DNA of 64,000 bases. Source: Nocardioides sp. (lineage in GTDB: Bacteria > Actinomycetota > Actinomycetes > Propionibacteriales > Nocardioidaceae). Shown piece by piece: positions 1-64,000 of the stretch; the first letter of the stretch is position 1; each line of letters begins with the position of its first letter. The stretch lies in the NCBI RefSeq assembly GCF_014360585.1, contig NZ_JACIXG010000015.1:1-64000 (forward strand), given 5' to 3'. The position numbers and the translations under genes are program-made. The notes below the pieces were generated by a model. That model was not told the origin of the DNA and searched no databases. It saw nothing but the letters and a program-made list of their open reading frames with translations.

Positions 1-96
1 GAGCGAGCGTGTCGAGACCAACACAGTGCCCTCGGCGCTCGAGCCGACTGTGTTGGTCTCGACACGCCTCCGCCTAGCGGCTCCGGCGGCTCGACC
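1..96. repeat. Nested-palindrome dispersed repeat, copy 1 (left end cut by window)
   Basis: Inner inverted arms GTGTCGAGACCAACAC (9-24) and GTGTTGGTCTCGACAC (50-65) are perfect complements around a 25-nt loop. They are followed by a shoulder containing GCCTAGCGGC and an outer arm CGGCTCGACC (87-96). The stretch 50-96 is the reverse complement of 27559-27605. The same inner arms occur at 61361-61417 with outer arms on both sides. The left outer arm would lie upstream of base 1. It sits just beyond the stop of the recQ-like gene. Confidence 0.75.
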
Positions 97-111
97 AGCG
101 GTGGGGCAAGG

Positions 112-2196
112 TCAGGTGGTGGTGGCGAGGACGAGGGGGTGGACGGTGGCGGCGCCGGCGTCGAGGAGGGCGCGGGCGGCGAGGGTGACGGTCCAGCCGG
201 TGGCGACGCGGTCGTCGACGAGGAGTACGTCGGCGCCGGGCGGGACCTCGGCGTTCAAGGAGAAGCGGCGGCCGACGGCGGCGACGCGCTGGGCGGAGTT
301 GGCGGCGCCCTGGCCGGGGGCGACGTCGGGGTCGACGATGGCCCACGAGCCGAGGACGGGGACGCGTAGGTAGCGCGCGAGGCCTTCGGCGAAGTCACGG
401 GTCAGGGTGGGACGGGTCGCGGACTCGACGTAGACGATGCCGCTGACCACGGGGCGCCAGTCGCCGAGGACCTCCACGACCGCCTTCACCAGCGGGATGG
501 GCACCGGGCCGTCCTGGGCGGGTTCGCGGAAGAGGTCGCGCAGCGCTTGGCCGTAGCCGAGGTCGGTCAGTCGCGCGACGGCGCGTCCCTCGAGCGGTCC
601 CTGCTTGATCTTGCCCTTGAGGGCGATGCCGAGCCGGTCGAGGCCGGTGGGCCACATCTTCTTGGGCTCCACGACCACCCCGGGCCGCGCCAGCCGCGCC
701 GAGGCCTCCTCCACCGCTCCCTCCGACACCGACGACGTCACCTCGAAACCACCGCAGTTGTCGCACCGGCCGCAGTCGACAGCACCGGGGTCGTCGAGCT
801 GCTCGCGCAGGAACCGCATCCGGCACTGGTCCGTCGAGATGTAGGCGAGCATCGCGTCCTGCTCCCGGCGCCGGGCCTCGGCGACCCGCGCATACCGCTC
901 CGCGTCGTACTCCCACGGAACACCGGTCGCCTCCCAGCCACCGCCGACCCGGCGGGCGGCGCCGTCGACATCGAGCACCTTCAGCATCTGCTCCAAGCGG
1001 GACCGCGACAGGTCGACGTACGTCTCCAGCGCCTGGGTCGAGAGCGCCCGTCCTGCCTCGGACAGGACTCCCAGGGTCTGGCGCACCTGCTCCTCACGAG
1101 GAAAGGCCAGCGATGCGAAGTAGGCCCAGATGTCGCGGTCCTCGACGCCCGGAAGGAGCACGACGGAGGCGTCCGAGGTGCCGCGGCCGGCGCGGCCGAC
1201 CTGCTGGTAGTAGGAGACCGGCGAGGACGGGGCGCCCATGTTGACCACGAACCCGAGCGTCGCGTCGAAGCCCATCCCGAGCGCCGAGGTCGCCACCAGC
1301 GCCTTCACCTTGCCCGCCGCCAGCGACTCCTCCAGCGCGGCCCGCTCCGCGGCCTCCGTACGCCCCGAGTAGGCCGCCACATCGTGCCCGCGCGAGCGCA
1401 GGTAGTCGGCGATCTCCTCGGTCGCGGCCACGGTCAGGCAGTAGACGATGCCCGACCCCGGCTGCTCAGCGAGGTGGTCGGAGAGCCAAGCCAACCGCTG
1501 CTCGGGGGTCTTCAACGAGACCACCCCGAGCCGCAGCGACTCCCGATCCAGCGAGCCCCGTAGTACGAGAACATCCGAACCCATCTGCTCGGCGACGTCC
1601 GCGGTCACCCGCTCGTTGGCGGTCGCCGTCGTCGCGAGCACCGGGATCCCGGGGGGAAGATCGGAGAGCAGCGTACGGATCCGGCGGTAGTCGGGCCGGA
1701 AGTCGTGGCCCCAGTCGGAGATGCAGTGGGCCTCGTCGACCACCAGCAGGCCGCACTCGGCCGCCAGCCGAGGTAGCACCGCGTCGCGGAACTTCGGGTT
1801 GTTGAGCCGTTCGGGGGAGACCAGCAGGACATCCACCTCGCCCGCGTGGATGGCCGCCTCGATCGCGACCCAGTCCTCGGGGTTGGTCGAGTTGATCGTC
1901 ACCGCCCGGATCCCGGCGCGCTGCGCGGCCGCGATCTGGTTGCGCATCAGCGCGAGCAGCGGCGAGACGATCACGGTCGGACCGAGGCCGGCCTCACGCA
2001 GCAGCAGCGTCGCCACGAAATAGACCGCCGACTTCCCCCAGCCGGTCTTCTGCACGACCAGTGCCCGGCGACGCTCGACGGCGAGCGCCGAGATCGCCGA
2101 CCACTGGTCCTCACGCAGCGAGGCGTCGTCGCGCCCCACCAGGGCCTGCAGATGCGCCTCAGCACGAGAACGTACGTCGCCAGCCGGATCAGTCAT
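112..2196 (-). CDS. recQ: RecQ-family ATP-dependent DNA helicase with C-terminal phosphoribosyltransferase-like domain
   Basis: A 694-aa superfamily 2 helicase expected to unwind DNA 3'-5' in repair or recombination. Visible motifs are Walker A TGWGKS (about residues 51-56, with W where most RecQ proteins have G), the DEAH box in VVDEAHCISDWGHDFRPDYR (about 152-171) and motif VI QQVGRAGRG. A Cys cluster, CRMRFLREQL then CGRCDNC, matches the RecQ zinc-binding subdomain. After this, the C-terminal part lacks an HRDC domain and ends with VLLVDDRVATGWT (about 657-669), the PRPP-binding-loop pattern of type I phosphoribosyltransferases. An ATG at 2196 (MTDPAGD) is preferred over the longer open frame, whose upstream residues look non-coding. 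The gene stands alone, after a structured 390-bp leader. Helicase assignment is firm; the tail's activity is inferred from one motif. Confidence 0.9.
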   Translation of the reverse strand: MTDPAGDVRSRAEAHLQALVGRDDASLREDQWSAISALAVERRRALVVQKTGWGKSAVYFVATLLLREAGLGPTVIVSPLLALMRNQIAAAQRAGIRAVTINSTNPEDWVAIEAAIHAGEVDVLLVSPERLNNPKFRDAVLPRLAAECGLLVVDEAHCISDWGHDFRPDYRRIRTLLSDLPPGIPVLATTATANERVTADVAEQMGSDVLVLRGSLDRESLRLGVVSLKTPEQRLAWLSDHLAEQPGSGIVYCLTVAATEEIADYLRSRGHDVAAYSGRTEAAERAALEESLAAGKVKALVATSALGMGFDATLGFVVNMGAPSSPVSYYQQVGRAGRGTSDASVVLLPGVEDRDIWAYFASLAFPREEQVRQTLGVLSEAGRALSTQALETYVDLSRSRLEQMLKVLDVDGAARRVGGGWEATGVPWEYDAERYARVAEARRREQDAMLAYISTDQCRMRFLREQLDDPGAVDCGRCDNCGGFEVTSSVSEGAVEEASARLARPGVVVEPKKMWPTGLDRLGIALKGKIKQGPLEGRAVARLTDLGYGQALRDLFREPAQDGPVPIPLVKAVVEVLGDWRPVVSGIVYVESATRPTLTRDFAEGLARYLRVPVLGSWAIVDPDVAPGQGAANSAQRVAAVGRRFSLNAEVPPGADVLLVDDRVATGWTVTLAARALLDAGAATVHPLVLATTT

Positions 2197-2209
2197 GACC
2201 ACAGGTCTA

Positions 2210-2356
2210 TCAGGGACCACCGACGGAGTCGCCCAACGGCAGCCGCGGCCAGTCGGCGAGATCGTCCAGCATCTGCAGGCCGGCAGGCGTACGTCGCGCA
2301 GCGACGGGAACGAGGACGTGGAGCAGGGTGGTCTTGCCCCGGCCGCTCTCGTCGAC
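2210..2356 (-). other. Coding-like remnant without a start codon
   Basis: On the minus strand this stretch reads 48 sense codons ending in TGA, with mostly G/C third positions and a protein-like composition (LLHVLVPVAARRTPAGLQML). The frame has no ATG, GTG or TTG start. It ends 14 nt before the recQ start. It may be the 3' end of a decayed gene, a leader peptide read from a CTG codon, or chance in high-GC DNA. I do not recognise the sequence. Confidence 0.25.
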
Positions 2357-2380
2357 GGTAGAAAGCCGGGACCGGTTGGA

Positions 2381-2445
2381 GGAAAAGCAACGCCGAGCCG
2401 GCGCTGTTGGTCCTCCCCCACGGGGACCCGCAGAACCGGCTCGGC
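2381..2445 (-). terminator. Long stem-loop with T-rich tail upstream of recQ
   Basis: GCCGAGCCGG (2392-2401) and CCGGCTCGGC (2436-2445) form a perfect 10-bp outer stem. Inside it GGTCC/GGACC forms a second stem. On the minus strand the hairpin is followed by GTTGCTTTTCC, as in an intrinsic terminator or attenuator. It lies between the M4 protease and recQ, which are transcribed in the same direction. It could be a second protease terminator or a leader structure of recQ. Confidence 0.5.
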
Positions 2446-2520
2446 ATCTCCAGTATGCGTCCTATAGCCACACCGGCCTAACCACACGCCCGAATTCGTA
2501 CTTTAGTTACCCGATGCGGA

Positions 2521-2550
2521 CGAAAGCGCCGTCTACTGACGAGACGGCGC
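2521..2550 (-). terminator. Intrinsic terminator of the M4 protease gene
   Basis: GCGCCGTCT (2526-2534) and AGACGGCGC (2542-2550) form a perfect 9-bp stem with a 7-nt loop. On the minus strand it is followed by TTTCG. It lies about 37 nt past the protease stop codon, the expected place for its terminator. Confidence 0.75.
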
Positions 2551-2586
2551 CATCGATCCGGACCATCGCAGCCTGTCTGACCGCGA

Positions 2587-4251
2587 TCAGCTCACCGAAA
2601 CCGCGTTCCACGCCGCCTCGACCGCTGCGACCTCGGCGCTGGAGGCCCCGTAGAGGTCGGACGCCGCCTGCACCGTCGCGTCGCGCGCGCCGGCGTAGTC
2701 GGTGGTCGAGGTGAAGTAGGTCGAGTTGGCGCGGAACCAGATCTGCTCCGCCTTGTCGCGCCCGATGCCGGTGATCGTCGAGCCGTCACACGTCGTGCTC
2801 GAGTGAGCGACCCCGCCGAACGTCTTCGACCCCGAGCCCTCGGCGAGCAGGTAGAAGAAGTGGTTGCCGACACCGCTGGAGTAGTGGACGTCGAGGCCAC
2901 CGGTCGAGGACGACCAGCAGTTGACCGACTTGCCGTCGGAGGACGGGTTGTCCATCCGGCGCAGCGGGTCGCCGCCGTCGAGGATGAACGACTCACCGAT
3001 CAGGTAGTCGCCCGGGTCCTCGGCGTTGTCGGCGTAGAACTCGACCATCGTCCCGAAGATGTCCGAGGTCGCCTCGTTGAGGCCGCCTGACTCACCGGAG
3101 TACTCCAGGCCCGAGGTGTTCTCGGTGACGCCGTGCGTCATCTCGTGGCCGGCGACGTCCAGCGACACCAGCGGCCCGTAGCCGACGCCGTCACCGTCGC
3201 CGTACGTCATCTTCTCGCCGTCCCAGAAGGCGTTGACGTAGTTCTTGCCGTAGTGGACCCGGTTGAAGGAGCCCGATCCGTCGCCGAAGATGCCGTCACG
3301 GGCGTGGACGTTCTTGAAGTAGTCCCAGGTGACGTTCGTGCCGTACTGAGCGTCGGCCGCGGCGGTCGCCCGGTCGGCGTTGGAGCCGTTGCCGAAGGTC
3401 GTGGTCGGGCTGGTGACCACCGTCCCCGCCGAGCACCCGAACCCGAAGATGGTGCAGAAGATGGTGTCCTCGGCGTTCTTCATGTCGGTCGTGTAGGTGC
3501 CGCCGCGGGTCTCGTCGCGCAGCTCGTACGTCGAGCCGTTCTGCTTCACCTGCAGCGGGACGGTCCCTGAGTAGAGGGTGTTGCCCTCGCCGTCGATCGT
3601 GTGGATGCCCTCGACCCGGCGCAGCACCTTGCCGCTGGCCGCGTCGACGTAGGTCGCGAGGCGCGAAGGCGTGCCGTCGTCGTGCTTCCCGGTGGTGGTC
3701 ACCCGCCACGCCAGGGTCGGCGAGCCCTCGACCGCGTCGACGACGAGCTCGGGCGCGTGCTTCTTGTCGGCCTTGAGACCGGTGATCGTCTTGGTGATCT
3801 TGTCCAGGGTCAGGGCGGCCTTGGTCGCCGCGGCACCGGTGACGGCGGGCTTCACCGAAAGGTCGAGCACCTCGGTCAGCCCCTGGGAGACGGAGGTGAC
3901 GGCGCCGGACTTGGTCTGGTGGGCGACCAGGTCGCCGCCGACGACCTCGAGCCCCTCGTACGTCCGGTTCATCCGCACGTGGGTGGACCCGTCGGTGTCC
4001 TTCAGGGTCACCACGGGCTCGAGCTCCTGGCCGGCGCCGACCTTCCATGTCGACGGCTTGCTCGCCAGCGCCTTGACGGCCCGGTCCGCGACCGACTCGT
4101 CGTCGATCACCTTCTGGGCCGCCAGGGTCGTCGGCGTGATGGTGGAGGCGGCCGGAGTGGCACCGGCCGGGCTTCCGAAGGAGGCGATGAGGGCAGTTCC
4201 TGCAACAGCGACGGCGGTGGTGGCACCGGCCGCTCGAACGAGTCTACGCAT
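2587..4251 (-). CDS. Secreted thermolysin-like neutral metalloprotease (M4 family)
   Basis: A 554-aa preproenzyme. A twin-charged N-terminus and hydrophobic stretch (MRRLVRAAGATTAVAVAGTA) give a Sec signal peptide ending near GATPA (about residue 34). Residues about 40-215 correspond to the FTP/PepSY propeptide that keeps M4 enzymes inactive. The mature domain carries HEMTH (369-373), NEATSD (392-397, third zinc ligand E393) and a later His in DVHYSSG (H456) that aligns with the catalytic His. Together these form the complete thermolysin active site. ATG 4251 is chosen because GAGGAGA lies at ribosome-binding distance upstream; the open frame extends 16 codons further without signal-peptide character. 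It probably digests extracellular protein for nutrition. An AT-rich stretch upstream (about 4360-4410) likely holds the promoter. Confidence 0.93.
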   Translation of the reverse strand: MRRLVRAAGATTAVAVAGTALIASFGSPAGATPAASTITPTTLAAQKVIDDESVADRAVKALASKPSTWKVGAGQELEPVVTLKDTDGSTHVRMNRTYEGLEVVGGDLVAHQTKSGAVTSVSQGLTEVLDLSVKPAVTGAAATKAALTLDKITKTITGLKADKKHAPELVVDAVEGSPTLAWRVTTTGKHDDGTPSRLATYVDAASGKVLRRVEGIHTIDGEGNTLYSGTVPLQVKQNGSTYELRDETRGGTYTTDMKNAEDTIFCTIFGFGCSAGTVVTSPTTTFGNGSNADRATAAADAQYGTNVTWDYFKNVHARDGIFGDGSGSFNRVHYGKNYVNAFWDGEKMTYGDGDGVGYGPLVSLDVAGHEMTHGVTENTSGLEYSGESGGLNEATSDIFGTMVEFYADNAEDPGDYLIGESFILDGGDPLRRMDNPSSDGKSVNCWSSSTGGLDVHYSSGVGNHFFYLLAEGSGSKTFGGVAHSSTTCDGSTITGIGRDKAEQIWFRANSTYFTSTTDYAGARDATVQAASDLYGASSAEVAAVEAAWNAVSVS

Positions 4252-4328
4252 GGGGGTTCTCCTCGAGATCAGGACCAGGATTGGACGGGATCCTTCCATC
4301 CAAATCGGGCCCGCGGCCGAACAAGTTC

Positions 4329-4341
4329 CTGCAATGCAGGT
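4329..4341. promoter_or_regulatory. Perfect 13-bp dyad upstream of the M4 protease
   Basis: CCTGCA-A-TGCAGG is a perfect inverted repeat about 80 nt upstream of the protease start, between an AT-rich candidate promoter and the gene. This position would suit an operator. No regulator can be assigned. Confidence 0.35.
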
Positions 4342-4413
4342 CCATGAACCGGCCGCCCCGCGTAACTCTTTTACCTTGTTATCAAGAATTAACCAAACAC
4401 GCCCGGGGGCATG

Positions 4414-6366
4414 TCACCAGATCCGCACGCGCTCCTCGGGATCGAGCCAGAGGCCGTCGCCCGGAACGGTGCCGAAGACCTCGTGGAACTCGTCCAGGTT
4501 CCGTGCGATGTTGGCACGGTGCTCCGGCGGGCTGTGCGGGTCGATCGTGAGGTACTGCCGAGCCTGCTCCTTGCGTCGCACCGTACGCCACACATAGGCC
4601 CAGTTGAGGAAGAGCCGCTGCCGGTCGCCAGCGCTGGCGGCACCCTCGGTCGCGAGCAGGTAGGCGGTGTGCGCGATCGTCAGGCCACCCAGGTCGCCGA
4701 TGTTCTCACCGACGGTCAGCGCACCGTTGACGAACTCGCCGGGCAGGTCCCGCGGCGAAAGCGCCGAGTACTGCGCGATGAGCGCCTTGGTCTTCACCTC
4801 GAAGGCCGCCTTGTCCTCCGGCGACCACCAGTCCTGCATGTTGCCGTCGCCGTCGAACTGCGCACCCTGGTCGTCGAACCCGTGGCCGATCTCGTGGCCG
4901 ATCACCGCGCCGATGCCGCCGTAGTTCTCCGCCGGATGGGCGTCCAGCGCGAAGAACGGACGCTGCAGGATGCCTGCCGGGAAGCAGATCTCGTTGGTGC
5001 CGGGGTTGTAGTAGGCGTTGACCGTCTGCGGGAGCATGAACCACTCGTCGCGGTCCACCGGCTGGCCGAGCTTGCCGAGCTGCCGGTCGGTCTCGAAGAC
5101 CGAGGCAGCCGAGACGTTGCCGATCAGGTCGTCCTTGGAGATGGTCAGCCCCGAGTAGTCGCGCCACTTCGAGGGGTAGCCGATCTTCGGCGTGAACTTG
5201 TCGAGCTTCTCGTAAGCCTTCTGCTTGGTCTCCTCGCCCATCCAGTCGAGCTCGGAGATCGACTTGCGGTAGGCGGCCAGCAGGTTCGCCACCAGCTCGT
5301 CCATCTCCGCCTTCGCCTCGGGCGGGAAGTGGCGCGCGGCGTACTCCTTGCCGACCGCCTCCCCGAGCGCACCCTCGACGATCGCGACCCCGCGCTTCCA
5401 GCGTTCGCGCAGCTCAGGGGTGCCGTTGAGGGTGCGGCCGTAGAAGTCGAAGTTGGTCTCGACGAAGTCGTCGGTCAGGTAGGGCGCTGCCCAGCGGAGC
5501 ACGTGGAAGTAGAGCCACAGCTTCCAGTCGTCGATGTCGACTTCGCCGAGCACTGCGGAGAGGTGGGCGAAGTAGGACGGCTGCCGGACGACGACCTCGC
5601 CGAGCGCGGCGTCGGTGTCCAGCTTCGAGCCGGAGAGGTTGCGGATGTACGCGTCCCAGTTGAAGTTGGGGGCCAGCTCACGCAGCTCGGCGAAGGTCAG
5701 CAGGTTGTAGGTCTTCTGCTTGTCCCGGGTCTCTTCGCGCGCCCAGTGGCCCTCGGCCAGACGGGTGTCGATCCGGATGATCGTCTCGGCGGCCGCGCGC
5801 GGGTCGGGGTGCTCGGCGAGCTCGTAGAGGCGGGTCAGGTAGTCGGCGTACTTCCCCAGCACCTCGGCGAACTTCTCGTCGAAGTAGTAGTCCTTGTCGG
5901 GCAGGCCGAGGCCGCCCTGGAGCAGGTTGAAGATGTAGCGGTCGGACTGCTTGTCGTCGTTGTCGACGTAGGACCCGAACAGCCCGTGCCCGCCGATCCG
6001 CTCGACCTCGCCCAGGAACGCCGCCAGGTCGTCGGCGTCGCGGAGGCCGTCGACGGCAGCTCTCAGGCCATCAAGAGGTCGTACGCCGCGCTCGGCGACC
6101 GCCGCCTCGTCCATGAAGCTCGCGAAGAGGTCACCGATCTTCTGGGCGTCGCTGCCGGGCTCGCCGCCCGATGCCGCGAGCTCCTCGATGATCTCGCGCA
6201 CGTGCTTCTCGGCCTGGTCGGCCAGCATCACGAAGGGCCCCCAGCTGGACCGGTCGGAAGGGATCTCGACCTCCCGGAGCCAGGTGCCGTTCACGAACCC
6301 GAACAGGTCGTCCTGGGGTCGGATGCTGTCGTCCATGCCCGGGCGGGCGTCATCGAGGATCGTCAC
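4414..6366 (-). CDS. M13-family metallopeptidase (neprilysin/PepO-like)
   Basis: A 650-aa zinc endopeptidase. The M13 signatures are in order: substrate-binding NAYYNP followed by NEICFPAGILQ, the zinc site HEIGHGFDDQGAQFD (about 491-505), and GENIGDLGG (third ligand E about 554). The C-terminal half ends in the usual ...VRIW with a terminal Trp. No signal peptide is visible, so it is probably cytoplasmic, as for many bacterial PepO-like enzymes, and acts on oligopeptides. GTG 6366 (VTILDDARPG) is chosen because family members begin close to this point; GTG 6390 is an alternative that adds 8 residues. The next gene upstream, the M15 lipoprotein, ends only about 50 nt away on the same strand, so the two may be cotranscribed. 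Confidence 0.92.
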   Translation of the reverse strand: MTILDDARPGMDDSIRPQDDLFGFVNGTWLREVEIPSDRSSWGPFVMLADQAEKHVREIIEELAASGGEPGSDAQKIGDLFASFMDEAAVAERGVRPLDGLRAAVDGLRDADDLAAFLGEVERIGGHGLFGSYVDNDDKQSDRYIFNLLQGGLGLPDKDYYFDEKFAEVLGKYADYLTRLYELAEHPDPRAAAETIIRIDTRLAEGHWAREETRDKQKTYNLLTFAELRELAPNFNWDAYIRNLSGSKLDTDAALGEVVVRQPSYFAHLSAVLGEVDIDDWKLWLYFHVLRWAAPYLTDDFVETNFDFYGRTLNGTPELRERWKRGVAIVEGALGEAVGKEYAARHFPPEAKAEMDELVANLLAAYRKSISELDWMGEETKQKAYEKLDKFTPKIGYPSKWRDYSGLTISKDDLIGNVSAASVFETDRQLGKLGQPVDRDEWFMLPQTVNAYYNPGTNEICFPAGILQRPFFALDAHPAENYGGIGAVIGHEIGHGFDDQGAQFDGDGNMQDWWSPEDKAAFEVKTKALIAQYSALSPRDLPGEFVNGALTVGENIGDLGGLTIAHTAYLLATEGAASAGDRQRLFLNWAYVWRTVRRKEQARQYLTIDPHSPPEHRANIARNLDEFHEVFGTVPGDGLWLDPEERVRIW

Positions 6367-6416
6367 GTGCCCCAGCGTAGAGCCGACCACCCAAGCGGCT
6401 GGGCACTAACCCGGGG

Positions 6417-7631
6417 TTAGCCGGGTTTGACGATCCGGTTCATCTCGAAGTGCATGGGGTCGGTCCACTTCCAGTTGCCGCCCCAGGTGAAGCCCCAGCG
6501 CTCGAAGATCGCCACCACGGTGCGGTCCATCTCGCCGACGGTTCCGCGCTGGTTGCCGGCGGTGTTGAGGTCGACGGCGGTGCCGAAGGCGTGGTTGGAG
6601 AGCTGGGTGCTGTTGGCGATGAAGCGGGGGTAGTAGCAGCCGGCGTACTGCTTCGGGTCGATCGTCTTGGCCAGGCCCCGGTCGACGACCTCCTGCAGCG
6701 CCGCGCGCAGCTGCGGGACCATCACCTTGTTGCAGGTCACCGAGCCGAGGATCGGGACCTGTGCGGTCACGATGTGGGAGCTCACCCAGCTCGCGGCGGG
6801 CGTGATGGTGCCATCGCCGTTGGCCCGGTAGGTGAAGTTGCCGACGGCCTCCGCGACGGTGCCGACGACGTGGGCCTGCTGAGGTGCGTTCGGGTCCAGG
6901 CCGGCGCGCGCGACGACGTCGAGGCGCTGGACGGAGGCGTCCTCGCCGACGATCTCCTGGATCGGCTTGACGACCCGGTTGGGGGCGATGGCGGCGGTGG
7001 AGACGATGAGCGCATTGCCCTTCTCCATGCCCATCTCCTCGCCCCACTTGTGGTTGACGACGGCTGCCGCGAGGCCCGGCGGCTGCGGTGCGTAGGCACC
7101 GACGTGGACCGAGGTCGCGTCCTTGCTGGACCCGAGGGTCACGAAGCCGTCCTTGTCGGCCGGGAGCTCGTCCTGGCGCTCGGGGTCGATCGCGACCTCG
7201 CCCCCGGCGACGCGCTGCCAGACCTCGTCGGAGTCGGCGCTCTGGAAGGGGGCGAAGTTGCGGTAGGTCGACGGGTCGACCGCGACCACCTTGACCAGTC
7301 GCCCCTGCACGCTGACCTGGGCCAACGAGATCTGCTCGACTCCGGAGACTCCGTCGAGGCCGCGGACCTTCTTGACGTCGCCGGCCGAGAGGGTCTCCTC
7401 GGAGAGGATCAGCAGGTCGGTGGAGTGGAGCGTCCCCTCGCGCTTGCCGGGCATGTCGACGGCGTGCGACGGGTCGGCGACGGGACTGTCGGCCGTGGCG
7501 GACTCACTGGCCTCCACGCTCGGGCTGCTGCTGGGAGAACCCGGCTTCGACGGCTCGCCCGCACAGGCGGCCAGGGTCACCACGAGGACCGCCCCGATCG
7601 CGGCGGCCGCTCTCAACGAGACCAATCGCAT
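6417..7631 (-). CDS. Lipoprotein with C-terminal M15-type (VanY-like) peptidase domain
   Basis: A 404-aa protein. It starts MRLVSLRAAAAIGAVLVV and carries the lipobox LAAC (about residues 19-22), so it should be lipid-anchored outside the membrane. A Ser/Pro-rich spacer follows, then a middle region of about 250 residues that I do not recognise. The last 75 residues form an M15 zinc peptidase core: SNHAFGTAVDLN (H347, D354) and DPMHFE (H394), as in VanY-type D,D-carboxypeptidases and L,D-peptidases. It therefore probably trims peptidoglycan stem peptides. ATG 7631 has GGAGG eight bases upstream and starts the signal peptide; the open frame runs further but without a site. The gene precedes and may be cotranscribed with the M13 peptidase. 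Confidence 0.85.
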   Translation of the reverse strand: MRLVSLRAAAAIGAVLVVTLAACAGEPSKPGSPSSSPSVEASESATADSPVADPSHAVDMPGKREGTLHSTDLLILSEETLSAGDVKKVRGLDGVSGVEQISLAQVSVQGRLVKVVAVDPSTYRNFAPFQSADSDEVWQRVAGGEVAIDPERQDELPADKDGFVTLGSSKDATSVHVGAYAPQPPGLAAAVVNHKWGEEMGMEKGNALIVSTAAIAPNRVVKPIQEIVGEDASVQRLDVVARAGLDPNAPQQAHVVGTVAEAVGNFTYRANGDGTITPAASWVSSHIVTAQVPILGSVTCNKVMVPQLRAALQEVVDRGLAKTIDPKQYAGCYYPRFIANSTQLSNHAFGTAVDLNTAGNQRGTVGEMDRTVVAIFERWGFTWGGNWKWTDPMHFEMNRIVKPG

Positions 7632-7722
7632 CCGTCCACCTCCCCGCAGGAAGATTAGGCGAGGGCTGGTGACCGCCCAACTCGCCGGTAACCCCAACTC
7701 GTCGGAAACTCAGACGTCCGGC

Positions 7723-8295
7723 TCACGCACGCAGCACCCGCGACATCAGCCAGGCGATGTCGTCGGCGGTCTCGCCGGGTGACTTGGTGGGCTGCATGAC
7801 ATGGCTGAGCACCACGCGCACCGTCATCTCGATGGCGGCATCCGCCTGATCGTCGCTCAGCCCGTGGTCGAACTTCCTGATGTGCTCGTGGATGATCTCG
7901 GTCGCATAGCCGAGCAGCCCCTCGCTGTGGCTGGTCAGATAGGGCAGCAGCTCGGTGTCGGCGCCGTGGGTCGCCGAGACCACCGCGTGCAGCAGCTTGT
8001 TGTCCTGGGCACGGTCGAGGACGGCGTACGTCGCCTGGCGGATCGCCCGGAGGAAGTCGTCCTCCTCGTCGAAGGCCGAGCTCACGCCCGCGAGGAACTG
8101 CTCCAGCTCACGCAGGATCAGCGACTTCGCGAGCGCCGGCTTGGCGCCGATGTCGTTGTAGACCGTCTGTCGGCTGACCCCGCATCGCTCCGCGATGCGC
8201 GACATCGTCACGCTCGCCCACCCTGCTTCGGTGGTCATCTCGACAGCGGCATCGAGGATCCGCTGTCGAGTGGTTTCAGGTACGCCGGGCCCCAT
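7723..8295 (-). CDS. TetR/AcrR-family transcriptional regulator
   Basis: A 190-aa regulator. The N-terminal TetR helix-turn-helix is clear: RQRILDAAVEMTTEAGWASVTMSRIAERCG with recognition segment VSRQTVYNDIGAK (about residues 10-55). The rest is helical ligand-binding sequence without a family-specific signature I recognise. ATG 8295 (MGPGVPETTRQ) is preferred because the frame upstream is atypical. It is divergent from a second TetR gene; the TGCACTC inverted-repeat cluster in between could serve either protein. It may be autoregulated or may control the neighbouring MMPL exporter. Confidence 0.88.
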   Translation of the reverse strand: MGPGVPETTRQRILDAAVEMTTEAGWASVTMSRIAERCGVSRQTVYNDIGAKPALAKSLILRELEQFLAGVSSAFDEEDDFLRAIRQATYAVLDRAQDNKLLHAVVSATHGADTELLPYLTSHSEGLLGYATEIIHEHIRKFDHGLSDDQADAAIEMTVRVVLSHVMQPTKSPGETADDIAWLMSRVLRA

Positions 8296-8358
8296 GGGGG
8301 CACAGTCTAGGACCTCGCTCCGTTGGGGATGGGCGACCAGTGAACCTGGCCACATTTT

Positions 8359-8410
8359 TTGCACTCAATACCCCCAGAGTGCAAAAATGCACTCTGTGAG
8401 AGAAAGTGCA
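8359..8410. promoter_or_regulatory. Four half-site TGCACTC operator cluster between divergent TetR genes
   Basis: Half sites alternate in orientation: TGCACTC (8360-8366), GAGTGCA (8377-8383), TGCACTC (8388-8394) and AAGTGCA (8404-8410, one base different). The central pair forms a perfect dyad, GAGTGCA-AAAA-TGCACTC, 18 bp. The outer pairs form wider inverted repeats. The cluster ends 9 nt before the ATG of the downstream TetR gene, so a bound repressor would block its promoter and the MMPL gene behind it. Confidence 0.75.
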
Positions 8411-8418
8411 ACGTTCTG

Positions 8419-8982
8419 ATGCGGCCGGCCAACGACGCCGCGGCGGCGATCCACCGGGCGGCGCTCGAGATGACCGACGAGTTCGGCTTCGACGGCTGGA
8501 CGATGGATCATCTCGCCGACCGCGTCGGTGTCTCGCGGCGTACGTTGTTCAATCACGTCCCGAGCAAGATGGACGCCGTCCTCGGCCCTGAGCAGGAGCC
8601 CGACCCGGAGCTGCTCGAGACCTTCCTCAGCGGCGGTCCGACCGGACATGTCGGCCGCGACCTCGGCGCGCTGGTGCGCACGGTGCTCGATGCCGAGCCC
8701 ATCGATCACGACGAGCTCGTCCTCGTCCGCCACATCCTCACCACGGACAAGCACGTGCTGGATGCGGCCCGCACGCGCTTCGAGCAGATCGTCGTTCGGC
8801 TCGCGGAGCTGATCTCCGAGCGCGACGGTGACCAGATGACCCCCGAGCTCGCGGGCGTGGTCCTGCATCTCGTGATCGTGGTCTTCAACGCCTCGCTCGA
8901 CGCCTACCTAGCCAACCCGGCGGCCGGCACCGTCGCCGACCACTTCACCCGGATCTTCGACGACCTCGTCGATCTGTTCTGA
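8419..8982 (+). CDS. TetR/AcrR-family regulator of the MMPL exporter
   Basis: A 187-aa regulator. The TetR-type helix-turn-helix occupies about residues 8-52: AIHRAALEMTDEFGFDGWTMDHLADRVG with recognition segment VSRRTLFNHVPSK. The remaining helices would bind an effector, probably a lipophilic or drug-like molecule, as in other TetR-MMPL pairs. ATG 8419 is used; the frame upstream to 8359 passes through the operator cluster and is unlikely to be translated. It is 24 nt upstream of the MMPL gene, so the two form an operon. The operator directly upstream suggests autorepression with derepression of the pump. Confidence 0.88.
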   Translation: MRPANDAAAAIHRAALEMTDEFGFDGWTMDHLADRVGVSRRTLFNHVPSKMDAVLGPEQEPDPELLETFLSGGPTGHVGRDLGALVRTVLDAEPIDHDELVLVRHILTTDKHVLDAARTRFEQIVVRLAELISERDGDQMTPELAGVVLHLVIVVFNASLDAYLANPAAGTVADHFTRIFDDLVDLF

Positions 8983-9006
8983 CAACTGACCAAGGGGAAC
9001 CCTGTC

Positions 9007-11349
9007 ATGGCCAAGCTGCTCTATCGGCTCGGAAAGACCGCCTACCGGCGGTGGCCGATCTTCGTCGCCGTCTGGTTGATCGTCATCATCGGCGTCGGCG
9101 CGGTGGCGACCACGATGTCCAAGCCGATGTCCACCACGTTCAGCATGCCCGGCCTCGAGTCGGTCGAGGCGGCCGAGGAGCTGCCCGAGATCATGGGCAC
9201 CGAGGGTGGCTCGGTGCTCGACGCCGCCTCCATCGAGGTCGTCGTCGCAGCTCCTGAGGGTGAGACGCTCACGACCCCGGAGAACCAGAAGGCCGTGGCC
9301 GAGATCGTCGCGGACCTCGCCGCGCTCGAGGACGTTCCCGACCAGATCTCCTACATCTGGACCTCGGAGCAGGCCGAGACGGCCGCTCCTGCGTACGCCG
9401 AGGCGATGTCCGCCGAGAGTGGGCAGCAGGTCCCGACCGAGCAGGCCCTGCAGATGCTGCTCGGCCAGCTCGAGGCTCAGCCGACCCTGTCCGAGGACGG
9501 CCGGATCGGCCTGATCTCGACCGAGTTCGAGGACGTCGAGGTCGCCGATGTGACGCCCGAGATGCAGCAGGAGGTCACCGACGTCGTCGAGCAGGCGGCC
9601 GACGACTCCGGACTCCAGGTCGAGGTGCGCGGCCAGGGCATGCAGGTGATGGAGATGGGCAGCGCCAGCGCCGAGCTGGTCGGTATCGCGCTCGCCCTGC
9701 TCATCCTGCTGCTGACCTTCGGCTCCTTCGTGGCGGCCGGGCTCCCGATCCTCACCGCCGGTGTCGGCGTCGCCATCGGCACCCTCAGCATCACCGCGCT
9801 GACTGCGTTCACCGAGGTCTCCTCGACCACCCCGATGCTGGCCACGATGATCGGCCTCGCCGTCGGGATCGACTACGCGCTGTTCATCCTCGCTCGCTAC
9901 CGCAGCGAGCTCGACCACACCGACGACCGGATGGAGGCCATCGGCATCGCCGTCGGCACCGCGGGCTCGGCCGTCGTCTTCGCCGGCCTGACCGTCGTCA
10001 TCGCGCTCACCGCGCTCAGCGTGGTCGGCATCCCGTTCCTGACCGCCATGGGCATCGGCGCCGCGGCGACCGTCGTGGTCGCCGTCCTGGTGGCGCTGAC
10101 CCTGGTCCCCGCCCTGCTCGGCCTGTTCAAGTCGAAGGCCTTCGGCCTGTCCGTACGCCACTACCGGCCCAAGCGCGAGGCCAACGGCCGCGTGCTCAAC
10201 AACGGTGTCCGCTGGGCTCGGTTCATCGGCAAGGCCCCCATCGCCTGGGTGCTCATCGTGATCATCGGTCTGGGCGCGCTGGCGATCCCCTTCAAGGACC
10301 TGCACCTGGGTATGCCGAGCGACAGCACCGCGCCGGAGGACAGCTCGCGCCGCCAGGCGGTCGAGCTGGTCGTCGAGGGCTTCGGCCCGGGACGACTCGA
10401 CCCGATGATGCTGGTCGTCGACGCCCGCGAGATGTCGGGCGACCCGGCCGAGAAGCAGGCCGCGTACGCGAAGGTCGCCGAGTGGGCCGGCTCCATGGAC
10501 GGGGTCGCCAAGGTGGTGCCGCCCTCGGGCAACGACAACGGTGCGGTGATCCTGATCGAGCCCGAGACGGCGCCGGAGGACGTGGCGACCGACGAGCTGC
10601 TCGCGGAGCTGCGTGAGGGCGAGGGCGCGCTCGAGGAGGAGACCGGCACCGACCTCGCCGTCACCGGAACGTCGGCGATCATGTCCGACATCTCCGAGAA
10701 GCTCAACGACGCGCTGCTGCCCTACCTCGCGATCGTGATCGGGCTGGCGTTCATCCTGCTGATGCTCGTCTTCCGTTCGATCCTGGTGCCGCTGACCGCG
10801 ACGCTCGGCTTCCTCCTCTCCGTCCTGGCCACCCTCGGCGTCACCGTGGCGGTGTTCCAGGAGGGTGCGTTCGGGATCTTCGCCGGCCAGCCGATCGTCA
10901 GCTTCATGCCGATCTTCCTGATCGGTCTGGTCTTCGGTCTGGCGATGGACTACCAGGTCTTCCTGGTGACCCGGATCCGCGAGGCCCACGTCCACGGCGC
11001 CTCCTACAAGGAGGCCGTGGTCGACGGATTCCGCAACTCGGCCCGGGTGGTCACCGCCGCCGCGCTGATCATGACCGCGGTCTTCGCGGGCTTCATCATG
11101 ATGGACGACCCGATCATCAAGTCGATGGGCTTCGCGCTCGCCGCGGCGGTCATCTTCGATGCCTTCATCGTGCGGATGCTGCTGATCCCGACGCTGATGT
11201 ACCTGATGAAGGAGAAGGCCTGGTGGCTGCCGAAGTGGCTCGACCGGATCCTCCCGAACGTCGACGTCGAGGGCGAGGGCCTGGAGCGGCACTACCTCGC
11301 CGACCACTACGCCGACGACCCGCGTGAACAGGAGCTCGTCAAGAGCTGA
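9007..11349 (+). CDS. MMPL-family RND transporter
   Basis: A 780-aa inner-membrane exporter of the MmpL/HAE-RND type, powered by the proton gradient. The topology is typical. TM1 is at about residues 18-38 (IFVAVWLIVIIGVGAVATT), followed by an extracellular domain. A TM2-6 block starts at about 220 (LVGIALALLILLLTFGSFVA) and contains GLAVGIDYALFILARYRSEL. A second extracellular domain precedes TM8-12, which contain GLVFGLAMDYQVFLVTRIRE. The paired GxxxGxDY-like segments in TM4 and TM10 carry the proton-relay Asp residues of the family. AAGGGGA precedes the ATG. The substrate is unknown; lipids, lipopeptides or drugs are usual. Expression is probably controlled by the cotranscribed TetR protein. 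Confidence 0.92.
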   Translation: MAKLLYRLGKTAYRRWPIFVAVWLIVIIGVGAVATTMSKPMSTTFSMPGLESVEAAEELPEIMGTEGGSVLDAASIEVVVAAPEGETLTTPENQKAVAEIVADLAALEDVPDQISYIWTSEQAETAAPAYAEAMSAESGQQVPTEQALQMLLGQLEAQPTLSEDGRIGLISTEFEDVEVADVTPEMQQEVTDVVEQAADDSGLQVEVRGQGMQVMEMGSASAELVGIALALLILLLTFGSFVAAGLPILTAGVGVAIGTLSITALTAFTEVSSTTPMLATMIGLAVGIDYALFILARYRSELDHTDDRMEAIGIAVGTAGSAVVFAGLTVVIALTALSVVGIPFLTAMGIGAAATVVVAVLVALTLVPALLGLFKSKAFGLSVRHYRPKREANGRVLNNGVRWARFIGKAPIAWVLIVIIGLGALAIPFKDLHLGMPSDSTAPEDSSRRQAVELVVEGFGPGRLDPMMLVVDAREMSGDPAEKQAAYAKVAEWAGSMDGVAKVVPPSGNDNGAVILIEPETAPEDVATDELLAELREGEGALEEETGTDLAVTGTSAIMSDISEKLNDALLPYLAIVIGLAFILLMLVFRSILVPLTATLGFLLSVLATLGVTVAVFQEGAFGIFAGQPIVSFMPIFLIGLVFGLAMDYQVFLVTRIREAHVHGASYKEAVVDGFRNSARVVTAAALIMTAVFAGFIMMDDPIIKSMGFALAAAVIFDAFIVRMLLIPTLMYLMKEKAWWLPKWLDRILPNVDVEGEGLERHYLADHYADDPREQELVKS

Positions 11350-11366
11350 CCGTCGCGTCACAGGAG

Positions 11367-11440
11367 GGGGTAACACGTCGTTCGTAGGACTACTCGCCCG
11401 TTATAACGACCGGATAGACCTACGAACAGCGTGTTACCCC
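11367..11440. repeat. Long inverted repeat between the MMPL gene and ppgK
   Basis: A 22-bp arm (11367-11388, starting GGGGTAACACG) and its near-perfect complement (11419-11440, ending CGTGTTACCCC) differ at only two positions, around a 30-nt loop that itself contains CGTTATAACG. It starts 18 nt after the MMPL stop codon and ends 44 nt before ppgK. It could terminate the MMPL operon, although there is no T-run. It could also be an operator for ppgK or a small mobile palindrome. Confidence 0.65.
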
Positions 11441-11483
11441 AACGCGGCCGCGCCACCAGTTGCCTCATAAATAGGATGGGTCC

Positions 11484-12239
11484 ATGACGACGAGCCTGCC
11501 CTTCGGCATCGACTTCGGCGGCACCGGCATCAAGGGTGCCCCGATCGACCTCTCGATCGGCGAGTTCGCCGCCGAGCGCGTACGCATACCGACCCCCGAA
11601 CATTCCACCCCCGAAGCGATCGCCGAGATCTTCGTCGAGCTGCTCTCACACTTCCCGGAGTGCGACGGGAAGGTCGGCGTGACCGTCCCGGGCGTCGTAC
11701 GCCACGGGGTGGTCCACTCCGCGGCCAACATCGACAACTCTTGGATCGGCACCGACGCGGACGCGATCTTCACCGCGGCCACCGGCCGGGACGTCCACGT
11801 GGTCAACGACGCCGACGCCGCCGGCCTGGCCGAGGTCCGCTACGGCGCGGCGAAGGGCCGTCGCGGCCTGGTCATCATGACCACGCTCGGCACCGGCATC
11901 GGCTCAGCGCTCCTCTACAACGGTGTGCTCGTGCCCAACTCCGAGCTCGGCCACCTCGAGCTCGACGGCCACGACGCCGAGACCCGCGCCTCCAACATCG
12001 CCCGCAAGCGCGAGGACCTCTCCTGGAAGCACTGGGCCAAGCGACTGCAGAACTACTACCAGCACCTGGAGATGCTCTTCTCGCCCGACCTATTCCTGGT
12101 CGGCGGAGGGGTCTCGAAGGAAGCGGCGGAATTCCTCCCGCTGCTCGACCTCGACACCGAGATCATCCCGGCGAAACTCCTCAACACCGCGGGGGCCGTC
12201 GGGGCGGCGCTGTACGCCGAAGAGTTCGCCACCGACTGA
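11484..12239 (+). CDS. ppgK: Polyphosphate glucokinase
   Basis: A 251-aa ROK-family kinase that phosphorylates glucose using polyphosphate or ATP, the usual glucose-entry enzyme of Actinobacteria. Visible signatures are the phosphate-binding loop FGIDFGGTGIKGAPIDL near the N-terminus, the second loop TLGTGIGSALLYNGVLVPNS, and the ROK sugar-binding segment ELGHLELDG. Length matches the family (about 250-270). The ATG follows an AT-rich CATAAAT that may be a -10 element. The last 150 nt (12090-12239) are also read on the opposite strand by the tail of the neighbouring metallopeptidase-like gene. Confidence 0.93.
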   Translation: MTTSLPFGIDFGGTGIKGAPIDLSIGEFAAERVRIPTPEHSTPEAIAEIFVELLSHFPECDGKVGVTVPGVVRHGVVHSAANIDNSWIGTDADAIFTAATGRDVHVVNDADAAGLAEVRYGAAKGRRGLVIMTTLGTGIGSALLYNGVLVPNSELGHLELDGHDAETRASNIARKREDLSWKHWAKRLQNYYQHLEMLFSPDLFLVGGGVSKEAAEFLPLLDLDTEIIPAKLLNTAGAVGAALYAEEFATD

Positions 12240-14306
12240 GGGCGGCGGGCCGTCGGGTGGGCGGGGCGGCTCCGGTCGATCCCACGGAGCGCCCGCCCTC
12301 TTCGTCTCCTTGACCTGCGCGAGGAACGCCTTGCGGTTCACCCGCCGCTGCCGGCGACCCTCCCGCCGGCGGCGGGCCCACGGGCTGCGAAGCACCCGGA
12401 AGACTGCGTACGCCGCACCGGCGAGCACCAGCAGCGCGACCAGTCCGACCAGCAGTGCCCAGTCGGCCCGGGCGCTCACCCCGGCGGCAGTGGCCGATGC
12501 GTCGTCCAGCTGGCCGTCGTCCAGATCGGCCCGGGCGCTGGCCGCCCCGGCGTCGAGGAGCAGCACCAGCTCGCCGAGCTCGGTGGCCGGGTTCTGGATG
12601 CCCGCGACGGCTGCCGTGGCCGCACCGACCTCGGTGGTCACCTTCGCGGCCTTGGGCAGGGTGGTGGCCAGTGACTCGTACTCGGCGGCGAGGTTGGCGC
12701 TCTCGTAGGCCTCCTTCGCGGCCGACGACACCGGCAGATCCGCCGCCTCGGCTGCCTCTTGGATCTTCGCGGCGCCGGCGTTGGCACCGTCGAGCAACCC
12801 GCTCACGGTCGCCGCATCGTCGAACGCCCATGAGGCCATGGAGTTGCGCAGCCCCTCGGGAGGCACCCAGTCGCCGTTGGCGCGGTCGAGGGCGGCGTAC
12901 GTCTTGCGGGCCTCGGCCCGTTGCTGGAGCTCTTTCGCCTCCGCGCGCGGAAGGACCCAGGTGCGCAGCGCCTTCTCGGCCGAGGCGTCGGTGTCGTGCT
13001 CTTGCACGAGGTCGAGGAACGTCCGCCAGTTGGTCGAGCCCTGGATGAGGTTGTCGCCCGGCCGGTCGTAGGCGTTGCGACCCTCGTAGGCGTCGTTCAC
13101 CACCGCCGTGAACTCCTCGTCGGACAGGTCCGCGACGATGTCGGAGACGGCCTTGTAGGCCGCCGGATAACCGTAGGAGTCGACCTCGGCAGTGACGTCG
13201 CGACTGGCGTCGTCCCAGGTCAGGAGGGCGAAGGAGGCCTTGCTCCGGCGCTTCACCTTCGGGTACTTCTGTCCCTTGGCGCCGACCTGCTGCGCCGCCC
13301 GCTGGGCGAGCACCTCGGTCAGTCCCTCACTCAGCCAGCGGCCTCGGACGGTGTTCGGGTTGATCCAGGCGTGGGTCATCTCGTGGTAGAGGACGACCGC
13401 GTCGAGGTCCTCGGAGACGACGATCTCCTTGGCGTTCTCGTCGAACCAGGCATACCCGAGCGCCTCGGAGGAGACGTCCTCACGGATCGTGTCCAGGCCA
13501 CCCGGCCACTTGGACCCGATCAGCTTCTCGAGCACAGGCAGTCCCGATGTCACCTTCTCGTCGGCGAACTCGAGCCACTCCTCGTCGCCCGGGAAGCTCT
13601 GCAGCGAGACGTCGGTGTCGCCGACCGCGACCTTCGCCTCGTCGAAGGCCTTCGGATCGCGCGCAGAGACGCCGCCCTCGATGAAGCCCCCCGTCGCCTT
13701 CCACGTCGTCGTGCCACCCTTGGTCTTCTTCTTGAAACCCGGAGCCGAGCTGGAGAACTCCATCGACTTGGGCAGTACGACCTCGACGGTGACCGAGTCG
13801 TCGTCGCCGACGCCGAGCACGGGGAAGACCGCGTATCCCTCACCGATCCGGATGTGGTTCCCCTTGGCGCGGATCGGAGCGCCCCGCAGCTCGTAGGTCC
13901 AGGTGATGGTGCGCGACTTGCCGTAGTAGAGGTTCGGGAACGACGCCGAGACCACCTCCAGCCCGGTGCCCTTGATCTTCTCGGTGCTCACCGCGAGCCT
14001 GGAGCCGTTGCTGGTCGCCTTGACCTTCTTGGCGCCAGCCGGGATCGGGATGGAATGACCGGTCAGGAAGTAATAGGTCGTCGCTGTGCTCGGCTGCCGG
14101 TTGGTGACCGTGATCTCGGCCTTCACCTTGACGGTCTTGGCCTTCTCGTCGAGCACGTAGCGGGTGCGCGAGGACTCACCGACACCGTCATCAGGCGCCG
14201 CCACCGCCGCAGGCGCGGTCGTCACCAGCCCAGCACCCAGCGCGCCCAGCACGACCAGACCTACCGCCAGCCGCCGGAGCAGACCTGTTCCTCGACCGCC
14301 CTTCAC
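12090..14306 (-). CDS. Membrane-anchored MA-like gluzincin, paralogue A, with antisense C-terminal extension
   Basis: A 738-aa extracellular protein with signal peptide LLRRLAVGLVVLGALGAGL ending near AAVAA. An N-terminal region of about 230 residues looks beta-rich (VTNRQPSTATTYYFLTG). The metalloprotease motif HEMTHAW (308-314) is followed 14 residues later by the Glu of WLSEGLTEVL, the peptidase-MA arrangement. A helical region leads to a TM segment, LLVGLVALLVLAGAAYAVF, and a basic cytoplasmic tail. It is clearly paralogous to the next gene. The last 50 residues (12090-12239) are encoded antisense to ppgK after a Pro-rich linker, as though an earlier stop had been lost. Substrate is unknown. 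The metal site is visible; peptidase activity is inferred. Confidence 0.8.
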   Translation of the reverse strand: MKGGRGTGLLRRLAVGLVVLGALGAGLVTTAPAAVAAPDDGVGESSRTRYVLDEKAKTVKVKAEITVTNRQPSTATTYYFLTGHSIPIPAGAKKVKATSNGSRLAVSTEKIKGTGLEVVSASFPNLYYGKSRTITWTYELRGAPIRAKGNHIRIGEGYAVFPVLGVGDDDSVTVEVVLPKSMEFSSSAPGFKKKTKGGTTTWKATGGFIEGGVSARDPKAFDEAKVAVGDTDVSLQSFPGDEEWLEFADEKVTSGLPVLEKLIGSKWPGGLDTIREDVSSEALGYAWFDENAKEIVVSEDLDAVVLYHEMTHAWINPNTVRGRWLSEGLTEVLAQRAAQQVGAKGQKYPKVKRRSKASFALLTWDDASRDVTAEVDSYGYPAAYKAVSDIVADLSDEEFTAVVNDAYEGRNAYDRPGDNLIQGSTNWRTFLDLVQEHDTDASAEKALRTWVLPRAEAKELQQRAEARKTYAALDRANGDWVPPEGLRNSMASWAFDDAATVSGLLDGANAGAAKIQEAAEAADLPVSSAAKEAYESANLAAEYESLATTLPKAAKVTTEVGAATAAVAGIQNPATELGELVLLLDAGAASARADLDDGQLDDASATAAGVSARADWALLVGLVALLVLAGAAYAVFRVLRSPWARRRREGRRQRRVNRKAFLAQVKETKRAGAPWDRPEPPRPPDGPPPSVGGELFGVQRRPDGPRGVEEFRRDDLGVEVEQREEFRRFLRDPSADQE

Positions 14307-14367
14307 CCCGGCACCTTAGTCCCATGCCCCTTCGGGTACGACCTTTTTGGGATCTTGCGGCCCCCAG

Positions 14368-16392
14368 TCAGGCCGGGATCTCGACCTCGGCCTTCTCGAC
14401 AGTCTCCGAGTCACGATGCGGCTCGCGGCGTTCCTTGCGCACCCGCCGCCTCGACCGGACGCGGACTCCGATCCGGCGGACAAGCCTGAAAAGACCGTAC
14501 GCCCCGCTGATCAGCGCCAGCCACGCCGCGATCCCCGCGACGAGCACCCACTTCGAGCGAGCGGTGTGGGCAGCTGTCGTTGCGGCCGCCTGTTCCACCC
14601 TTCCGGCATCGAGATCACTCCTGGCATCTGCCGCCCTCGTGTCGAGACGAAGCAGCAGCTCACCCACCTCGGTCACCGGTCCGTGGAAGCCCGCGACGGC
14701 TGCCGAGGCCTCTCCGACCGAGGTGGTCACCTCAGCCGCCTTCGCCAGCGCGGTGGCCACGTCTCCGTACTCGCTGGCGACGTTCGCCGACTCGTACGCT
14801 GCCCGCATCGCCGTCGATGCAGGCAGACCGGCCTTCTCCGCGGTGCTCTGGAACTTGCCGGCTTCCTCGGCCGCCTTCCCGGCGAGGTCGCGGATCGTCG
14901 CCGCGTCCTCGAACTTCCAGTACGCCATCGCTTCGCGCAAGCCTTTCGGCGGCAGCCACTCACCGTCGGCCTCGTCGATGACGTCGTACGCCGCCTTGGC
15001 CTTCTTCGCCGCCGCGAGCTGCTTCGTCTGACCTCGGTTGAGCGCCCAGGTCTTGAGCTCCCGGTCGATGTTCGGGTCGGCACCGTGCTTCACCGCCAGG
15101 TCGAGGAAGGTCCCCCAGACGGCCCCACCGCCCTGGTAGCCCGCCTCCTCCGGGCCGTCATAGGCGGTCCGCCCCAGGTAGAGGTCGCGGACGAACGCCG
15201 TGAACTGCTTCTCGTCGAGGTCCTCGAGCATGGCGGTCACCGCGGTGTAGGCGGCTGCGTACCCATAGTCGTCCTGGCGCCGGGTCGCCTGCCCGAAGAA
15301 GCCCCATTCAGTCAGCGGGAACGCCGCTGAGCCCTTCCGCCTCGGAGCCTTGCGAGGTTCGTGCTTCACCCCGGTCTCTCGTGCGACCCGCACGGCGATG
15401 ACCTCCGTCAGCCCCTCATTGATCCAGCGCTCGTCGGTGGTGTCGTGATCGATCCACGCATGGGTGAGCTCGTGGTAGAGCGTCGGGGCGTCGAGCCGCT
15501 CCGAGACGACGATCTCCCGTTCCCCCGAGTCGAACCAGGCGTACCCGGTTGCTTCGGAGCTCGTGTCCTCGCGGATCACATCCAGCTCCCCGGGCCACTT
15601 CTCGCCGACGATCCGCTCTAGCACGGGCACGGCCTCGGCGATGTTCCGCTCCGCGAAGTCCAGCCACTCCTCGTCGCCGGGGAACGCCTGGATGACGACC
15701 TCGGCGCCACCGATCGAGACCGTCCGCTCGATGTGCTTCTCGGGGTCGCGGAGCGAGATGCCGGCGAACTCGATGTTCGAGGCCGTCCAGGTGACCGACT
15801 TGCCGGTCTCCTTCCTGATGAACGCTCCGTCGCTGGCCTCCAGCTCCATCGCCGGAGGCCCGACGACCTCGACCGTCGAGTCGTCACCGACGCCCACCGT
15901 CCCGAAGACGGCGTAGCCGTCACCGACCCGGACGTTGCTCTTCTTCGACCGGATCGGCGCGGCGGGCATGGTGTAGCCCCAACGGATGGTGCGCGTCTGG
16001 CCGTAGTACAGGCCCGAGAAGCGCACCTTCGCGAACGACCCGAGGTCGTCCGGGACCGGTTCCACGCTCACCGGCAACGTGACACCGTTGCTGGAGGCTC
16101 TGACCTTCGTGGCCTTCGCCGGGATATAGATCGAGTACGCGTTGAAGTAGTAGCGGGAGTTGCCTTGGTCCGGCTGTTGGTTCGTGATCGTCAGGTCGAT
16201 GGACGCCCGCACCTCGCGAGCCTTGACGTCCACGACGTAGCGAGCCTTCGACGATTGAGCCAGCCCGTCGCCGGGAGCGGCTGCGACCGGCGACGCCGTC
16301 GCCACAGCCAAGCCGGAGGCCAGCAGACCGATGAAGATCAACGTCGCCACCAGGCGCTGACGCGGTCCGGGCCGCTCTCTACACAGTTGCAC
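14368..16392 (-). CDS. Membrane-anchored MA-like gluzincin, paralogue B
   Basis: A 674-aa protein with the same order as its neighbour: signal segment LVATLIFIGLLASGLAVATA, a beta-rich N-terminal domain, HELTHAW plus the Glu of WINEGLTEVI 14 residues on, a helical segment, a TM (WVLVAGIAAWLALISGAYGLF) and a short basic tail ending EVEIPA. Shared blocks with paralogue A include GYAVF, QAFPGDEEWLDFAE, EATGYAWFD, EIVVSERLDA and DDYGYAAAYTAV, indicating tandem duplication. GTG 16392 is used. The gap to paralogue A is 61 nt, consistent with an operon. Unlike A, it ends soon after the TM, so it shows the normal length of this family. The role is unknown; a cell-surface protease is the best guess. 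Confidence 0.82.
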   Translation of the reverse strand: MQLCRERPGPRQRLVATLIFIGLLASGLAVATASPVAAAPGDGLAQSSKARYVVDVKAREVRASIDLTITNQQPDQGNSRYYFNAYSIYIPAKATKVRASSNGVTLPVSVEPVPDDLGSFAKVRFSGLYYGQTRTIRWGYTMPAAPIRSKKSNVRVGDGYAVFGTVGVGDDSTVEVVGPPAMELEASDGAFIRKETGKSVTWTASNIEFAGISLRDPEKHIERTVSIGGAEVVIQAFPGDEEWLDFAERNIAEAVPVLERIVGEKWPGELDVIREDTSSEATGYAWFDSGEREIVVSERLDAPTLYHELTHAWIDHDTTDERWINEGLTEVIAVRVARETGVKHEPRKAPRRKGSAAFPLTEWGFFGQATRRQDDYGYAAAYTAVTAMLEDLDEKQFTAFVRDLYLGRTAYDGPEEAGYQGGGAVWGTFLDLAVKHGADPNIDRELKTWALNRGQTKQLAAAKKAKAAYDVIDEADGEWLPPKGLREAMAYWKFEDAATIRDLAGKAAEEAGKFQSTAEKAGLPASTAMRAAYESANVASEYGDVATALAKAAEVTTSVGEASAAVAGFHGPVTEVGELLLRLDTRAADARSDLDAGRVEQAAATTAAHTARSKWVLVAGIAAWLALISGAYGLFRLVRRIGVRVRSRRRVRKERREPHRDSETVEKAEVEIPA

Positions 16393-16501
16393 CAGCGAAA
16401 TCTAGACAGCCGCCGCTCAGGCGTTTCACGTTATTGGCGTTCTGTGCCCAAACCGTGGCGTCTGCCGGAAAACGTCGCTCGACGGCTACCCATCGGCTAC
16501 G

Positions 16502-17137
16502 TCAGGCGAGGTAGCGGCCCGGGCGGTGGTTGAAGGCCAGGATGATGTTGAGGATCACCGCGCCGAGGGCGGAGAGCAGGACGGTCGCGGGCGAGACGAC
16601 GGCGAGCGCGAGCAGGATGACGCTGAGGTCGAGGCCCATCTGGACGTACCCGGCCCGCAGGTCGAGCCGCTCCTGCAGGACCAGGGCGAGCACGTTGAAC
16701 CCACCCAGCGAGGCACCGTGGCGGAAGATCACCAGGAGCCCGATGCCGACGAGCAGGTTGCCGGCCACCACGCCGTAGATGGTGTCGAGGCCATAGAGCG
16801 GGAGCAGGTCGGCGTGGACCCGGGTCATCGCCGAGACCGCGATGACGCAGCCCAGCGACCGGACGGTGAACCAGACGCCCTTCTTGGAGAGCGCGAGCCC
16901 GAAGAACGGCAGGTTCACCAGCACGAACAGCACCTCGAACGGCAACCCTGTCCAGTAGCTGACCAGCAGGCTCAGGCCCGCCGTCCCGCCGGTCACGGCG
17001 CCGACCGTCTGGATCAGGTAGAGACCCAGCGAGGTCACCACGATGCTGGTCACGTAGCCGAGCGCGTCCTCCACCAAGGTGTGGGGGATGCGGATCGACT
17101 CGAGGGAGTCTGCGTACGGCTCGGACACGACGCTCAT
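16502..17137 (-). CDS. YitT-family integral membrane protein
   Basis: A 211-aa membrane protein with about five hydrophobic segments, for example VTSIVVTSLGLYLIQTVGAV, FEVLFVLVNLPFFGLAL, IYGVVAGNLLVGIGLLVIF and VILLALAVVSPATVLLSAL. The motif GGTAGLSLLVSYWTGLP and the block GASLGGFNVLALVLQ match YitT/YqfU-type proteins. It stops after the last TM and lacks the cytoplasmic DUF2179 domain of full-length YitT proteins (about 280 aa). ATG 17137 (MSVVSEPYADS) is chosen; the upstream frame overlaps the divergent gene and is not protein-like. The function of the family is not established. Confidence 0.8.
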   Translation of the reverse strand: MSVVSEPYADSLESIRIPHTLVEDALGYVTSIVVTSLGLYLIQTVGAVTGGTAGLSLLVSYWTGLPFEVLFVLVNLPFFGLALSKKGVWFTVRSLGCVIAVSAMTRVHADLLPLYGLDTIYGVVAGNLLVGIGLLVIFRHGASLGGFNVLALVLQERLDLRAGYVQMGLDLSVILLALAVVSPATVLLSALGAVILNIILAFNHRPGRYLA

Positions 17138-17223
17138 TCTGGGTGTCGTGCCCGAGCCGCGCAGAATCCACCCGAGCGAGACGTGCATCACGTTTCCGCT
17201 GGTCAGGGAGACGTTCCCAGAGC

Positions 17224-18708
17224 ATGATGTCCCCCATGAACCAGCCGCCTCGGGACGACCAGCCGCCACCTCCGCCACCGACGACGCCACCGCCTGGGGC
17301 GTGGGCCCCGCCGCCGCCTCCGACCGGCAACGTGTGGATCCCACCGCCGCCGCCAGGTGCCGCCTACGCCACCGCGCCGCAGAAGAAGCGGTCCGAGACC
17401 GGCCTCTGGCTCCTCGTCGGCGGCGGACTCACCGCGCTCGTCATGCTCGTCGTCGCCGGGGTCGGGGCCTTCCTGATCTTCGGTCCCGATGAGAAGGGCG
17501 GCTCCGGGGACGACATGGTCGAGACGGCGGGGACCAACAGCGATCTCGACGCCCTGACCTCGGAGCCCGAACAGAGCTGGGCCTGGAAGGCCACGGACAC
17601 GGTCCGCTGGGCAGTGCCCGGTCCCGACTTCACGATCGTCCTCCTCGAGGACAAGGCAGGTCTGGTCGTGCTCGACGACCAGGGCAAGGAGAAGTGGCGC
17701 CCGGAGAAGCACGACTACGGCGGCGCCTGGGTCAATGAGGAGACCAAGACGATCGAGGCGAGCTGGTACGGCCCGGTCGCGACCACGGCGAAGGGCAGCA
17801 GCAGCGACAGCGGCAACATCGTCTGGGACTACGACGGCAACGTCCTGTGGAAGGACACCAGCGAGGACCACTACCTGTACGGCGTCGAGGGCGACGGTCG
17901 CTTCCTGCTCTGGGACGCCAAGGCCGAGACGCTCGCGAAGGTCCGCGAGCCCACCGATCCGGGTGAGTGGAAGATCGAGGGCGAGGAGTTCACGCTCTTC
18001 GACGACGCGGTCTACGCCCTCGACGGTGACACCCTCGCTCGCTACGCACGCACTGATGGCGAGCTCGTCTGGAAGATCGATCTCCAGCCCGGTTGGAAGG
18101 GAATCAAGCAGTCCTACGAGATCGAGCACCAGGCCAACGACGACCTGGTCATCCTGGCTGCCGACCGCACCTTCGGCTACTCCGCCAAGACCGGAAAGGC
18201 GCTGTGGGATGCGCCCGGGAGCGGTGACGTCGTCGCGACCGCCGGCAACCGGCTGGCGGTGATCGAGCCCGGCACGTACGACGAGAACCAGGGCGTCACG
18301 ATGCCGTCGACCGGGCCATACCCGATCTACGACACCACAGGCGAGGTCGGCTCGCTCCCGTTCTCGACCGGCACGCCCTATGCCGCGGTGCAGATGGTCA
18401 AGGTCGACGGCAAGGGCGAGCAGGTCAACTTCGGGACCGACAACGGCGCGCTCTTCGACGCGGCCGGGAAGCCGATGGGCGAGGACCGCTACGAGGATGC
18501 CTTCCAGGCGCTCGACGACGGCGTCTACCGGCTCGACCGCGCCACCATCTCGTTCCGGGAGTGGCGCAGCACCGAGGACTCATGGTCGCTGACCGTGCCC
18601 GACGTCGAGTCGGTCGGCGACAAGGAGAACCAGCGCGACATCTACATGCAGGTCGACGACGAGCGCCTGGTCGTCAACGACAAGCACACCGTCCGGCTCT
18701 ACGAATGA
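17224..18708 (+). CDS. Membrane-anchored PQQ-like beta-propeller protein with proline-rich N-terminus
   Basis: A 494-aa protein. Its first 60 residues are a proline-rich cytoplasmic tail (runs of P separated by TT, GAW and TGNVW). One TM follows (LWLLVGGGLTALVMLVVAG, about residues 62-82). The rest is extracellular, with repeated strands of the PQQ type: LVVLDDQGKEKWRPE, NIVWDYDGNVLWKD, LARYARTDGELVWKID and FGYSAKTGKALWD. Repeats of this kind build a propeller used for protein binding; no catalytic motif is seen. ATG 17224 is chosen with GGGAG upstream; ATG 17236 (MNQPPRDDQ) is an equally possible start. It is divergent from the YitT-like gene and followed by a strong terminator. Function unknown. 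Confidence 0.75.
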   Translation: MMSPMNQPPRDDQPPPPPPTTPPPGAWAPPPPPTGNVWIPPPPPGAAYATAPQKKRSETGLWLLVGGGLTALVMLVVAGVGAFLIFGPDEKGGSGDDMVETAGTNSDLDALTSEPEQSWAWKATDTVRWAVPGPDFTIVLLEDKAGLVVLDDQGKEKWRPEKHDYGGAWVNEETKTIEASWYGPVATTAKGSSSDSGNIVWDYDGNVLWKDTSEDHYLYGVEGDGRFLLWDAKAETLAKVREPTDPGEWKIEGEEFTLFDDAVYALDGDTLARYARTDGELVWKIDLQPGWKGIKQSYEIEHQANDDLVILAADRTFGYSAKTGKALWDAPGSGDVVATAGNRLAVIEPGTYDENQGVTMPSTGPYPIYDTTGEVGSLPFSTGTPYAAVQMVKVDGKGEQVNFGTDNGALFDAAGKPMGEDRYEDAFQALDDGVYRLDRATISFREWRSTEDSWSLTVPDVESVGDKENQRDIYMQVDDERLVVNDKHTVRLYE

Positions 18709-18714
18709 GCCGGC

Positions 18715-18758
18715 GAGGGGCTGGTGGCGTACAGGATCCTGTACGTCACCAGCCCCTC
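18715..18758. terminator. Bidirectional hairpin between convergent genes
   Basis: GAGGGGCTGGTG (18715-18726) pairs with CACCAGCCCCTC (18747-18758), and an inner CGTACAGG/CCTGTACG stem closes on itself, leaving only a G/T mismatch. The hairpin lies between the stop of the propeller gene (plus) and of pntB (minus) and can serve both. Confidence 0.8.
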
Positions 18759-18765
18759 GAGCAGG

Positions 18766-20166
18766 TCAGGCGTTGACGCGCGCGAGCGCACCTACGATCT
18801 CGTCGACCTTGGTCTTGGCGTCACCGAAGAGCATCTGCGTGTTCTCCCGGAAGAAGAGCGGGTTCTGCACACCGGCATAGCCCGCGGCCATCGACCGCTT
18901 GAAGACGACCACGTTCTTCGCCTCCCAGACCCGCAGGACGGGCATCCCGGCGATCGGGCTGCTGGGGTCCTCCGCGGCGGCTGGGTTCACGGTGTCGTTG
19001 GCCCCGATGACCAGGACGACGTCGGTCTCGGCCAGGTCGTCGTTGACCTCGTCCATCTCCAGGACGATGTCGTAGGGCAGCTTGGCCTCGGCCAGGAGCA
19101 CGTTCATGTGGCCGGGGAGACGGCCGGCGACAGGGTGGATGCCGAAACGTACGTCCACGCCCTTCTCCCGCAGGATGCGAGTGAGCTCGGCGACCGGGTA
19201 CTGCGCCTGGGCGACGGCCATGCCGTAGCCGGGGGTGATCACGACGCTCGAGGCGCCGGCGAGCAGCTCGGCGGTGTCCTCGGCGTTGATCTCGCGGTGC
19301 TCGCCGTAGTCGACGTCGCCACCCGGGCCGGCCTCGATGCCGAAGCCACCGGCGATGACCGAGATGAACGAGCGGTTCATCGCCTTGCACATGATGTAGG
19401 AGAGGTACGCACCCGAGGACCCGACCAGGGCGCCGGTGACGATCAGCAGGTCGTTGCTCAGGAGGAAGCCGGAGGCAGCCGCGGCCCAGCCGGAGTAGCT
19501 GTTGAGCATCGAGACCACGACCGGCATGTCGCCGCCGCCGATCGAGGCGACCAGGTGCCAGCCGAGCGCCAGCGCCACGACGGTGACCGCGATCAGCAGC
19601 GGGAGCGTCGGGTCGATGACGTAGACGACCGTCAGGATCACGAAGACGACCAGGGCACCGATGTTGATGAGGTTCTTGCCGGGGAGCATCAACGGCGCCG
19701 ACTTCATCCGCGCGGAGAGCTTGAGGAAGGCGACGATCGAACCGGTGAAGGTGACCGCACCGATGAAGACGCCGATGAAGACCTCGGCTGAGTGGATGGC
19801 GCCACCGTGGATGTGACCGGCGGCCGCCTCGAGGTGGCCGTTCCAGCCGATCAGGACGGCGGCCAGACCCACGAAGGAGTGCAGCAGCGCGATCAGCTCG
19901 GGCATGCCCGTCATCTCGACGACCTTGGCGCGCCACAGGCCGATGACCGCGCCGACGGCGACAGCGGCGACCAGGACGATCACCGCGGTGGTCGTGCCGC
20001 CGTCGACGACCTGGATCACGGTCGCGACCAGCGCGAGCGTCATGCCGGCGACGCCGTAGAGCCAGCCCTGCGAGGCGGTCTCGTGCTTGGACAGACCTGC
20101 GAGCGACAGGATGAAGAGGAGGGCGGCGACGAGGTAGGCCGCACCAGCGATCGAGAAGATATCCAT
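18766..20166 (-). CDS. pntB: NAD(P) transhydrogenase subunit beta
   Basis: A 466-aa proton-translocating transhydrogenase beta subunit that couples hydride transfer between NADH and NADP+ to the proton gradient. The N-terminal half has about eight to nine TM segments, for example [17 protein letters not shown] and [20 protein letters not shown]. The C-terminal domain III binds NADP(H) through [20 protein letters not shown] and [24 protein letters not shown], with [16 protein letters not shown] and [17 protein letters not shown] near the end, all hallmark PntB blocks. The length matches E. coli PntB. It lies 2 nt downstream of pntA in one operon. Confidence 0.97.
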
Positions 20167-20168
20167 GA

Positions 20169-21698
20169 TCAGGCCTTCCGGAACATCGAGAGCATGCGAC
20201 GGGTCACGGCGAAGCCGCCGAAGATGTTGATGCTCGCCAGCAGCGTGGCGACGCCCGCGAGCACGAGAACGACGTTGTCAGCGACGGTGAGCTGGAGCAG
20301 AGCACCCACGACGACGATGCCGGAGATCGCGTTGGTCACCGACATGAGCGGCGTGTGCAGCGCGTGGTGCACGTGGCCGATCACGTAGAACCCGATCACG
20401 ATCGAGAGCGTCAGAACCGTGAAGTGCCGGGTGATCTCGGCCGGGGCGACGGCGTTGAGCAGGAAGAGGGCGAGCGCACCGGTGCCGACCAGAGCGAGCT
20501 TGGCGGAGGCGGAGAGCGGCTTCTTCTCCTCCTTCACCGCAACCTCGGCGGGGGCCGCGGCGGCCGGAGCCGCCGAGACCTGCACAGGCGGAGGCGGCCA
20601 GAGCACGCCACCGTCGTGCACGACGGTCAGGCCGCGCTGGACCTGGTCCTCGAGATCGAGGGCGAGCACGCCGTCCTTCTCAGGCGTCACCAGCTTCATC
20701 AGGTTCACCAGGTTGGTGCCGTAGAGCTGGCTGGACTGGGCCGGGAGGCGCGCGGGCAGGTCGGTGTATCCGATGATCGTGACGCCGTTGGGCGTGGTGA
20801 CGACCTCGTCCTTGACCGTGCCCTCGACGTTGCCGCCCATCGCGGCTGCCATGTCGACGATGACCGAGCCCGGCTTCATGCTCGCCACGTCCGCCGCCGT
20901 GATCAGCTTCGGCGCCGGACGGCCCGGGATCAGTGCGGTGGTCACGATGATGTCGACGTCCTGGGCCTGCTCGGAGTAGATCTCCGCGGCACGCTGGTCG
21001 TAGGCCTCCGAGGTCGCCTTGGCGTAGCCGTCGGTCGACTTCTCGACCTCGACCTCGACCTTCAGGTATTCGCCGCCGAGCGACTTCACCTGGTCGGCGA
21101 CCTCAGGACGCGGGTCCGTCGCACGCACGATCGCGCCCAGCGAGCTCGCGGCACCGATGGCAGCCAGACCGGCCACACCAGCACCGGCGACGAGCACCTT
21201 CGCCGGCGGGACCTTGCCGGCCGCGGTCACCTGGCCGGTGAAGAAGCGGCCAAAGTGGTGGGCGGCCTCGACGACGGCTCGGTAGCCGGCGATGTTGGCC
21301 TGGCTGGAGAGGATGTCCATGGACTGCGCCCGCGAGATGCGCGGCACCGCGTCCATCGCGAACGCGTCGACCTTGCGGGCGGCCAGGGCGTCGAGGAGCT
21401 CGCTGCTCTGCGCCGGCGCCAACGGGGCGACCAGCGTGGCGCCGCTCTTCAGCAGCTCGACCTCGCCGACCGAGGGGGCGTTGATCCGGAAGACCAGATC
21501 CGCTCCCCACGCGTCGGCGGCCGTGCCGATGCGGGCGCCGGATTCGGCGTACGCCTCGTCGGTGAAGCTGGACGCCTCTCCGGCTCCACCCTCGATGACG
21601 ACGTCGTAGCCCAGACCGGTCAGCTGTTTGACGGTCGTGGGGGTTGCCGCCACCCGGGTCTCGCCGGGCTTCGTCTCTCGGGTCACTCCGATGAGCAT
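20169..21698 (-). CDS. pntA: NAD(P) transhydrogenase subunit alpha (single-chain)
   Basis: A 509-aa subunit. Residues 1 to about 370 form the NAD(H)-binding domain [18 protein letters not shown] at the start, [22 protein letters not shown] as the dinucleotide fold, and the mobile-loop region ending [18 protein letters not shown]. An Ala/Pro-rich linker ([17 protein letters not shown]) leads to domain II with about four TM segments, including [17 protein letters not shown] and [19 protein letters not shown]. It is thus the fused alpha form seen in E. coli rather than the split pntAa/pntAb form common in Actinobacteria. Together with pntB it supplies NADPH. ATG 21698 starts the conserved [13 protein letters not shown]. 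Confidence 0.96.
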
Positions 21699-21936
21699 CC
21701 TCGACTCCTTGGGTCTAGCTGCGCAGTGTCTTCAGTGTCCAGCACGGTGGCGTCCCGGTCAGCCGATCAGCGCGTGACCGATTCATGACCGGCTCCGGTC
21801 CGGAACCCCACCGTGCTGGTTACCGGTCGGTAACGGTAGGGCAGATCAGCACGTGGACACCAGGGTTGTCCGGTTGTATCGGTCCAAGACCTGTGGTCTT
21901 CCTCACGGTCTCACTGCCGGCTTCCGAACTGGGCGC

Positions 21937-22929
21937 CTACTCGTCGGCCTGCGCCCATCCGAGTGCCGCGCCGTGGCCCTGGAACCAGCCGACCGCTCGC
22001 CCGTCGACCGCCAGACAGAAGTGACGGTCCGCATCTCGCCGGCTCTCTGCCGGCGCGACGGACGGGATCACTCGCCGACCTTCCAGGCTGATCCAGTGGC
22101 AGCGGCCGGCCGCCACCAACGTACGCATGCGCTTGTCCAGCTCGGCTCGCTCTCGCTCGTCCAGGTACGCGGCTGCCGCGCTGTGGTGGACCACCGGGGT
22201 GCCACCCGAAGCAGCGGCGAGCTCGATCGCGCCGTCCAGCCGGTCGAGCATGTCGCCGGTGATGAGGTGGGGCGGCTCTGCCCTGGTCACCTCGATCGCC
22301 GCAGCCAGACGGTCTCGACGCTCGTCATGACCCGGCCAGATCAAGGTGAGCAGCCAGTTCATGTCCTCCTCGTCGGTGACGTCGAGCGGGTTGAGGTCGA
22401 CCCCGATGCGAGCGGTGATGCGCGGCGGCTCCGTTGGCACTGGGACCGGGCCGGTCGTCGGGACCCGGAGCGTCGGACCTCCTGATCCGCCGAGCTCACC
22501 CGCGCCGTCCCAGATGTAGTCGTAGCGGTCCGGGTAGAGGCACAGGCCGGCGCTGGCACCGAGCTCGACAAGAGCCAGCGGCCCGTCGCCGAGCATCCCG
22601 AGCGCCGGGGTCAGTGCGGTCAGCCGGGCGACCTCGTTGGTCTGGGTCCGGCGGGTGAGGATCGTCGCTCGTACGGCCGGCCACTCGGGCCCGAGGAGCA
22701 GGGCCCGCAGATCATCGTAGGGGCCGGGCTCCAGCCCGTGATGGCGGGCCGCGGCGAAGACGAGGTTGGCCTGCTGCTTCAGGATGGGCAGGTCGCTCAG
22801 CAGCCGGAGCACCTCCGGGTCGTCGGCGACGCTGCTCGCCCAGGCCTGGTAGCACGGCGAGGTGGCCATCTCGACGGCGTAGAGCCGATAGCTCTCTTCG
22901 ATGTCGGTCAGATCGGTCAGCGGCAGCAT
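21937..22929 (-). CDS. DUF2332 family protein
   Basis: A 330-aa cytoplasmic protein of the actinobacterial DUF2332 family. Conserved blocks seen are KQQANLVFAAARHHG, LVELGASAGLCLYPDRYDY (resembling a methyltransferase motif I, though activity is not known), RIGVDLNPLDVTDEEDMNWL, LIWPGHDERRDRLAAAIEV and PVVHHSAAAAYL. ATG 22929 (MLPLTDLTDIEESYRLYA) is used; the upstream frame crosses a repeat. It is divergent from the HTH-citrate synthase gene, with a REP-like repeat and a dyad in the 131-bp interval, so the two could share control. Biochemical role unknown. Confidence 0.85.
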   Translation of the reverse strand: MLPLTDLTDIEESYRLYAVEMATSPCYQAWASSVADDPEVLRLLSDLPILKQQANLVFAAARHHGLEPGPYDDLRALLLGPEWPAVRATILTRRTQTNEVARLTALTPALGMLGDGPLALVELGASAGLCLYPDRYDYIWDGAGELGGSGGPTLRVPTTGPVPVPTEPPRITARIGVDLNPLDVTDEEDMNWLLTLIWPGHDERRDRLAAAIEVTRAEPPHLITGDMLDRLDGAIELAAASGGTPVVHHSAAAAYLDERERAELDKRMRTLVAAGRCHWISLEGRRVIPSVAPAESRRDADRHFCLAVDGRAVGWFQGHGAALGWAQADE

Positions 22930-22953
22930 GGCGTCGCTCCTTGATGAGGTCCC

Positions 22954-22977
22954 GGTGGTCGAGCTTGTCGAGAACCC
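22954..22977. repeat. REP-like GTCGAG repeat in a divergent promoter region
   Basis: GGTCGAGCTTGTCGAGAACC (within 22954-22977) matches the short motif GGTCGAGCTTGTCGAGACC found again at 44253-44274, 44326-44347 and, with changes, at 27529, 27633 and 46271. It lies between the DUF2332 start and the HTH-citrate synthase start. Confidence 0.65.
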
Positions 22978-23006
22978 ACCGTGACGCCGCGGGGCGGGGC
23001 GGCGCG

Positions 23007-23025
23007 ATGTCGATCGAGTCGACAT
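23007..23025. promoter_or_regulatory. 19-bp dyad upstream of the HTH-citrate synthase
   Basis: ATGTCGA-TCGAG-TCGACAT is a perfect inverted repeat with 7-bp arms, 36 nt before the chosen GTG start. Its symmetric shape and position fit an operator, possibly autoregulatory for the downstream HTH protein. Confidence 0.45.
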
Positions 23026-23060
23026 GGCGCCGGAGCCGGTCCGTGAGCGAGAGTGTCGTC

Positions 23061-24140
23061 GTGACGGAGTGGATCACGACCCGGGAGGCGGCTCAGCGCC
23101 TCGGGGTGAAGCGCACGACGCTCTACACCTATGTCAGCCGAGGCCTGCTCACCCGGCGGCGCAGTGGCGGCGAGAGCCTGTTCGACCGGGCGGAGATCGA
23201 CGCGCTGGCCGGCACCCGTCACCACCCCGGCTCCCCGCTCGGCGTGCTCCCGATGCGTTCGGTCCGTTCGAGCGTGAGCGAGGTACGTGAGGGAGAGCTG
23301 TTCCTGCGCGGCGTACCGCTGGCCGACCTGGCCGACGAGCCGTTGGCGGAGGCCGTCGATCTCGTTCTCGGCCCGGCTCCTGAGGTCGTCGTCTCCGCCC
23401 CGGCGCATCTGACCGCGCTGCCGCTTCACCGCCGGCTGCCCGCGCTCGCGCAGTGGGCAGGGTCCGAGAGCGAATGGGTCGACCCCGCCGCGGCTGCAGG
23501 CGTCGCCAAGGGGCTGCTCGGCGCGGCGCCGGTCGCGCTCGGCTCCGCTGGGCGACCGGACCGACCGGTGCCCGAGGCGATCTTCGCCGCGGTCGCCGGG
23601 CGTCCCGGCAGCCCGCGGGAGGTGGCGACGCTCAACACCGCACTGGTCGCGCTCATCGACCACGGCCTGGCCGCCTCGGTGGTGGCGGCCAGGGTCGCCG
23701 CCTCGGCGCGGGCCTCGGCGTACGACTGCCTAGTGGCGGGTTACGCCGCGCTCTCGGGTCGGCTGCACGGCGGCATCGGGCCGTCCGCGCTCGCCGTGCT
23801 GCGGGACGGCCCGGCGGGCTCCTCGGGCAGCCCTGTTCCCGGCTTCGGTCACTGGCGGCATCCCGACGGCGACCCGCGTGCCGACGCGATCCTCGCTCGC
23901 CTCGCCCTCGTCGACGGCTCCGCGCCGGTCTTGGCGCGGCTGTCGGAGATCACCTCCCTGGCCGGTCGCCGGCCGAACATCGACGGGGCGCTCGCAGCAT
24001 TCATCGTGGTCTGCGGGCTGCCTGATGGCGCTGCGGAGGTGTTCTTCCAGGTCGGGCGGACGGTCGGTCTTGCTGCTCATATCGTCGAGGAGGCTGGGGA
24101 GGATCCGCTGCGTTGGCGTGCGACCGACCCCACCGCCTGA
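23061..24140 (+). CDS. Citrate synthase-like protein with N-terminal MerR-type HTH
   Basis: A 359-aa fusion. Residues 1 to about 50 form a MerR/excisionase-type helix-turn-helix (TTREAAQRLGVKRTTLYTYVSRGLL then FDRAEIDALAG). The rest is a citrate synthase fold: SGRLHGGIG (H236), GFGHWRHPDGDPRAD (H264) and RRPNIDGALAAF (D308) supply the His/His/Asp catalytic triad, although WRH replaces the usual PLY/RVY. It may condense acetyl- or propionyl-CoA with oxaloacetate, or use acyl-CoA binding as a sensing step for DNA binding. GTG 23061 is chosen since the ATG at 23007 lies inside a perfect dyad; GTG 23043 is another option. It converges on the GT2-GtrA gene 18 nt away. Confidence 0.85.
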   Translation: MTEWITTREAAQRLGVKRTTLYTYVSRGLLTRRRSGGESLFDRAEIDALAGTRHHPGSPLGVLPMRSVRSSVSEVREGELFLRGVPLADLADEPLAEAVDLVLGPAPEVVVSAPAHLTALPLHRRLPALAQWAGSESEWVDPAAAAGVAKGLLGAAPVALGSAGRPDRPVPEAIFAAVAGRPGSPREVATLNTALVALIDHGLAASVVAARVAASARASAYDCLVAGYAALSGRLHGGIGPSALAVLRDGPAGSSGSPVPGFGHWRHPDGDPRADAILARLALVDGSAPVLARLSEITSLAGRRPNIDGALAAFIVVCGLPDGAAEVFFQVGRTVGLAAHIVEEAGEDPLRWRATDPTA

Positions 24141-24158
24141 CCTGGTGCGAGGTCCTGC

Positions 24159-25403
24159 TCACCGAGGAGGCCGACGTGAAGCTGCTCGCGTACGTCCCGC
24201 TCGAGGGCTCATCACCCATCTGAGCGCAATGAAGCGGATCAGCGTGGCCGCGGCGTTGGCGGCCACCAGCACCGCCACCTCGATTCCGCGGGCCGGGATC
24301 GGTGCGGCCAGGTGGAGGAGCGCGAGCGATCCCGAGGTCAGTACCAGCCCGACCCCGAAGGCGGCCAGCCCGGCGACGTGGTGCTTCACCGCACCCTGTC
24401 GCGCGGTGATCCCGAAGGTCAGTCGACGGTTGGCAGCGGTGTTGCCGATCGCGGTCACCAAGAGCGCGACGAGGTTGGCCGCCTGGGCGCCGACGGCGGT
24501 GCGGAGCAGCACATAGAGGACGAGGTACGCCAGTGTGCTCATCACCCCGACCGCGCCGAACCGGATCACCTGCGCCGCCAGGCTCGGGCTCCGGACGGGC
24601 CCGGGAGGACGTACGCCGCTGAGGTCGATCCGCCCGCTGACCAGCCCGAACAGGAGTCGTCTGATCCCGTCGAGGTCCTCCTTGATCGTCGTGACGATGT
24701 CGACGCGCGAGTCGGTGTCGTCGACCCAGTCCACCGGCACCTCGTGGATGCGCAGTCCGGCCTCGGAGGCGATGACCAGCAGCTCGGTGTCGAAGAACCA
24801 GCTGTCGTCGTCGATCAGCGGGAGCAGCTTCTCCGCGACGTCGCGCCGGATCGCCTTGAAGCCGCACTGGGCATCGGTGAACTCCGCGGACAGGACTCCC
24901 CGCAGCAGCAGGTTGTAACCCTTGGACAGGAAGTCCCGCTTCGGGCCTCTCACGATCCGGCTGCCTCTCGCCAGCCGGGTGCCGATCGACAGGTCGGAGT
25001 GTCCGGACAGGAGCGGGGCGAGCAGGGGCGGCAGGGCCCGTAGGTCGGTGGAGAGGTCGACGTCCATGTAGCCGACCACCTCTGCCTGCGAGGATCTCCA
25101 GGCAGCCTTGAGCGCTCGACCACGGCCCTTCTCGTCCAGATGGACCGCGCGTACGCGGCCGAGCTCGGTCTCCAGCCGGCGGGCGATCTGCCAGGTGGCG
25201 TCGGTGCTGGCGTTGTCGGCGATCGTGATCGTGGTGGAGTAGGGCAGCTGCCGGAGGTAGTCGTCGAGCCGGCGGACGGCCCCCTCCAGACCCTGCTCCT
25301 CGTTGTAGACCGGGATCACCAGATCGACCGCCGTGCCGACGCGCCCGGAGGTCGGGGTTGTCGATACCGTCCCGGGGCCGGGCGACATCTGCTCGGCGGT
25401 CAC
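24159..25403 (-). CDS. GT2 glycosyltransferase fused to GtrA-like membrane domain
   Basis: A 414-aa protein. The N-terminal GT-A domain resembles dolichol-phosphate mannose synthases: VDLVIPVYNEEQGLEGAV, ADNASTDATW, GRGRALKAAW, the metal-binding GYMDVDLSTDL, and DAQCGFKAIRRDVAEKLLP. The C-terminal 150 residues hold four hydrophobic segments of the GtrA type (VIRFGAVGVMSTLAYLVLYV, NLVALLVTAIGNTAANRRLTF and two more). It probably makes a polyprenyl-phosphate sugar and helps flip it for the adjacent GT39-type enzyme. Its GTG start overlaps the stop of that gene by four bases, so translation is coupled. Confidence 0.88.
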   Translation of the reverse strand: MTAEQMSPGPGTVSTTPTSGRVGTAVDLVIPVYNEEQGLEGAVRRLDDYLRQLPYSTTITIADNASTDATWQIARRLETELGRVRAVHLDEKGRGRALKAAWRSSQAEVVGYMDVDLSTDLRALPPLLAPLLSGHSDLSIGTRLARGSRIVRGPKRDFLSKGYNLLLRGVLSAEFTDAQCGFKAIRRDVAEKLLPLIDDDSWFFDTELLVIASEAGLRIHEVPVDWVDDTDSRVDIVTTIKEDLDGIRRLLFGLVSGRIDLSGVRPPGPVRSPSLAAQVIRFGAVGVMSTLAYLVLYVLLRTAVGAQAANLVALLVTAIGNTAANRRLTFGITARQGAVKHHVAGLAAFGVGLVLTSGSLALLHLAAPIPARGIEVAVLVAANAAATLIRFIALRWVMSPRAGRTRAASRRPPR

Positions 25404-27427
25404 GAGGCGCCCTCCGTCAGGTCGTAGACCGTGGCGTCGCCGATCGTGGTCTGGGTGAAGTTCTCCTCCACCCAGGCACGGATCTCGGAGGCGCTGGAGG
25501 TCTCGTCGCTGCTGCCTCCTCTGCCGCCCATGCCGCCACCGGAGATGAAGTAGTGGATCTCGCCGTCGGCGACGTACTGCTGGAACTGCTCCAGGGTGAT
25601 GCTGTTCGAGGTGCCGTTGAAGCCGCCGATCGCCATGACGGGCTCCTCGGTCTCGAGCTGGAGGCCTGCCGCGGTCTGCGAGCCGATCGCCGCGGCCACC
25701 CAGGTGTACTTGGCGGCGTTGGTGCTGACTGCCGCGGCGAGCTCGGCGTCGACCTGGCCGCCACCCATCGGGCCGCCGGCACCGCCCGCGGGCATACCGC
25801 CGTTGCCCCGCCTAGGCATCTGCCGGGTCTGGCCGTCTGTCTGGCCGTCTGTCTGCGGGCCGGGCACCTGGGTGCCGAGCATCTGGCCGGCCGGCGGAGT
25901 GCCGTTCCGACCCCCTGGCCCGCCCATCTGAGCGACACGCCCGCCGCCTGGCCCGCCCATGCCACCGCTCTGATAAGGACCGGCGGTCACGATCGAGCCG
26001 GTGTGTGCAGTGCCAATGGTCTGGATGGCGTACGCAGCAGGCCCGACGCCGACGGCCACGGCCGCCGCGGCGAGGACCGTGACCGCGGCCCGGCGGGTGA
26101 GCCTGTCGGCGAAGACGAACCCGGCGGCGACCCCGAGAGCGATGATGAGGACGGGCCAGCGCAGCGCGTCGTACGGCTGCTCACCCGACTGCCCGAGAAG
26201 CACCCATCCCCAGACGCCGCTGCCCGCCATCGCGACCGCCAGGGTGATCCGGGAGACGAGGTTGTCGCGGTCACGCCACAGGATCACCGTGCCGACGACC
26301 GCGGTGATCGCGATCCACGGAGCCAGCGCGACCACGTAGTAGTCGTGGTAGATGCCCGCCATGAAGGAGAAGACCAGCCCCGTGACGAGCATGGTGGCGC
26401 CGCTGAGCATCAGGGCAGCACGGGTCAGGTCGGTTCGCGGCGCCTTGCGCAGCGCGACGAGGCCGGCGACGAGGGCGAGCAGGGCCGCCGGGAGCAGCCA
26501 GGAGACCATGCCGCCGGAGACGCCCTGGAAGAGGCGCAGGATCCCGGCAGCGCTGGAGAAGCCGGCGTTGCCGAGGCCGCCGAAGTCGCCGCCGTTGAGC
26601 CGGCCGACGCCGTTGTAGCCGAGGGTCAGCTCGAGGAGCGAGTTACCGGTCGAGCCGTCGATGTAGGGGCGCGCGGACTCGGGGAGGAACTCGACGATCG
26701 CGACGTACCAGCCCGCGCTCGCGACCATGGCCGCGACACAGGCGACGCCGTGAGTCAGCCTCCTTCCGAAGGAACCCTTGCCGGTGACCAGGTAGACGAC
26801 CGCGATCGCCGGAACGATCAGGAACGCCTGCAGCATCTTGGTCAGGAAGCCGAAGCCGAGCAGCACACCGGCCAGCACCATCCATCGGCCCCTGCCCGTC
26901 TCGATCGCCTTCAGCGTCGAGAACCCGGCACCCACCAGGAGCAGGAGCAGCAGCGCGTCCGGGTTGTTGAACCGGAACATCAGTGCCGCCGCCGGGGTCA
27001 GCGCCGTGAGCGCCCCTGCCACGATCGCCGCCTGCCACGGTGCGACCTTCTTCACCATCGCGAAGACGAGCCACACGGTGCCCACACCCATCAGCGCCTG
27101 CGGAGCCAGGATGCTCCACGAGGAGAGCCCGAAGATGCGTACGGACAGGCCCATCACCCACAGCGAGGCGGGTGGCTTGTCGACAGTGATCGAGCCGCTC
27201 GCGTCAAGCGCCCCGAATACCCATGCCTCCCAGCTCTCGCCGCCGGCCTGGGCGGCTGCGGAGTAGTACTGATTGGCGAAGCCCGACTCCGACAGCGTCC
27301 ACAGATACGCCAGACCAGTCAGGGCGAGCAGAATGATGAGGGATGCCCGTTCAGGGGTCGGGCGCCAGGATCGTTGCGGCACCGGCGTCGGCCGGCTGGT
27401 CGCCTGGGGGTCGAGGAGTGTCGTCAT
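25400..27427 (-). CDS. GT39/ArnT-like membrane glycosyltransferase with Gly/Met-rich insert
   Basis: A 675-aa polytopic enzyme of the PMT/ArnT (GT-C) type that transfers a sugar from a polyprenyl-phosphate donor on the outer face of the membrane. The acidic first loop SITVDKPPASLWVMGLSVRI and about eleven TM segments fit the family. After the last TM comes a low-complexity stretch rich in Gly, Met and Pro (QSGGMGGPGGGRVAQMGGPG, then TDGQTDGQT). A folded extracellular tail of about 120 residues, including VMAIGGFNGTSNSITLEQF, follows. ATG 27427 (MTTLLDPQATS) is preferred over the open upstream frame. It is coupled to the GT2-GtrA gene, which likely supplies its donor. The acceptor, protein or glycan, is unknown. 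Confidence 0.87.
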   Translation of the reverse strand: MTTLLDPQATSRPTPVPQRSWRPTPERASLIILLALTGLAYLWTLSESGFANQYYSAAAQAGGESWEAWVFGALDASGSITVDKPPASLWVMGLSVRIFGLSSWSILAPQALMGVGTVWLVFAMVKKVAPWQAAIVAGALTALTPAAALMFRFNNPDALLLLLLVGAGFSTLKAIETGRGRWMVLAGVLLGFGFLTKMLQAFLIVPAIAVVYLVTGKGSFGRRLTHGVACVAAMVASAGWYVAIVEFLPESARPYIDGSTGNSLLELTLGYNGVGRLNGGDFGGLGNAGFSSAAGILRLFQGVSGGMVSWLLPAALLALVAGLVALRKAPRTDLTRAALMLSGATMLVTGLVFSFMAGIYHDYYVVALAPWIAITAVVGTVILWRDRDNLVSRITLAVAMAGSGVWGWVLLGQSGEQPYDALRWPVLIIALGVAAGFVFADRLTRRAAVTVLAAAAVAVGVGPAAYAIQTIGTAHTGSIVTAGPYQSGGMGGPGGGRVAQMGGPGGRNGTPPAGQMLGTQVPGPQTDGQTDGQTRQMPRRGNGGMPAGGAGGPMGGGQVDAELAAAVSTNAAKYTWVAAAIGSQTAAGLQLETEEPVMAIGGFNGTSNSITLEQFQQYVADGEIHYFISGGGMGGRGGSSDETSSASEIRAWVEENFTQTTIGDATVYDLTEGAS

Positions 27428-27528
27428 GGCGACCACGCTCGTGCGGTTGGCTGTGCTTGTCGTACATCGAGGCTGTGGTGTGACTATGGGTTGATCTGGA
27501 GTTGAGATTGGCGAGACCACCCCGCCCC

Positions 27529-27654
27529 GGTGGTCGAGCTTGTCGGCCCCGCCCCGCTGGTCGAGCCGCCGGAGCCGCTAGGCGGAGGCGTGTCGAGACC
27601 AACACGGCTCCCTGTCGGAACGGCTAGCTCCCGGTGGTCGAGTTTGTCGAGACC
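27529..27654. repeat. REP-like cluster with half copy of the nested-palindrome element
   Basis: Three pieces lie in a row: a partial GGTCGAGCTTGTCGG (27529-27546), the half element 27559-27605 from GGTCGAGCCG to GTGTCGAGACCAACAC (identical in reverse complement to 50-96), and GGTCGAGTTTGTCGAGACC (within 27633-27654). The second inner arm of the nested element is missing here. Confidence 0.75.
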
Positions 27655-27715
27655 TCCCTGCCGGAGACCTTTCGCTCGAAGGTCGGTGTGGGCCGCCGAC
27701 CCTTCTTCGAGAGTG

Positions 27716-27804
27716 TTCTCGACATGCCCCGGAGTCAAGGACGGCCTACGGCCGCCGGCTACGCCGGCCGCTACGCGGTCCTGGACACCGGACCATGTCG
27801 AGAA
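27716..27804. repeat. 89-bp cloverleaf-shaped inverted repeat
   Basis: Terminal arms TTCTCGACATG (27716-27726) and CATGTCGAGAA (27794-27804) are perfect 11-bp complements. Further in, CCGG/CCGG, GTC/GAC and AGGAC/GTCCT continue the stem, with only four mismatched positions among 27. Inside it, with no unpaired base, are three consecutive hairpins, each with a TAC loop: GGCC-TAC-GGCC (27743-27753), GCCGGC-TAC-GCCGGC (27754-27768) and CGC-TAC-GCG (27769-27777). It could be a structured RNA, a DNA cruciform or a small non-autonomous mobile element. Confidence 0.7.
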
Positions 27805-28042
27805 AAGATTTGGCTGGCTATCGGGGCGGCGGCCCGGGTGTGGCGCAGCGCATTCATGCCTCGGAACGGTGACGCGCGTGGGGTGGAAGGGGTGGCCCTT
27901 CGGGCCACTTACCATCCACAGGTTCGCCACCGTTCGCTCACCGCGAAAAGTAGGTTTGACCTGCGCAGATAGGTGTCCAAGGAGGTGTGGAGGAGGTAGA
28001 ATCGGAGGCACTACGACGCGCCTTTGAAGGGAGGTGACAGCC

Positions 28043-29305
28043 ATGAGCATCGACCACTGGGGCACCAGCCCTGGAGACCTCGTCTCGTCGGCTCTTGCTG
28101 CCATCGAAACCTCCCTTGAAGAGCTCCTTGCGATGGACCCGATCTACTGGCGCACCAGCCAGAAGAAGGACTACCTCGCGAAGGTGGAGAAGCTCCAAGC
28201 CCAGCAGGCCGCGTTGACGCTGCGAGTGCTCGCTGCCTCAGGGGACATCGCGGAAGAGACCGGCGACAAGGACGCCTCGGCGTGGATGCGCGCCGAACTG
28301 CTCGTCGACAAAGGTGTCGCGCGGTCGCAGATCAAGCTCGCTGCGGGAGTGGCGAAGTACGAGTTGGTCGCTGCCGGCCTCGCTGAGGGCGTCGTCTCTC
28401 AAGAGAAAGCCCGGATCATCACCCGCGCCTTGGACAGGGTCGAGGCTGACCCGTTGGCCACCGCCGAGCATCTGGTCTTGGCTGAGAAGCTGCTGGTCGA
28501 GTACGCCACCCAGTTCACGCCCAAGGAACTTCGGATCATCGGCAAGCGGATCCTGGTCGAGGTCGACCCCGCCCGGTTTGAGGAAGCAGAAGCCAAAGCC
28601 CTCCTCGCTGAAGAGGAACGTGCCCAGCAGAAGACGGCGCTACGGGTGTGGGACAACGGCGATGGAACCGTCGGGTTCGAAGGGGTTCTCCCGACATCGA
28701 TCGGGATGCGGTTCAAGAAGCAGGTCGAGGCCTGGGCCCAGCCGCGTAAGCAGCAGCTCGTGGAGAAGGGTGCTCCGTTGCCGCCGTGGGAGCGGTTGAT
28801 GGGGCAGGGGTTCGCGCGGTTGATCGAGACCATCGATCCGAATGCGCTGCCCCGCCATGGTGGTGACGCGACCGTGGTCAACGTGGTGATCTCGCTCGAG
28901 GAGCTCCGCAAGGAGCTCGGTACCGCCACGTTGGGGTTCGATGAGACCAACGGGACCACGATCACCGCCGCTGAGGCCCGACGGATGGCGTGCAACGCCA
29001 CGATCATCCCGTGGGTGTTGGGTGGTGACAGTGAGGTGCTGGACATGGGCCGGGCCAGCAGGGTCTTCGTGCCGATCCAGCGCAAAGCGCTTCGGTTGCA
29101 GCAGAAGTGCTGCCAGGCCGAGGGGTGTGACATGCCACCGGAGTGGTGCGATGCCCACCATTTCAAAGCCTGGGCCGCGGGCGGAAAGACGGACCTGAAG
29201 GACGGGGTCTTGCTATGTCCGCACCATCACCGTCTGGCGCACAACCCTGCCTACGTTCATGAGCGGTTGCCCGACGGCACCGTCCGGTTCACCCGCCGCC
29301 CCTAA
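28043..29305 (+). CDS. DUF222 / HNH endonuclease domain protein (13E12 repeat family)
   Basis: A 420-aa protein. The N-terminal 300 residues are alpha-helical DUF222 sequence (DLVSSALAAIETSLEELLAM, SAWMRAELLVDKGVARSQIK, ALDRVEADPLATAEHLVLAEK). The C-terminus is an HNH nuclease fold: CCQAEGCDMPPEWCDAHH and DLKDGVLLCPHHHRLAHN, giving the zinc-holding Cys pairs and the His residues of the active site. Proteins of this kind occur in multiple copies in Actinobacteria as the 13E12 repeat family; their role is not settled, with mobile or defence functions proposed. ATG 28043 has GGAGG 8 nt upstream. The surroundings are unusually rich in repeats, which fits an accessory locus. Confidence 0.9.
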   Translation: MSIDHWGTSPGDLVSSALAAIETSLEELLAMDPIYWRTSQKKDYLAKVEKLQAQQAALTLRVLAASGDIAEETGDKDASAWMRAELLVDKGVARSQIKLAAGVAKYELVAAGLAEGVVSQEKARIITRALDRVEADPLATAEHLVLAEKLLVEYATQFTPKELRIIGKRILVEVDPARFEEAEAKALLAEEERAQQKTALRVWDNGDGTVGFEGVLPTSIGMRFKKQVEAWAQPRKQQLVEKGAPLPPWERLMGQGFARLIETIDPNALPRHGGDATVVNVVISLEELRKELGTATLGFDETNGTTITAAEARRMACNATIIPWVLGGDSEVLDMGRASRVFVPIQRKALRLQQKCCQAEGCDMPPEWCDAHHFKAWAAGGKTDLKDGVLLCPHHHRLAHNPAYVHERLPDGTVRFTRRP

Positions 29306-29373
29306 ACCGGCAAGTCGCGACTACCCGCCACGGCCTCGCGCCAAGTCATCCGCCTATGCGCGGAGACGGTCGT

Positions 29374-29392
29374 CTGCCCTGGGCCAGGGCAG
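29374..29392 (+). terminator. Short hairpin after the HNH gene
   Basis: CTGCCCTG and CAGGGCAG pair around a GGC loop, 69 nt after the HNH stop codon. There is no T-run, so terminator function is only likely. Confidence 0.45.
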
Positions 29393-29572
29393 GCTCCGCT
29401 TGCGCCATGCGTCATCGATGTGGACCTGGGTGCATCGCGTCAACGCTCGGATTTCGTCGAGCCCATTCTCAGAAGCGTTAAAGCACTCACGCTCTCCTCC
29501 ATCGCCCACCGCGGCCATGACTCCTCGGACCCTGACCGCCCGTCGGGCCTGATGCTCCCGAGCCGGCGGCAC

Positions 29573-29676
29573 TTCCCCACTCGTGCAGATCTCTCCCCAT
29601 CCCAACGCAACTTCCCCACGCTCCGGAAGATGGGGAAGCTCCGTGAGAGTGGGGAACGGTGTGGACGAGTGGGGAA
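29573..29676. repeat. 104-bp imperfect palindrome with six TTCCCCA/TGGGGAA motifs
   Basis: TCCCCA cores start at 29574, 29594 and 29613; the reverse form TGGGGA starts at 29631, 29650 and 29670. The steps are 20, 19, 18, 19 and 20 bp, symmetric about the centre. The outer 12 bases on each side, TTCCCCACTCGT and ACGAGTGGGGAA, are perfect complements; the inner arms match only partly. The spacing of nearly two helical turns would place all sites on one DNA face. No function is known. Confidence 0.65.
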
Positions 29677-29695
29677 CGAGTCGTCCGCCAGATCA

Positions 29696-29730
29696 GGCGA
29701 CACCTTGTGATCGATTCACAAGGTGTCGCC
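29696..29730. terminator. 15-bp perfect inverted repeat, probable bidirectional terminator
   Basis: GGCGACACCTTGTGA and TCACAAGGTGTCGCC are perfect complements around TCGAT. It lies between convergent genes, about 120 nt past the LCP stop. There is no U-tract on either side, so an operator or repeat is possible. Confidence 0.6.
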
Positions 29731-29852
29731 CACTGGCGTAGGCACCGACGACCTATGCCCCTTGCCCCAGCAGCACACCGGCCACCACTCCCAAGCCCGT
29801 GCCGGATTGAATCCGCTGCGCCAATCCCCGCCGCCGATCAGCCCCGAAACCC

Positions 29853-30869
29853 TCAGCTGACCGTCCCGCCGGTCACGACCTCGGGGTTCGCAGCCAGCCA
29901 CACACCCATCTCGTCCTCGCGCATCGCAGCCCAAAGACGCCGGCCCTTGCGAGCATCGAGGTGAACGACGCTCTGCGCGCCCTCTTTGCCCAGCCCCGCC
30001 ACAGGGGCGGTGAAGAACGTCAGATCCGAAGAGGACATTCGGGCCAGGTCGAGGGCCAGGCTACGGAGATCACCGCCCGAGAAGCCGGAGTCAACGGTGA
30101 GGTGGCGGGTGATGATGTCGAGGAGGTCGTAGGCCTTCTTGGGGTTCTTCGGGTCGACGCTCTGCCGCAGGCCGCGGAGGATGGAGCGGAGGACGTACTG
30201 CTGGCGCTTGACCCGGTCCAGGTCTCCGCCGGGGAGGCCGTAGCGCTGGCGGACGTAGAGCAGAGCCTCCTCGCCGCTGAGCAGGTGGGTGCCCTTGGTC
30301 CAGGTGTGGTCGCGCGCCGAGTCGTGGACGGTCTCGGGGACGTAGACCTCGACGCCGCCCAGCAGGTCGCCGATCTCCTCGAAGCCGGCCCAGTCGACCC
30401 AGGCGACATGGTCGATGCGTACGCCGGTGAGCTTCTCGACCGTCTGCACGCTGAGTCGCGGCCCGCCCTGGGAGAAGGCGGCGTTGACCTTGGCCTTGCC
30501 GTGGCCGGGGATCCGCACCCAGGAGTCCCGGGGGATCGAGACGACCGAGGCCGAGCGGCGGTCCGCGCTGAGATGGAGGAGCATCATCGTGTCCGCCCGC
30601 TGCTCACCGGGCGTCCACGACCCTGTCGCCCCGCTGCCGGTGGTCGACTTGCCGCCGGTGCGCCCGTCGGTGCCGAGCAGCAGGATGTTCATCGCCCCCG
30701 CGGCCGCGTCGCTCGCCGGCTCCGGACGCTCCTCGAGGCCGGAGAAGACATCGACGGTCTGCACCTGACGATCGAGGCGGTGGGCGAGATACCAACCGGA
30801 GCCGGCCACGGCGACGACGAGCACGACGAACGCGATCCCGACGCCGAGCCAGATGCGCGACTTCTTCAT
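29853..30869 (-). CDS. LytR-CpsA-Psr (LCP) family cell-wall glycopolymer ligase
   Basis: A 338-aa membrane-anchored protein. One N-terminal TM (WLGVGIAFVVLVVAVAGSGWY, residues about 6-26) leaves the catalytic domain outside. LCP motifs are MNILLLGTDGR, RADTMMLLHLSADRRSASVVSIPRDSWVRIPG, KVNAAFSQGGP and the C-terminal LSGEEALLYVRQRYGL. The Arg/Asp residues in these motifs bind the lipid pyrophosphate and magnesium. The enzyme should transfer a polyprenyl-linked glycan to peptidoglycan. ATG 30869 (MKKSRIWLG) is chosen because the signal anchor begins there. It is one of three LCP genes in the window and lies next to pepN on the same strand, 50 nt downstream. Confidence 0.92.
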   Translation of the reverse strand: MKKSRIWLGVGIAFVVLVVAVAGSGWYLAHRLDRQVQTVDVFSGLEERPEPASDAAAGAMNILLLGTDGRTGGKSTTGSGATGSWTPGEQRADTMMLLHLSADRRSASVVSIPRDSWVRIPGHGKAKVNAAFSQGGPRLSVQTVEKLTGVRIDHVAWVDWAGFEEIGDLLGGVEVYVPETVHDSARDHTWTKGTHLLSGEEALLYVRQRYGLPGGDLDRVKRQQYVLRSILRGLRQSVDPKNPKKAYDLLDIITRHLTVDSGFSGGDLRSLALDLARMSSSDLTFFTAPVAGLGKEGAQSVVHLDARKGRRLWAAMREDEMGVWLAANPEVVTGGTVS

Positions 30870-30919
30870 GGCCGTCCTCAGAGGGTGGGGGATCGAGGGC
30901 GACAAGAGGCTAGTGGGCG

Positions 30920-33340
30920 CTACTCGCGGTCGTCGAGGTGGTCCTCCCAGGACCGCCGCAGGATCGTCGGTACGTCGCCGGCCAGGGCGGCGCGCAGCGC
31001 GTCGAGCTGAGCAGCATCGAGAGCGATGCGCGGAAACGCGTGCCCGACCTCGATGGCGAAGGCCTGACCGCGCGAGACGAGGGCCGGGGCCTCGGCGAGA
31101 TAGTCGGCGACGTAGGGACGAAGCAGGTGGGTCTGCTCGGGGATCCACATGCCCGACGCCAGCGCGCCGAAACGACGGTTGTCGACGCCGGGAGCGAGCA
31201 TCGCCTCCCAGGCGGCATCCTTCGCGATCGTCGATGGGCGCGCGGCGAGGGCGCGGGCCGCTCCGAGGTCTCCCTCGGCGGTGCCGTCGCGGTCGCGCTC
31301 GGTGGCGATGAGACGCGCGTCGGCCTCACCGAGGGAGGCGAGGCGTACAACCGCCTCCCAGCGAGTCGTCGGCAGCAGCGGGACGCCGGCCGCGATCCGA
31401 TCGGTGTCCAGCCAGCCGCGCAGCATCTCGGCGTCGGCGCTGGTCGCGGCCAGGGTCGCGGCCCAGGCCAGGGCGCGCTGCTCGTCTTCCCCGGAGGCCG
31501 CCAGGCCCGCGGCGGCCGCGGCGGCGACCCGGGCCACCGCCCCGGCGGCCTGCGAGGCCGGCACCCGTTGCGGGATCACCACGGACCGAGCCGCTGAGAG
31601 CACGCCCTCGATGATGTCGGCGCGGGTCTCTGCGGGCAGGTGTGCCTCGACCAGGTCGAGGTAGTCGTCGGCCGAGAGGTCGCGCGAGCGCACCTGGAGG
31701 GCGGTGGAGGACCAGAGCACAGCACGTACGAGCGGGTCCTCGATCCGGGACAGCCCGCCGGAGAGCGTCTCCCACGATGCGGGGTCGAACCGCAACGCGG
31801 CGAAGGTCTCGCCGCCGGCGTTGGGCACGACCGCGAGACCGGCGAACTCCGGCAGCGACAGCGGCTCGGCCCCCAGCTCGACCCGCCTGCGCCCGACGAG
31901 CCGGAGCGCGGAGTCGTAGGCGGCCACGGTGAAGGCGTTCGGCCGGCTCCCGTCGCGCTCCAGCACGGGCACGTCACCCTCGCGTCGCGCCACCACCGTG
32001 TCGAAGCCGGGTCGCCGGAGCCAGGCCTCGACCCAGCCGCGTACGTCCTTCGTCGAGCTCGCCTCGAGCGACTCGACGAAGTCGGCCAAGGTCGCGTTCG
32101 CGAAGCGGAAGCGGGTCAGGTGGCGGTTGACCCCGGCCATGAACTCCTCGTCGCCGAGCCAGAACGCGAGCTGCACCAGGCAGGCCCCGCCCTTGGCGTA
32201 GGAGATGCCGTCGAAGATGGTGGCGGCAGTGTCCACGTCGGGTACGTCATCGGCGAGCGGAGCGACCGGATGGGTCGAACGCCGTGCGTCGGCGCGGTAG
32301 CCCCATGGCTTGCTGCCGATCTCCACCTCGACCCGAAGGTCGGAGAAGCCCGCCCCCGCCTCCGCGACCCGGTAGCCCATGTAGTCGGCGAACGACTCCT
32401 GCAGCCAGGTGTCCTCCCACCAGGTCATGGTCATCGAGTCGCCGAACCACATGTGCGACATCTCGTGGGCGATGATCACCGCGCGGATCGCGCGCTGGGT
32501 ATCGGTGATCGCGCCGCGCGGCAGCAGCTCGTCGCGGTAGGTCACGCAGCCCGGCATCTCCTGGGCACCCCAGTTGAGCCCGGGCACGAAGACCTGGTCG
32601 TAGGAGTCGAAGGGGAAGGGCTCGTCGATGAGGTCGGCGTAGTGGGCGAAGCACGCCTCAGACGTACGCCGCAGCTCGGCCGCGTCCCGGTCCAGCTCGG
32701 TCGCCAGCGACCGCCGGGCGTGCCAGCCGAAGCCGAGGCTCGTCCCGGAGTCGAGCTCGGCGGTCCACCGCACCGAGTGCCACGGCCCGGCCGCGACCAC
32801 CAGCAGCGCCGGCGGGATCGGGGGAGTGGTCGCGAAGACCCAGCGGCCGGCGTCGTGCGAGACGACGGCTCCGTTGGCGAGAACGGTGTCGGCCGGGTCG
32901 GCGCTCACCGAGACCGCGAACGTCGCCTTCAGATCGTTCTGGTCGAAGCAGGCGAAGACCTTGGCAGCGTTGTCCATGCCCAGGTAGGCGGACACGTAGC
33001 GCGACCCGTCTGCGGGGTCGGTGAACGTGTGCATCCCGTCGCCGTCGGTCGTGTAGGGCAGCGTCGCGGCCACCTCGACGTCGTTGACCGCCTCGGTCAA
33101 CAGCCCGGTCAGGCGCAGCCGCCCACCGTCGTACGCAGCCTCGACCGCCGCCCCGTTGACGAGCAACGACACCGTGAGCGCGCCCTTCAGCTCCAGGAAC
33201 GTCTCGGCTACCGCGGAGCTGAACCGGACCCGGGTGAGACTTCGGAATGTCTCTGCGCCGGTGAGGTCGAGATCGAGGGAGTAGGAGACCGAGCTGAGCA
33301 CGCCGGCCCGGGCGCGGGCCTCGTCGAGAGTGAGGGACAC
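30920..33340 (-). CDS. pepN: Aminopeptidase N (M1 family)
   Basis: An 806-aa zinc aminopeptidase that removes N-terminal residues from peptides in the cytoplasm. The M1 exopeptidase motif is present as GAQEMPGCVTY (G-x-x-E-M, with Q where GAMEN has M). The zinc site is HEMSHMWFGDSMTMTWWEDTWLQESFADYMG, that is HExxH-X18-E. The C-terminal ERAP1-like helical region follows, with repeats such as LVRAVLWSSTALQVRSRDLSADDYLDL. GTG 33340 (VSLTLDEARARAGVL) is chosen since family members start with this helix; the open frame begins 40 codons earlier and overlaps the promoter region of rplY. It is divergent from rplY. Confidence 0.95.
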   Translation of the reverse strand: MSLTLDEARARAGVLSSVSYSLDLDLTGAETFRSLTRVRFSSAVAETFLELKGALTVSLLVNGAAVEAAYDGGRLRLTGLLTEAVNDVEVAATLPYTTDGDGMHTFTDPADGSRYVSAYLGMDNAAKVFACFDQNDLKATFAVSVSADPADTVLANGAVVSHDAGRWVFATTPPIPPALLVVAAGPWHSVRWTAELDSGTSLGFGWHARRSLATELDRDAAELRRTSEACFAHYADLIDEPFPFDSYDQVFVPGLNWGAQEMPGCVTYRDELLPRGAITDTQRAIRAVIIAHEMSHMWFGDSMTMTWWEDTWLQESFADYMGYRVAEAGAGFSDLRVEVEIGSKPWGYRADARRSTHPVAPLADDVPDVDTAATIFDGISYAKGGACLVQLAFWLGDEEFMAGVNRHLTRFRFANATLADFVESLEASSTKDVRGWVEAWLRRPGFDTVVARREGDVPVLERDGSRPNAFTVAAYDSALRLVGRRRVELGAEPLSLPEFAGLAVVPNAGGETFAALRFDPASWETLSGGLSRIEDPLVRAVLWSSTALQVRSRDLSADDYLDLVEAHLPAETRADIIEGVLSAARSVVIPQRVPASQAAGAVARVAAAAAAGLAASGEDEQRALAWAATLAATSADAEMLRGWLDTDRIAAGVPLLPTTRWEAVVRLASLGEADARLIATERDRDGTAEGDLGAARALAARPSTIAKDAAWEAMLAPGVDNRRFGALASGMWIPEQTHLLRPYVADYLAEAPALVSRGQAFAIEVGHAFPRIALDAAQLDALRAALAGDVPTILRRSWEDHLDDRE

Positions 33341-33561
33341 GACCGCCAACGTACGTCCTCGCAGGTCAGCACGCGCGAGCATTTCGCTGTGAGCGTGATC
33401 CGGGGATAGGCTGTGGCAGTTGCCTCGGCGAGGGAGCGCCTCGCGCTCCGTGATCGACAAGGCGGACGTCTCCTCATGAGACGCCGTGCCTTCGTCGCAC
33501 GGCCTTCGTTGGACCTGCCGGGCGCCATGACGCCAGCACCACTCATCGAGGAGTTCACCGC

Positions 33562-34176
33562 ATGTCCAGCGAGAAGATCGTCGCCGAGAAGCGCACCGAG
33601 TTCGGCAAGGGTGCCGCTCGCCGCATCCGCCGTGAGAACAAGATTCCGGCGGTCGTCTACGGCCACGGCGCCGACCCGATCCACCTGAGCCTGCCGGGCC
33701 ACGCCACCATGATGGCGCTCAAGAACCACGGTGCGAACGCGCTGCTGGAGCTCGACATCGAGGGCAAGATCCAGCTCGCCATGACCAAGCAGGTCCAGGT
33801 CGACGACGTCCGCCGCGTCATCGAGCACGTCGACTTCGTCGCCGTCCGGGCCGGCGAGAAGGTCACCGTCGACATCACCGTCCACGTCGTGGGCGACGCG
33901 ATCTCCGGCACCATGGTCGTCACCGACGCCAACACCCTGACGGTCGAGACCGAGGCCACCCACGTTCCGGAGAGCATCGAGATCAGCGTCGAGGGCCTCG
34001 AGGCCGGCACGCAGATCCTCGCCGGTGCCGTCGAGCTGCCGAAGGGCACCACCCTGGTCACCGACCCGGAGGCCCTGGTCGTCAACATCACCGAGGCCAA
34101 GGTCAACGAGGAGCCCGCCGACGGCGAGGCCGCTGAGGGCGAGGCCGCTGAGGCCGAGGCCGCCGACTCCGAGTGA
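33562..34176 (+). CDS. rplY: 50S ribosomal protein L25/general stress protein Ctc
   Basis: A 204-aa L25 of the long, Ctc type, which binds 5S rRNA. The N-terminal L25 domain ([29 protein letters not shown]) is followed by the beta-rich TL5/CTC domain ([39 protein letters not shown]). The C-terminus is an acidic Ala/Glu repeat ([18 protein letters not shown]), typical for Actinobacteria. The 221-bp leader contains the promoter region, and the ATG follows GAGGAG. Its TGA overlaps the GTG of pth, a classic rplY-pth coupling. Confidence 0.96.
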
Positions 34177-34796
34177 CCTCGGACTCTGTGACCGACGGCG
34201 TCTGGCTTGTCGTCGGCCTGGGCAACCCCGGGCCGACGTACGCCGGGCACCGTCACAACATCGGCTACCTCGTCACCGACGAGCTGGCCAACCGGCTGGG
34301 CAGCAAGTGGCGTGCCCACAAGTCCGGCCGTGCTGACGTCGTGGAAGGGCGGCTCCCGGGTGCCAGAAATGGACACAGCCCGGGGCTGCCCGGCCCACGC
34401 GTCGTGCTCGCCCGTTCCCGGACCTACATGAACGAGTCCGGCGGGCCGGTCAAGGCGCTCGCGACCTTGTACAAGGTCCCGCCCGACCACGTCATCGCCA
34501 TCCACGACGAGCTCGACATCGCCTTCGACACGATGCGGGTCAAGCTGGGCGGTGGCGACAACGGCCACAACGGCCTCAAGTCGATGCGGTCCTCCTTGGG
34601 CACCGGCGACTTCCACCGGGTGCGCGTCGGCATCGGCCGCCCGCCCGGACGCCAGGAGGTGCACGATTTCGTGCTCTCCAACTTCTCCAGCACCGAGCGC
34701 AAGGTGCTGCCGTTCGTGGTCGACACCGCCGCCGACGCCATCGAGACGCTGATCTCCGAGGGTCTGGAGAAGGCCCAGCAACGGTTCAACTCCTAG
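34173..34796 (+). CDS. pth: Peptidyl-tRNA hydrolase
   Basis: A 207-aa enzyme that releases tRNA from stalled peptidyl-tRNA. Family blocks are [27 protein letters not shown] (catalytic His about residue 28), [44 protein letters not shown] (catalytic Asp and the conserved GGGxxGHNGL), and [14 protein letters not shown] 34173 overlaps the rplY stop by 4 bases, so translation is coupled. Its last four bases overlap the stop codon of the convergent LuxR-type gene. A short insert ([14 protein letters not shown]) lies between the first and second conserved blocks. Confidence 0.96.
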
Positions 34797-35455
34797 GCGC
34801 GAGTCGGCCGCAGATACCGGTCGTACGCAGCCACCGCGGCCAGCTGGGAGCCGACCTCGAACTTGCGCAGGATCGCCTTCACCTGGCTGCGCACCGTCGC
34901 CTGGGCCACGCCGAAGCGGGCCGCGATCTCAGTGACCGTGGCCCCTTCGTAGAGCAGGTCGAGCACCTCGTGCTCGCGCACCGTCAGGGAGGCGACGAGA
35001 CGGCTCATCCGGTCCCTCGCGTCGCGCATCAGGCGCCACTGCGTCAGCAGCCCCTCGATCTGTGCCGGCGACTGCCCCGGGCGGCCCTCCGCCGCGTCGT
35101 GAAGCGCGCCTTCGATGGCGTCGGAGTCGGCTTCGGCGGCCAGCACCGTGACCGCGCCGGCCTCGAGCAGCGCACCCCACAGCCCACCCCGCGGCGCGGT
35201 GGTGAGCACGACTCCCGGCAGGCGTACGCCGCGCACCAGGGCGCACACCTGGTCCAGCTGGCTCCAGCGGTCGAGGTCGGTGACCATCAGCCAGGTGGCG
35301 GGGTCACCGTGGAGGAGTGCGACCGGGTCCGCGTCGGTCGCGGTGGTCGCCGTCACCGTGATGCCGCGCTCGTCGAGCGCGACTCTCACCGCGTCGAGGG
35401 TCATCGTCTCGTCCGCCGATACCGCGACCCTGAGTCCTACGGTCGATCCTGCCAT
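34793..35455 (-). CDS. Orphan LuxR-type regulator with degenerate receiver domain
   Basis: A 220-aa protein built like a response regulator. The N-terminal half has a CheY-like layout with acidic residues D15/E16 and D60 in WLMVTDLD, but the conserved Lys of receivers is replaced (VLAAEAD), so phosphorylation may not be the signal. The C-terminal LuxR HTH is clear: [40 protein letters not shown]. The HTH and following VGSQLAAVA closely resemble those of the response regulator at 36779-37471, suggesting a shared origin and perhaps shared targets. ATG 35455 starts [10 protein letters not shown]; the open frame upstream is intergenic. No kinase is adjacent in the same operon. Confidence 0.82.
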
Positions 35456-35823
35456 GTCTCCCGCGCCGTCCGGTCGTCTCGAAACCTCGCCAGATCTCCC
35501 TGGGGGTATGTCTATTCTGGGCGGCGATAGAAGCAGACTGGGAACATGTTCTACAGAGCCCCAAGTTTGGGGATGACCTGGGACAACGTGTCCCGCATTG
35601 TAGGTTGTGGACGACCTCGAGATTCTATGAATCCTCAATTCTCGGTATTGGCCCGCAACGAGGTCACGCGACGATAACGTGATGATTACGTTTCCTTCAG
35701 CGAAGGATCCGGTCACATCATTCAAACTGGGAAGGCCCGACAAGCTCGGGCTGGGGGAGCAGGGCCTGGACACGGCCCTTTCGGGACTCATACCTCACTG
35801 GCCGACCCGTCCTGGGGAGCAGT
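35456..35823. promoter_or_regulatory. Divergent promoter region with five small dyads
   Basis: This 368-bp AT-richer gap separates the orphan LuxR gene from the histidine kinase. Dyads seen are GAACATGTTC (35542-35551), CCCCAA-GT-TTGGGG (35559-35572), GGGACA-ACG-TGTCCC (35580-35594), GATTC-TAT-GAATC (35621-35633) and AACGT-GATGATT-ACGTT (35676-35692). The density suggests binding of one or more dimeric regulators, perhaps the two neighbouring LuxR-type proteins. A GGGGAG site precedes the kinase ATG. Confidence 0.55.
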
Positions 35824-36798
35824 ATGTCTACGTCCATTTTCACGCGGGTCAACTCGGGTTGGTTAGCCACCGCCTACGCAACCACTACGGCTGTCTTCAT
35901 CGGCGTCCAGAGTCTTCTGATCGCCGTACTCCAAGGCCCGTGGGTCTCATTTCAGTCCCACGGATCTCTTCTCTGGGTTCTCCCGGTCATCGTCATCGCC
36001 ACGTCTCTGGTCGCGGCTGCAGGCCTCCTGTTCGGCGGCGTACGCATCTATCGGCGCGTGTGCGCGGCGGAGGCGAAGGCAGCCGACGAGATCTACCACG
36101 ACCTACTCAGCTCGCGGGAGACACAGCGTCTCCACCGGGCCCGGATGCACGAGGTGACCTCGACCCTGGCCGGGGTGCGCTCGGCCAGCGAGCTGCTGCG
36201 CAGCTGCGAGACCCTCGACCCGGAGCGTCGCGTCGCGATGCTGGCCATGATGGGCAGCGAGCTCAGGCGGCTCGAGCGCCTCGTGCGCGCACAGCGTGGC
36301 GGCGCCGACACGATGCCGATCGACGTCGGCGTGATCGACGTCGACGCGGTGATCCACAATCTCGCCCTTGCCCACGAGGCCGGTGGCGCCACGATCGTCC
36401 GCACGCCCAGCAACGCACTCGCCACCGGAAGCTCGGACGCAGCCGCGCAGATCATCAACATCCTTCTCGACAACGCTGCCAAGCACGGCTCCGGCACTGT
36501 CGGCGTCGCGGTCCGGCACGAGGCCGGCGAGTCCGGCCAGATGGTCGTGATCGAGGTCTCCGACGACGGTGCCGGTGTCGCTCCTGAGGTGCGTGACCGG
36601 ATCTTCGACTGGGGCGTCCGCGGGCCGGACTCGGCCGGCCAGGGCATCGGGCTCAACGAGGCCCGCACCGTCGCCGATCGGATGGGCGGCTCGCTCCATC
36701 TCACCGCCACGGAACGTACGACCTTCGTGGTCACCCTCCCCAGTGCCGTGATCGAAGAGAAGAAGGAAGGCGCGTCTGATGACGCAGTCGCCGCGTAG
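35824..36798 (+). CDS. Membrane sensor histidine kinase
   Basis: A 324-aa kinase. Two TM segments at about residues 15-37 and 48-73 enclose a very short outer loop, so it probably senses a signal in or near the membrane. The phosphoacceptor His is likely H109 (RMHEVTSTLAGVRSASELL). The ATPase domain has the N box IINILLDNAAKHGSG, G1 box VSDDGAGV and G2 box GQGIGLNEA, and ends in ERTTFVVTLP. Its last 20 nt overlap the response regulator gene, so the two are cotranscribed and form a cognate pair. It is divergent from an orphan LuxR-type gene and upstream of a sugar transferase gene. Confidence 0.9.
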   Translation: MSTSIFTRVNSGWLATAYATTTAVFIGVQSLLIAVLQGPWVSFQSHGSLLWVLPVIVIATSLVAAAGLLFGGVRIYRRVCAAEAKAADEIYHDLLSSRETQRLHRARMHEVTSTLAGVRSASELLRSCETLDPERRVAMLAMMGSELRRLERLVRAQRGGADTMPIDVGVIDVDAVIHNLALAHEAGGATIVRTPSNALATGSSDAAAQIINILLDNAAKHGSGTVGVAVRHEAGESGQMVVIEVSDDGAGVAPEVRDRIFDWGVRGPDSAGQGIGLNEARTVADRMGGSLHLTATERTTFVVTLPSAVIEEKKEGASDDAVAA

Positions 36799-37471
36799 CC
36801 AGTACAGAGTCGTCATCGTCGAGGACCACGTCCTCTTCGCCGAGTCGCTCGAGCTCGCCGTCTCGATGGAGGGATACGACGTACGCCGCGTCCCGATGCC
36901 GAGCGAGCCGGTCTCCACCACGACCATGGTCTCCGTAGTGCTCCGCAACAAGCCGAAGGTCGTGCTCCTCGATCTCGACCTGGGGCGCTACGGCGACGGC
37001 GTGCGGCTGATCGAGCCGCTCGCCAAGGCCGGCATCGACGTGGTCGTGGTGACGGGAGCGATCGAGGAGGCGCGCTGGGGCCAGGCGCTCCGCAACGGTG
37101 CCCGTACGGTGCTGTCCAAGTCCCGCCCGCTCGGCGAGATCCTGGGCACGGTCAGGCGGCTCTACCAGGGCGCCTGCGTGCTCGCGGTCACCGACCGCGA
37201 GCGCCTGATCCGGATCTGGTTCGAGCGTCAGCACGAGATCGCCGAGCTCAGCCGCCGCATCGAGCTGCTCACCAAGCGGGAGTCGCAGGTGCTCGGCCAC
37301 CTGATGCTCGGCCACACCGTCCACGAGATCGCCGCCATCGGCGTCGTGTCCGAGGCGACCGTGCGTACGCAGGTGAAGTCCATCCTCGCCAAGCTCCAGG
37401 TCACCTCTCAGATCGCCGCCGTCGGTCTCGCGCACCGGCTGGGCTGGCGATCGCCCCAGTCGCTGGCCTGA
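36779..37471 (+). CDS. LuxR-type response regulator
   Basis: A 230-aa regulator. The receiver domain has the acidic pair E15/D16 (VVIVEDHVLF), the likely phosphoacceptor D65 (VVLLDLDLG), a Thr in VVVVTGAIEE, and Lys in VLSKSRPLGE, so it should be phosphorylated by the overlapping kinase. The C-terminal HTH reads LTKRESQVLGHLMLGHTVHEIAAIGVVSEATVRTQVKSIL, close to that of the orphan regulator at 34793-35455. Location just upstream of a polyprenyl sugar transferase and a Ser/Thr kinase suggests control of exopolysaccharide or envelope glycan genes. Confidence 0.92.
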   Translation: MTQSPRSQYRVVIVEDHVLFAESLELAVSMEGYDVRRVPMPSEPVSTTTMVSVVLRNKPKVVLLDLDLGRYGDGVRLIEPLAKAGIDVVVVTGAIEEARWGQALRNGARTVLSKSRPLGEILGTVRRLYQGACVLAVTDRERLIRIWFERQHEIAELSRRIELLTKRESQVLGHLMLGHTVHEIAAIGVVSEATVRTQVKSILAKLQVTSQIAAVGLAHRLGWRSPQSLA

Positions 37472-37631
37472 CTCGCGCGCAGACTCGGCGCTGGTACTGG
37501 TCTGGACCAGTGCCGGGTTGTTCCCTCATTTGGTCTAACCGGACCCCTGTCGGGCCCCATCAGGCCATTCCATACCGCATTGTTCTGTCATGAAGTAGCG
37601 TTCGGGCGCGCCGCAGCGACGGGGGAGATGA

Positions 37632-38978
37632 ATGACGATCGAGCTGGCGTCGGTGGAGACGACCGCCCCACTCGACCTCAACCGGCGGCGGGTGTCCCCG
37701 AAGACACTCTCCCTTCGGGTGCAGGCCTCGATGCTGGATGGGCTCGCGGTGGTGCTGTTGGCGCCGTTGCTCCTGGGGCAGGAGATCGTCCAGGCTCTCG
37801 GGTGGGGGCTGGCCTGGGCGCTGACGACGAGGATCACCGCCCCGAAGATCCTTCCCGGGGCCGAGCGCCTGCGGGCGACGGTCTCCGGGGTCTTCAAGGC
37901 GTTCATGGCGATGAGCATGGCGACTTGGTTGCTGGGCGCGCTGGTCACGCTCCCACAGGCGCAGCTGGTCGCGCAGACGATCCTGGGGCTGCTGACCGCG
38001 CTCGTGTTCCGGGTGGTGGGCTACATCTTCAGCTCCCGGCCGCGCAATCCGCTGCGGGTCGTCGTCGTGGAGGCCGCCCATGACACCGGCGCGATCCCGG
38101 AATGGACCCATCGGCTCAGCGGGGGCCTGATGGAGGCGGCTGCCGTCTGCCGCGCAGACGGACTCTCCGGCGCGATCGCCTCGGTCGCGCCCGACGCGGT
38201 GCTGGTCGTCCCCGGCCCCGACCTGGCCGGCCGCGAGATCCAGAGGCTGGCCTGGACGAGCGAGTCCTTCGGTCTACCGCTGCTGGTCAGCACCCGGATG
38301 CAGGACGTCACCCCGCAGCGTACGTCGTCGATGCGGCTTGGCTCGATGACGCTCCTCTACGTCGACGAGGCCCTCCGGGCGCGGCTGGCCCGGGTCGCCA
38401 AGTACATGTGGGAGTGGCTGGCCGCGGCGGCCGCCGTCGCCGTGCTCCTCCCGGTCTTCGCGGTCGTGGCGGTCCTGATCAAGCTCGACTCCCCGGGCCC
38501 GGTGTTCTTCCGGCAGGTGCGTGTCGGTCGGGGCGGTGAGCAGTTCCGGATCTGGAAGTTCCGCACCATGGTGGTGGACGCGGAGTCGCTGCTGCGCACG
38601 CTCGAGCACCGTCCGGGACATGTCCTCTTCAAGCTCCGTGCCGACCCTCGGGTGACCCGGGTGGGACGGGTGCTGCGGAAGTACTCCCTCGACGAGCTGC
38701 CGCAGCTGCTCAACATCGTGCTGGGACAGATGTCGCTGGTCGGTCCCCGACCGGGTCTGCCGAGCGAGGTGGCGCTGTACGATCGCGACTCTCATCGCCG
38801 ACTTGCGGTTGCTCCTGGTCTGACCGGGTTGTGGCAGGTCTCGGGGCGTTCGGACCTCTCCTGGGAGGACACGGTGAGGCTGGACCTGGACTATGTGGAC
38901 AACTGGACGCTGCTGCGTGACTTCGGGATCGTCGTGCGCACAGTGAAGGCTGTAGTCCGGGGCTCTGGCGCCTACTAG
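37632..38978 (+). CDS. Polyprenyl-phosphate sugar-1-phosphate transferase (exopolysaccharide initiation)
   Basis: A 448-aa enzyme of the WbaP/WcaJ type that starts a glycan by moving a sugar phosphate from a nucleotide sugar to undecaprenyl phosphate. The N-terminal part has about four TM segments and a cytoplasmic nucleotide-fold-like region. A further TM (WLAAAAAVAVLLPVFAVVAVL) leads into the catalytic domain: VFFRQVRVGRGGEQFRIWKFRTM, RKYSLDELPQLLNIVLGQMSLVGPRPGLPSEV, and PGLTGLWQVSGRSDLSWEDTVRLDLDYV. The Asp-Glu of DELPQ and the GPRP loop are the active site. GGGGGAG precedes the ATG. It is followed by a Ser/Thr kinase; other EPS assembly genes are not in this block. Confidence 0.93.
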   Translation: MTIELASVETTAPLDLNRRRVSPKTLSLRVQASMLDGLAVVLLAPLLLGQEIVQALGWGLAWALTTRITAPKILPGAERLRATVSGVFKAFMAMSMATWLLGALVTLPQAQLVAQTILGLLTALVFRVVGYIFSSRPRNPLRVVVVEAAHDTGAIPEWTHRLSGGLMEAAAVCRADGLSGAIASVAPDAVLVVPGPDLAGREIQRLAWTSESFGLPLLVSTRMQDVTPQRTSSMRLGSMTLLYVDEALRARLARVAKYMWEWLAAAAAVAVLLPVFAVVAVLIKLDSPGPVFFRQVRVGRGGEQFRIWKFRTMVVDAESLLRTLEHRPGHVLFKLRADPRVTRVGRVLRKYSLDELPQLLNIVLGQMSLVGPRPGLPSEVALYDRDSHRRLAVAPGLTGLWQVSGRSDLSWEDTVRLDLDYVDNWTLLRDFGIVVRTVKAVVRGSGAY

Positions 38979-39060
38979 CCGGAGTCCCCTAAACTCCCAG
39001 CCCGTTGTGTGAGCAACCTGACATGAACTGACAACTGGATCCTCGACGGGAACGTCCCCC

Positions 39061-41142
39061 ATGCAAACCTCCCCCCAACCCATGATCGCCGGCCGATACG
39101 AGCTGCACCGCTTGATCGGGCGAGGCGGTATGGGCGAGGTCTGGCAAGCCATGGATCTCACCCTGCAGCGCTGGGTCGCGGTCAAGGTCGTGAGGACATC
39201 CGCCGACCCGACGATGGTCGAGCGATTCCGACGCGAGTCGCTCTCCACCGCGGCCGCCAGCCACCCCGGCACCGTGCAGGTCCACGACGCCGGGATGGAG
39301 CAGACCAGCAGCGGGCCGATGGCCTTCCTCGTCATGGAGCTCCTGGCCGGCCCCGACCTCGGTGAGCGCCTGCGCTCCCACGGTCCGCTGATCGCCCGGG
39401 AGGCCGGCGAGGTGGTCGTCCAGGCCGCACGTACTCTCGCAGCGGTCCACGGCCAGGGGATCGTCCACCGCGACATCAAGCCCTCCAACCTCGTCTACGA
39501 CGGCGAGCGCCGGATCAGGATCGTCGACTTCGGGATCGCCCAGCTCGCCCGGCTGGGCGACCAGCGGCTGACCTCCACCCACGATGTCGTCGGCAGCCTC
39601 GGCTATCTCTCGCCCGAGCGTGGCTCGGGTGGCGAGGTCGGTCCGCCGAGCGACATCTACTCCCTGGGCTGTGTCTTCTTCGAGATGCTCACCGGGCGGA
39701 CCCCGTACTCAGGCGGCGCACCGGCCACGATGGTCTACCAGCACGCCAGCGCGCCCATCCCGAGGGTCAGCGGCACGGTCCAGTTGCCGGGGATCATCGA
39801 CGACCTGGTCGCGATGATGATGGCCAAGGATCCCGAGCAGCGGCCGAACGCCCAGGATGTCGTCGCGGTGCTCACCGGGTCGGGGCCGTTGCCGGTCTTC
39901 GACGCGAAGGTGCCGAGGCCGCGTACGACGCACGCATCCGGCCCGATCAGCACCTCCGGTGCGTTCGAGCGAGTGAGTGCGAGCGGCGCGCAGGCGTTCG
40001 GTGGGAGCGGATCGTTCCCGGCCGCCGACGCCACCGGGTCGACAGGCGGGTTCGCCAAGATCGGCGCCAGCGGCTCCTTCCCGACAGGCGGGGCGCGGGC
40101 TGCGAAGCGCTCTCGCGGCGGTCGTCGGGTGGTGAACATCCTGCTGGCCGTCGCCCTGCTCGGCATCGTCGTCGGCGGCTGGGCGACTTTCGCCGCCTTC
40201 CGCAGTGCCTCCGAGGCGGGCCAGGCGGCCGCGATCAGCGAGGCGCTCCCGGAGACCGTCGAGCTCGCCGTCGACGTGATCTTCGAGCGGGACGCGCTGC
40301 AGCCGGTCTCGCAGGCGCCGGTCAACGTACGCTCCACGTATCTGCACACCACCGACCTCGCGATCGCGGAGTGGCGGACCGCCGCGGCCGAGATCGACGT
40401 CGACAGCGACACCGAGCTGCGGACGCTCCACCAGGACATCACCGAGGTGCTCGACGACTTCGAGCTCTACCGGGTCGAGATGCAGGAAGGCGACCGGGCC
40501 AGCCAGGATGCGGCCCGCGAGGTCTACACCGGGCTGGCCGGCGACCTGCTGATGCTTGCGGCGCAGCTGCCGGAGCTGGAGGACGAGACCGGCGACCAGC
40601 TCCGCAACATCAGCAGGCTGAAGACGGCCGCGGAGGCGTTCAGCACCGAGCGGGAGCTCATGATGGTGGCGCTGACCGAGAACGAGATCGACACGAAGTC
40701 GGTCAAGGAGCTCGTCGACGCCGAGGCTGCGTGGGTCAAGGCGTCCTCGGCGTTCTACTCGGGTGCCTCGCCCGCGTTGCAGGCGGACCTCGACCGGATC
40801 TCCGAGGGCACCTTCGACAAGGGTTCGGGTGCGATGATGGTGCAGCGTACGGTCCGCGACGTCGCGGCCAAGGGGAGCGTCGAGGGTGTTGCCAAGGAGC
40901 TGCGGGCGGCGTCCAAGGGCGAGCCGATCGTGCGCACCTGGTCCGACGGCGCGGTGGAGTACATCCAGAGTCTTCGCGACGTGATCCTGAAGTCGACCGA
41001 GAGCATGGCCAACAACGTCACCGACCAGCACGAGCGTGCCAAGTCGGGTCTCGTCCTTCGCGCCGTGCTGACCGGGGTGGCGCTGGTCGCCGCTCTCGGG
41101 CTCGGACTGGGCCTTTATCGGAGTCGCCGGGCGTCTCGATAG
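39061..41142 (+). CDS. Ser/Thr protein kinase with extracellular NIT-like sensor domain
   Basis: A 693-aa receptor kinase. The cytoplasmic kinase domain (about 10-275) is complete: GRGGMGEVWQA loop, VAVKVV lysine K42, IVHRDIKPSNLVY, IVDFGIAQLA, and SLGYLSPERGSG. A Gly/Ser-rich linker follows. TM1 (VVNILLAVALLGIVVGGWATF, about 357-377) and TM2 (LRAVLTGVALVAALGLGLGLY, near the C-terminus) flank about 285 helical residues. These resemble nitrate/nitrite-sensing (NIT) domains: an FERDALQPVS block early and STERELMMVALTENEI later, like the ERxx repeats of NIT sensors. NIT domains are usually found on histidine kinases and chemoreceptors. There is no PASTA domain. The ligand is unknown. Confidence 0.85.
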   Translation: MQTSPQPMIAGRYELHRLIGRGGMGEVWQAMDLTLQRWVAVKVVRTSADPTMVERFRRESLSTAAASHPGTVQVHDAGMEQTSSGPMAFLVMELLAGPDLGERLRSHGPLIAREAGEVVVQAARTLAAVHGQGIVHRDIKPSNLVYDGERRIRIVDFGIAQLARLGDQRLTSTHDVVGSLGYLSPERGSGGEVGPPSDIYSLGCVFFEMLTGRTPYSGGAPATMVYQHASAPIPRVSGTVQLPGIIDDLVAMMMAKDPEQRPNAQDVVAVLTGSGPLPVFDAKVPRPRTTHASGPISTSGAFERVSASGAQAFGGSGSFPAADATGSTGGFAKIGASGSFPTGGARAAKRSRGGRRVVNILLAVALLGIVVGGWATFAAFRSASEAGQAAAISEALPETVELAVDVIFERDALQPVSQAPVNVRSTYLHTTDLAIAEWRTAAAEIDVDSDTELRTLHQDITEVLDDFELYRVEMQEGDRASQDAAREVYTGLAGDLLMLAAQLPELEDETGDQLRNISRLKTAAEAFSTERELMMVALTENEIDTKSVKELVDAEAAWVKASSAFYSGASPALQADLDRISEGTFDKGSGAMMVQRTVRDVAAKGSVEGVAKELRAASKGEPIVRTWSDGAVEYIQSLRDVILKSTESMANNVTDQHERAKSGLVLRAVLTGVALVAALGLGLGLYRSRRASR

Positions 41143-41151
41143 AGTGCCGCG

Positions 41152-41958
41152 GTGACCTTCGATGCCGGTGTGCCCACGCCCGAGATCCTCGCCTCCGATC
41201 ACCTGCTGGCCGCCTGGCTGGCCGAGACCGCCGGCCGGCGGCTGCTCGAGGTGCGCGCCACCTCCGGTCTCGAGGGCAAGGAGCTCAAGGACGCCGGTGA
41301 CCTGGCGGCCCACGAGCTGCTGATGGAGCTCGTGGCCGAGCACCGCCCCCAGGACGGTGTCCTGTCCGAGGAGGGCAAGGACTCCAAGGAGCGGCTCGCC
41401 CAGGACCGGGTGTGGATCATCGACCCGCTCGACGGGACCCGCGAGTTCTCGGAGCCGCCGCGCGACGACTGGGCGGTGCACGTGGCGCTGTGGGCCTCAT
41501 CCAACGGTGGAGAGCTGATCGCCGGTGCGGTTGCGCAGCCGGCGCTCGCGGACGCTTCCCTGCAGAGCACCTTCCACACCGGTGCGGCTCCTGTCGTGCC
41601 GCCCTCGACCTCGGCTCGTCCCCGGATCGCGGTCTCCCGCAGCCGCCCGCCGGCCTTCGTCGAGGCGCTGGCCGAGGAGCTCGACGCCGAGCTGGTCCCG
41701 ATGGGGTCGGCCGGGGTGAAGATGATGTCGGTCGTGCGCGACATCTCCGATGCGTACGTCCACGCGGGCGGGCAGTACGAGTGGGACTCCGCAGCCCCCG
41801 TCGCCGTCGCCGCCGCTGCCGGGCTGTTCACCTCCCGCATCGACGGCTCGCCGCTGCGCTACAACCAGGACGACGTCTACCTGCCCGATGTCATCGTCTG
41901 TCGCCCTGAGCTCTCCGAGCAGATTCTCTCGTTCATCAAGCGGCACGGGGTGGAGTGA
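41152..41958 (+). CDS. cysQ: CysQ-like inositol monophosphatase-family phosphatase
   Basis: A 268-aa magnesium-dependent phosphatase, probably acting on 3'-phosphoadenosine 5'-phosphate or inositol phosphates. Family motifs are the metal-binding Glu in DGVLSEEGKDS, IIDPLDGTREFSEPP (D-P-x-D-G-T), and the C-terminal YEWDSAAPVAVAAAAGL (W-D). The 3' end has GSPLRYNQDDVYLPDVIVCRPEL as in actinobacterial CysQ. GTG 41152 lies 10 nt after the Ser/Thr kinase stop, so they may be cotranscribed. The product would relieve PAP inhibition of sulfate metabolism, or recycle inositol. Confidence 0.88.
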   Translation: MTFDAGVPTPEILASDHLLAAWLAETAGRRLLEVRATSGLEGKELKDAGDLAAHELLMELVAEHRPQDGVLSEEGKDSKERLAQDRVWIIDPLDGTREFSEPPRDDWAVHVALWASSNGGELIAGAVAQPALADASLQSTFHTGAAPVVPPSTSARPRIAVSRSRPPAFVEALAEELDAELVPMGSAGVKMMSVVRDISDAYVHAGGQYEWDSAAPVAVAAAAGLFTSRIDGSPLRYNQDDVYLPDVIVCRPELSEQILSFIKRHGVE

Positions 41959-42061
41959 CCGGTCGGGGCCGCGGAACACTCACTCCGCAGTAGGTAGCCG
42001 TTCTGCGGCGAACGAAGATTCGTCCGCCGCCGATCGACCATGCAGAAGGGAACTCTCACGG

Positions 42062-42083
42062 GTGAAAGAAAAATTTCTTTCAC
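42062..42083. promoter_or_regulatory. AT-rich 22-bp perfect palindrome
   Basis: GTGAAAGAAA-AA-TTTCTTTCAC has two perfect 10-bp arms and is strikingly AT-rich against its surroundings. It lies between the convergent cysQ and SRPBCC genes. It could be a weak bidirectional terminator or a protein-binding site; no gene start is adjacent. Confidence 0.45.
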
Positions 42084-42141
42084 GTGGGGCGGATCCCCAA
42101 GCTGGCGAGGGCCGACTAGCCAGGCAGGACGAAAGCAAAGC

Positions 42142-42612
42142 TCAGGCGCCGACCAACAACTCCTCGAGATCCTCCAGGCTCTGCCGGGCATACCCCTTCC
42201 ACATCCAGCCGAAGACGGGCATCGCAACGGATGCGGCAGACGAGGTCGGGGTGACGTCCCAGGACCAGGTGATCCGGGTGCCGGTGCCGGCGGGGGAGAA
42301 GGACCAGCGGCCGGCGACGTGACCGACCAGGAGCTTGAGCGGGCCGGAGAGCGGCGTGATCTCGTAGGAGAACGAGGACGGGGCATCGATCGCGGTCAGG
42401 GTCTCCTGCATCGTCGCGCCGTCGGCGAGGACGATGGTGCGGGTCTGGCCGGCGGTGTCCCAGGTGCTGGCCTGGTCGCGGACCTCGGCGATCGGGCCGA
42501 TCGCGGCGTACCGGCGGCCGAAGATCTTCGGCAGCGGGGCGGGGAGGACGAGACCGAGGGCCTTCTCGTGCTCGACGGGGACGGCTCGGGATGCTTCGAG
42601 GTGCAGTGTCAT
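42142..42612 (-). CDS. SRPBCC-family (polyketide cyclase-like) protein
   Basis: A 156-aa helix-grip-fold protein likely to bind a small hydrophobic molecule. The strand pattern and the typical segment ending fit SRPBCC proteins: FSYEITPLSGPLKLLVGHVAGRWSF, TGTRITWSWDVTP and a long C-terminal helix (FGWMWKGYARQSLEDLEELL). ATG 42612 (MTLHLEASRAV) is chosen as it begins the first strand; 14 codons upstream are not protein-like. It is divergent from gluconokinase with about 83 nt between starts. Ligand and role unknown. Confidence 0.78.
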   Translation of the reverse strand: MTLHLEASRAVPVEHEKALGLVLPAPLPKIFGRRYAAIGPIAEVRDQASTWDTAGQTRTIVLADGATMQETLTAIDAPSSFSYEITPLSGPLKLLVGHVAGRWSFSPAGTGTRITWSWDVTPTSSAASVAMPVFGWMWKGYARQSLEDLEELLVGA

Positions 42613-42695
42613 GACGACGAGCATGGCAGCAATCGGTCGGGGACTCGACGGCACTCCGAGGAGATCGAGTCGCTCTACGCCCGTACGATGGTCTG

Positions 42696-43193
42696 ATGGC
42701 GAAACCGGTGGTGGTAGTGATGGGTGTCTCGGGGTCGGGGAAGTCGACGATCGGGGCGGCGATCGCCGGCAGACTCCGGGTGCCGTACGAGGACGCCGAC
42801 GACCTGCATCCGCAGGCGAACATCGAGAAGATGACCGCCGGGATCGCGCTCGACGACGACGACCGCTATCCGTGGCTGGACGTGGTCGGGGAGTGGCTCG
42901 CCAGGCACGCCGAGCGCGGCGGCGTGATGAGCTGCTCGGCGCTGAAGCGGAAATACCGCGACCAGCTCCGCCGTCACCTCCCCGAGGTGACGTTCCTTCA
43001 CCTGGAGGGCACGCCTGAGGTGATCGCGAGGCGCCAGGCGAGCAGGCCCGGCCACTTCATGCCAGCCACGCTCCTGGAGAGCCAGTTCCGGACGCTGGAG
43101 CCGCTCGGCGACGACGAGGCCGGGATCGTCATCGACGTCGCCCAGCCCGTCGACGCCATCGTCGAGGAGTACGCCGCTCAGATCGGCGCCTAG
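42696..43193 (+). CDS. gntK: Gluconokinase
   Basis: A 165-aa P-loop kinase that phosphorylates gluconate to 6-phosphogluconate. Walker A is VVVMGVSGSGKSTIG (residues about 5-19). Substrate-binding blocks of GntK follow: YEDADDLHPQANIEKMTAGIALDDDDRYPWL, SCSALKRKYRDQLR, FLHLEGTPEVIARRQASRPGHFMPATLLESQFRTLEPL. The length is the standard 160-175. It is a single gene here with no transporter nearby, so gluconate may come from glucose oxidation or uptake encoded elsewhere. Confidence 0.94.
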   Translation: MAKPVVVVMGVSGSGKSTIGAAIAGRLRVPYEDADDLHPQANIEKMTAGIALDDDDRYPWLDVVGEWLARHAERGGVMSCSALKRKYRDQLRRHLPEVTFLHLEGTPEVIARRQASRPGHFMPATLLESQFRTLEPLGDDEAGIVIDVAQPVDAIVEEYAAQIGA

Positions 43194-43338
43194 CCCTGCC
43201 CGCGAGGCGGCCGACACGCGCCCATCTCGGGTTGGGCACTGCGTGCCGGCCGCGGCCTCACCCGGGTATGGACCAGCGGGCGGGCCTACTTTCGACGGTA
43301 ACCCAGGATACCCCGGAACAACAGAGGGTTCGCGACCG

Positions 43339-44235
43339 TCAGTGCAGGTCAGAAGGGCAAAATACGTCCGGGACCTCGGACACCTTCGAGGTGAACTCCG
43401 GGTCCCGCTTCTCGCGGAACGCCGCGACTCCCTCCTTGCCGTCTCCGATCGAGCTGTAGAACATCGCCAGCGAGTCGGCCATGTGCGCCTCGAGCGGATG
43501 GCGCGCGGAGGCGTTTCGGGTGATCAGCTGCCGGACGAGCGCGGTGCCGACCGGCGAGCGGTTCTGGGTGAACCTCCGGGCCAGCTCGAAGGCGGCGGGC
43601 AGCAGCTCGTCGGGCAGGTGGATGCTGCGGACCAGGCCGCCCTCGAGAGCCTGGTCGGGGCCGAGGATCTCCGCGGTGTAGAGCCACTCGAGCGCCCGGG
43701 GGATACCCACGACTCGCGGCAGGAAGTAGGACGAGCAGGCCTCGGGGACGATGCCGAGCTTGCCGAAGACGAAGCCGATCTTCGCCTTCGAGGAGGCCAG
43801 ACGGGCGTCCATCGCGCACAGCATCGTGGCGCCGATGCCGACCGCCGGTCCGTTGATCGCGGCGATCACCGGCTTGGGAAGCGCGTGGATCGCGAGGGTG
43901 ACCTTGCCGCCCGTGTCACGGACACCCTCGGCGTACTCGGGGTGCTTGGCCGGGTCGGCGAGATGCTCGCCGAGCTTCTCGGGTGTCGGCTGCAGCGACT
44001 CGTCGAGGCCGAACACGTTCCCCTCCGCGGACAGGTCCATCCCCGCGCAGAACGCCCGCCCGGCGCCGGTCACGATCACCGCGCGCACCTCGTCCGCCAT
44101 CGCGTCGATGGTGAAGACCTCCTCCAGCTCGCGCGCCATCGTCACCGTGAACGAGTTGAGCGCGTCGGGGCGGTTGAGGGTCAGGAGCGCGATGCCGTCG
44201 GCGTCCACGTCGAAGGTCAGGGTCTCGTAAGCCAT
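43339..44235 (-). CDS. Enoyl-CoA hydratase/isomerase (crotonase) family protein
   Basis: A 298-aa crotonase-fold enzyme. It has the N-terminal LTLNRPDALNSFTVTMARELEEVF, the first oxyanion-hole block AVIVTGAGRAFCAGMDLSAEG and the second PKPVIAAINGPAVGIGATMLCAMDARLASSKAKIGFVFGKLGIVPEACSSYFLPRVVG. Glu in GIVPEACS occupies the catalytic Glu position. The C-terminal tail is slightly long. It probably takes part in fatty-acid or related acyl-CoA oxidation; the specific substrate cannot be read. ATG 44235 follows a repeat cluster. It stands as a single gene. Confidence 0.9.
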   Translation of the reverse strand: MAYETLTFDVDADGIALLTLNRPDALNSFTVTMARELEEVFTIDAMADEVRAVIVTGAGRAFCAGMDLSAEGNVFGLDESLQPTPEKLGEHLADPAKHPEYAEGVRDTGGKVTLAIHALPKPVIAAINGPAVGIGATMLCAMDARLASSKAKIGFVFGKLGIVPEACSSYFLPRVVGIPRALEWLYTAEILGPDQALEGGLVRSIHLPDELLPAAFELARRFTQNRSPVGTALVRQLITRNASARHPLEAHMADSLAMFYSSIGDGKEGVAAFREKRDPEFTSKVSEVPDVFCPSDLH

Positions 44236-44252
44236 GGGTCACAGTCTGCACC

Positions 44253-44347
44253 GGAGGTCGAGCTTGTCGAGACCCGAGTGTCCGCTGGTCGAGCGTGAGT
44301 CGCCGGTGGCCGAGCGTGAGTCGCCGGTGGTCGAGCTTGTCGAGACC
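44253..44347. repeat. REP-like cluster with 21-bp tandem duplication
   Basis: Two copies of GGTCGAGCTTGTCGAGACC (within 44253-44274 and 44326-44347) flank a tandem duplication. The unit CGAGCGTGAGTCGCCGGTGG plus one base occurs at 44290-44310 and 44311-44331. The cluster lies between the divergent enoyl-CoA hydratase and histidine kinase genes and overlaps their promoter region. Confidence 0.8.
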
Positions 44348-44441
44348 CCTGTCCCGTATCCGATCGACCGTGGACAGGCGGGCCTACGTACTGTCGAAAG
44401 TCGGTACGCCCCGGCGCGATACGGCAACTACCGTGGAGAGC

Positions 44442-45581
44442 GTGAGCCTGCTACGCCGTTCCCGCACCTGGCCGCGGTCCCACGTGGCGGAGATGCTGTC
44501 GGTGCTCATGGTCGCCGCGGTCGCCGCCGAGCACCTCTACATGAGCGGTGCCAGCCACCCACAGTGGTCGGGCTGGGCGGCGGTGGCCGGCGTCCTCGTC
44601 GTCGCGCTCGCGCTGTGGATCCGGCCGAGGCACCCGGCCGTCGCGGTCGCGATCACGTGCGCCCTGGTCGGCGGCACGGTCGTGGTCTTCGACGGCTGGT
44701 CCCTGCTCACCTACATCGCCTTCGCGGTCTTCATGAGCTTCCTGGTCGGCAGACATGCCGAGCGGGTGCTGCCGGTGGCGATCGTGGTGGGTGTTGCCGT
44801 GGTGACGCTGACGGTGGTCGATGCCGTCGTCAACGGCGGCGGCATTCAGGTGGCGATGGCCGGCAACATGGTCATCTTCATGGCGCTGCCCTGGCTGAGC
44901 GGTCGCTATCTGCGCCAGGTCGCGAGCAGCCACTCGACCCAGGTCGAGCAGGCGCAGCTGACCGAGCGCGCCCGGATCGCCCAGGAGATGCACGACTCGC
45001 TGGGCCACGAGCTCAGCCTGATCGCGCTGCGAGCCGGCGCCCTCGAGGTGGCGCCGGGGCTCGCCGAGAACCATCAGCAGGCTGCCGGAGCCATTCGCGC
45101 GGCCGCCGCCGAGGCCACCGCGCGCCTCGGTGAGATCGTCGGCGTCCTCCGCCCTGCCACCGAGGACGCCCCGCTCGCGCCCGTCTCGGACGGGATCGAG
45201 GGCCTGGTCGAGCGCGCCCGTGCGTCGGGGATGGACGTACGCCTGCTGGGCTCGCTCGAGCCCGGAGACAGGGTGCGCGACGCCGCCGCCCACCGCATCG
45301 TGCAGGAGGCGCTCACCAACGCTGCCCGACATGCTCCCGGGTCGGCGGTGACGGTCTCGGTGGACACAGATGCCACCGGCGTACGCCTCCGCGTGACCAA
45401 CGGCCGCGCGACCCTTCCGCCCCGTGCCGGGCCGACGACGGGCCTCGGCCTGGCCGGGCTCGAGGAGGCGGCACATGCCGCCGACGGCAGTCTGCGCCAC
45501 GGCGCCACCGCCGGTGGCGGCTTCGAGGTGGTCGCAGACCTTCCGGATCGTGCCGACCAGCGCCGCGAGGTGAGCCTGTGA
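44442..45581 (+). CDS. Sensor histidine kinase (HisKA_3 type)
   Basis: A 379-aa kinase of the NarL-partner class. The N-terminal half has about five TM segments with short loops (HVAEMLSVLMVAAVAAEHLYM, AAVAGVLVVALALWI, LLTYIAFAVFMSFLVG), as in the intramembrane-sensing kinases that partner ABC exporters. The dimerisation/phosphoacceptor helix is ARIAQEMHDSLGHELSLIALRAGALE. The ATPase domain has QEALTNAARHAPGS and TTGLGLAGLEEAAHAADG. GTG 44442 with GGAG close upstream is chosen. Its TGA overlaps the response regulator start. The downstream convergent ABC exporter suggests an envelope- or drug-stress system. Confidence 0.9.
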   Translation: MSLLRRSRTWPRSHVAEMLSVLMVAAVAAEHLYMSGASHPQWSGWAAVAGVLVVALALWIRPRHPAVAVAITCALVGGTVVVFDGWSLLTYIAFAVFMSFLVGRHAERVLPVAIVVGVAVVTLTVVDAVVNGGGIQVAMAGNMVIFMALPWLSGRYLRQVASSHSTQVEQAQLTERARIAQEMHDSLGHELSLIALRAGALEVAPGLAENHQQAAGAIRAAAAEATARLGEIVGVLRPATEDAPLAPVSDGIEGLVERARASGMDVRLLGSLEPGDRVRDAAAHRIVQEALTNAARHAPGSAVTVSVDTDATGVRLRVTNGRATLPPRAGPTTGLGLAGLEEAAHAADGSLRHGATAGGGFEVVADLPDRADQRREVSL

Positions 45582-46255
45582 TCCGGGTGCTGCTGGCCGA
45601 CGACGAGGCGATGGTGCGGGCCGGCGTACGCGCGATCCTGGAGACCGACGAGGCGATCGAGGTGGTCGCCGAGGCCGCCGACGGGCGAGAGGCGGTCGAC
45701 GCGGTCCAGCGGCACCGGCCAGACGTCGCGCTGCTGGATGTCAGGATGCCGCGGATGGACGGCCTGGCCGCCGGCGCCGAGATCGCCCGGACCGCCCCGG
45801 CGACCGCGCGGATCATGCTGACCACCTTCTCCGAGGACGCCTACATCGCCCGGGCGCTCGGCGACGGGGCGAGCGGGTTCCTGCTGAAGTCCGGCGATCC
45901 GCGCGAGCTGCTCGCGGGCGTGCACGCCGTCGCCGACGGTGCCGCCTTCCTCTCCCCGAGAGTCGCCCAGCGGGTCATCGCCGAGCTCGGCGCCGGCGCG
46001 GGCGATCGGATGTCGCGGGCCGCGGACGCGCGGGCCAAGGTCGCCACCCTGACCGACCGCGAGCGCGACGTGATGGCGCTGGTCGGCGCCGGGCACTCCA
46101 ACGCCGAGATCGGCCGCCGGCTGCATCTGGTGGAAGGCACCGTGAAGGCCTATCTGAGCAGCGCTTTCGGTCGACTCGGCGTACGCAACCGGGTGCAGGC
46201 AGCGATCCTCGCCCACGAGGCCGGGCTCGTGAGCGAGGATCCAGCTCCTCGGTGA
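45578..46255 (+). CDS. NarL/LuxR-type response regulator
   Basis: A 225-aa regulator. The receiver domain has VLLADDEAMVRAGVRAIL, phosphoacceptor Asp in VALLDVRMPRMDGL, and Lys in GFLLKSGDPRELL. The C-terminal HTH is LTDRERDVMALVGAGHSNAEIGRRLHLVEGTVKAYLSSAFGRLGVRNRVQAAI. It is coupled by a GTGA overlap to the kinase. The likely targets are the ABC exporter genes that face it (46292-47805) or its own operon. Confidence 0.94.
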   Translation: MIRVLLADDEAMVRAGVRAILETDEAIEVVAEAADGREAVDAVQRHRPDVALLDVRMPRMDGLAAGAEIARTAPATARIMLTTFSEDAYIARALGDGASGFLLKSGDPRELLAGVHAVADGAAFLSPRVAQRVIAELGAGAGDRMSRAADARAKVATLTDRERDVMALVGAGHSNAEIGRRLHLVEGTVKAYLSSAFGRLGVRNRVQAAILAHEAGLVSEDPAPR

Positions 46256-46270
46256 TGGAGTCCCGCGCCG

Positions 46271-46291
46271 CTGGTCGGGCTTGTCGAGACC
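46271..46291. repeat. REP-like GTCGAG repeat between convergent genes
   Basis: CTGGTCGGGCTTGTCGAGAC plus one base differs from the family motif by one internal base and ends directly at the stop codon of the ABC permease gene. Confidence 0.6.
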
Positions 46292-47080
46292 TCAGGCGTC
46301 TCGCCGGCGGAACACCACGTAGCCGGCCAGGAGCGTGACCACCGACCAGGCGGCGAAGAGCCCGAGACCGCCGGTGGCGTCGTAGGGGAGCCCGTCGTCG
46401 AGCCCGAAGAGGGTCGCGATCCCGATGCCGAGGTACTCGGTGCCCGCCGTCCCCGGCAGGTAGTAGGAGACGTCGGTCATCAGGTCCATCCCGCTCATCA
46501 TCAGCACCATCGGCAGCAGGAAGAGCGCCAGGAAGGCCACGACGAGCGCCCCCGCCGTGCTGCGCAGCGCCACCGCGAGGCCGATGGCCAGTGCGACGAC
46601 CACGCCCATGTAGACGCTGACCTTGCCGGCCACCGTGGCCACCGAGGAGACGTCGAAGACGCCGTAGTCACCGGCCGCCAGGTAGCCGAGGCCCGCCCCC
46701 AGAACGGCGAGCAGCGCCCCGGAGACGAGCGCGACGACCTCGACGACGAGGAGCTTCGCGACCAGCACCCGGCCACGCCGGGGCTCGCACTGCAGGGTGG
46801 TGCGCATGCTGCCGGAGGCGTACTCCGCGGTCACCGTCAGCAGCGCCAGCGCGATCAGCGCGAACTGGGTGAACAGCAGCCCAGCGGTGGCGACGTCCTC
46901 GACGTGGAGCAGCTGGTCGGCGCGGGACAGGTTGGGGTTCGGGTCGGCGGCGTCGAAGCCCAGCGGAACCGAGTAGAGCGCCATCAGCGCGGCCGCGCCG
47001 ATGAGGCACCACCAGGTCGAGCGGACCGACCAGAGCTTGGTCCACTCGGATGCGATGGTCGCCAGGAATGGGATCAGCAT
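46292..47080 (-). CDS. ABC-2 type transporter permease
   Basis: A 262-aa membrane subunit with six hydrophobic segments: WWCLIGAAALMALYSVPLGF, AGLLFTQFALIALALLTVTAEY, VALVSGALLAVLGAGLGYLA, VSVYMGVVVALAIGLAVAL, ALVVAFLALFLLPMVLMM and LGLFAAWSVVTLLAGYVVF. The motif EYASGSMRTTLQCEPRRGRVLVAKL is typical of ABC-2 permeases. It overlaps the ATPase gene by one base (start ATG at 47080). The exported substrate is not known; similar two-gene exporters handle lantibiotics, drugs or lipids and are controlled by adjacent two-component systems, here 44442-46255. Confidence 0.9.
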   Translation of the reverse strand: MLIPFLATIASEWTKLWSVRSTWWCLIGAAALMALYSVPLGFDAADPNPNLSRADQLLHVEDVATAGLLFTQFALIALALLTVTAEYASGSMRTTLQCEPRRGRVLVAKLLVVEVVALVSGALLAVLGAGLGYLAAGDYGVFDVSSVATVAGKVSVYMGVVVALAIGLAVALRSTAGALVVAFLALFLLPMVLMMSGMDLMTDVSYYLPGTAGTEYLGIGIATLFGLDDGLPYDATGGLGLFAAWSVVTLLAGYVVFRRRDA

Positions 47081-47805
47081 CAGGCCACCTCGCTTCCCGT
47101 GTACTCGACGCTCCCGGCGGTCAGCCGGAAGTACGCCTCCTCGAGCGACCCGTGCCCGGCGACGAAGTCGGCCATCGGGGAGTCAGCGAGCAACCGCCCC
47201 CGGCCCAGCACCACCAGATGGTCGGCAGTCTGCTGCATCTCGCTCATCAGGTGGCTGGAGACGAGGACCGTACGCCCCTCCGCGGCGAGCGACCTCAGCA
47301 GCTTCCGGATCCACATCACCCCGTCGGGGTCGAGCCCGTTGACCGGCTCGTCGAAGAGCATCACCCGCGGGTCGCCGAGCAGCACGCCCGCGATCCCGAG
47401 CCGCTGGCTCATCCCGAGCGAGAGACTGCCTGCTCGGCGCCGAGAGACCCCGGCCAGCCCGACCCGCTCGAGCACCTCGTCGACCCGAGCCACGGGGATC
47501 GAGTTGCTCCGCGCCATCGCCAGCAGATGCGTACGCAGCCGACGACCGGGGTGCACCGCCTTGGCGTCCAGCAGCGCGCCGACCTCGCGCAGCGGACGCT
47601 GCAGCGAGGCGTACGGACGGCCGTCGATCGTCGCGGTCCCGGACGTGGGCCGGTCCAGGCCGAGGATCATCCGCATCGTGGTCGACTTCCCGGCGCCGTT
47701 GGGGCCGAGGAAGCCGGTGACCCGTCCGGGTTCTATCTGCACGGTGAGATCGTCGACCGCGGTGGTCGCGCCGTATCTCTTGGTCAGGTGGTCCAAAGTG
47801 ATCAT
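47080..47805 (-). CDS. ABC transporter ATP-binding protein
   Basis: A 241-aa ATPase pairing with the downstream permease. Walker A is GFLGPNGAGKSTTMRMILGL, the signature is LSLGMSQRLGIAGVLLGDPRVMLFDEP (the LSGGQ position reads LSLGM), followed by the D loop NGLDPDGV and switch His in VLVSSHLMSEMQQTADHLVVLGRGRL. ATG 47805 begins MITLDHLTKRYG. It is the first gene of the exporter operon. Its promoter region, up to about 47840, adjoins the terminator of the LCP gene upstream. Confidence 0.94.
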   Translation of the reverse strand: MITLDHLTKRYGATTAVDDLTVQIEPGRVTGFLGPNGAGKSTTMRMILGLDRPTSGTATIDGRPYASLQRPLREVGALLDAKAVHPGRRLRTHLLAMARSNSIPVARVDEVLERVGLAGVSRRRAGSLSLGMSQRLGIAGVLLGDPRVMLFDEPVNGLDPDGVMWIRKLLRSLAAEGRTVLVSSHLMSEMQQTADHLVVLGRGRLLADSPMADFVAGHGSLEEAYFRLTAGSVEYTGSEVA

Positions 47806-47840
47806 GCCTCGAACCTAGGGACGTACGCAGCCGGGCACAG

Positions 47841-47889
47841 TGGACGAAAAGCAGCCGTCCCTACTGACGAAGGTCAGTAGGGACGGCTG
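47841..47889 (-). terminator. Strong intrinsic terminator of the LCP gene
   Basis: CAGCCGTCCCTACTGAC (47852-47868) and GTCAGTAGGGACGGCTG (47873-47889) form a perfect 17-bp stem with a 4-nt loop. On the minus strand it is followed by CTTTTCG. It starts 11 nt past the LCP stop codon. Confidence 0.9.
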
Positions 47890-47900
47890 GGCGGAACGGG

Positions 47901-49238
47901 TTATTCGGGCAGACCCGTCGGCGTGCAGATGTCCGCCGGGATGTCGTCGACGGTGTCGTTCTTGATGTGGCCGAACATCGTCAGCGCGTCCTCCTTGCGC
48001 CAGTTGACCGCGAAGTCGCGGATCGGGACGCCACAGGTCATCGCGGAGCCGCCCGCGAGCGCCTTGAACGCCCACAGGAACTGGGCGCCGCCGATGACGC
48101 TCATGCCCTCGCCGACCTTGAGCCCGGCGGCGCCCTCGCCCATCTCGGCGAGCTTGAACGGGTTGAGCAGCGTGGCCGGGTTGGTGGCCTTCTTGCCGAT
48201 CGCCGAGATGACCTCGGTCTGGTTGGCGCCGCGACCCAGGTCGCCGGCCTCGGCCGCGTAGCGGGAGCGCGAGTAGGCGAGCGCGGTGACGCCGTCGACC
48301 TCCTGGCAGCCCTTCTGGATGTCCAGGCCGGCCTTGGGGTCCTTCATGTCCTTCTTCGGGCAGATCTCGATGCCACCCACGCCGTCGACGAGCCGGGCCA
48401 GACCGCCCATGCCGATCTCGACATAGCCGTCGATGCGGACGCCGGTGTTCTGCTCGATCGTCTGCACCAGCAGCTCGGGCCCGCCGTAGGCGAAGGCCGC
48501 GTTGATCTTGGTCTCGCCATGACCCGGGATCGGCACGATGGAGTCACGCGGGAGAGTCACCACGATCGTCTTGCCTGCGCCGGTGTGCAGCAGCTTGATC
48601 GTGTCGGTGCGGCTGCCCGCGGCGTCACCGGTGGAGAGCTTCTTCTTCTCCTTGGCGGTCAGACCCTCGCGCGAGTCGCTGGCGACGATGAGGTAGGTCT
48701 TGCCCGGCTGGTCCGCAGGGCGCTCGCCCGCGGTCGGCTCGTAGGGGACCTTGTCGACCTTGTTCCAGGCACTGATGCCGATCCAGGCGACCGCGCCGAC
48801 CAGGATCAGGACCGGGATCATCACGATGGCGACGAACCGGCGGAACGGGTGGCGCTTCTTCGGCTTCGGCGTGCGACCCCCGCGACCGCCGCGACCTCCG
48901 CCGTATCCGTCACCCGGACCCCCGGGCCCGCCGTAGCCACCGTTGCCGCCGCCGTACTCGCTCGGCTGGCTCCAGCCGCTCTGCTGGTAGCCCTGGTCAT
49001 AGCCCTGCTGGGCGTACCCAGGTGTCGGCGCGATCTGCCCAGGCTCGGGCAGTGGCCGGTCGTAGCCACCGCGCGGCGGCGGCGGGGGCGGCGAGCCCGC
49101 GTGGGGTCGCCCGACCGTGGGCATGACGTTGGTGGGCTCCGGTCCCGAGGACGGAGCGGGCTGACCGCCACCGTAAGCCCAGCCGTACTGCTGCGACCGG
49201 GGATCGTTGGGGTTGCCCGGGTTGCGGGGGTTTGGCAT
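47901..49238 (-). CDS. LCP family protein with long disordered N-terminus
   Basis: A 445-aa cell-wall ligase. The first 125 residues are disordered and rich in Pro, Gly, Tyr and Asn (GGQPAPSSGPEPTNVMPTVG, GYGGPGGPGDGYGGGRGG), lying in the cytoplasm. One TM follows (FVAIVMIPVLILVGAVAWIGI), then the LCP domain: TYLIVASDSREGLTAKEKKK, GSRTDTIKLLHTGAGKTIVVTLPRDSIVPIPG, KINAAFAYGGPELLVQTIE and VTALAYSRSRYAAEAGDLGR. The Arg/Asp residues for lipid-phosphate binding are kept. It should attach the galactan or a related polymer to peptidoglycan. It is divergent from a second LCP gene, with 161 bp between starts. Confidence 0.92.
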   Translation of the reverse strand: MPNPRNPGNPNDPRSQQYGWAYGGGQPAPSSGPEPTNVMPTVGRPHAGSPPPPPPRGGYDRPLPEPGQIAPTPGYAQQGYDQGYQQSGWSQPSEYGGGNGGYGGPGGPGDGYGGGRGGRGGRTPKPKKRHPFRRFVAIVMIPVLILVGAVAWIGISAWNKVDKVPYEPTAGERPADQPGKTYLIVASDSREGLTAKEKKKLSTGDAAGSRTDTIKLLHTGAGKTIVVTLPRDSIVPIPGHGETKINAAFAYGGPELLVQTIEQNTGVRIDGYVEIGMGGLARLVDGVGGIEICPKKDMKDPKAGLDIQKGCQEVDGVTALAYSRSRYAAEAGDLGRGANQTEVISAIGKKATNPATLLNPFKLAEMGEGAAGLKVGEGMSVIGGAQFLWAFKALAGGSAMTCGVPIRDFAVNWRKEDALTMFGHIKNDTVDDIPADICTPTGLPE

Positions 49239-49399
49239 GCGCTCAAAGGTACCGTGCCGCGCCGCTAGAGTTAGACGGCGCGTCGCACCCCTTTGTTACG
49301 CGTGTGACTAGTGATACTGACGGGGCAACCCTTTTGCCAGGTAGCCCCCTCGCCCGGCAAAACCCGCCCGGCAAGATGAACCTTCCCGAGGGACCTGTG

Positions 49400-50926
49400 A
49401 TGGCTGACCAGAACTACCGGCCCCAGCGTACGGCCGCCGAACGCGCCTCCCGCGTGCGTTTCCGCCGTGCCATGGCGCTGTTGCTGATCACGCTGCTGCT
49501 GCCCGGCTCGGCCCAGCTCGTCGCCGGCAACCGCCGCGTCGGCCGGATCGCGATCTGGACCGTCATCGGTCTCGCGGTCACCGCCGGGCTGATCTTCGGG
49601 ATCTCCCTGCTGTGGCACGGCCTGATCTTCCAGCTCGGCACAAGGCCGTGGCTGCTGGGCCTGTTCCGCATCGTGCTCATCGCCGGCGCCGTCGCCTGGG
49701 CCGGCCTCTTCATCGACGCCTGGCGCCTGGGCCGCCCGCTCGAGCTCGATCTCAAGCAGCGCCGCATCGTGGTCGCGATCAACGGCGCGCTGGCCTTCTC
49801 CGTCGCCGCGACCCTGATCTTCGGCGCCCACCTGGTCGGCGTGCACAAGAGCATGGTCGAAGCGATCTTCGCCGGCGCCGAGGCCGCCGAGGCCCACAAC
49901 GGCCGCTTCAACATCCTGCTCGCCGGCGCCGACTCCGACGGCGGGAAGACCCGCTGGGGCCTGCGCCCCGACTCGCTCACCGTCGCCTCGATCGATGCCG
50001 TGACCGGACGCACGGTGCTCATCGGCCTGCCCCGCAACATGCAGAACTTCAACTTCGACGACGGCTCGCCGATGGACAAGGAGTTCCCGCGCGGCTTCGA
50101 CTGCGACGGCTGCTACCTCAACGGCGTGAGCACCTGGGCAGGTGAGCACAAGGAGCTCTACAAGGACGAGAAGGACCCCGGCATGGCTGCCACCGTGGAC
50201 GCCGTCGAGGGCATCACCGACCTGCAGATGAGCTACTACGCCATCGTCGACCTCAACGGCTTCGAGGAGATCGTGGACGCCATCGGGGGAGTCACCCTGA
50301 AGGTCCGCCAGCCGATCCCGGTCGGCATCCCAACCGACAGCTTCTACACCCACATCGAGCCCGGGACGAAGAAGCTCGACGGGTGGGAGACCCTCTGGTA
50401 CGCCCGGGCTCGCCACGACTCCGACGACTACTCCCGGATGGCCCGCCAGAAGTGCGTCCTGAACGCGATCCTGCAGCAGACCAGCCCCGCGGACGTCGTA
50501 CGCCACTACCAGGACGTCGCGAAGGCGACCGGGTCGACGATCACCACGAGCGTGCCCCCGAGCGAGATCGAGCGCTTCTCCGCGCTGGCATTCAAGGCCA
50601 AGTCGCAGAAGATCTCGACGCTCTCGCTGGTGCCGCCCCTGGTCAACACCTCCGACCCGGACATGTCCGACATCCACGCCGAGGTGCGCAAGGCCGTGAA
50701 GAAGGCCACTCCGAAGAAGGAGGAGATCTTCGAGTCCCCCGGCACCGACGGCGAGACCAAGGCACCCACCCAGAAGGCCGATGGCAAGACCGACGGCAAG
50801 ACCAAGTCGGCTGGCGACGCCGAGGCCGGCTCCGACAAGGGTGGTCCGGTCACCGGTGGCTCCCTGGGCTCGCGCAACAAGGGCTACCAGGCCAACGAGA
50901 CCGACGACCTCGCCTCGGCGTGTTGA
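49400..50926 (+). CDS. LCP family protein with multi-pass N-terminus
   Basis: A 508-aa protein. Four hydrophobic segments come first (AMALLLITLLLPGSAQLVAG, IAIWTVIGLAVTAGLIFGI, FRIVLIAGAVAWAGLFIDAW, VAINGALAFSVAATLIFGA). The LCP domain follows: RFNILLAGADSDGGKTRWGL, RPDSLTVASIDAVTGRTVLIGLPRNMQNF, LQMSYYAIVDLNGFEEIVDAIGG, and LDGWETLWYARARHDSDDYSRM. The C-terminus is a Lys/Asp/Thr-rich tail (KADGKTDGKTKSAGDAEAG). ATG 49400 has GAGGGA upstream; an ATG at 49376 is possible. It heads the galactan gene cluster on the plus strand, so it is the likeliest ligase for that polymer. Confidence 0.9.
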   Translation: MADQNYRPQRTAAERASRVRFRRAMALLLITLLLPGSAQLVAGNRRVGRIAIWTVIGLAVTAGLIFGISLLWHGLIFQLGTRPWLLGLFRIVLIAGAVAWAGLFIDAWRLGRPLELDLKQRRIVVAINGALAFSVAATLIFGAHLVGVHKSMVEAIFAGAEAAEAHNGRFNILLAGADSDGGKTRWGLRPDSLTVASIDAVTGRTVLIGLPRNMQNFNFDDGSPMDKEFPRGFDCDGCYLNGVSTWAGEHKELYKDEKDPGMAATVDAVEGITDLQMSYYAIVDLNGFEEIVDAIGGVTLKVRQPIPVGIPTDSFYTHIEPGTKKLDGWETLWYARARHDSDDYSRMARQKCVLNAILQQTSPADVVRHYQDVAKATGSTITTSVPPSEIERFSALAFKAKSQKISTLSLVPPLVNTSDPDMSDIHAEVRKAVKKATPKKEEIFESPGTDGETKAPTQKADGKTDGKTKSAGDAEAGSDKGGPVTGGSLGSRNKGYQANETDDLASAC

Positions 50927-51000
50927 ACAACGGGTTAACCGCAGGTCGCAGCGACTCGCTGATTCCCGGGTTCCACTGCGGTCGCGGCTAGTCTGGATCC

Positions 51001-51945
51001 GTGCCAGGGAGCAATCGTGTCGCCGCGGTCGTGGTGACCTTCAACCGACTCGAGCTGCTGCAGCGACTGCTGGAGCGGCTCGACGGGGTCGACGGCCTCG
51101 ACGAGGTGATCGTCATCGACAACGCCTCCACCGACGGTACGTCGCAGTGGCTCGCCGGGCTCGACGGTGCCGAAGGGGGCTCGACAGGCTCGACCACCGG
51201 AACAACGGTCGTCGCTCGCACCCTGACGCGCAACAGCGGCGGTGCCGGCGGCTTCCACGACGGCCTGGAGATCGCGATCGAGCGCGGGGCCGACCTGGTC
51301 TGGCTGATGGACGACGACGGCCTGCCCGACCCCGACTGCCTCGACCTCCTGCTGAAGCAGACCGACCTGGACTTCTGGGGGCCGCTCGTGGTCGACGAGG
51401 ACGACCCCGGCCGTCTGGTCTTCCCGATCCGGATCCCCGGCCGCTCGAAGGTCGTGCACCAGCTCGCCGACGTCGAGGCAGCGGCCACCGACGGCCTGAT
51501 CAAGGACATCGTGATCCCGTTCAACGGCGTCCTGGTCACCCGCGACCTCGTGGAGCGGATCGGCTACCCCCGTGCGGAGTACTTCATCTGGGGCGACGAC
51601 CACGAATACCGCCTCCGCGCCGAGAAGGCCGGGGCTCGGATCGCGACCGTCGTCGGCGCCCAGGTGCGCCACCCGGCCGTGGGCGACCTCGGCACCCCGA
51701 TGGCGTGGGGGAGAGCGACGTACAACCACACGCCGAGCGACCTGAAGCACTACTGCATGGCTCGCAACAACCTGCTCAACCTGCGCGACTACCGAGGGTG
51801 GCCCTTCGCTTTGGCTTTCGTCGCGAAGACTCTATGGTTCTACCTGCTCACCAAGCCGCAGCCGAAGCGGATTCGGCTATCTGTGCAGGCGTGGTGGGCG
51901 GCCGTCCGGGGGGACTTCAGTGGACACGAGAGGTTCCTTCGTTGA
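51001..51945 (+). CDS. GlfT1-like GT2 galactofuranosyltransferase
   Basis: A 314-aa glycosyltransferase. Motifs are VAAVVVTFNRLELLQRLLE, VIDNASTDGT, NSGGAGGFHDGLEIAI, the metal-binding DLVWLMDDDGLPDPDC, and YFIWGDDHEYRLRAEKAGA, as in mycobacterial GlfT1 (about 304 aa), which adds the first galactofuranose units to the lipid-linked primer. The C-terminus ends in WFYLLTKPQPKRIRLSVQAW. GTG 51001 is used. A REP-like sequence lies within the coding region near 51178-51203, encoding the Gly/Ser/Thr-rich GGSTGSTTGTT. The TGA overlaps the TTG start of the next gene. Acceptor specificity is inferred. Confidence 0.85.
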   Translation: MPGSNRVAAVVVTFNRLELLQRLLERLDGVDGLDEVIVIDNASTDGTSQWLAGLDGAEGGSTGSTTGTTVVARTLTRNSGGAGGFHDGLEIAIERGADLVWLMDDDGLPDPDCLDLLLKQTDLDFWGPLVVDEDDPGRLVFPIRIPGRSKVVHQLADVEAAATDGLIKDIVIPFNGVLVTRDLVERIGYPRAEYFIWGDDHEYRLRAEKAGARIATVVGAQVRHPAVGDLGTPMAWGRATYNHTPSDLKHYCMARNNLLNLRDYRGWPFALAFVAKTLWFYLLTKPQPKRIRLSVQAWWAAVRGDFSGHERFLR

Positions 51946-52841
51946 GCACCACCCGTGAGACGGTCGCGATCGTCGTCGTCACCTACAACCGCGCCGACAT
52001 GCTGCGCGGGCTGCTCGACGGGCTCACCAAGCTCGACCAGCCCGCCGACGCGGTGATCGTCGTGAACAACGCCTCCACCGACCACACCGCCCAGGTCCTG
52101 GCCGAGGCGGTCACGCCCAATCTTCAGGTGATCGACAGCCCGGAGAACCTCGGCGGCGCCGGCGGTTTCCATCTCGGCACCAAGGCCGCGGTCGAGCAGG
52201 GCTGGGACCGCCTCTATCTGATCGACGACGACGTCGTCCCTGCCCACGACTGCCTCGAGGTGCTGCTGGCCCAGGACGAGGACTGCCTCTTCTCGGTCCG
52301 CGAGGACCGCAACGGCAAGCTGATCGAGCTGGCCGCGCTCAAGTTCGACCTGCGCAACCCGCTCGCGATCAAGCCCAAGACCGCCTCGGTCATGGACACC
52401 TACCCGACCCGGGACGCGCTTCCCGAGCGGGTCGCGGTCGAGAACGTCGCCTTCGAGGGCTTCATGATCCGCCGCAGCGTCCTGGAGGAGATCGGCCTCC
52501 CCGATCCGTCCTACTTCATCTTCTACGACGACGTGGATCTCGCGATCCGCGCCCGCCGCGCCGGCCGCACCATCTGGGCCGTACGCGACGCGGTGCTCGT
52601 GCGACAGCTCGACTTCAGCCAGCAGCACGACCTGGCCGGCTGGAAGGGCTTCTACATGTACCGCAACCTCTTCGTCGTCCACTTCCGCTACGGCGAGAAC
52701 GTCCTCGTACGCCTCAAGCCCTGGCTCATCACCGCGGCTGTGGTCCTCCTCAGCCCCCTGCGCGGCGGCAAGCACGAGGCCGTCAACGTGATCAAGGCCC
52801 TGCGCGCCGCGCGGGACATGCGCACCCTGCCCAAATCTTGA
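51942..52841 (+). CDS. Second GlfT1-like GT2 galactofuranosyltransferase
   Basis: A 299-aa GT2 enzyme: VAIVVVTYNRADMLRGLLDG, VNNASTDHTAQVL, ENLGGAGGFHLGTKAAVEQGWDRL, the metal-binding LYLIDDDVVPAHDCLEV, and YFIFYDDVDLAIRARRAG. TTG 51942 is chosen because it overlaps the previous stop (TTGA), gives the expected length and starts at the first strand; the open frame runs far upstream antisense-like through the previous gene and is not coding. It is related to, but distinct from, the preceding GlfT1-like gene, so the two may add different linkages or act at different steps. Confidence 0.87.
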   Translation: MSTTRETVAIVVVTYNRADMLRGLLDGLTKLDQPADAVIVVNNASTDHTAQVLAEAVTPNLQVIDSPENLGGAGGFHLGTKAAVEQGWDRLYLIDDDVVPAHDCLEVLLAQDEDCLFSVREDRNGKLIELAALKFDLRNPLAIKPKTASVMDTYPTRDALPERVAVENVAFEGFMIRRSVLEEIGLPDPSYFIFYDDVDLAIRARRAGRTIWAVRDAVLVRQLDFSQQHDLAGWKGFYMYRNLFVVHFRYGENVLVRLKPWLITAAVVLLSPLRGGKHEAVNVIKALRAARDMRTLPKS

Positions 52842-52902
52842 ACGTCCCATCCTTCTGAACGAACTCCCTGTCCAACTCATCACCCACAGAGACCTAGACT
52901 GA

Positions 52903-56097
<3,195 letters not shown>

Positions 56098-56114
<17 letters not shown>

Positions 56115-56997
56115 TGAACGTCCCGTACGGATCGTCGACGCACCGCTGGCCCCGCCGGCGGAGAACCTCGGGCTGCTCTCGGTCTTCAAGCGCCGCTATC
56201 TCCTCAAGCTGCTCGTGCAGCGGGAGATCAGCGGTCGCTACTCCAACTCGATCCTCGGAGTCTTCTGGTCCTACATCAACCCGCTGACGCAGTTCTGCGT
56301 CTACTGGTTGTTCATGGGCAAGATCATGGGCGCCGACAAGGGGATGGAGTACTACCCGATCCACCTCTTCGCCGGCCTGGTGATCGTCCACTTCTTCACC
56401 GAGACCTTCGGGGCGGGGACCCGCTCCCTGCTCGGCAACAAGGGTCTGCTGAAGAAGATGGCGATGCCGAAGGAGATGTTCCCGGTCGCCTCGATGCTGG
56501 TCTCGCTCTACCACCTCGTGCCGGCGACCCTGATCCTGATCGTCGTCTGCGTGCTCAGCGGATGGACCCCGACGTGGGAAGCGGTTCCCTCGCTCCTGCT
56601 CGCGCTCGGCATCGTGATGGCGCTGGGGACGGCACTGGCGCTGGTCTTCAGCCTCGCCAACGTCTTCTTCCGTGACTTCGGCAGTGCGGTCAACATCGTG
56701 ACCAACTACATCCGGTTCGGCGTACCGATGATGTATCCGTTCTCGATGATCGTGGACTTCCTCGGTGACAAGTCCTGGATCTATCTGCTCAACCCGATCT
56801 CGGATGCCGTCCTGCTCTTCCAGCAGGCCTTCTGGATCGGGGTTACCAAGGACCCCGAGGCGACCGCCGCCAAGCACCTGCCCGACAACCTGTGGATGTG
56901 GGGCCTGGGGGCGTTCGGTGCCTCGCTGGTGCTGCTGGTGATCGCCCAGGTGATCTTCAGCAAGTACGAGAACAAGATCCCGGAGCGCCTGACATGA
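56098..56997 (+). CDS. wzm: Galactan/polysaccharide ABC exporter permease (Wzm-like)
   Basis: A 299-aa permease of the ABC-2 polysaccharide class with six TM segments, for example NPLTQFCVYWLFMGKIMG, MLVSLYHLVPATLILIVVCV, LLLALGIVMALGTALALVFS and FGVPMMYPFSMIVDF. The N-terminal cytoplasmic helix has VQREISGRYSNSILGVFWSY, and the segment NVFFRDFGSAVNIVTNYIR is typical of Wzm/RfbA-type permeases. It should move the lipid-linked galactan across the membrane, as proposed for Rv3783 in M. tuberculosis. ATG 56098 overlaps glfT2; its stop overlaps the ATPase start. Confidence 0.93.
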
Positions 56998-57818
56998 CCC
57001 TTCGACAGGCTCAGGACGCCGGCGCCGCGGACTCGATCGTGGTGGACGGGGTCACCAAGCACTTCACGCTCCGCTATCACCGCAGCATCAAGGACATCAC
57101 CGTCGCCAAGATGAAGGGGCGGGCGATCTCGAACACCTTCAAGGCGCTCGACGACGTCACCTTCACGATCAAGCAGGGCGAGTCGGTCGGGCTCATGGGG
57201 CTCAACGGCTCCGGCAAGTCGACGCTGCTGAAGCTGATCAGCGGCGTGATGCGCCCCGACACGGGTTCGGTGAAGACGCGTGGTCAGATCGCCGGCCTGA
57301 TCGCGACCGGTGCGGGCTTTCACCCGCAGCTCTCCGGCAGGGAGAACATCTTCCTCAACGCGGCGATCTACGGGCTCTCCGAAGAGGAGACCGCCGAGAT
57401 CTATGACGACGTCGTGAAGTTCGCCGAGCTCGGTGACCACCTCAACTCGCCGGTCGGCAACTACTCCTCGGGGCAGTACTCGCGCCTGGGGTTCTCGGTC
57501 GCCGTCCACATCGACTCCGACATCTTCCTCGCCGACGAGGTTCTCGCCGTCGGTGACAAGCCCTTCAAGAAGAAGTGCATGGAGAAGATGGAGGAGATCC
57601 GCGACAGCGGCCGGACCGTGGTCTACGTCAGCCACGCCGCCGGCTCGGTCAAGCGGATGTGCGATCGCGTCATCTGCCTGGAGAGCGGCCGGCTGGTCTT
57701 CGACGGCGACGTCGACGAGGGCATCGAGTATCTCCACTACGGTGAGGACGACGGCAAGAGCTCGGCAGCGCAGAAGCGGCTCGACGCCGCCGACAGCGCG
57801 CTCGGCGCGGAAGTCTGA
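56994..57818 (+). CDS. wzt: Galactan/polysaccharide ABC exporter ATPase (Wzt-like)
   Basis: A 274-aa ATPase. Walker A GLMGLNGSGKSTLLKLISGV, the Q-loop region GLIATGAGFHPQLSGRENIFLN, signature NYSSGQYSRLGFSVAVHIDSDIFLADEVL, and VYVSHAAGSVKRMCDRVICLE are all of the Wzt/TagH class. The C-terminal carbohydrate-binding domain found in some Wzt proteins is absent, as in the mycobacterial Rv3781 relative. The start codon region overlaps a REP-like sequence (CCTTCGACAGGCTCAGGAC, 56998-57016), which supplies the first residues MTLRQAQDA before the fold begins at SIVVDGVTKHF. It closes the galactan export operon, followed by a strong terminator. Confidence 0.94.
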   Translation: MTLRQAQDAGAADSIVVDGVTKHFTLRYHRSIKDITVAKMKGRAISNTFKALDDVTFTIKQGESVGLMGLNGSGKSTLLKLISGVMRPDTGSVKTRGQIAGLIATGAGFHPQLSGRENIFLNAAIYGLSEEETAEIYDDVVKFAELGDHLNSPVGNYSSGQYSRLGFSVAVHIDSDIFLADEVLAVGDKPFKKKCMEKMEEIRDSGRTVVYVSHAAGSVKRMCDRVICLESGRLVFDGDVDEGIEYLHYGEDDGKSSAAQKRLDAADSALGAEV

Positions 57819-57978
57819 GGCCGAGCCTGCGACCGGCGACGAAGTCGCCGGGTCGCAACGCGAGGCGATCGAGCGAGCGCAGCGGGTGAGCTTGCGAACC
57901 CGCGAAGCGGGTCGAGATCCACAGCTTGCGCGGGTCGAGATCCCAGCCTGAGGAAACATACGGCAGAAGCAGGTGCAG

Positions 57979-58020
57979 GAGCCCGCGAGGAATTACAGAT
58001 CTGTAGTTCCTCGCGGGCTC
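57979..58020 (+). terminator. Strong terminator closing the galactan operon
   Basis: GAGCCCGCGAGGAA (57979-57992) pairs with TTCCTCGCGGGCTC (58007-58020), and the interior TACAGATCTGTA is itself a palindrome, so almost the whole 42 nt is self-complementary. TTCCCTTTG follows. It lies 160 nt after the wzt-like stop; the gap (57819-57978) is a low-complexity stretch of GCGAAGCGGGTCGAG-type repeats. Confidence 0.85.
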
Positions 58021-58085
58021 TTCCCTTTGCGTGTGGCTGATGTGAAAGATGTTTCCTGGTGTTACGGAACCAGGGGGATCCAGAC

Positions 58086-59480
58086 ATGTTTTCGCAGGCT
58101 GGGCAACGCAAGGTGGGCGACGTTCAGCGGGCTCGCTCTCGCTACGTCGTCTCGACCCAGCAGCTGCTCGTGCTCGGGGTCGTCATGGCGGCGCTGTTCC
58201 CGGCGAGCACCGTCGTCGACCTGAGAGTGGTCCGCCCGGGCGAGGTCCCGGTGTCAGGAAGCCCGGTGGCCGCGCCGGCGGCGGCACAGGTGCCCGCGGA
58301 CGCGGTGCGAGCACATCTCGAGGAGATCTCGCTGACCGCGCCCTTGGCCGAGGGACGGAAGTCCGGGCGCGGTGCTGTCGGCCGACTCACCGCGGAGGCG
58401 AAGACGGCCGCGTCCAGAGATGACGCGGTGACCGTGACCAGCCTGCCCCAGCCGGTCGACGGCTTCGTGACGGTCGGGCTCACCTGGGCGCCCGGCGCGG
58501 TCGTCCCGGAGGATGCGGTCGGGGCCGACGTACGCACGCTGGTGGACGGGACCTGGAGCGACTGGCAGGCGCTGGACGTCCACGTCGACGACCACGCTCC
58601 TGATCCCGCCTCCGCTGAGGCCGACGGGTCACGGCCCGGCACCATGGAGGCGGTCGTCGGCGAGGTCGACCAGGTGCAGACGCGGCTGCGGCTGAGCGGC
58701 GCGCAGGTGCCCGCCGACCTCAGGCTGGCCGTGGTCACGCCCGGGGAGACGGCCACGACCCGCAGCGAGTCGCCCGAGATCGACACCGGGGCCGATGACG
58801 CCCCGGAGCCGGCCGAGGACGGCGGGGACGTTGTGGATGCGGAGAACGTCGAGGAGGGGGAGGCGGCAACCTTGTCGGCGGCTGCAGACACCCCCAAGCC
58901 CAGCATCTACAGCCGCCGCCAGTGGGGCGCCGACGAGGGCATACGCGAGGCGGGTCCGCCCAGCTACCACGAGGTCCGCGGTGGGTTCGTGCACCACAGC
59001 GTCAACACCAACTCCTACACCAGGGATCAGGTGCCGGGGATCATCCGGAGCATCTACGCCTACCACGTGCAGAGCCGCGGCTGGCGCGACCTCGGCTACA
59101 ACTTCCTGATCGACAGGTTCGGCGGCATCTGGGAGGGCCGCTACGGCGGCGTCGATCGCCCCGTCGTGGGCGCCCATACCTCGGGCTACAACAGCCATGG
59201 CTTCGGCACCTCCGCGATCGGCAACTTCGATGAGGTCGCGCCCCCGGCGGCGCTGGTCAACGCCTTCGCCACGCTGTTCGCCTGGAAGCTGTCGCTGCAC
59301 GGTGTGCCCGGCGACCAGGGCTCGACGCGGATGGGCGACCGCACCTTCTCGCACGCGATCATGGGCCATCGCGACGCCGGCTCCACGGTATGCCCGGGCC
59401 GCTACCTCTACCCCGAGCTGAGCACGATCCGCTCACAGGCGGCCTCCAATCAGGAGGCCTGGGCCGCGCGCGCCGACTAG
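58086..59480 (+). CDS. Secreted N-acetylmuramoyl-L-alanine amidase (PGRP/Amidase_2 domain)
   Basis: A 464-aa exported protein. A hydrophobic N-terminal segment (TQQLLVLGVVMAALFPAST, about residues 24-42) acts as signal or anchor. About 200 residues of beta-rich, acidic sequence follow. The C-terminal domain (about 270-464) is a PGRP-type amidase: IYSRRQWGADEG, GGFVHHSVNTNSYTRDQVPG, YHVQSRGWRDLGYNFLIDRFG, IWEGRYGGVDRPVVGAHTSG and IMGHRDAGSTVCPGRYLY. The zinc ligands are the first His of FVHHS and the His and Cys in the last block. It should cut muramyl-alanine bonds in peptidoglycan. Mycobacterial Rv3811, beside glf, is a related protein, so the synteny is shared. ATG 58086 has GGGGAT upstream. 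Confidence 0.9.
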   Translation: MFSQAGQRKVGDVQRARSRYVVSTQQLLVLGVVMAALFPASTVVDLRVVRPGEVPVSGSPVAAPAAAQVPADAVRAHLEEISLTAPLAEGRKSGRGAVGRLTAEAKTAASRDDAVTVTSLPQPVDGFVTVGLTWAPGAVVPEDAVGADVRTLVDGTWSDWQALDVHVDDHAPDPASAEADGSRPGTMEAVVGEVDQVQTRLRLSGAQVPADLRLAVVTPGETATTRSESPEIDTGADDAPEPAEDGGDVVDAENVEEGEAATLSAAADTPKPSIYSRRQWGADEGIREAGPPSYHEVRGGFVHHSVNTNSYTRDQVPGIIRSIYAYHVQSRGWRDLGYNFLIDRFGGIWEGRYGGVDRPVVGAHTSGYNSHGFGTSAIGNFDEVAPPAALVNAFATLFAWKLSLHGVPGDQGSTRMGDRTFSHAIMGHRDAGSTVCPGRYLYPELSTIRSQAASNQEAWAARAD

Positions 59481-60181
59481 TTCCTGGTCGGGCCCTGAGC
59501 CCGCTCGTTCTCCGCGAGAACGACGAGGCGCTCGTCGGTCGCGTTGGTGACCAGCACCAGGGAGCCACCGCCGGCGAGCAGGGAGGCGAGGAGCTCGGCG
59601 CCCGCCGGTGAGGCGGAGGGGACGGTGGAGAGCAGCCGTTCGGCCTTTCCGTCGCCTCCGAACAGGTCTGCGTGGCTGGTCTCGACGCCGGCCCACGAGG
59701 TGGCCGGATCGTCCGCGGTGGGCGGGTCCAAGGGGGTGAACGCGTCCGGCTGCCCCCAGACCTCGATGCCGACGTCGTGGACGTCCTGCGGGAGCGGGTC
59801 GGCGAAGCGTACGCCGAACGGCAGCAGGGAGCAGGCCAGCGTCAGCCGCTTCTCGGCGCCATCTGCCCAGGTCGCCAGTGTCTCGGGCCCGCAGACGACG
59901 GCGTCGGGACTATCGTGATCGGTCACCACGAGCCCGGTGTTCCAGGCGGCGCCGAGGAACACCGTGGCCAGCCAGTGCGTGGGCAGGTCGATGCGGATGC
60001 TGTCGCCGCGTTCGAGGCCGTGCTCGTCGACGAGCAGGCCGGAGGCCTTGGCCACCCAGTTGGCGTACGTCGTGGTCGACAGCTCCTGGCGCTCGCCGCT
60101 CGCTTCGTCGTAGAAGGTCACCAACGGGCCGCCGGGGTCTGTCCGCAGGGCTTGGGCGAGGGTCTCGGGATAGGTCTGCAC
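59477..60181 (-). CDS. TIGR03089 family protein (truncated AMP-binding fold)
   Basis: A 234-aa actinobacterial protein of the TIGR03089 family. It looks like the N-terminal part of an acyl-CoA synthetase: PGGPLVTFYDEASGERQELSTTTYANWVAKAS and DSIRIDLPTHWLATVFLGAAWNTGLVVT match AMP-binding folds. The P-loop, adenine-binding motif and the C-terminal subdomain are missing, so adenylation is unlikely. Related genes in Actinobacteria sit next to LCP and mannose-1-phosphate guanylyltransferase genes, as here, suggesting an envelope role. It ends in a four-base overlap with the amidase stop codon (convergent). Function unknown. Confidence 0.87.
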   Translation of the reverse strand: MQTYPETLAQALRTDPGGPLVTFYDEASGERQELSTTTYANWVAKASGLLVDEHGLERGDSIRIDLPTHWLATVFLGAAWNTGLVVTDHDSPDAVVCGPETLATWADGAEKRLTLACSLLPFGVRFADPLPQDVHDVGIEVWGQPDAFTPLDPPTADDPATSWAGVETSHADLFGGDGKAERLLSTVPSASPAGAELLASLLAGGGSLVLVTNATDERLVVLAENERAQGPTRN

Positions 60182-60237
60182 ATCGAAACCCTAAGGTGTG
60201 CGGCATGAGCGAGCGCCAGCGAGCGACCGGTGGGTCC

Positions 60238-61314
60238 ATGAGGTTCTGGGCAGTGATCCCCGCCGGCGGCGCCGGCACCCGGCTGTGGCCGCTCTCGCGG
60301 TCCTCGGAGCCGAAGTTCCTGCGCGACCTGACCGGCCACGGACGTACGCTCCTGCAGGAGACCTTCGACCGACTCCAGCCCGTCTCCGACGGCATCATGG
60401 TGGTGACCGGTGCCGTGCACGAGCGCGCGGTGTGCGAGCAGCTGCCGGAGGTGCCGCACGACGCGATCCTGGCCGAGCCGAGCGGGCGCGACTCGATGGC
60501 CGCGATCGGTCTGGCCGCGGCCTTCCTCGAGCGGCGCGACCCGGATGCGGTGATGGGCTCCTTCGCCGCAGACCACGTGATCCGCAACGTCGACAACTTC
60601 CACGACACCGTACGCAGCGCCGCGGCCGTCGCCGCCGACGGCTGGCTGGTGACGATCGGGATCTCGCCGACCTTCGCCTCGACGGCGTTCGGCTACATCG
60701 CCGAGGGCAAGCCGCTGGCCGGCCACCGGGGCGCCTACCTGGTCGACGAGTTCGTCGAGAAGCCGTCGGCCGAGGTCGCCGCCGGCTATCTGGCCACCGG
60801 ACGCTACCGGTGGAACGCCGGGATGTTCGTGGTCCGCCCGACGGTCCTCCTCGACCTGCTGGCGGAGTCGGACCCGGGCTTCACCGAACGACTGCGGGCC
60901 ATCGCCGCCGAGCCGTCGCGGCTCGCGGAGCTGTGGGAGACGCTGCCGAAGATCGCCGTCGATCATGCGGTCGCGGAGCCCGCCGCCGCGGCGGGCAAGG
61001 TCGCCACCGTGCCTGCCGACCTCGGCTGGGACGACATCGGCGACTTCGACTCGCTCGCGACGCTGCTCCAGGCCGCCGCGACCGCCTCGCCCGAGGGCCC
61101 CACGATCCTCGGCGACGACACCCTCGTCCACGCCATCGACTCCACGGGTCTGGTCGTGCCCCACTCCGGCCGGATGATCGCTCTCATCGGCCTCGAGGAC
61201 ATCGTCGTCGTCGACACCGACGACGCCGTCCTGGTCACCACCCGCGCCCACGCCCAGCAGGTCAAGAAGGTCGTCGCCGCGCTCAAGGACTCCGACCGCA
61301 CCCACCTCACCTGA
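60238..61314 (+). CDS. manC: Mannose-1-phosphate guanylyltransferase
   Basis: A 358-aa nucleotidyltransferase that makes GDP-mannose. Motifs are WAVIPAGGAGTRLWPLSRSSEPKFL (nucleotide-binding, first 27 residues), ILAEPSGRDSMAAIGLAAAF, VMGSFAADHVI, the sugar-binding EFVEKPSAE and RWNAGMFVVRP, and VPADLGWDDIGDFDSL. The C-terminal left-handed beta-helix-like part is short and there is no phosphomannose isomerase domain. ATG 60238 starts directly before the fold. An ATG at 60205 (MSERQRATGG) is possible, but its first codons match a repeat-like GAGCGAGCG sequence. It is divergent from the TIGR03089 gene. Confidence 0.93.
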   Translation: MRFWAVIPAGGAGTRLWPLSRSSEPKFLRDLTGHGRTLLQETFDRLQPVSDGIMVVTGAVHERAVCEQLPEVPHDAILAEPSGRDSMAAIGLAAAFLERRDPDAVMGSFAADHVIRNVDNFHDTVRSAAAVAADGWLVTIGISPTFASTAFGYIAEGKPLAGHRGAYLVDEFVEKPSAEVAAGYLATGRYRWNAGMFVVRPTVLLDLLAESDPGFTERLRAIAAEPSRLAELWETLPKIAVDHAVAEPAAAAGKVATVPADLGWDDIGDFDSLATLLQAAATASPEGPTILGDDTLVHAIDSTGLVVPHSGRMIALIGLEDIVVVDTDDAVLVTTRAHAQQVKKVVAALKDSDRTHLT

Positions 61315-61329
61315 GTCGAACGACCCGTC

Positions 61330-61450
61330 GGTCGAGCCGCCGGAGCCGCTAGGCGAAGGCGTGTCGAGACCAACACGATCCCATCGAGCGCGGGACGGAC
61401 TGTGTTGGTCTCGACACGGTTCGTTCGTTCCTCACGAATCCGGCTCGACC
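61330..61450. repeat. Nested-palindrome dispersed repeat, full copy
   Basis: Outer arms GGTCGAGCCG (61330-61339) and CGGCTCGACC (61441-61450) and inner arms GTGTCGAGACCAACAC (61361-61376) and GTGTTGGTCTCGACAC (61402-61417) are perfect complements. The left shoulder GCCGCTAGGC and the right shoulder TTCGT...ACGAA each form a small hairpin, so the whole folds as a cloverleaf. Left half matches 27559-27605 with one change. It lies between manC and the convergent DUF3105 gene. Confidence 0.8.
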
Positions 61451-61465
61451 AGCGGAACGTGAAAC

Positions 61466-61493
61466 GGCCGCCTCTCCCGAAGGAGAGGCGGCC
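61466..61493. terminator. Bidirectional intrinsic terminator
   Basis: GGCCGCCTCTCC and GGAGAGGCGGCC form a perfect 12-bp stem with a CGAA loop, between the convergent manC and DUF3105 genes. On the minus strand it is followed by GTTTCAC. Confidence 0.85.
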
Positions 61494-61516
61494 GGCGTAC
61501 GTACTGGAGGTCCAGG

Positions 61517-62299
61517 TCACATGGCCTGGGGCTCCGGGGTGTCCGTGTAGGGGTAGGTGGTCATGAAGTCCTTGACCGCCTCGCCGGAGACACCCTCGCA
61601 GTACTGGAAGACGCCCTTCTGGGTGGAGGCCTCGGTCGGGTTGGCCGGGTCTGCGTACCAGTGGGTCATCGCGATGTGGGTGCCCTCGGGGAACTCGGTC
61701 TTCTTGTCGCCGGCGACCGCGGTCTCCTTGGCGTCGGCAGCGGTCCACGGGGCCGCGATGAACTTGTAGCGGAAGTTCGACGTGCCGGAGAACTTCTGAC
61801 CGATGGCGCGGAGCTCGTCCAGCTCGTCCTCGGAGACGGTCTCGTCGTACCAGACGATCGTGTAGCCGTGCTCGAGGTTGTGCACGAGCGCCTCGAGGTC
61901 AGGGCGGTCGTCGGCGGTGTAGAACTTGCGCGACATGTCTGCCGGAGCGACGTTCGCCTCGTTCCAGTGCGGACCGAAGGCCGGGGGAGCAGTGGTGTAG
62001 GTCTGCTCGGTGCCGGTGGCGATGTGGTTCTGGTTGCCGTCGGCCTTGGTCTCGATGATCTTCTGACAGCCGGCGGCCTCGGGGCTCTTGCCGATGTCCT
62101 GCAGAGCGACTTCGTCGAACTCGCTGTCCTTGATGAAGCCGGTGATCGGGCCCCATGCGGCGGCACCCACCATCAGCACCGCGATGGCGAGGCAGACACC
62201 GATGATCGCCGCGCCACGGACGCGCTCGGCGCGGCCCTGCTTCTTGCGGATGTCGTTGATGACCGCACGGCGGTCTTTGCTGGGCGACTTCTTGGCCAC
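61517..62299 (-). CDS. DUF3105 domain membrane-anchored protein
   Basis: A 260-aa protein. A basic N-terminus (MAKKSPSKDRRAVINDIRKK) precedes one TM (AAIIGVCLAIAVLMVGAAAW, about residues 30-49), leaving the C-terminal domain outside. That domain carries DUF3105 features: YTTAPPAFGPHWNEANVAP, ALVHNLEHGYTIVWYDE and a Cys-containing FQYCEGVSG near the end. The GPH and LEHG blocks look like a metal-binding or active-site pair, but no activity is established. It is transcribed in the same direction as cofD-cofE but separated from cofE by the 41-bp gap after that gene's stop. Confidence 0.88.
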   Translation of the reverse strand: MAKKSPSKDRRAVINDIRKKQGRAERVRGAAIIGVCLAIAVLMVGAAAWGPITGFIKDSEFDEVALQDIGKSPEAAGCQKIIETKADGNQNHIATGTEQTYTTAPPAFGPHWNEANVAPADMSRKFYTADDRPDLEALVHNLEHGYTIVWYDETVSEDELDELRAIGQKFSGTSNFRYKFIAAPWTAADAKETAVAGDKKTEFPEGTHIAMTHWYADPANPTEASTQKGVFQYCEGVSGEAVKDFMTTYPYTDTPEPQAM

Positions 62300-62340
62300 G
62301 GTTCGGCGTACCTCGGGTCTTTTGTCGGGACGCGCAGATT

Positions 62341-63306
62341 CTAGGTGGTCAGTGGTAGCAGATGGGAAGTTGCCCCGTGATTAATGTCATCGCGCTCGCA
62401 TCGCCAGCCGTGCGCGAACGCCAGCGCGGCGACGATCGCGGGGTCGGCTCCTGCCACCCGAAGCCCGCCCTCGTGCGGGACGGGGGCAGTCCCGGTCACC
62501 TCCGTGACGGCCGCGGAGAGCTCCTCGATGCTCGCCGGCGCTCCGAACGGGGCCTGGTCCTCGGCGGCCCCCTTCAGGGCGCGTACGACGGCCTCCCGGG
62601 CACCGAAGCCGAAGAAGTCCGACCCCTCGGGACGGATGAGAGTGCTCGCTCCCGGCCCGTCGTCGCCGGGCTCGCGGACCAGGTCCGCCCGGCCGCGCAG
62701 GATCGCGAACGGCCGCGCGCCGAGCTTGCCCTGGGAGATCTCGGCGGCCGAGGCGATCTCGTCGACGACCGCGGGGGCGGTGACGACGAGATCGTTGCCG
62801 AAGGCGTCGATCTGGCCGGCGAAGCTCTCCAGCACCTCGAGCCCGGCCGAGCCGATCGCGATGTCGGTCTGTCCGTCGCGCCAGGCTCGCCCGGCGGTGT
62901 CGGTGATGATCACCCCGACGTTGGCTCCGGTGCGGTCACGGAGCGTGGCCCGCAGGGCGCGCGCGGAGGCGTCGGGATCCAGGGGCAGCAGCACGATGTG
63001 GCCGGCCTCGACGTTGGAGGCGTCGATCCCGGCGGCGGCCATCGTCAGGCCCAGCCGGCTGCGCACGATCTGGGTGGGCCCGCGTCGGGCCACGACCCGC
63101 GTCGTCTCGCCGGGGAGCGCGTCGTCCCGGTTGCCCTCTCGCACCTGGCCCTCCGCCTTGGAGACGACCTTCGAGGTGACCACGACGATGTCGCCGTCGG
63201 CCAGGGCGGTGTCGAGGGCGTCGAGGAGCAGGGCAGCGAGATCGTCGCCCTTACGCACCTCGGGTACGCCGTCAGGCGCCGTGACAGTGATGTCCTGCGC
63301 CTTCAT
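62341..63306 (-). CDS. cofE: F420-0:gamma-glutamyl ligase (CofE domain, without FMN reductase domain)
   Basis: A 321-aa enzyme that adds gamma-linked glutamates to F420-0. CofE blocks are DGDIVVVTSKVVSKAEGQV, DTAGRAWRDGQTDIAIGSAGLEVLESFAGQ and DEIASAAEISQGKLGARPFAILRG, with DFFGFGAREAVVRAL closing the domain at about residue 245. Mycobacterial FbiB continues with a nitroreductase-like FMN domain to about 448 aa. Here only about 75 unrelated-looking residues follow (including GADPAIVAALAFAHGWRCER), so the dehydro-F420 reductase step must be elsewhere. ATG 63306 overlaps the cofD stop (ATGA). Confidence 0.92.
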   Translation of the reverse strand: MKAQDITVTAPDGVPEVRKGDDLAALLLDALDTALADGDIVVVTSKVVSKAEGQVREGNRDDALPGETTRVVARRGPTQIVRSRLGLTMAAAGIDASNVEAGHIVLLPLDPDASARALRATLRDRTGANVGVIITDTAGRAWRDGQTDIAIGSAGLEVLESFAGQIDAFGNDLVVTAPAVVDEIASAAEISQGKLGARPFAILRGRADLVREPGDDGPGASTLIRPEGSDFFGFGAREAVVRALKGAAEDQAPFGAPASIEELSAAVTEVTGTAPVPHEGGLRVAGADPAIVAALAFAHGWRCERDDINHGATSHLLPLTT

Positions 63307-64000
63307 CGAGCGACCAACCCGACCGCGGCGGCCGCGATGTCGGCGGTCGCGTCCTCGGAGGACATCCACAGCGGGACGGCGGTCGCCTTCAGCCCGGACT
63401 CGGTGAGAGCGGGAACGGCGTCGGCGTCCGCGGTGTCGACCAGCCAGCCGTCGAGCACCCCGCCGGCGCCCCGCGTCCCATAGTGCAGACCGACTCCGGC
63501 GGCGGTCGAGTCGACTCCGATCGCGGCCAGCATCTGCTCCGCCATGCCTCGTACGTGATGACCGCTGATGATCGGCGAGATCCCGACCACCGGGGCCGAG
63601 GTGGCGACCAGGCCCTCCCGGATCCCGGGTACGCCGAGGACGGTCCCGATCGAGACGACCGGGTTGGACGGCGGCACGATCACCAGGTCGGACTTCAGCA
63701 GCGCATCCATCACCCCGGGCCCCGGCTTCGCCTCGTCCTGACCCACGAAGATCAGCTTCTCGACGGGCACACCGGCCCGCAGGCGTACCCAGTACTCCTG
63801 GAAATGAACGACCGCGAGTCCACTGGGTGAGCTCGCGTCCTTGATCGCCACATGGGTCTCGACGCGGTCGTCGGTCATCGGCAGCAGCCGCACCCGGTCG
63901 CCCCACACCGGCTTCAGCCACCGCTCGCACAACGCTGCGGTGACCTGCGACAACGAGAAGCCGGCCTCGAGCATCTGGGTGCGTACGAGGTGGGTCGCGA
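63303..64000 (-). CDS. cofD: 2-phospho-L-lactate transferase CofD/FbiA (5' end beyond window)
   Basis: At least 232 residues, lacking the N-terminus, which lies past base 64000. The enzyme joins the phospholactyl or phosphoenolpyruvyl moiety to Fo, the first committed step of F420 assembly. Visible family blocks are THLVRTQMLEAGFSLSQVTAAL, LPMTDDRVETHVAI, FQEYWVRLRAGVPVEKLIFVG, LVIVPPSNPVVSIGTVLGVPGIREGL and VVGISPIISGHHVRGMAEQMLAAIG. About 90 N-terminal residues with the GGTGG-type start are missing compared with the usual 320. Its stop overlaps the cofE start, so the pair forms an operon as fbiA-fbiB in other Actinobacteria. Confidence 0.94.
   Translation of the reverse strand, partial: ATHLVRTQMLEAGFSLSQVTAALCERWLKPVWGDRVRLLPMTDDRVETHVAIKDASSPSGLAVVHFQEYWVRLRAGVPVEKLIFVGQDEAKPGPGVMDALLKSDLVIVPPSNPVVSIGTVLGVPGIREGLVATSAPVVGISPIISGHHVRGMAEQMLAAIGVDSTAAGVGLHYGTRGAGGVLDGWLVDTADADAVPALTESGLKATAVPLWMSSEDATADIAAAAVGLVAR

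Follow-up and report, generated by a model that had tools for sequence, protein, structure and literature searches.

A self-folding DNA cloverleaf as the likely end unit of mobile 13E12-type DUF222-HNH elements in Nocardioides

Several families of bacterial repeats and recombination sites are built around DNA that folds upon itself. REP sequences and BIMEs, with their Y1-type RAYT proteins, and the IS200/IS605 elements share folded-DNA ends, an arrangement as inverted pairs, gene-less derivatives and a location in intergenic sites. Integron attC sites are imperfect palindromes of considerable length; they fold as a single DNA strand and have extrahelical bases. We are aware of neither an established function nor a mobility signal for 13E12 (DUF222-HNH) genes. 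The excerpted text of one study describes gene conversion in REP13E12 genes, with a hotspot in M. tuberculosis (PMC13061034). A literature search of titles and the openings of abstracts returned nothing describing cloverleaf element ends of the kind reported here.

The DNA analysed, referred to as the window, is a 64,000-nucleotide stretch of the genome of Nocardioides sp., in which an initial annotation, made from the sequence alone, had noted a cloverleaf-like inverted repeat upstream of a 13E12-type HNH gene. Comparison of copies shows the repeat unit upstream of the gene, often with an inverted copy downstream in the window's own kind of element, termed family 1; in a second kind, family 2, there is one unit and the gene. 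Within this clade, sequence comparison gives good support to the cloverleaf as the end unit, at the DNA level, of a mobile DUF222-HNH element in family 2 and makes this likely in family 1. The data suggest that self-folding DNA assists the spread of the 13E12 gene family, and the element is read here as self-homogenising. Action of the HNH protein on the fold is the preferred inference, with a separate recombinase as the main rival. The complete proposal, of a DNA-level end structure for a mobile element whose sole gene is a 13E12-type DUF222-HNH endonuclease acting on the fold, is judged to have about an even chance of being correct.

The 89 bp inverted repeat at 27716-27804, with its arms, inner stems and three abutting TAC-loop hairpins that leave no unpaired base at the junction, was recovered just as annotated (Table 1). 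The cloverleaf is its minimum-energy DNA fold (-33.6 kcal/mol, z -7.2), equalled by none of 200 shuffles, so that pairing far beyond chance was borne out. RNA parameters gave a different optimum, a single irregular hairpin (-57.2, z -7.9). A scan for closing stems of at least 4 bp that enclose three abutting hairpins, each of 4 bp or more, found this architecture once in the 64 kb window and in none of five mononucleotide shuffles of it. The window copy has a single mismatch in its stems, an A.G in GTCAAGGA/TCCTGGAC, at a position paired in 32 of 35 aligned copies. While the annotated limits fit the fold itself, they are too narrow for the repeat, as conservation between copies covers approximately 27690-27835, including an outer inverted repeat. 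No Rfam match reached the gathering score in the window, the annotation likewise having named no known RNA family, and a known RNA or tRNA was discarded as a candidate there; neither an intrinsic terminator (a GC-rich hairpin preceding a T run) nor a sigma-70 promoter was found in 27500-28100.

Table 1. Features of the element in the window, with positions counted from the first nucleotide of the 64,000.
Feature	Position	Strand	Basis or remark
Left end unit, type A	27690..27835	+	Outer inverted repeat around cloverleaf and conserved GGCTGGCTATC segment
Outer inverted repeat of left unit	GGGCCGCCGACCC 27690-27702 / GGGGCGGCGGCCC 27823-27835	+	Copy comparison
Cloverleaf core	27716..27804	+	DNA fold; structure scored over 35 copies
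Core outer stem	27716-27726/27794-27804	+	DNA fold; 35 copies
CCGG stem	27729-27732/27788-27791	+	DNA fold; 35 copies
GTCAAGGA/TCCTGGAC stem	27734-27741/27779-27786	+	DNA fold; 35 copies
Three abutting hairpins	27742..27778 (27742-27754, 27755-27767, 27768-27778)	+	TAC triloop each, GTA on minus strand
REP-like GGTGGTCGAG..TGTCGAGACC palindromes, outside left end	27526..27664	+	Repeat comparison
DUF222-HNH (13E12-type) gene	28043..29305	+	HNH metal-ligand residues intact
GTGGGGAA-type palindromic spacer, downstream of gene	29570..29680	+	Present in other copies too
Right-end remnant, inner arm CGCTGCGCC..CCGCCGCCGA	29814..29837	+	Comparison with G476 copy

The start of the enclosed gene was taken as the ATG at 28043, the open reading frame program having placed it at the GTG at 28034. 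In Pfam searches its product alone gave no match to DUF222 and an HNH match below the cut-off (E 0.011). A Foldseek structure search gave no match at E <= 0.001. A protein 62% identical to it (L031) matches both domains; among 28 aligned proteins 26 match DUF222 and 12 match HNH, and C356, C361, H371, H372, C391 and H395 are invariant in all 28. The annotated position of the cloverleaf upstream of a 13E12-type HNH gene stands, with membership of the 13E12/DUF222-HNH family assigned through these relatives. The REP-like palindromes outside the left end are common elsewhere in the genome and hence not strictly part of the element. On the right, comparison with the copy in the relative G476 shows the second cloverleaf unit to be missing at 29837/29838. 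The two sides of the window element resemble the flanks of different G476 elements: upstream, past two additional genes (24159-27520), the match is to L265, and downstream it is to L225, such that the window element may be a recombination junction between copies.

In a search with 27690-27830, a roughly 145 bp unit whose core is the cloverleaf was located at no fewer than 40 places in the window's own genome (G000), 40 being the number of candidates scored, with reverse-strand matches of the same places excluded; L285 is a further copy. These have differing flanks, the pattern that the annotation had proposed would mark a mobile element, and the 42 aligned rows have in common the roughly 145 bp unit with its outer inverted repeat. 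Five close relatives each have tens of places (44 to 86 model matches, palindrome strands counted separately), and 13E12/DUF222-HNH genes are likewise multicopy, five genomes having 14 to 33 matches apiece. In a wider model search with strict filters, matches were found in 5 of 149 genomes sampled from the family and 2 of 296 sampled from the phylum, counting the window's own genome. Several contig ends of G000 fall in or near a cloverleaf (L007, L008, L025, L053, L292/L293), as though sequencing or assembly halted at the fold. A variant approximately 24 nt longer is seen among right-end cloverleafs (L042:579, L132:3913-4026, L146:3923-4035, L230:6526-6638, L240:6899-7012, L249:5668-5782 and L266:5074-5188), and the first four, when their sequences were read, had a REP-like stretch inside the core stem.

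The unit is closely associated with DUF222-HNH genes in this clade. In G000, such a gene lies between two inverted copies in six stretches (L031, L032, L033, L034, L041, L042), the gene match being in two pieces in L033 and L042, and in G443 inverted pairs surround the gene in all eight stretches chosen as pairs (L267-L274). Eighty loci of named Nocardioides were divided into 31 near and 38 distant, with 11 omitted as their gene lay at a contig end. Among the near loci, from the N. albus/luteus clade, 30 have the unit upstream of the gene (the exception is L147), 12 have an inverted downstream unit, 11 have both and none has the other orientation, two of the 31 offering little downstream sequence. 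A solo repeat independent of the gene is therefore rejected for the N. albus/luteus clade, where fold and 13E12 gene belong to one repeated unit. Only one of the 38 distant DUF222 loci (L192) had the fold in a model search, and an energy scan of them found no consistent fold; the fold cannot thus be a hallmark of all DUF222 genes. Five distant DUF222 genes lacking a cloverleaf (L195, L151, L161, L165, L173) have inverted repeats of another kind, 42-131 bp in length, on their two sides. A separate observation concerns seven G476 DUF222-HNH matches that are interrupted by some 1.3 kb, always at one position of the HNH motif (L225, L232, L243, L248, L251, L257, L265): five of the inserts were compared and are 99.6-100% identical, and that in L232 reads like what we take to be an IS110-family transposase.

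Three possibilities stood side by side in the annotation: that the repeat is a structured RNA, serves as a cruciform target or belongs to the non-autonomous elements. For covariation, 35 copies were used, being the 42 rows less four (three truncated or rearranged, one with an insertion) and three duplicates. Stem cells were paired in 94.0% of cases, against 87.6% in shuffles, and 77 showed double changes, against 22.3, so that the covarying stem substitutions anticipated by the annotation are present; the number of pair types was not above shuffles (21 against 21.0). When 170 rows were pooled from four alignments, three of them model-fitted and so biased towards the model, the 6165 stem cells comprised 5815 Watson-Crick pairs, 23 G.T, 88 A.C and 239 others. 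Covariation with one-strand wobble tolerance was thus not seen in these cells, and the lack of preference for G.T speaks for DNA. Among 167 distinct copies, 134 parse into three perfect hairpins and 33 do not. Of the 402 loops, 374 have three bases; 365 of these triloops are TNC and six, in rows of alignment A5, GNA. A TNC loop is a GNA loop on the opposite strand, and DNA mini-hairpins of the form C-GNA-G are very stable. A melting temperature of 88.5 C is given for a CGCGAAGCG-type hairpin in the excerpted text of PMC10527192.

Further indications come from losses at the right end. At one site beside a LytR-type gene, compared in six genomes, the window lacks the whole unit, G443 lacks the fold from its base and G532 has lost the inner part of the fold, while the unit is intact in G476 and G487 and intact with an insertion in G456. 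Such losses, found in three of the six right ends and lying one within another in a single hairpin, point to formation of the fold in cells. The lack of wobble tolerance, the GNA-type loops of the minus strand and these nested hairpin deletions together favour DNA, as a cruciform or folded strand, over RNA; of the annotation's three possibilities the cruciform is accordingly favoured, the non-autonomous form does occur and RNA is disfavoured. It is very unlikely that the unit encodes a leader or guide-like RNA for the HNH protein to use, in the manner of the omega-RNA upstream of IscB. Such an RNA would suit a unit lying upstream of an HNH gene, and the HNH part of L049 shows a weak similarity to IscB (E 7.6e-05, 22 bits against a cut-off of 175), but the rest of the protein matches DUF222 rather than IscB. 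The rarity of G.T, an RNA energy optimum that is not the cloverleaf and the lack of an Rfam match in the window all count against such an RNA, and the inverted downstream copy would be antisense.

The same covariation could have arisen in a palindrome that has no selected function. Template switching gives double changes without wobble intermediates, as are seen here, and an old palindrome might be kept perfect by such quasipalindrome correction while carried along with a recombining repeated gene, an account with which the clear conversion-like patterns among copies would also agree. We regard this as improbable: correction should erase mismatches and bulges, whereas mismatches and an asymmetric CCTCT bulge, the latter conserved in G072, G129 and G005, persist at the same places, the TNC loops are kept in nearly all triloops even though their middle base is free, and the core stem recurs in a contig of a Mu-like phage.

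Evidence for mobility of the end unit and its gene is most direct in family 2. The flanks of eight family-2 elements of G476 were searched in seven genomes, and empty counterparts were recognised for four sites, with flank gaps of 328-634 bp compared with 2152-2160 in G476: L238 is empty in G487; L241 in G000, G532 and G443, with another short sequence instead; L247 in G487, G500, G532 and G456; and L264 in G487, G456 and G443. Intermediate gaps were counted as neither empty nor full (L241 in G500, G456 and G487; L247 in G443; L264 in G500), and L246, L253, L255 and L260 had no recognised empty counterpart in the seven genomes. A suggestion that L265 and L248 were G476 elements absent from the window's own genome was not upheld. 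For family 1, the window element included, no clean empty site was obtained; G500 and G452 lack the element at the LytR-type site, but the region there is otherwise different too. Neither in G072 and G443 nor in the comparisons with empty sites was a target-site duplication recognised, the intergenic flanks having diverged too far. The two families also differ in their limits. Family 1 often has inverted units at both ends, and in G443 homology starts, as judged by eye, some 10-25 bp outside the unit. All 11 family-2 copies examined have one unit only, and homology ends at the stop codon of the gene in seven of them, three having a further common downstream gene and one a truncated gene.

Copies of the gene also appear to exchange sequence. 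At seven sites common to G000 and G476, recognised by at least one flank at 91-96% identity among matches of at least 90%, the genes are 84-86% identical, and by tree and identities the best copy in the same genome is closer than the copy at the same site in 13 of 14 comparisons (7/7 for G000, 6/7 for G476). Such a pattern would be expected from gene conversion, or if insertion had recurred at these sites.

Whether the enclosed protein or a factor acting in trans mobilises the unit is the main point of competition. The annotation's suggestion of an enzyme encoded elsewhere gains from pairs of units without a gene, in G000 (L035) and G500 (L275-L277), and from units or pairs without one in G072 (L098, L101, L103), which make the non-autonomous form real; it loses in that fold and adjacent 13E12 gene form one unit in this clade. 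In the gene-less elements L035:10014-10610 and L058:2950-3490, strong internal palindromes such as CGAACGAAAATTCGTTCG were observed. The trans-acting alternative, a REP/BIME-like folded-DNA repeat served by a recombinase or host factor, with the DUF222-HNH gene as an often-framed passenger, is somewhat improbable. Besides the gene-less copies, it would accommodate the 37 distant DUF222 loci without the fold and the REP-like palindromes at the termini of G072 elements. Against it, DUF222-HNH recurs inside elements throughout the clade studied, and G072 and G129, with very different sequences, retain the same layout, with a DUF222-like gene near their divergent fold in five of 15 stretches (L106, L108, L110, L111, L112); the other ten, all among the 12 from G072, gave no DUF222 match with three queries. 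Mobilisation by a Y1/RAYT protein was rejected: PF01797, the recombinase family searched, had no match in the window's own genome (a draft of 160 contigs), and the control search gave matches in five of 14 genomes. The genome G186, from another family, has a single cloverleaf with three TTC loops (L115:2035-2113, E 4.5e-4) in a stretch with no DUF222 match.

The phage contig bears on the same alternative. Viral contigs were scanned for the pattern, yielding 18 stretches, and IMGVR_UViG_3300043244_000125, a Mu-like phage with a Mu-type portal gene, has three cloverleafs with perfect stems and the same GTCAAGGA/TCCTTGAC stem (L312:101-157, L312:6594-6650 and L314:6772-6836). Three queries detected no DUF222 in the 18 stretches, about half of this contig being covered, and its fold accordingly weighs against a strict tie to DUF222, as the passenger alternative would have it. 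Among 216 viral loci (1.9 Mb), taken from the matches listed and filtered on structure, only three folds were found, all in one contig; the fold of L301 is similar but imperfect and was excluded from the count. Searches of plasmids and GenBank phages had no match at E <= 0.001, and the L049 DUF222 protein had none among the viral contigs.

Returning to the preferred reading, with the DUF222-HNH protein acting on its own ends, the unit would fold when its DNA becomes single-stranded or supercoiled, and the GNA loops would favour the minus strand as the folding strand. The HNH protein might then recognise the folded unit or junction and nick or cut there, and the element could be both spread and homogenised when another copy serves as the template for repair, or through its insertion at a break. 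A bolder version, which we put forward tentatively, is that DUF222-HNH proteins are the predicted mobility enzymes of an undescribed class of elements, cutting at or near a GNA-triloop cloverleaf to drive insertion and genome-wide conversion of their own gene, and that the role of the GTCAAGGA cloverleaf as a recombination signal extends more widely, to phages too.

With its ends defined in structure, and with derivatives that lack the gene and sites that lack the element, the function of 13E12 becomes a testable question. The mycobacterial REP13E12/13E12 repeats share the DUF222-HNH protein family and the multicopy state with the Nocardioides element, and gene conversion is described in them; they were compared by description only, and the excerpted text makes no mention of a terminal cloverleaf (PMC13061034). 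Cloverleaf ends could bear on the gene-conversion hotspots which that excerpt describes for the related repeats of M. tuberculosis. As with HNH homing endonucleases, an HNH gene appears to be spread and homogenised by recombination, although no intron or intein is involved here and the compared sites are intergenic and differ. IscB and its omega-RNA similarly combine an HNH gene with an upstream structured element near one end; in this case, by contrast, Pfam assigns DUF222 and HNH, and the structure behaves as DNA. Like attC sites, as these are described, several unit families have a conserved extrahelical stretch, the CCTCT bulge, yet the Nocardioides units differ in framing a gene. REP/BIME-RAYT systems and IS200/IS605 share with the Nocardioides element their folded ends, inverted pairs, gene-less derivatives and intergenic sites; it is distinguished from them by a four-way cloverleaf in place of one hairpin, the lack of a Y1_Tnp match in its own genome and the DUF222-HNH gene that it encloses. 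A conserved four-way DNA fold as the end of an element would enlarge the small set of folded-DNA recombination signals.
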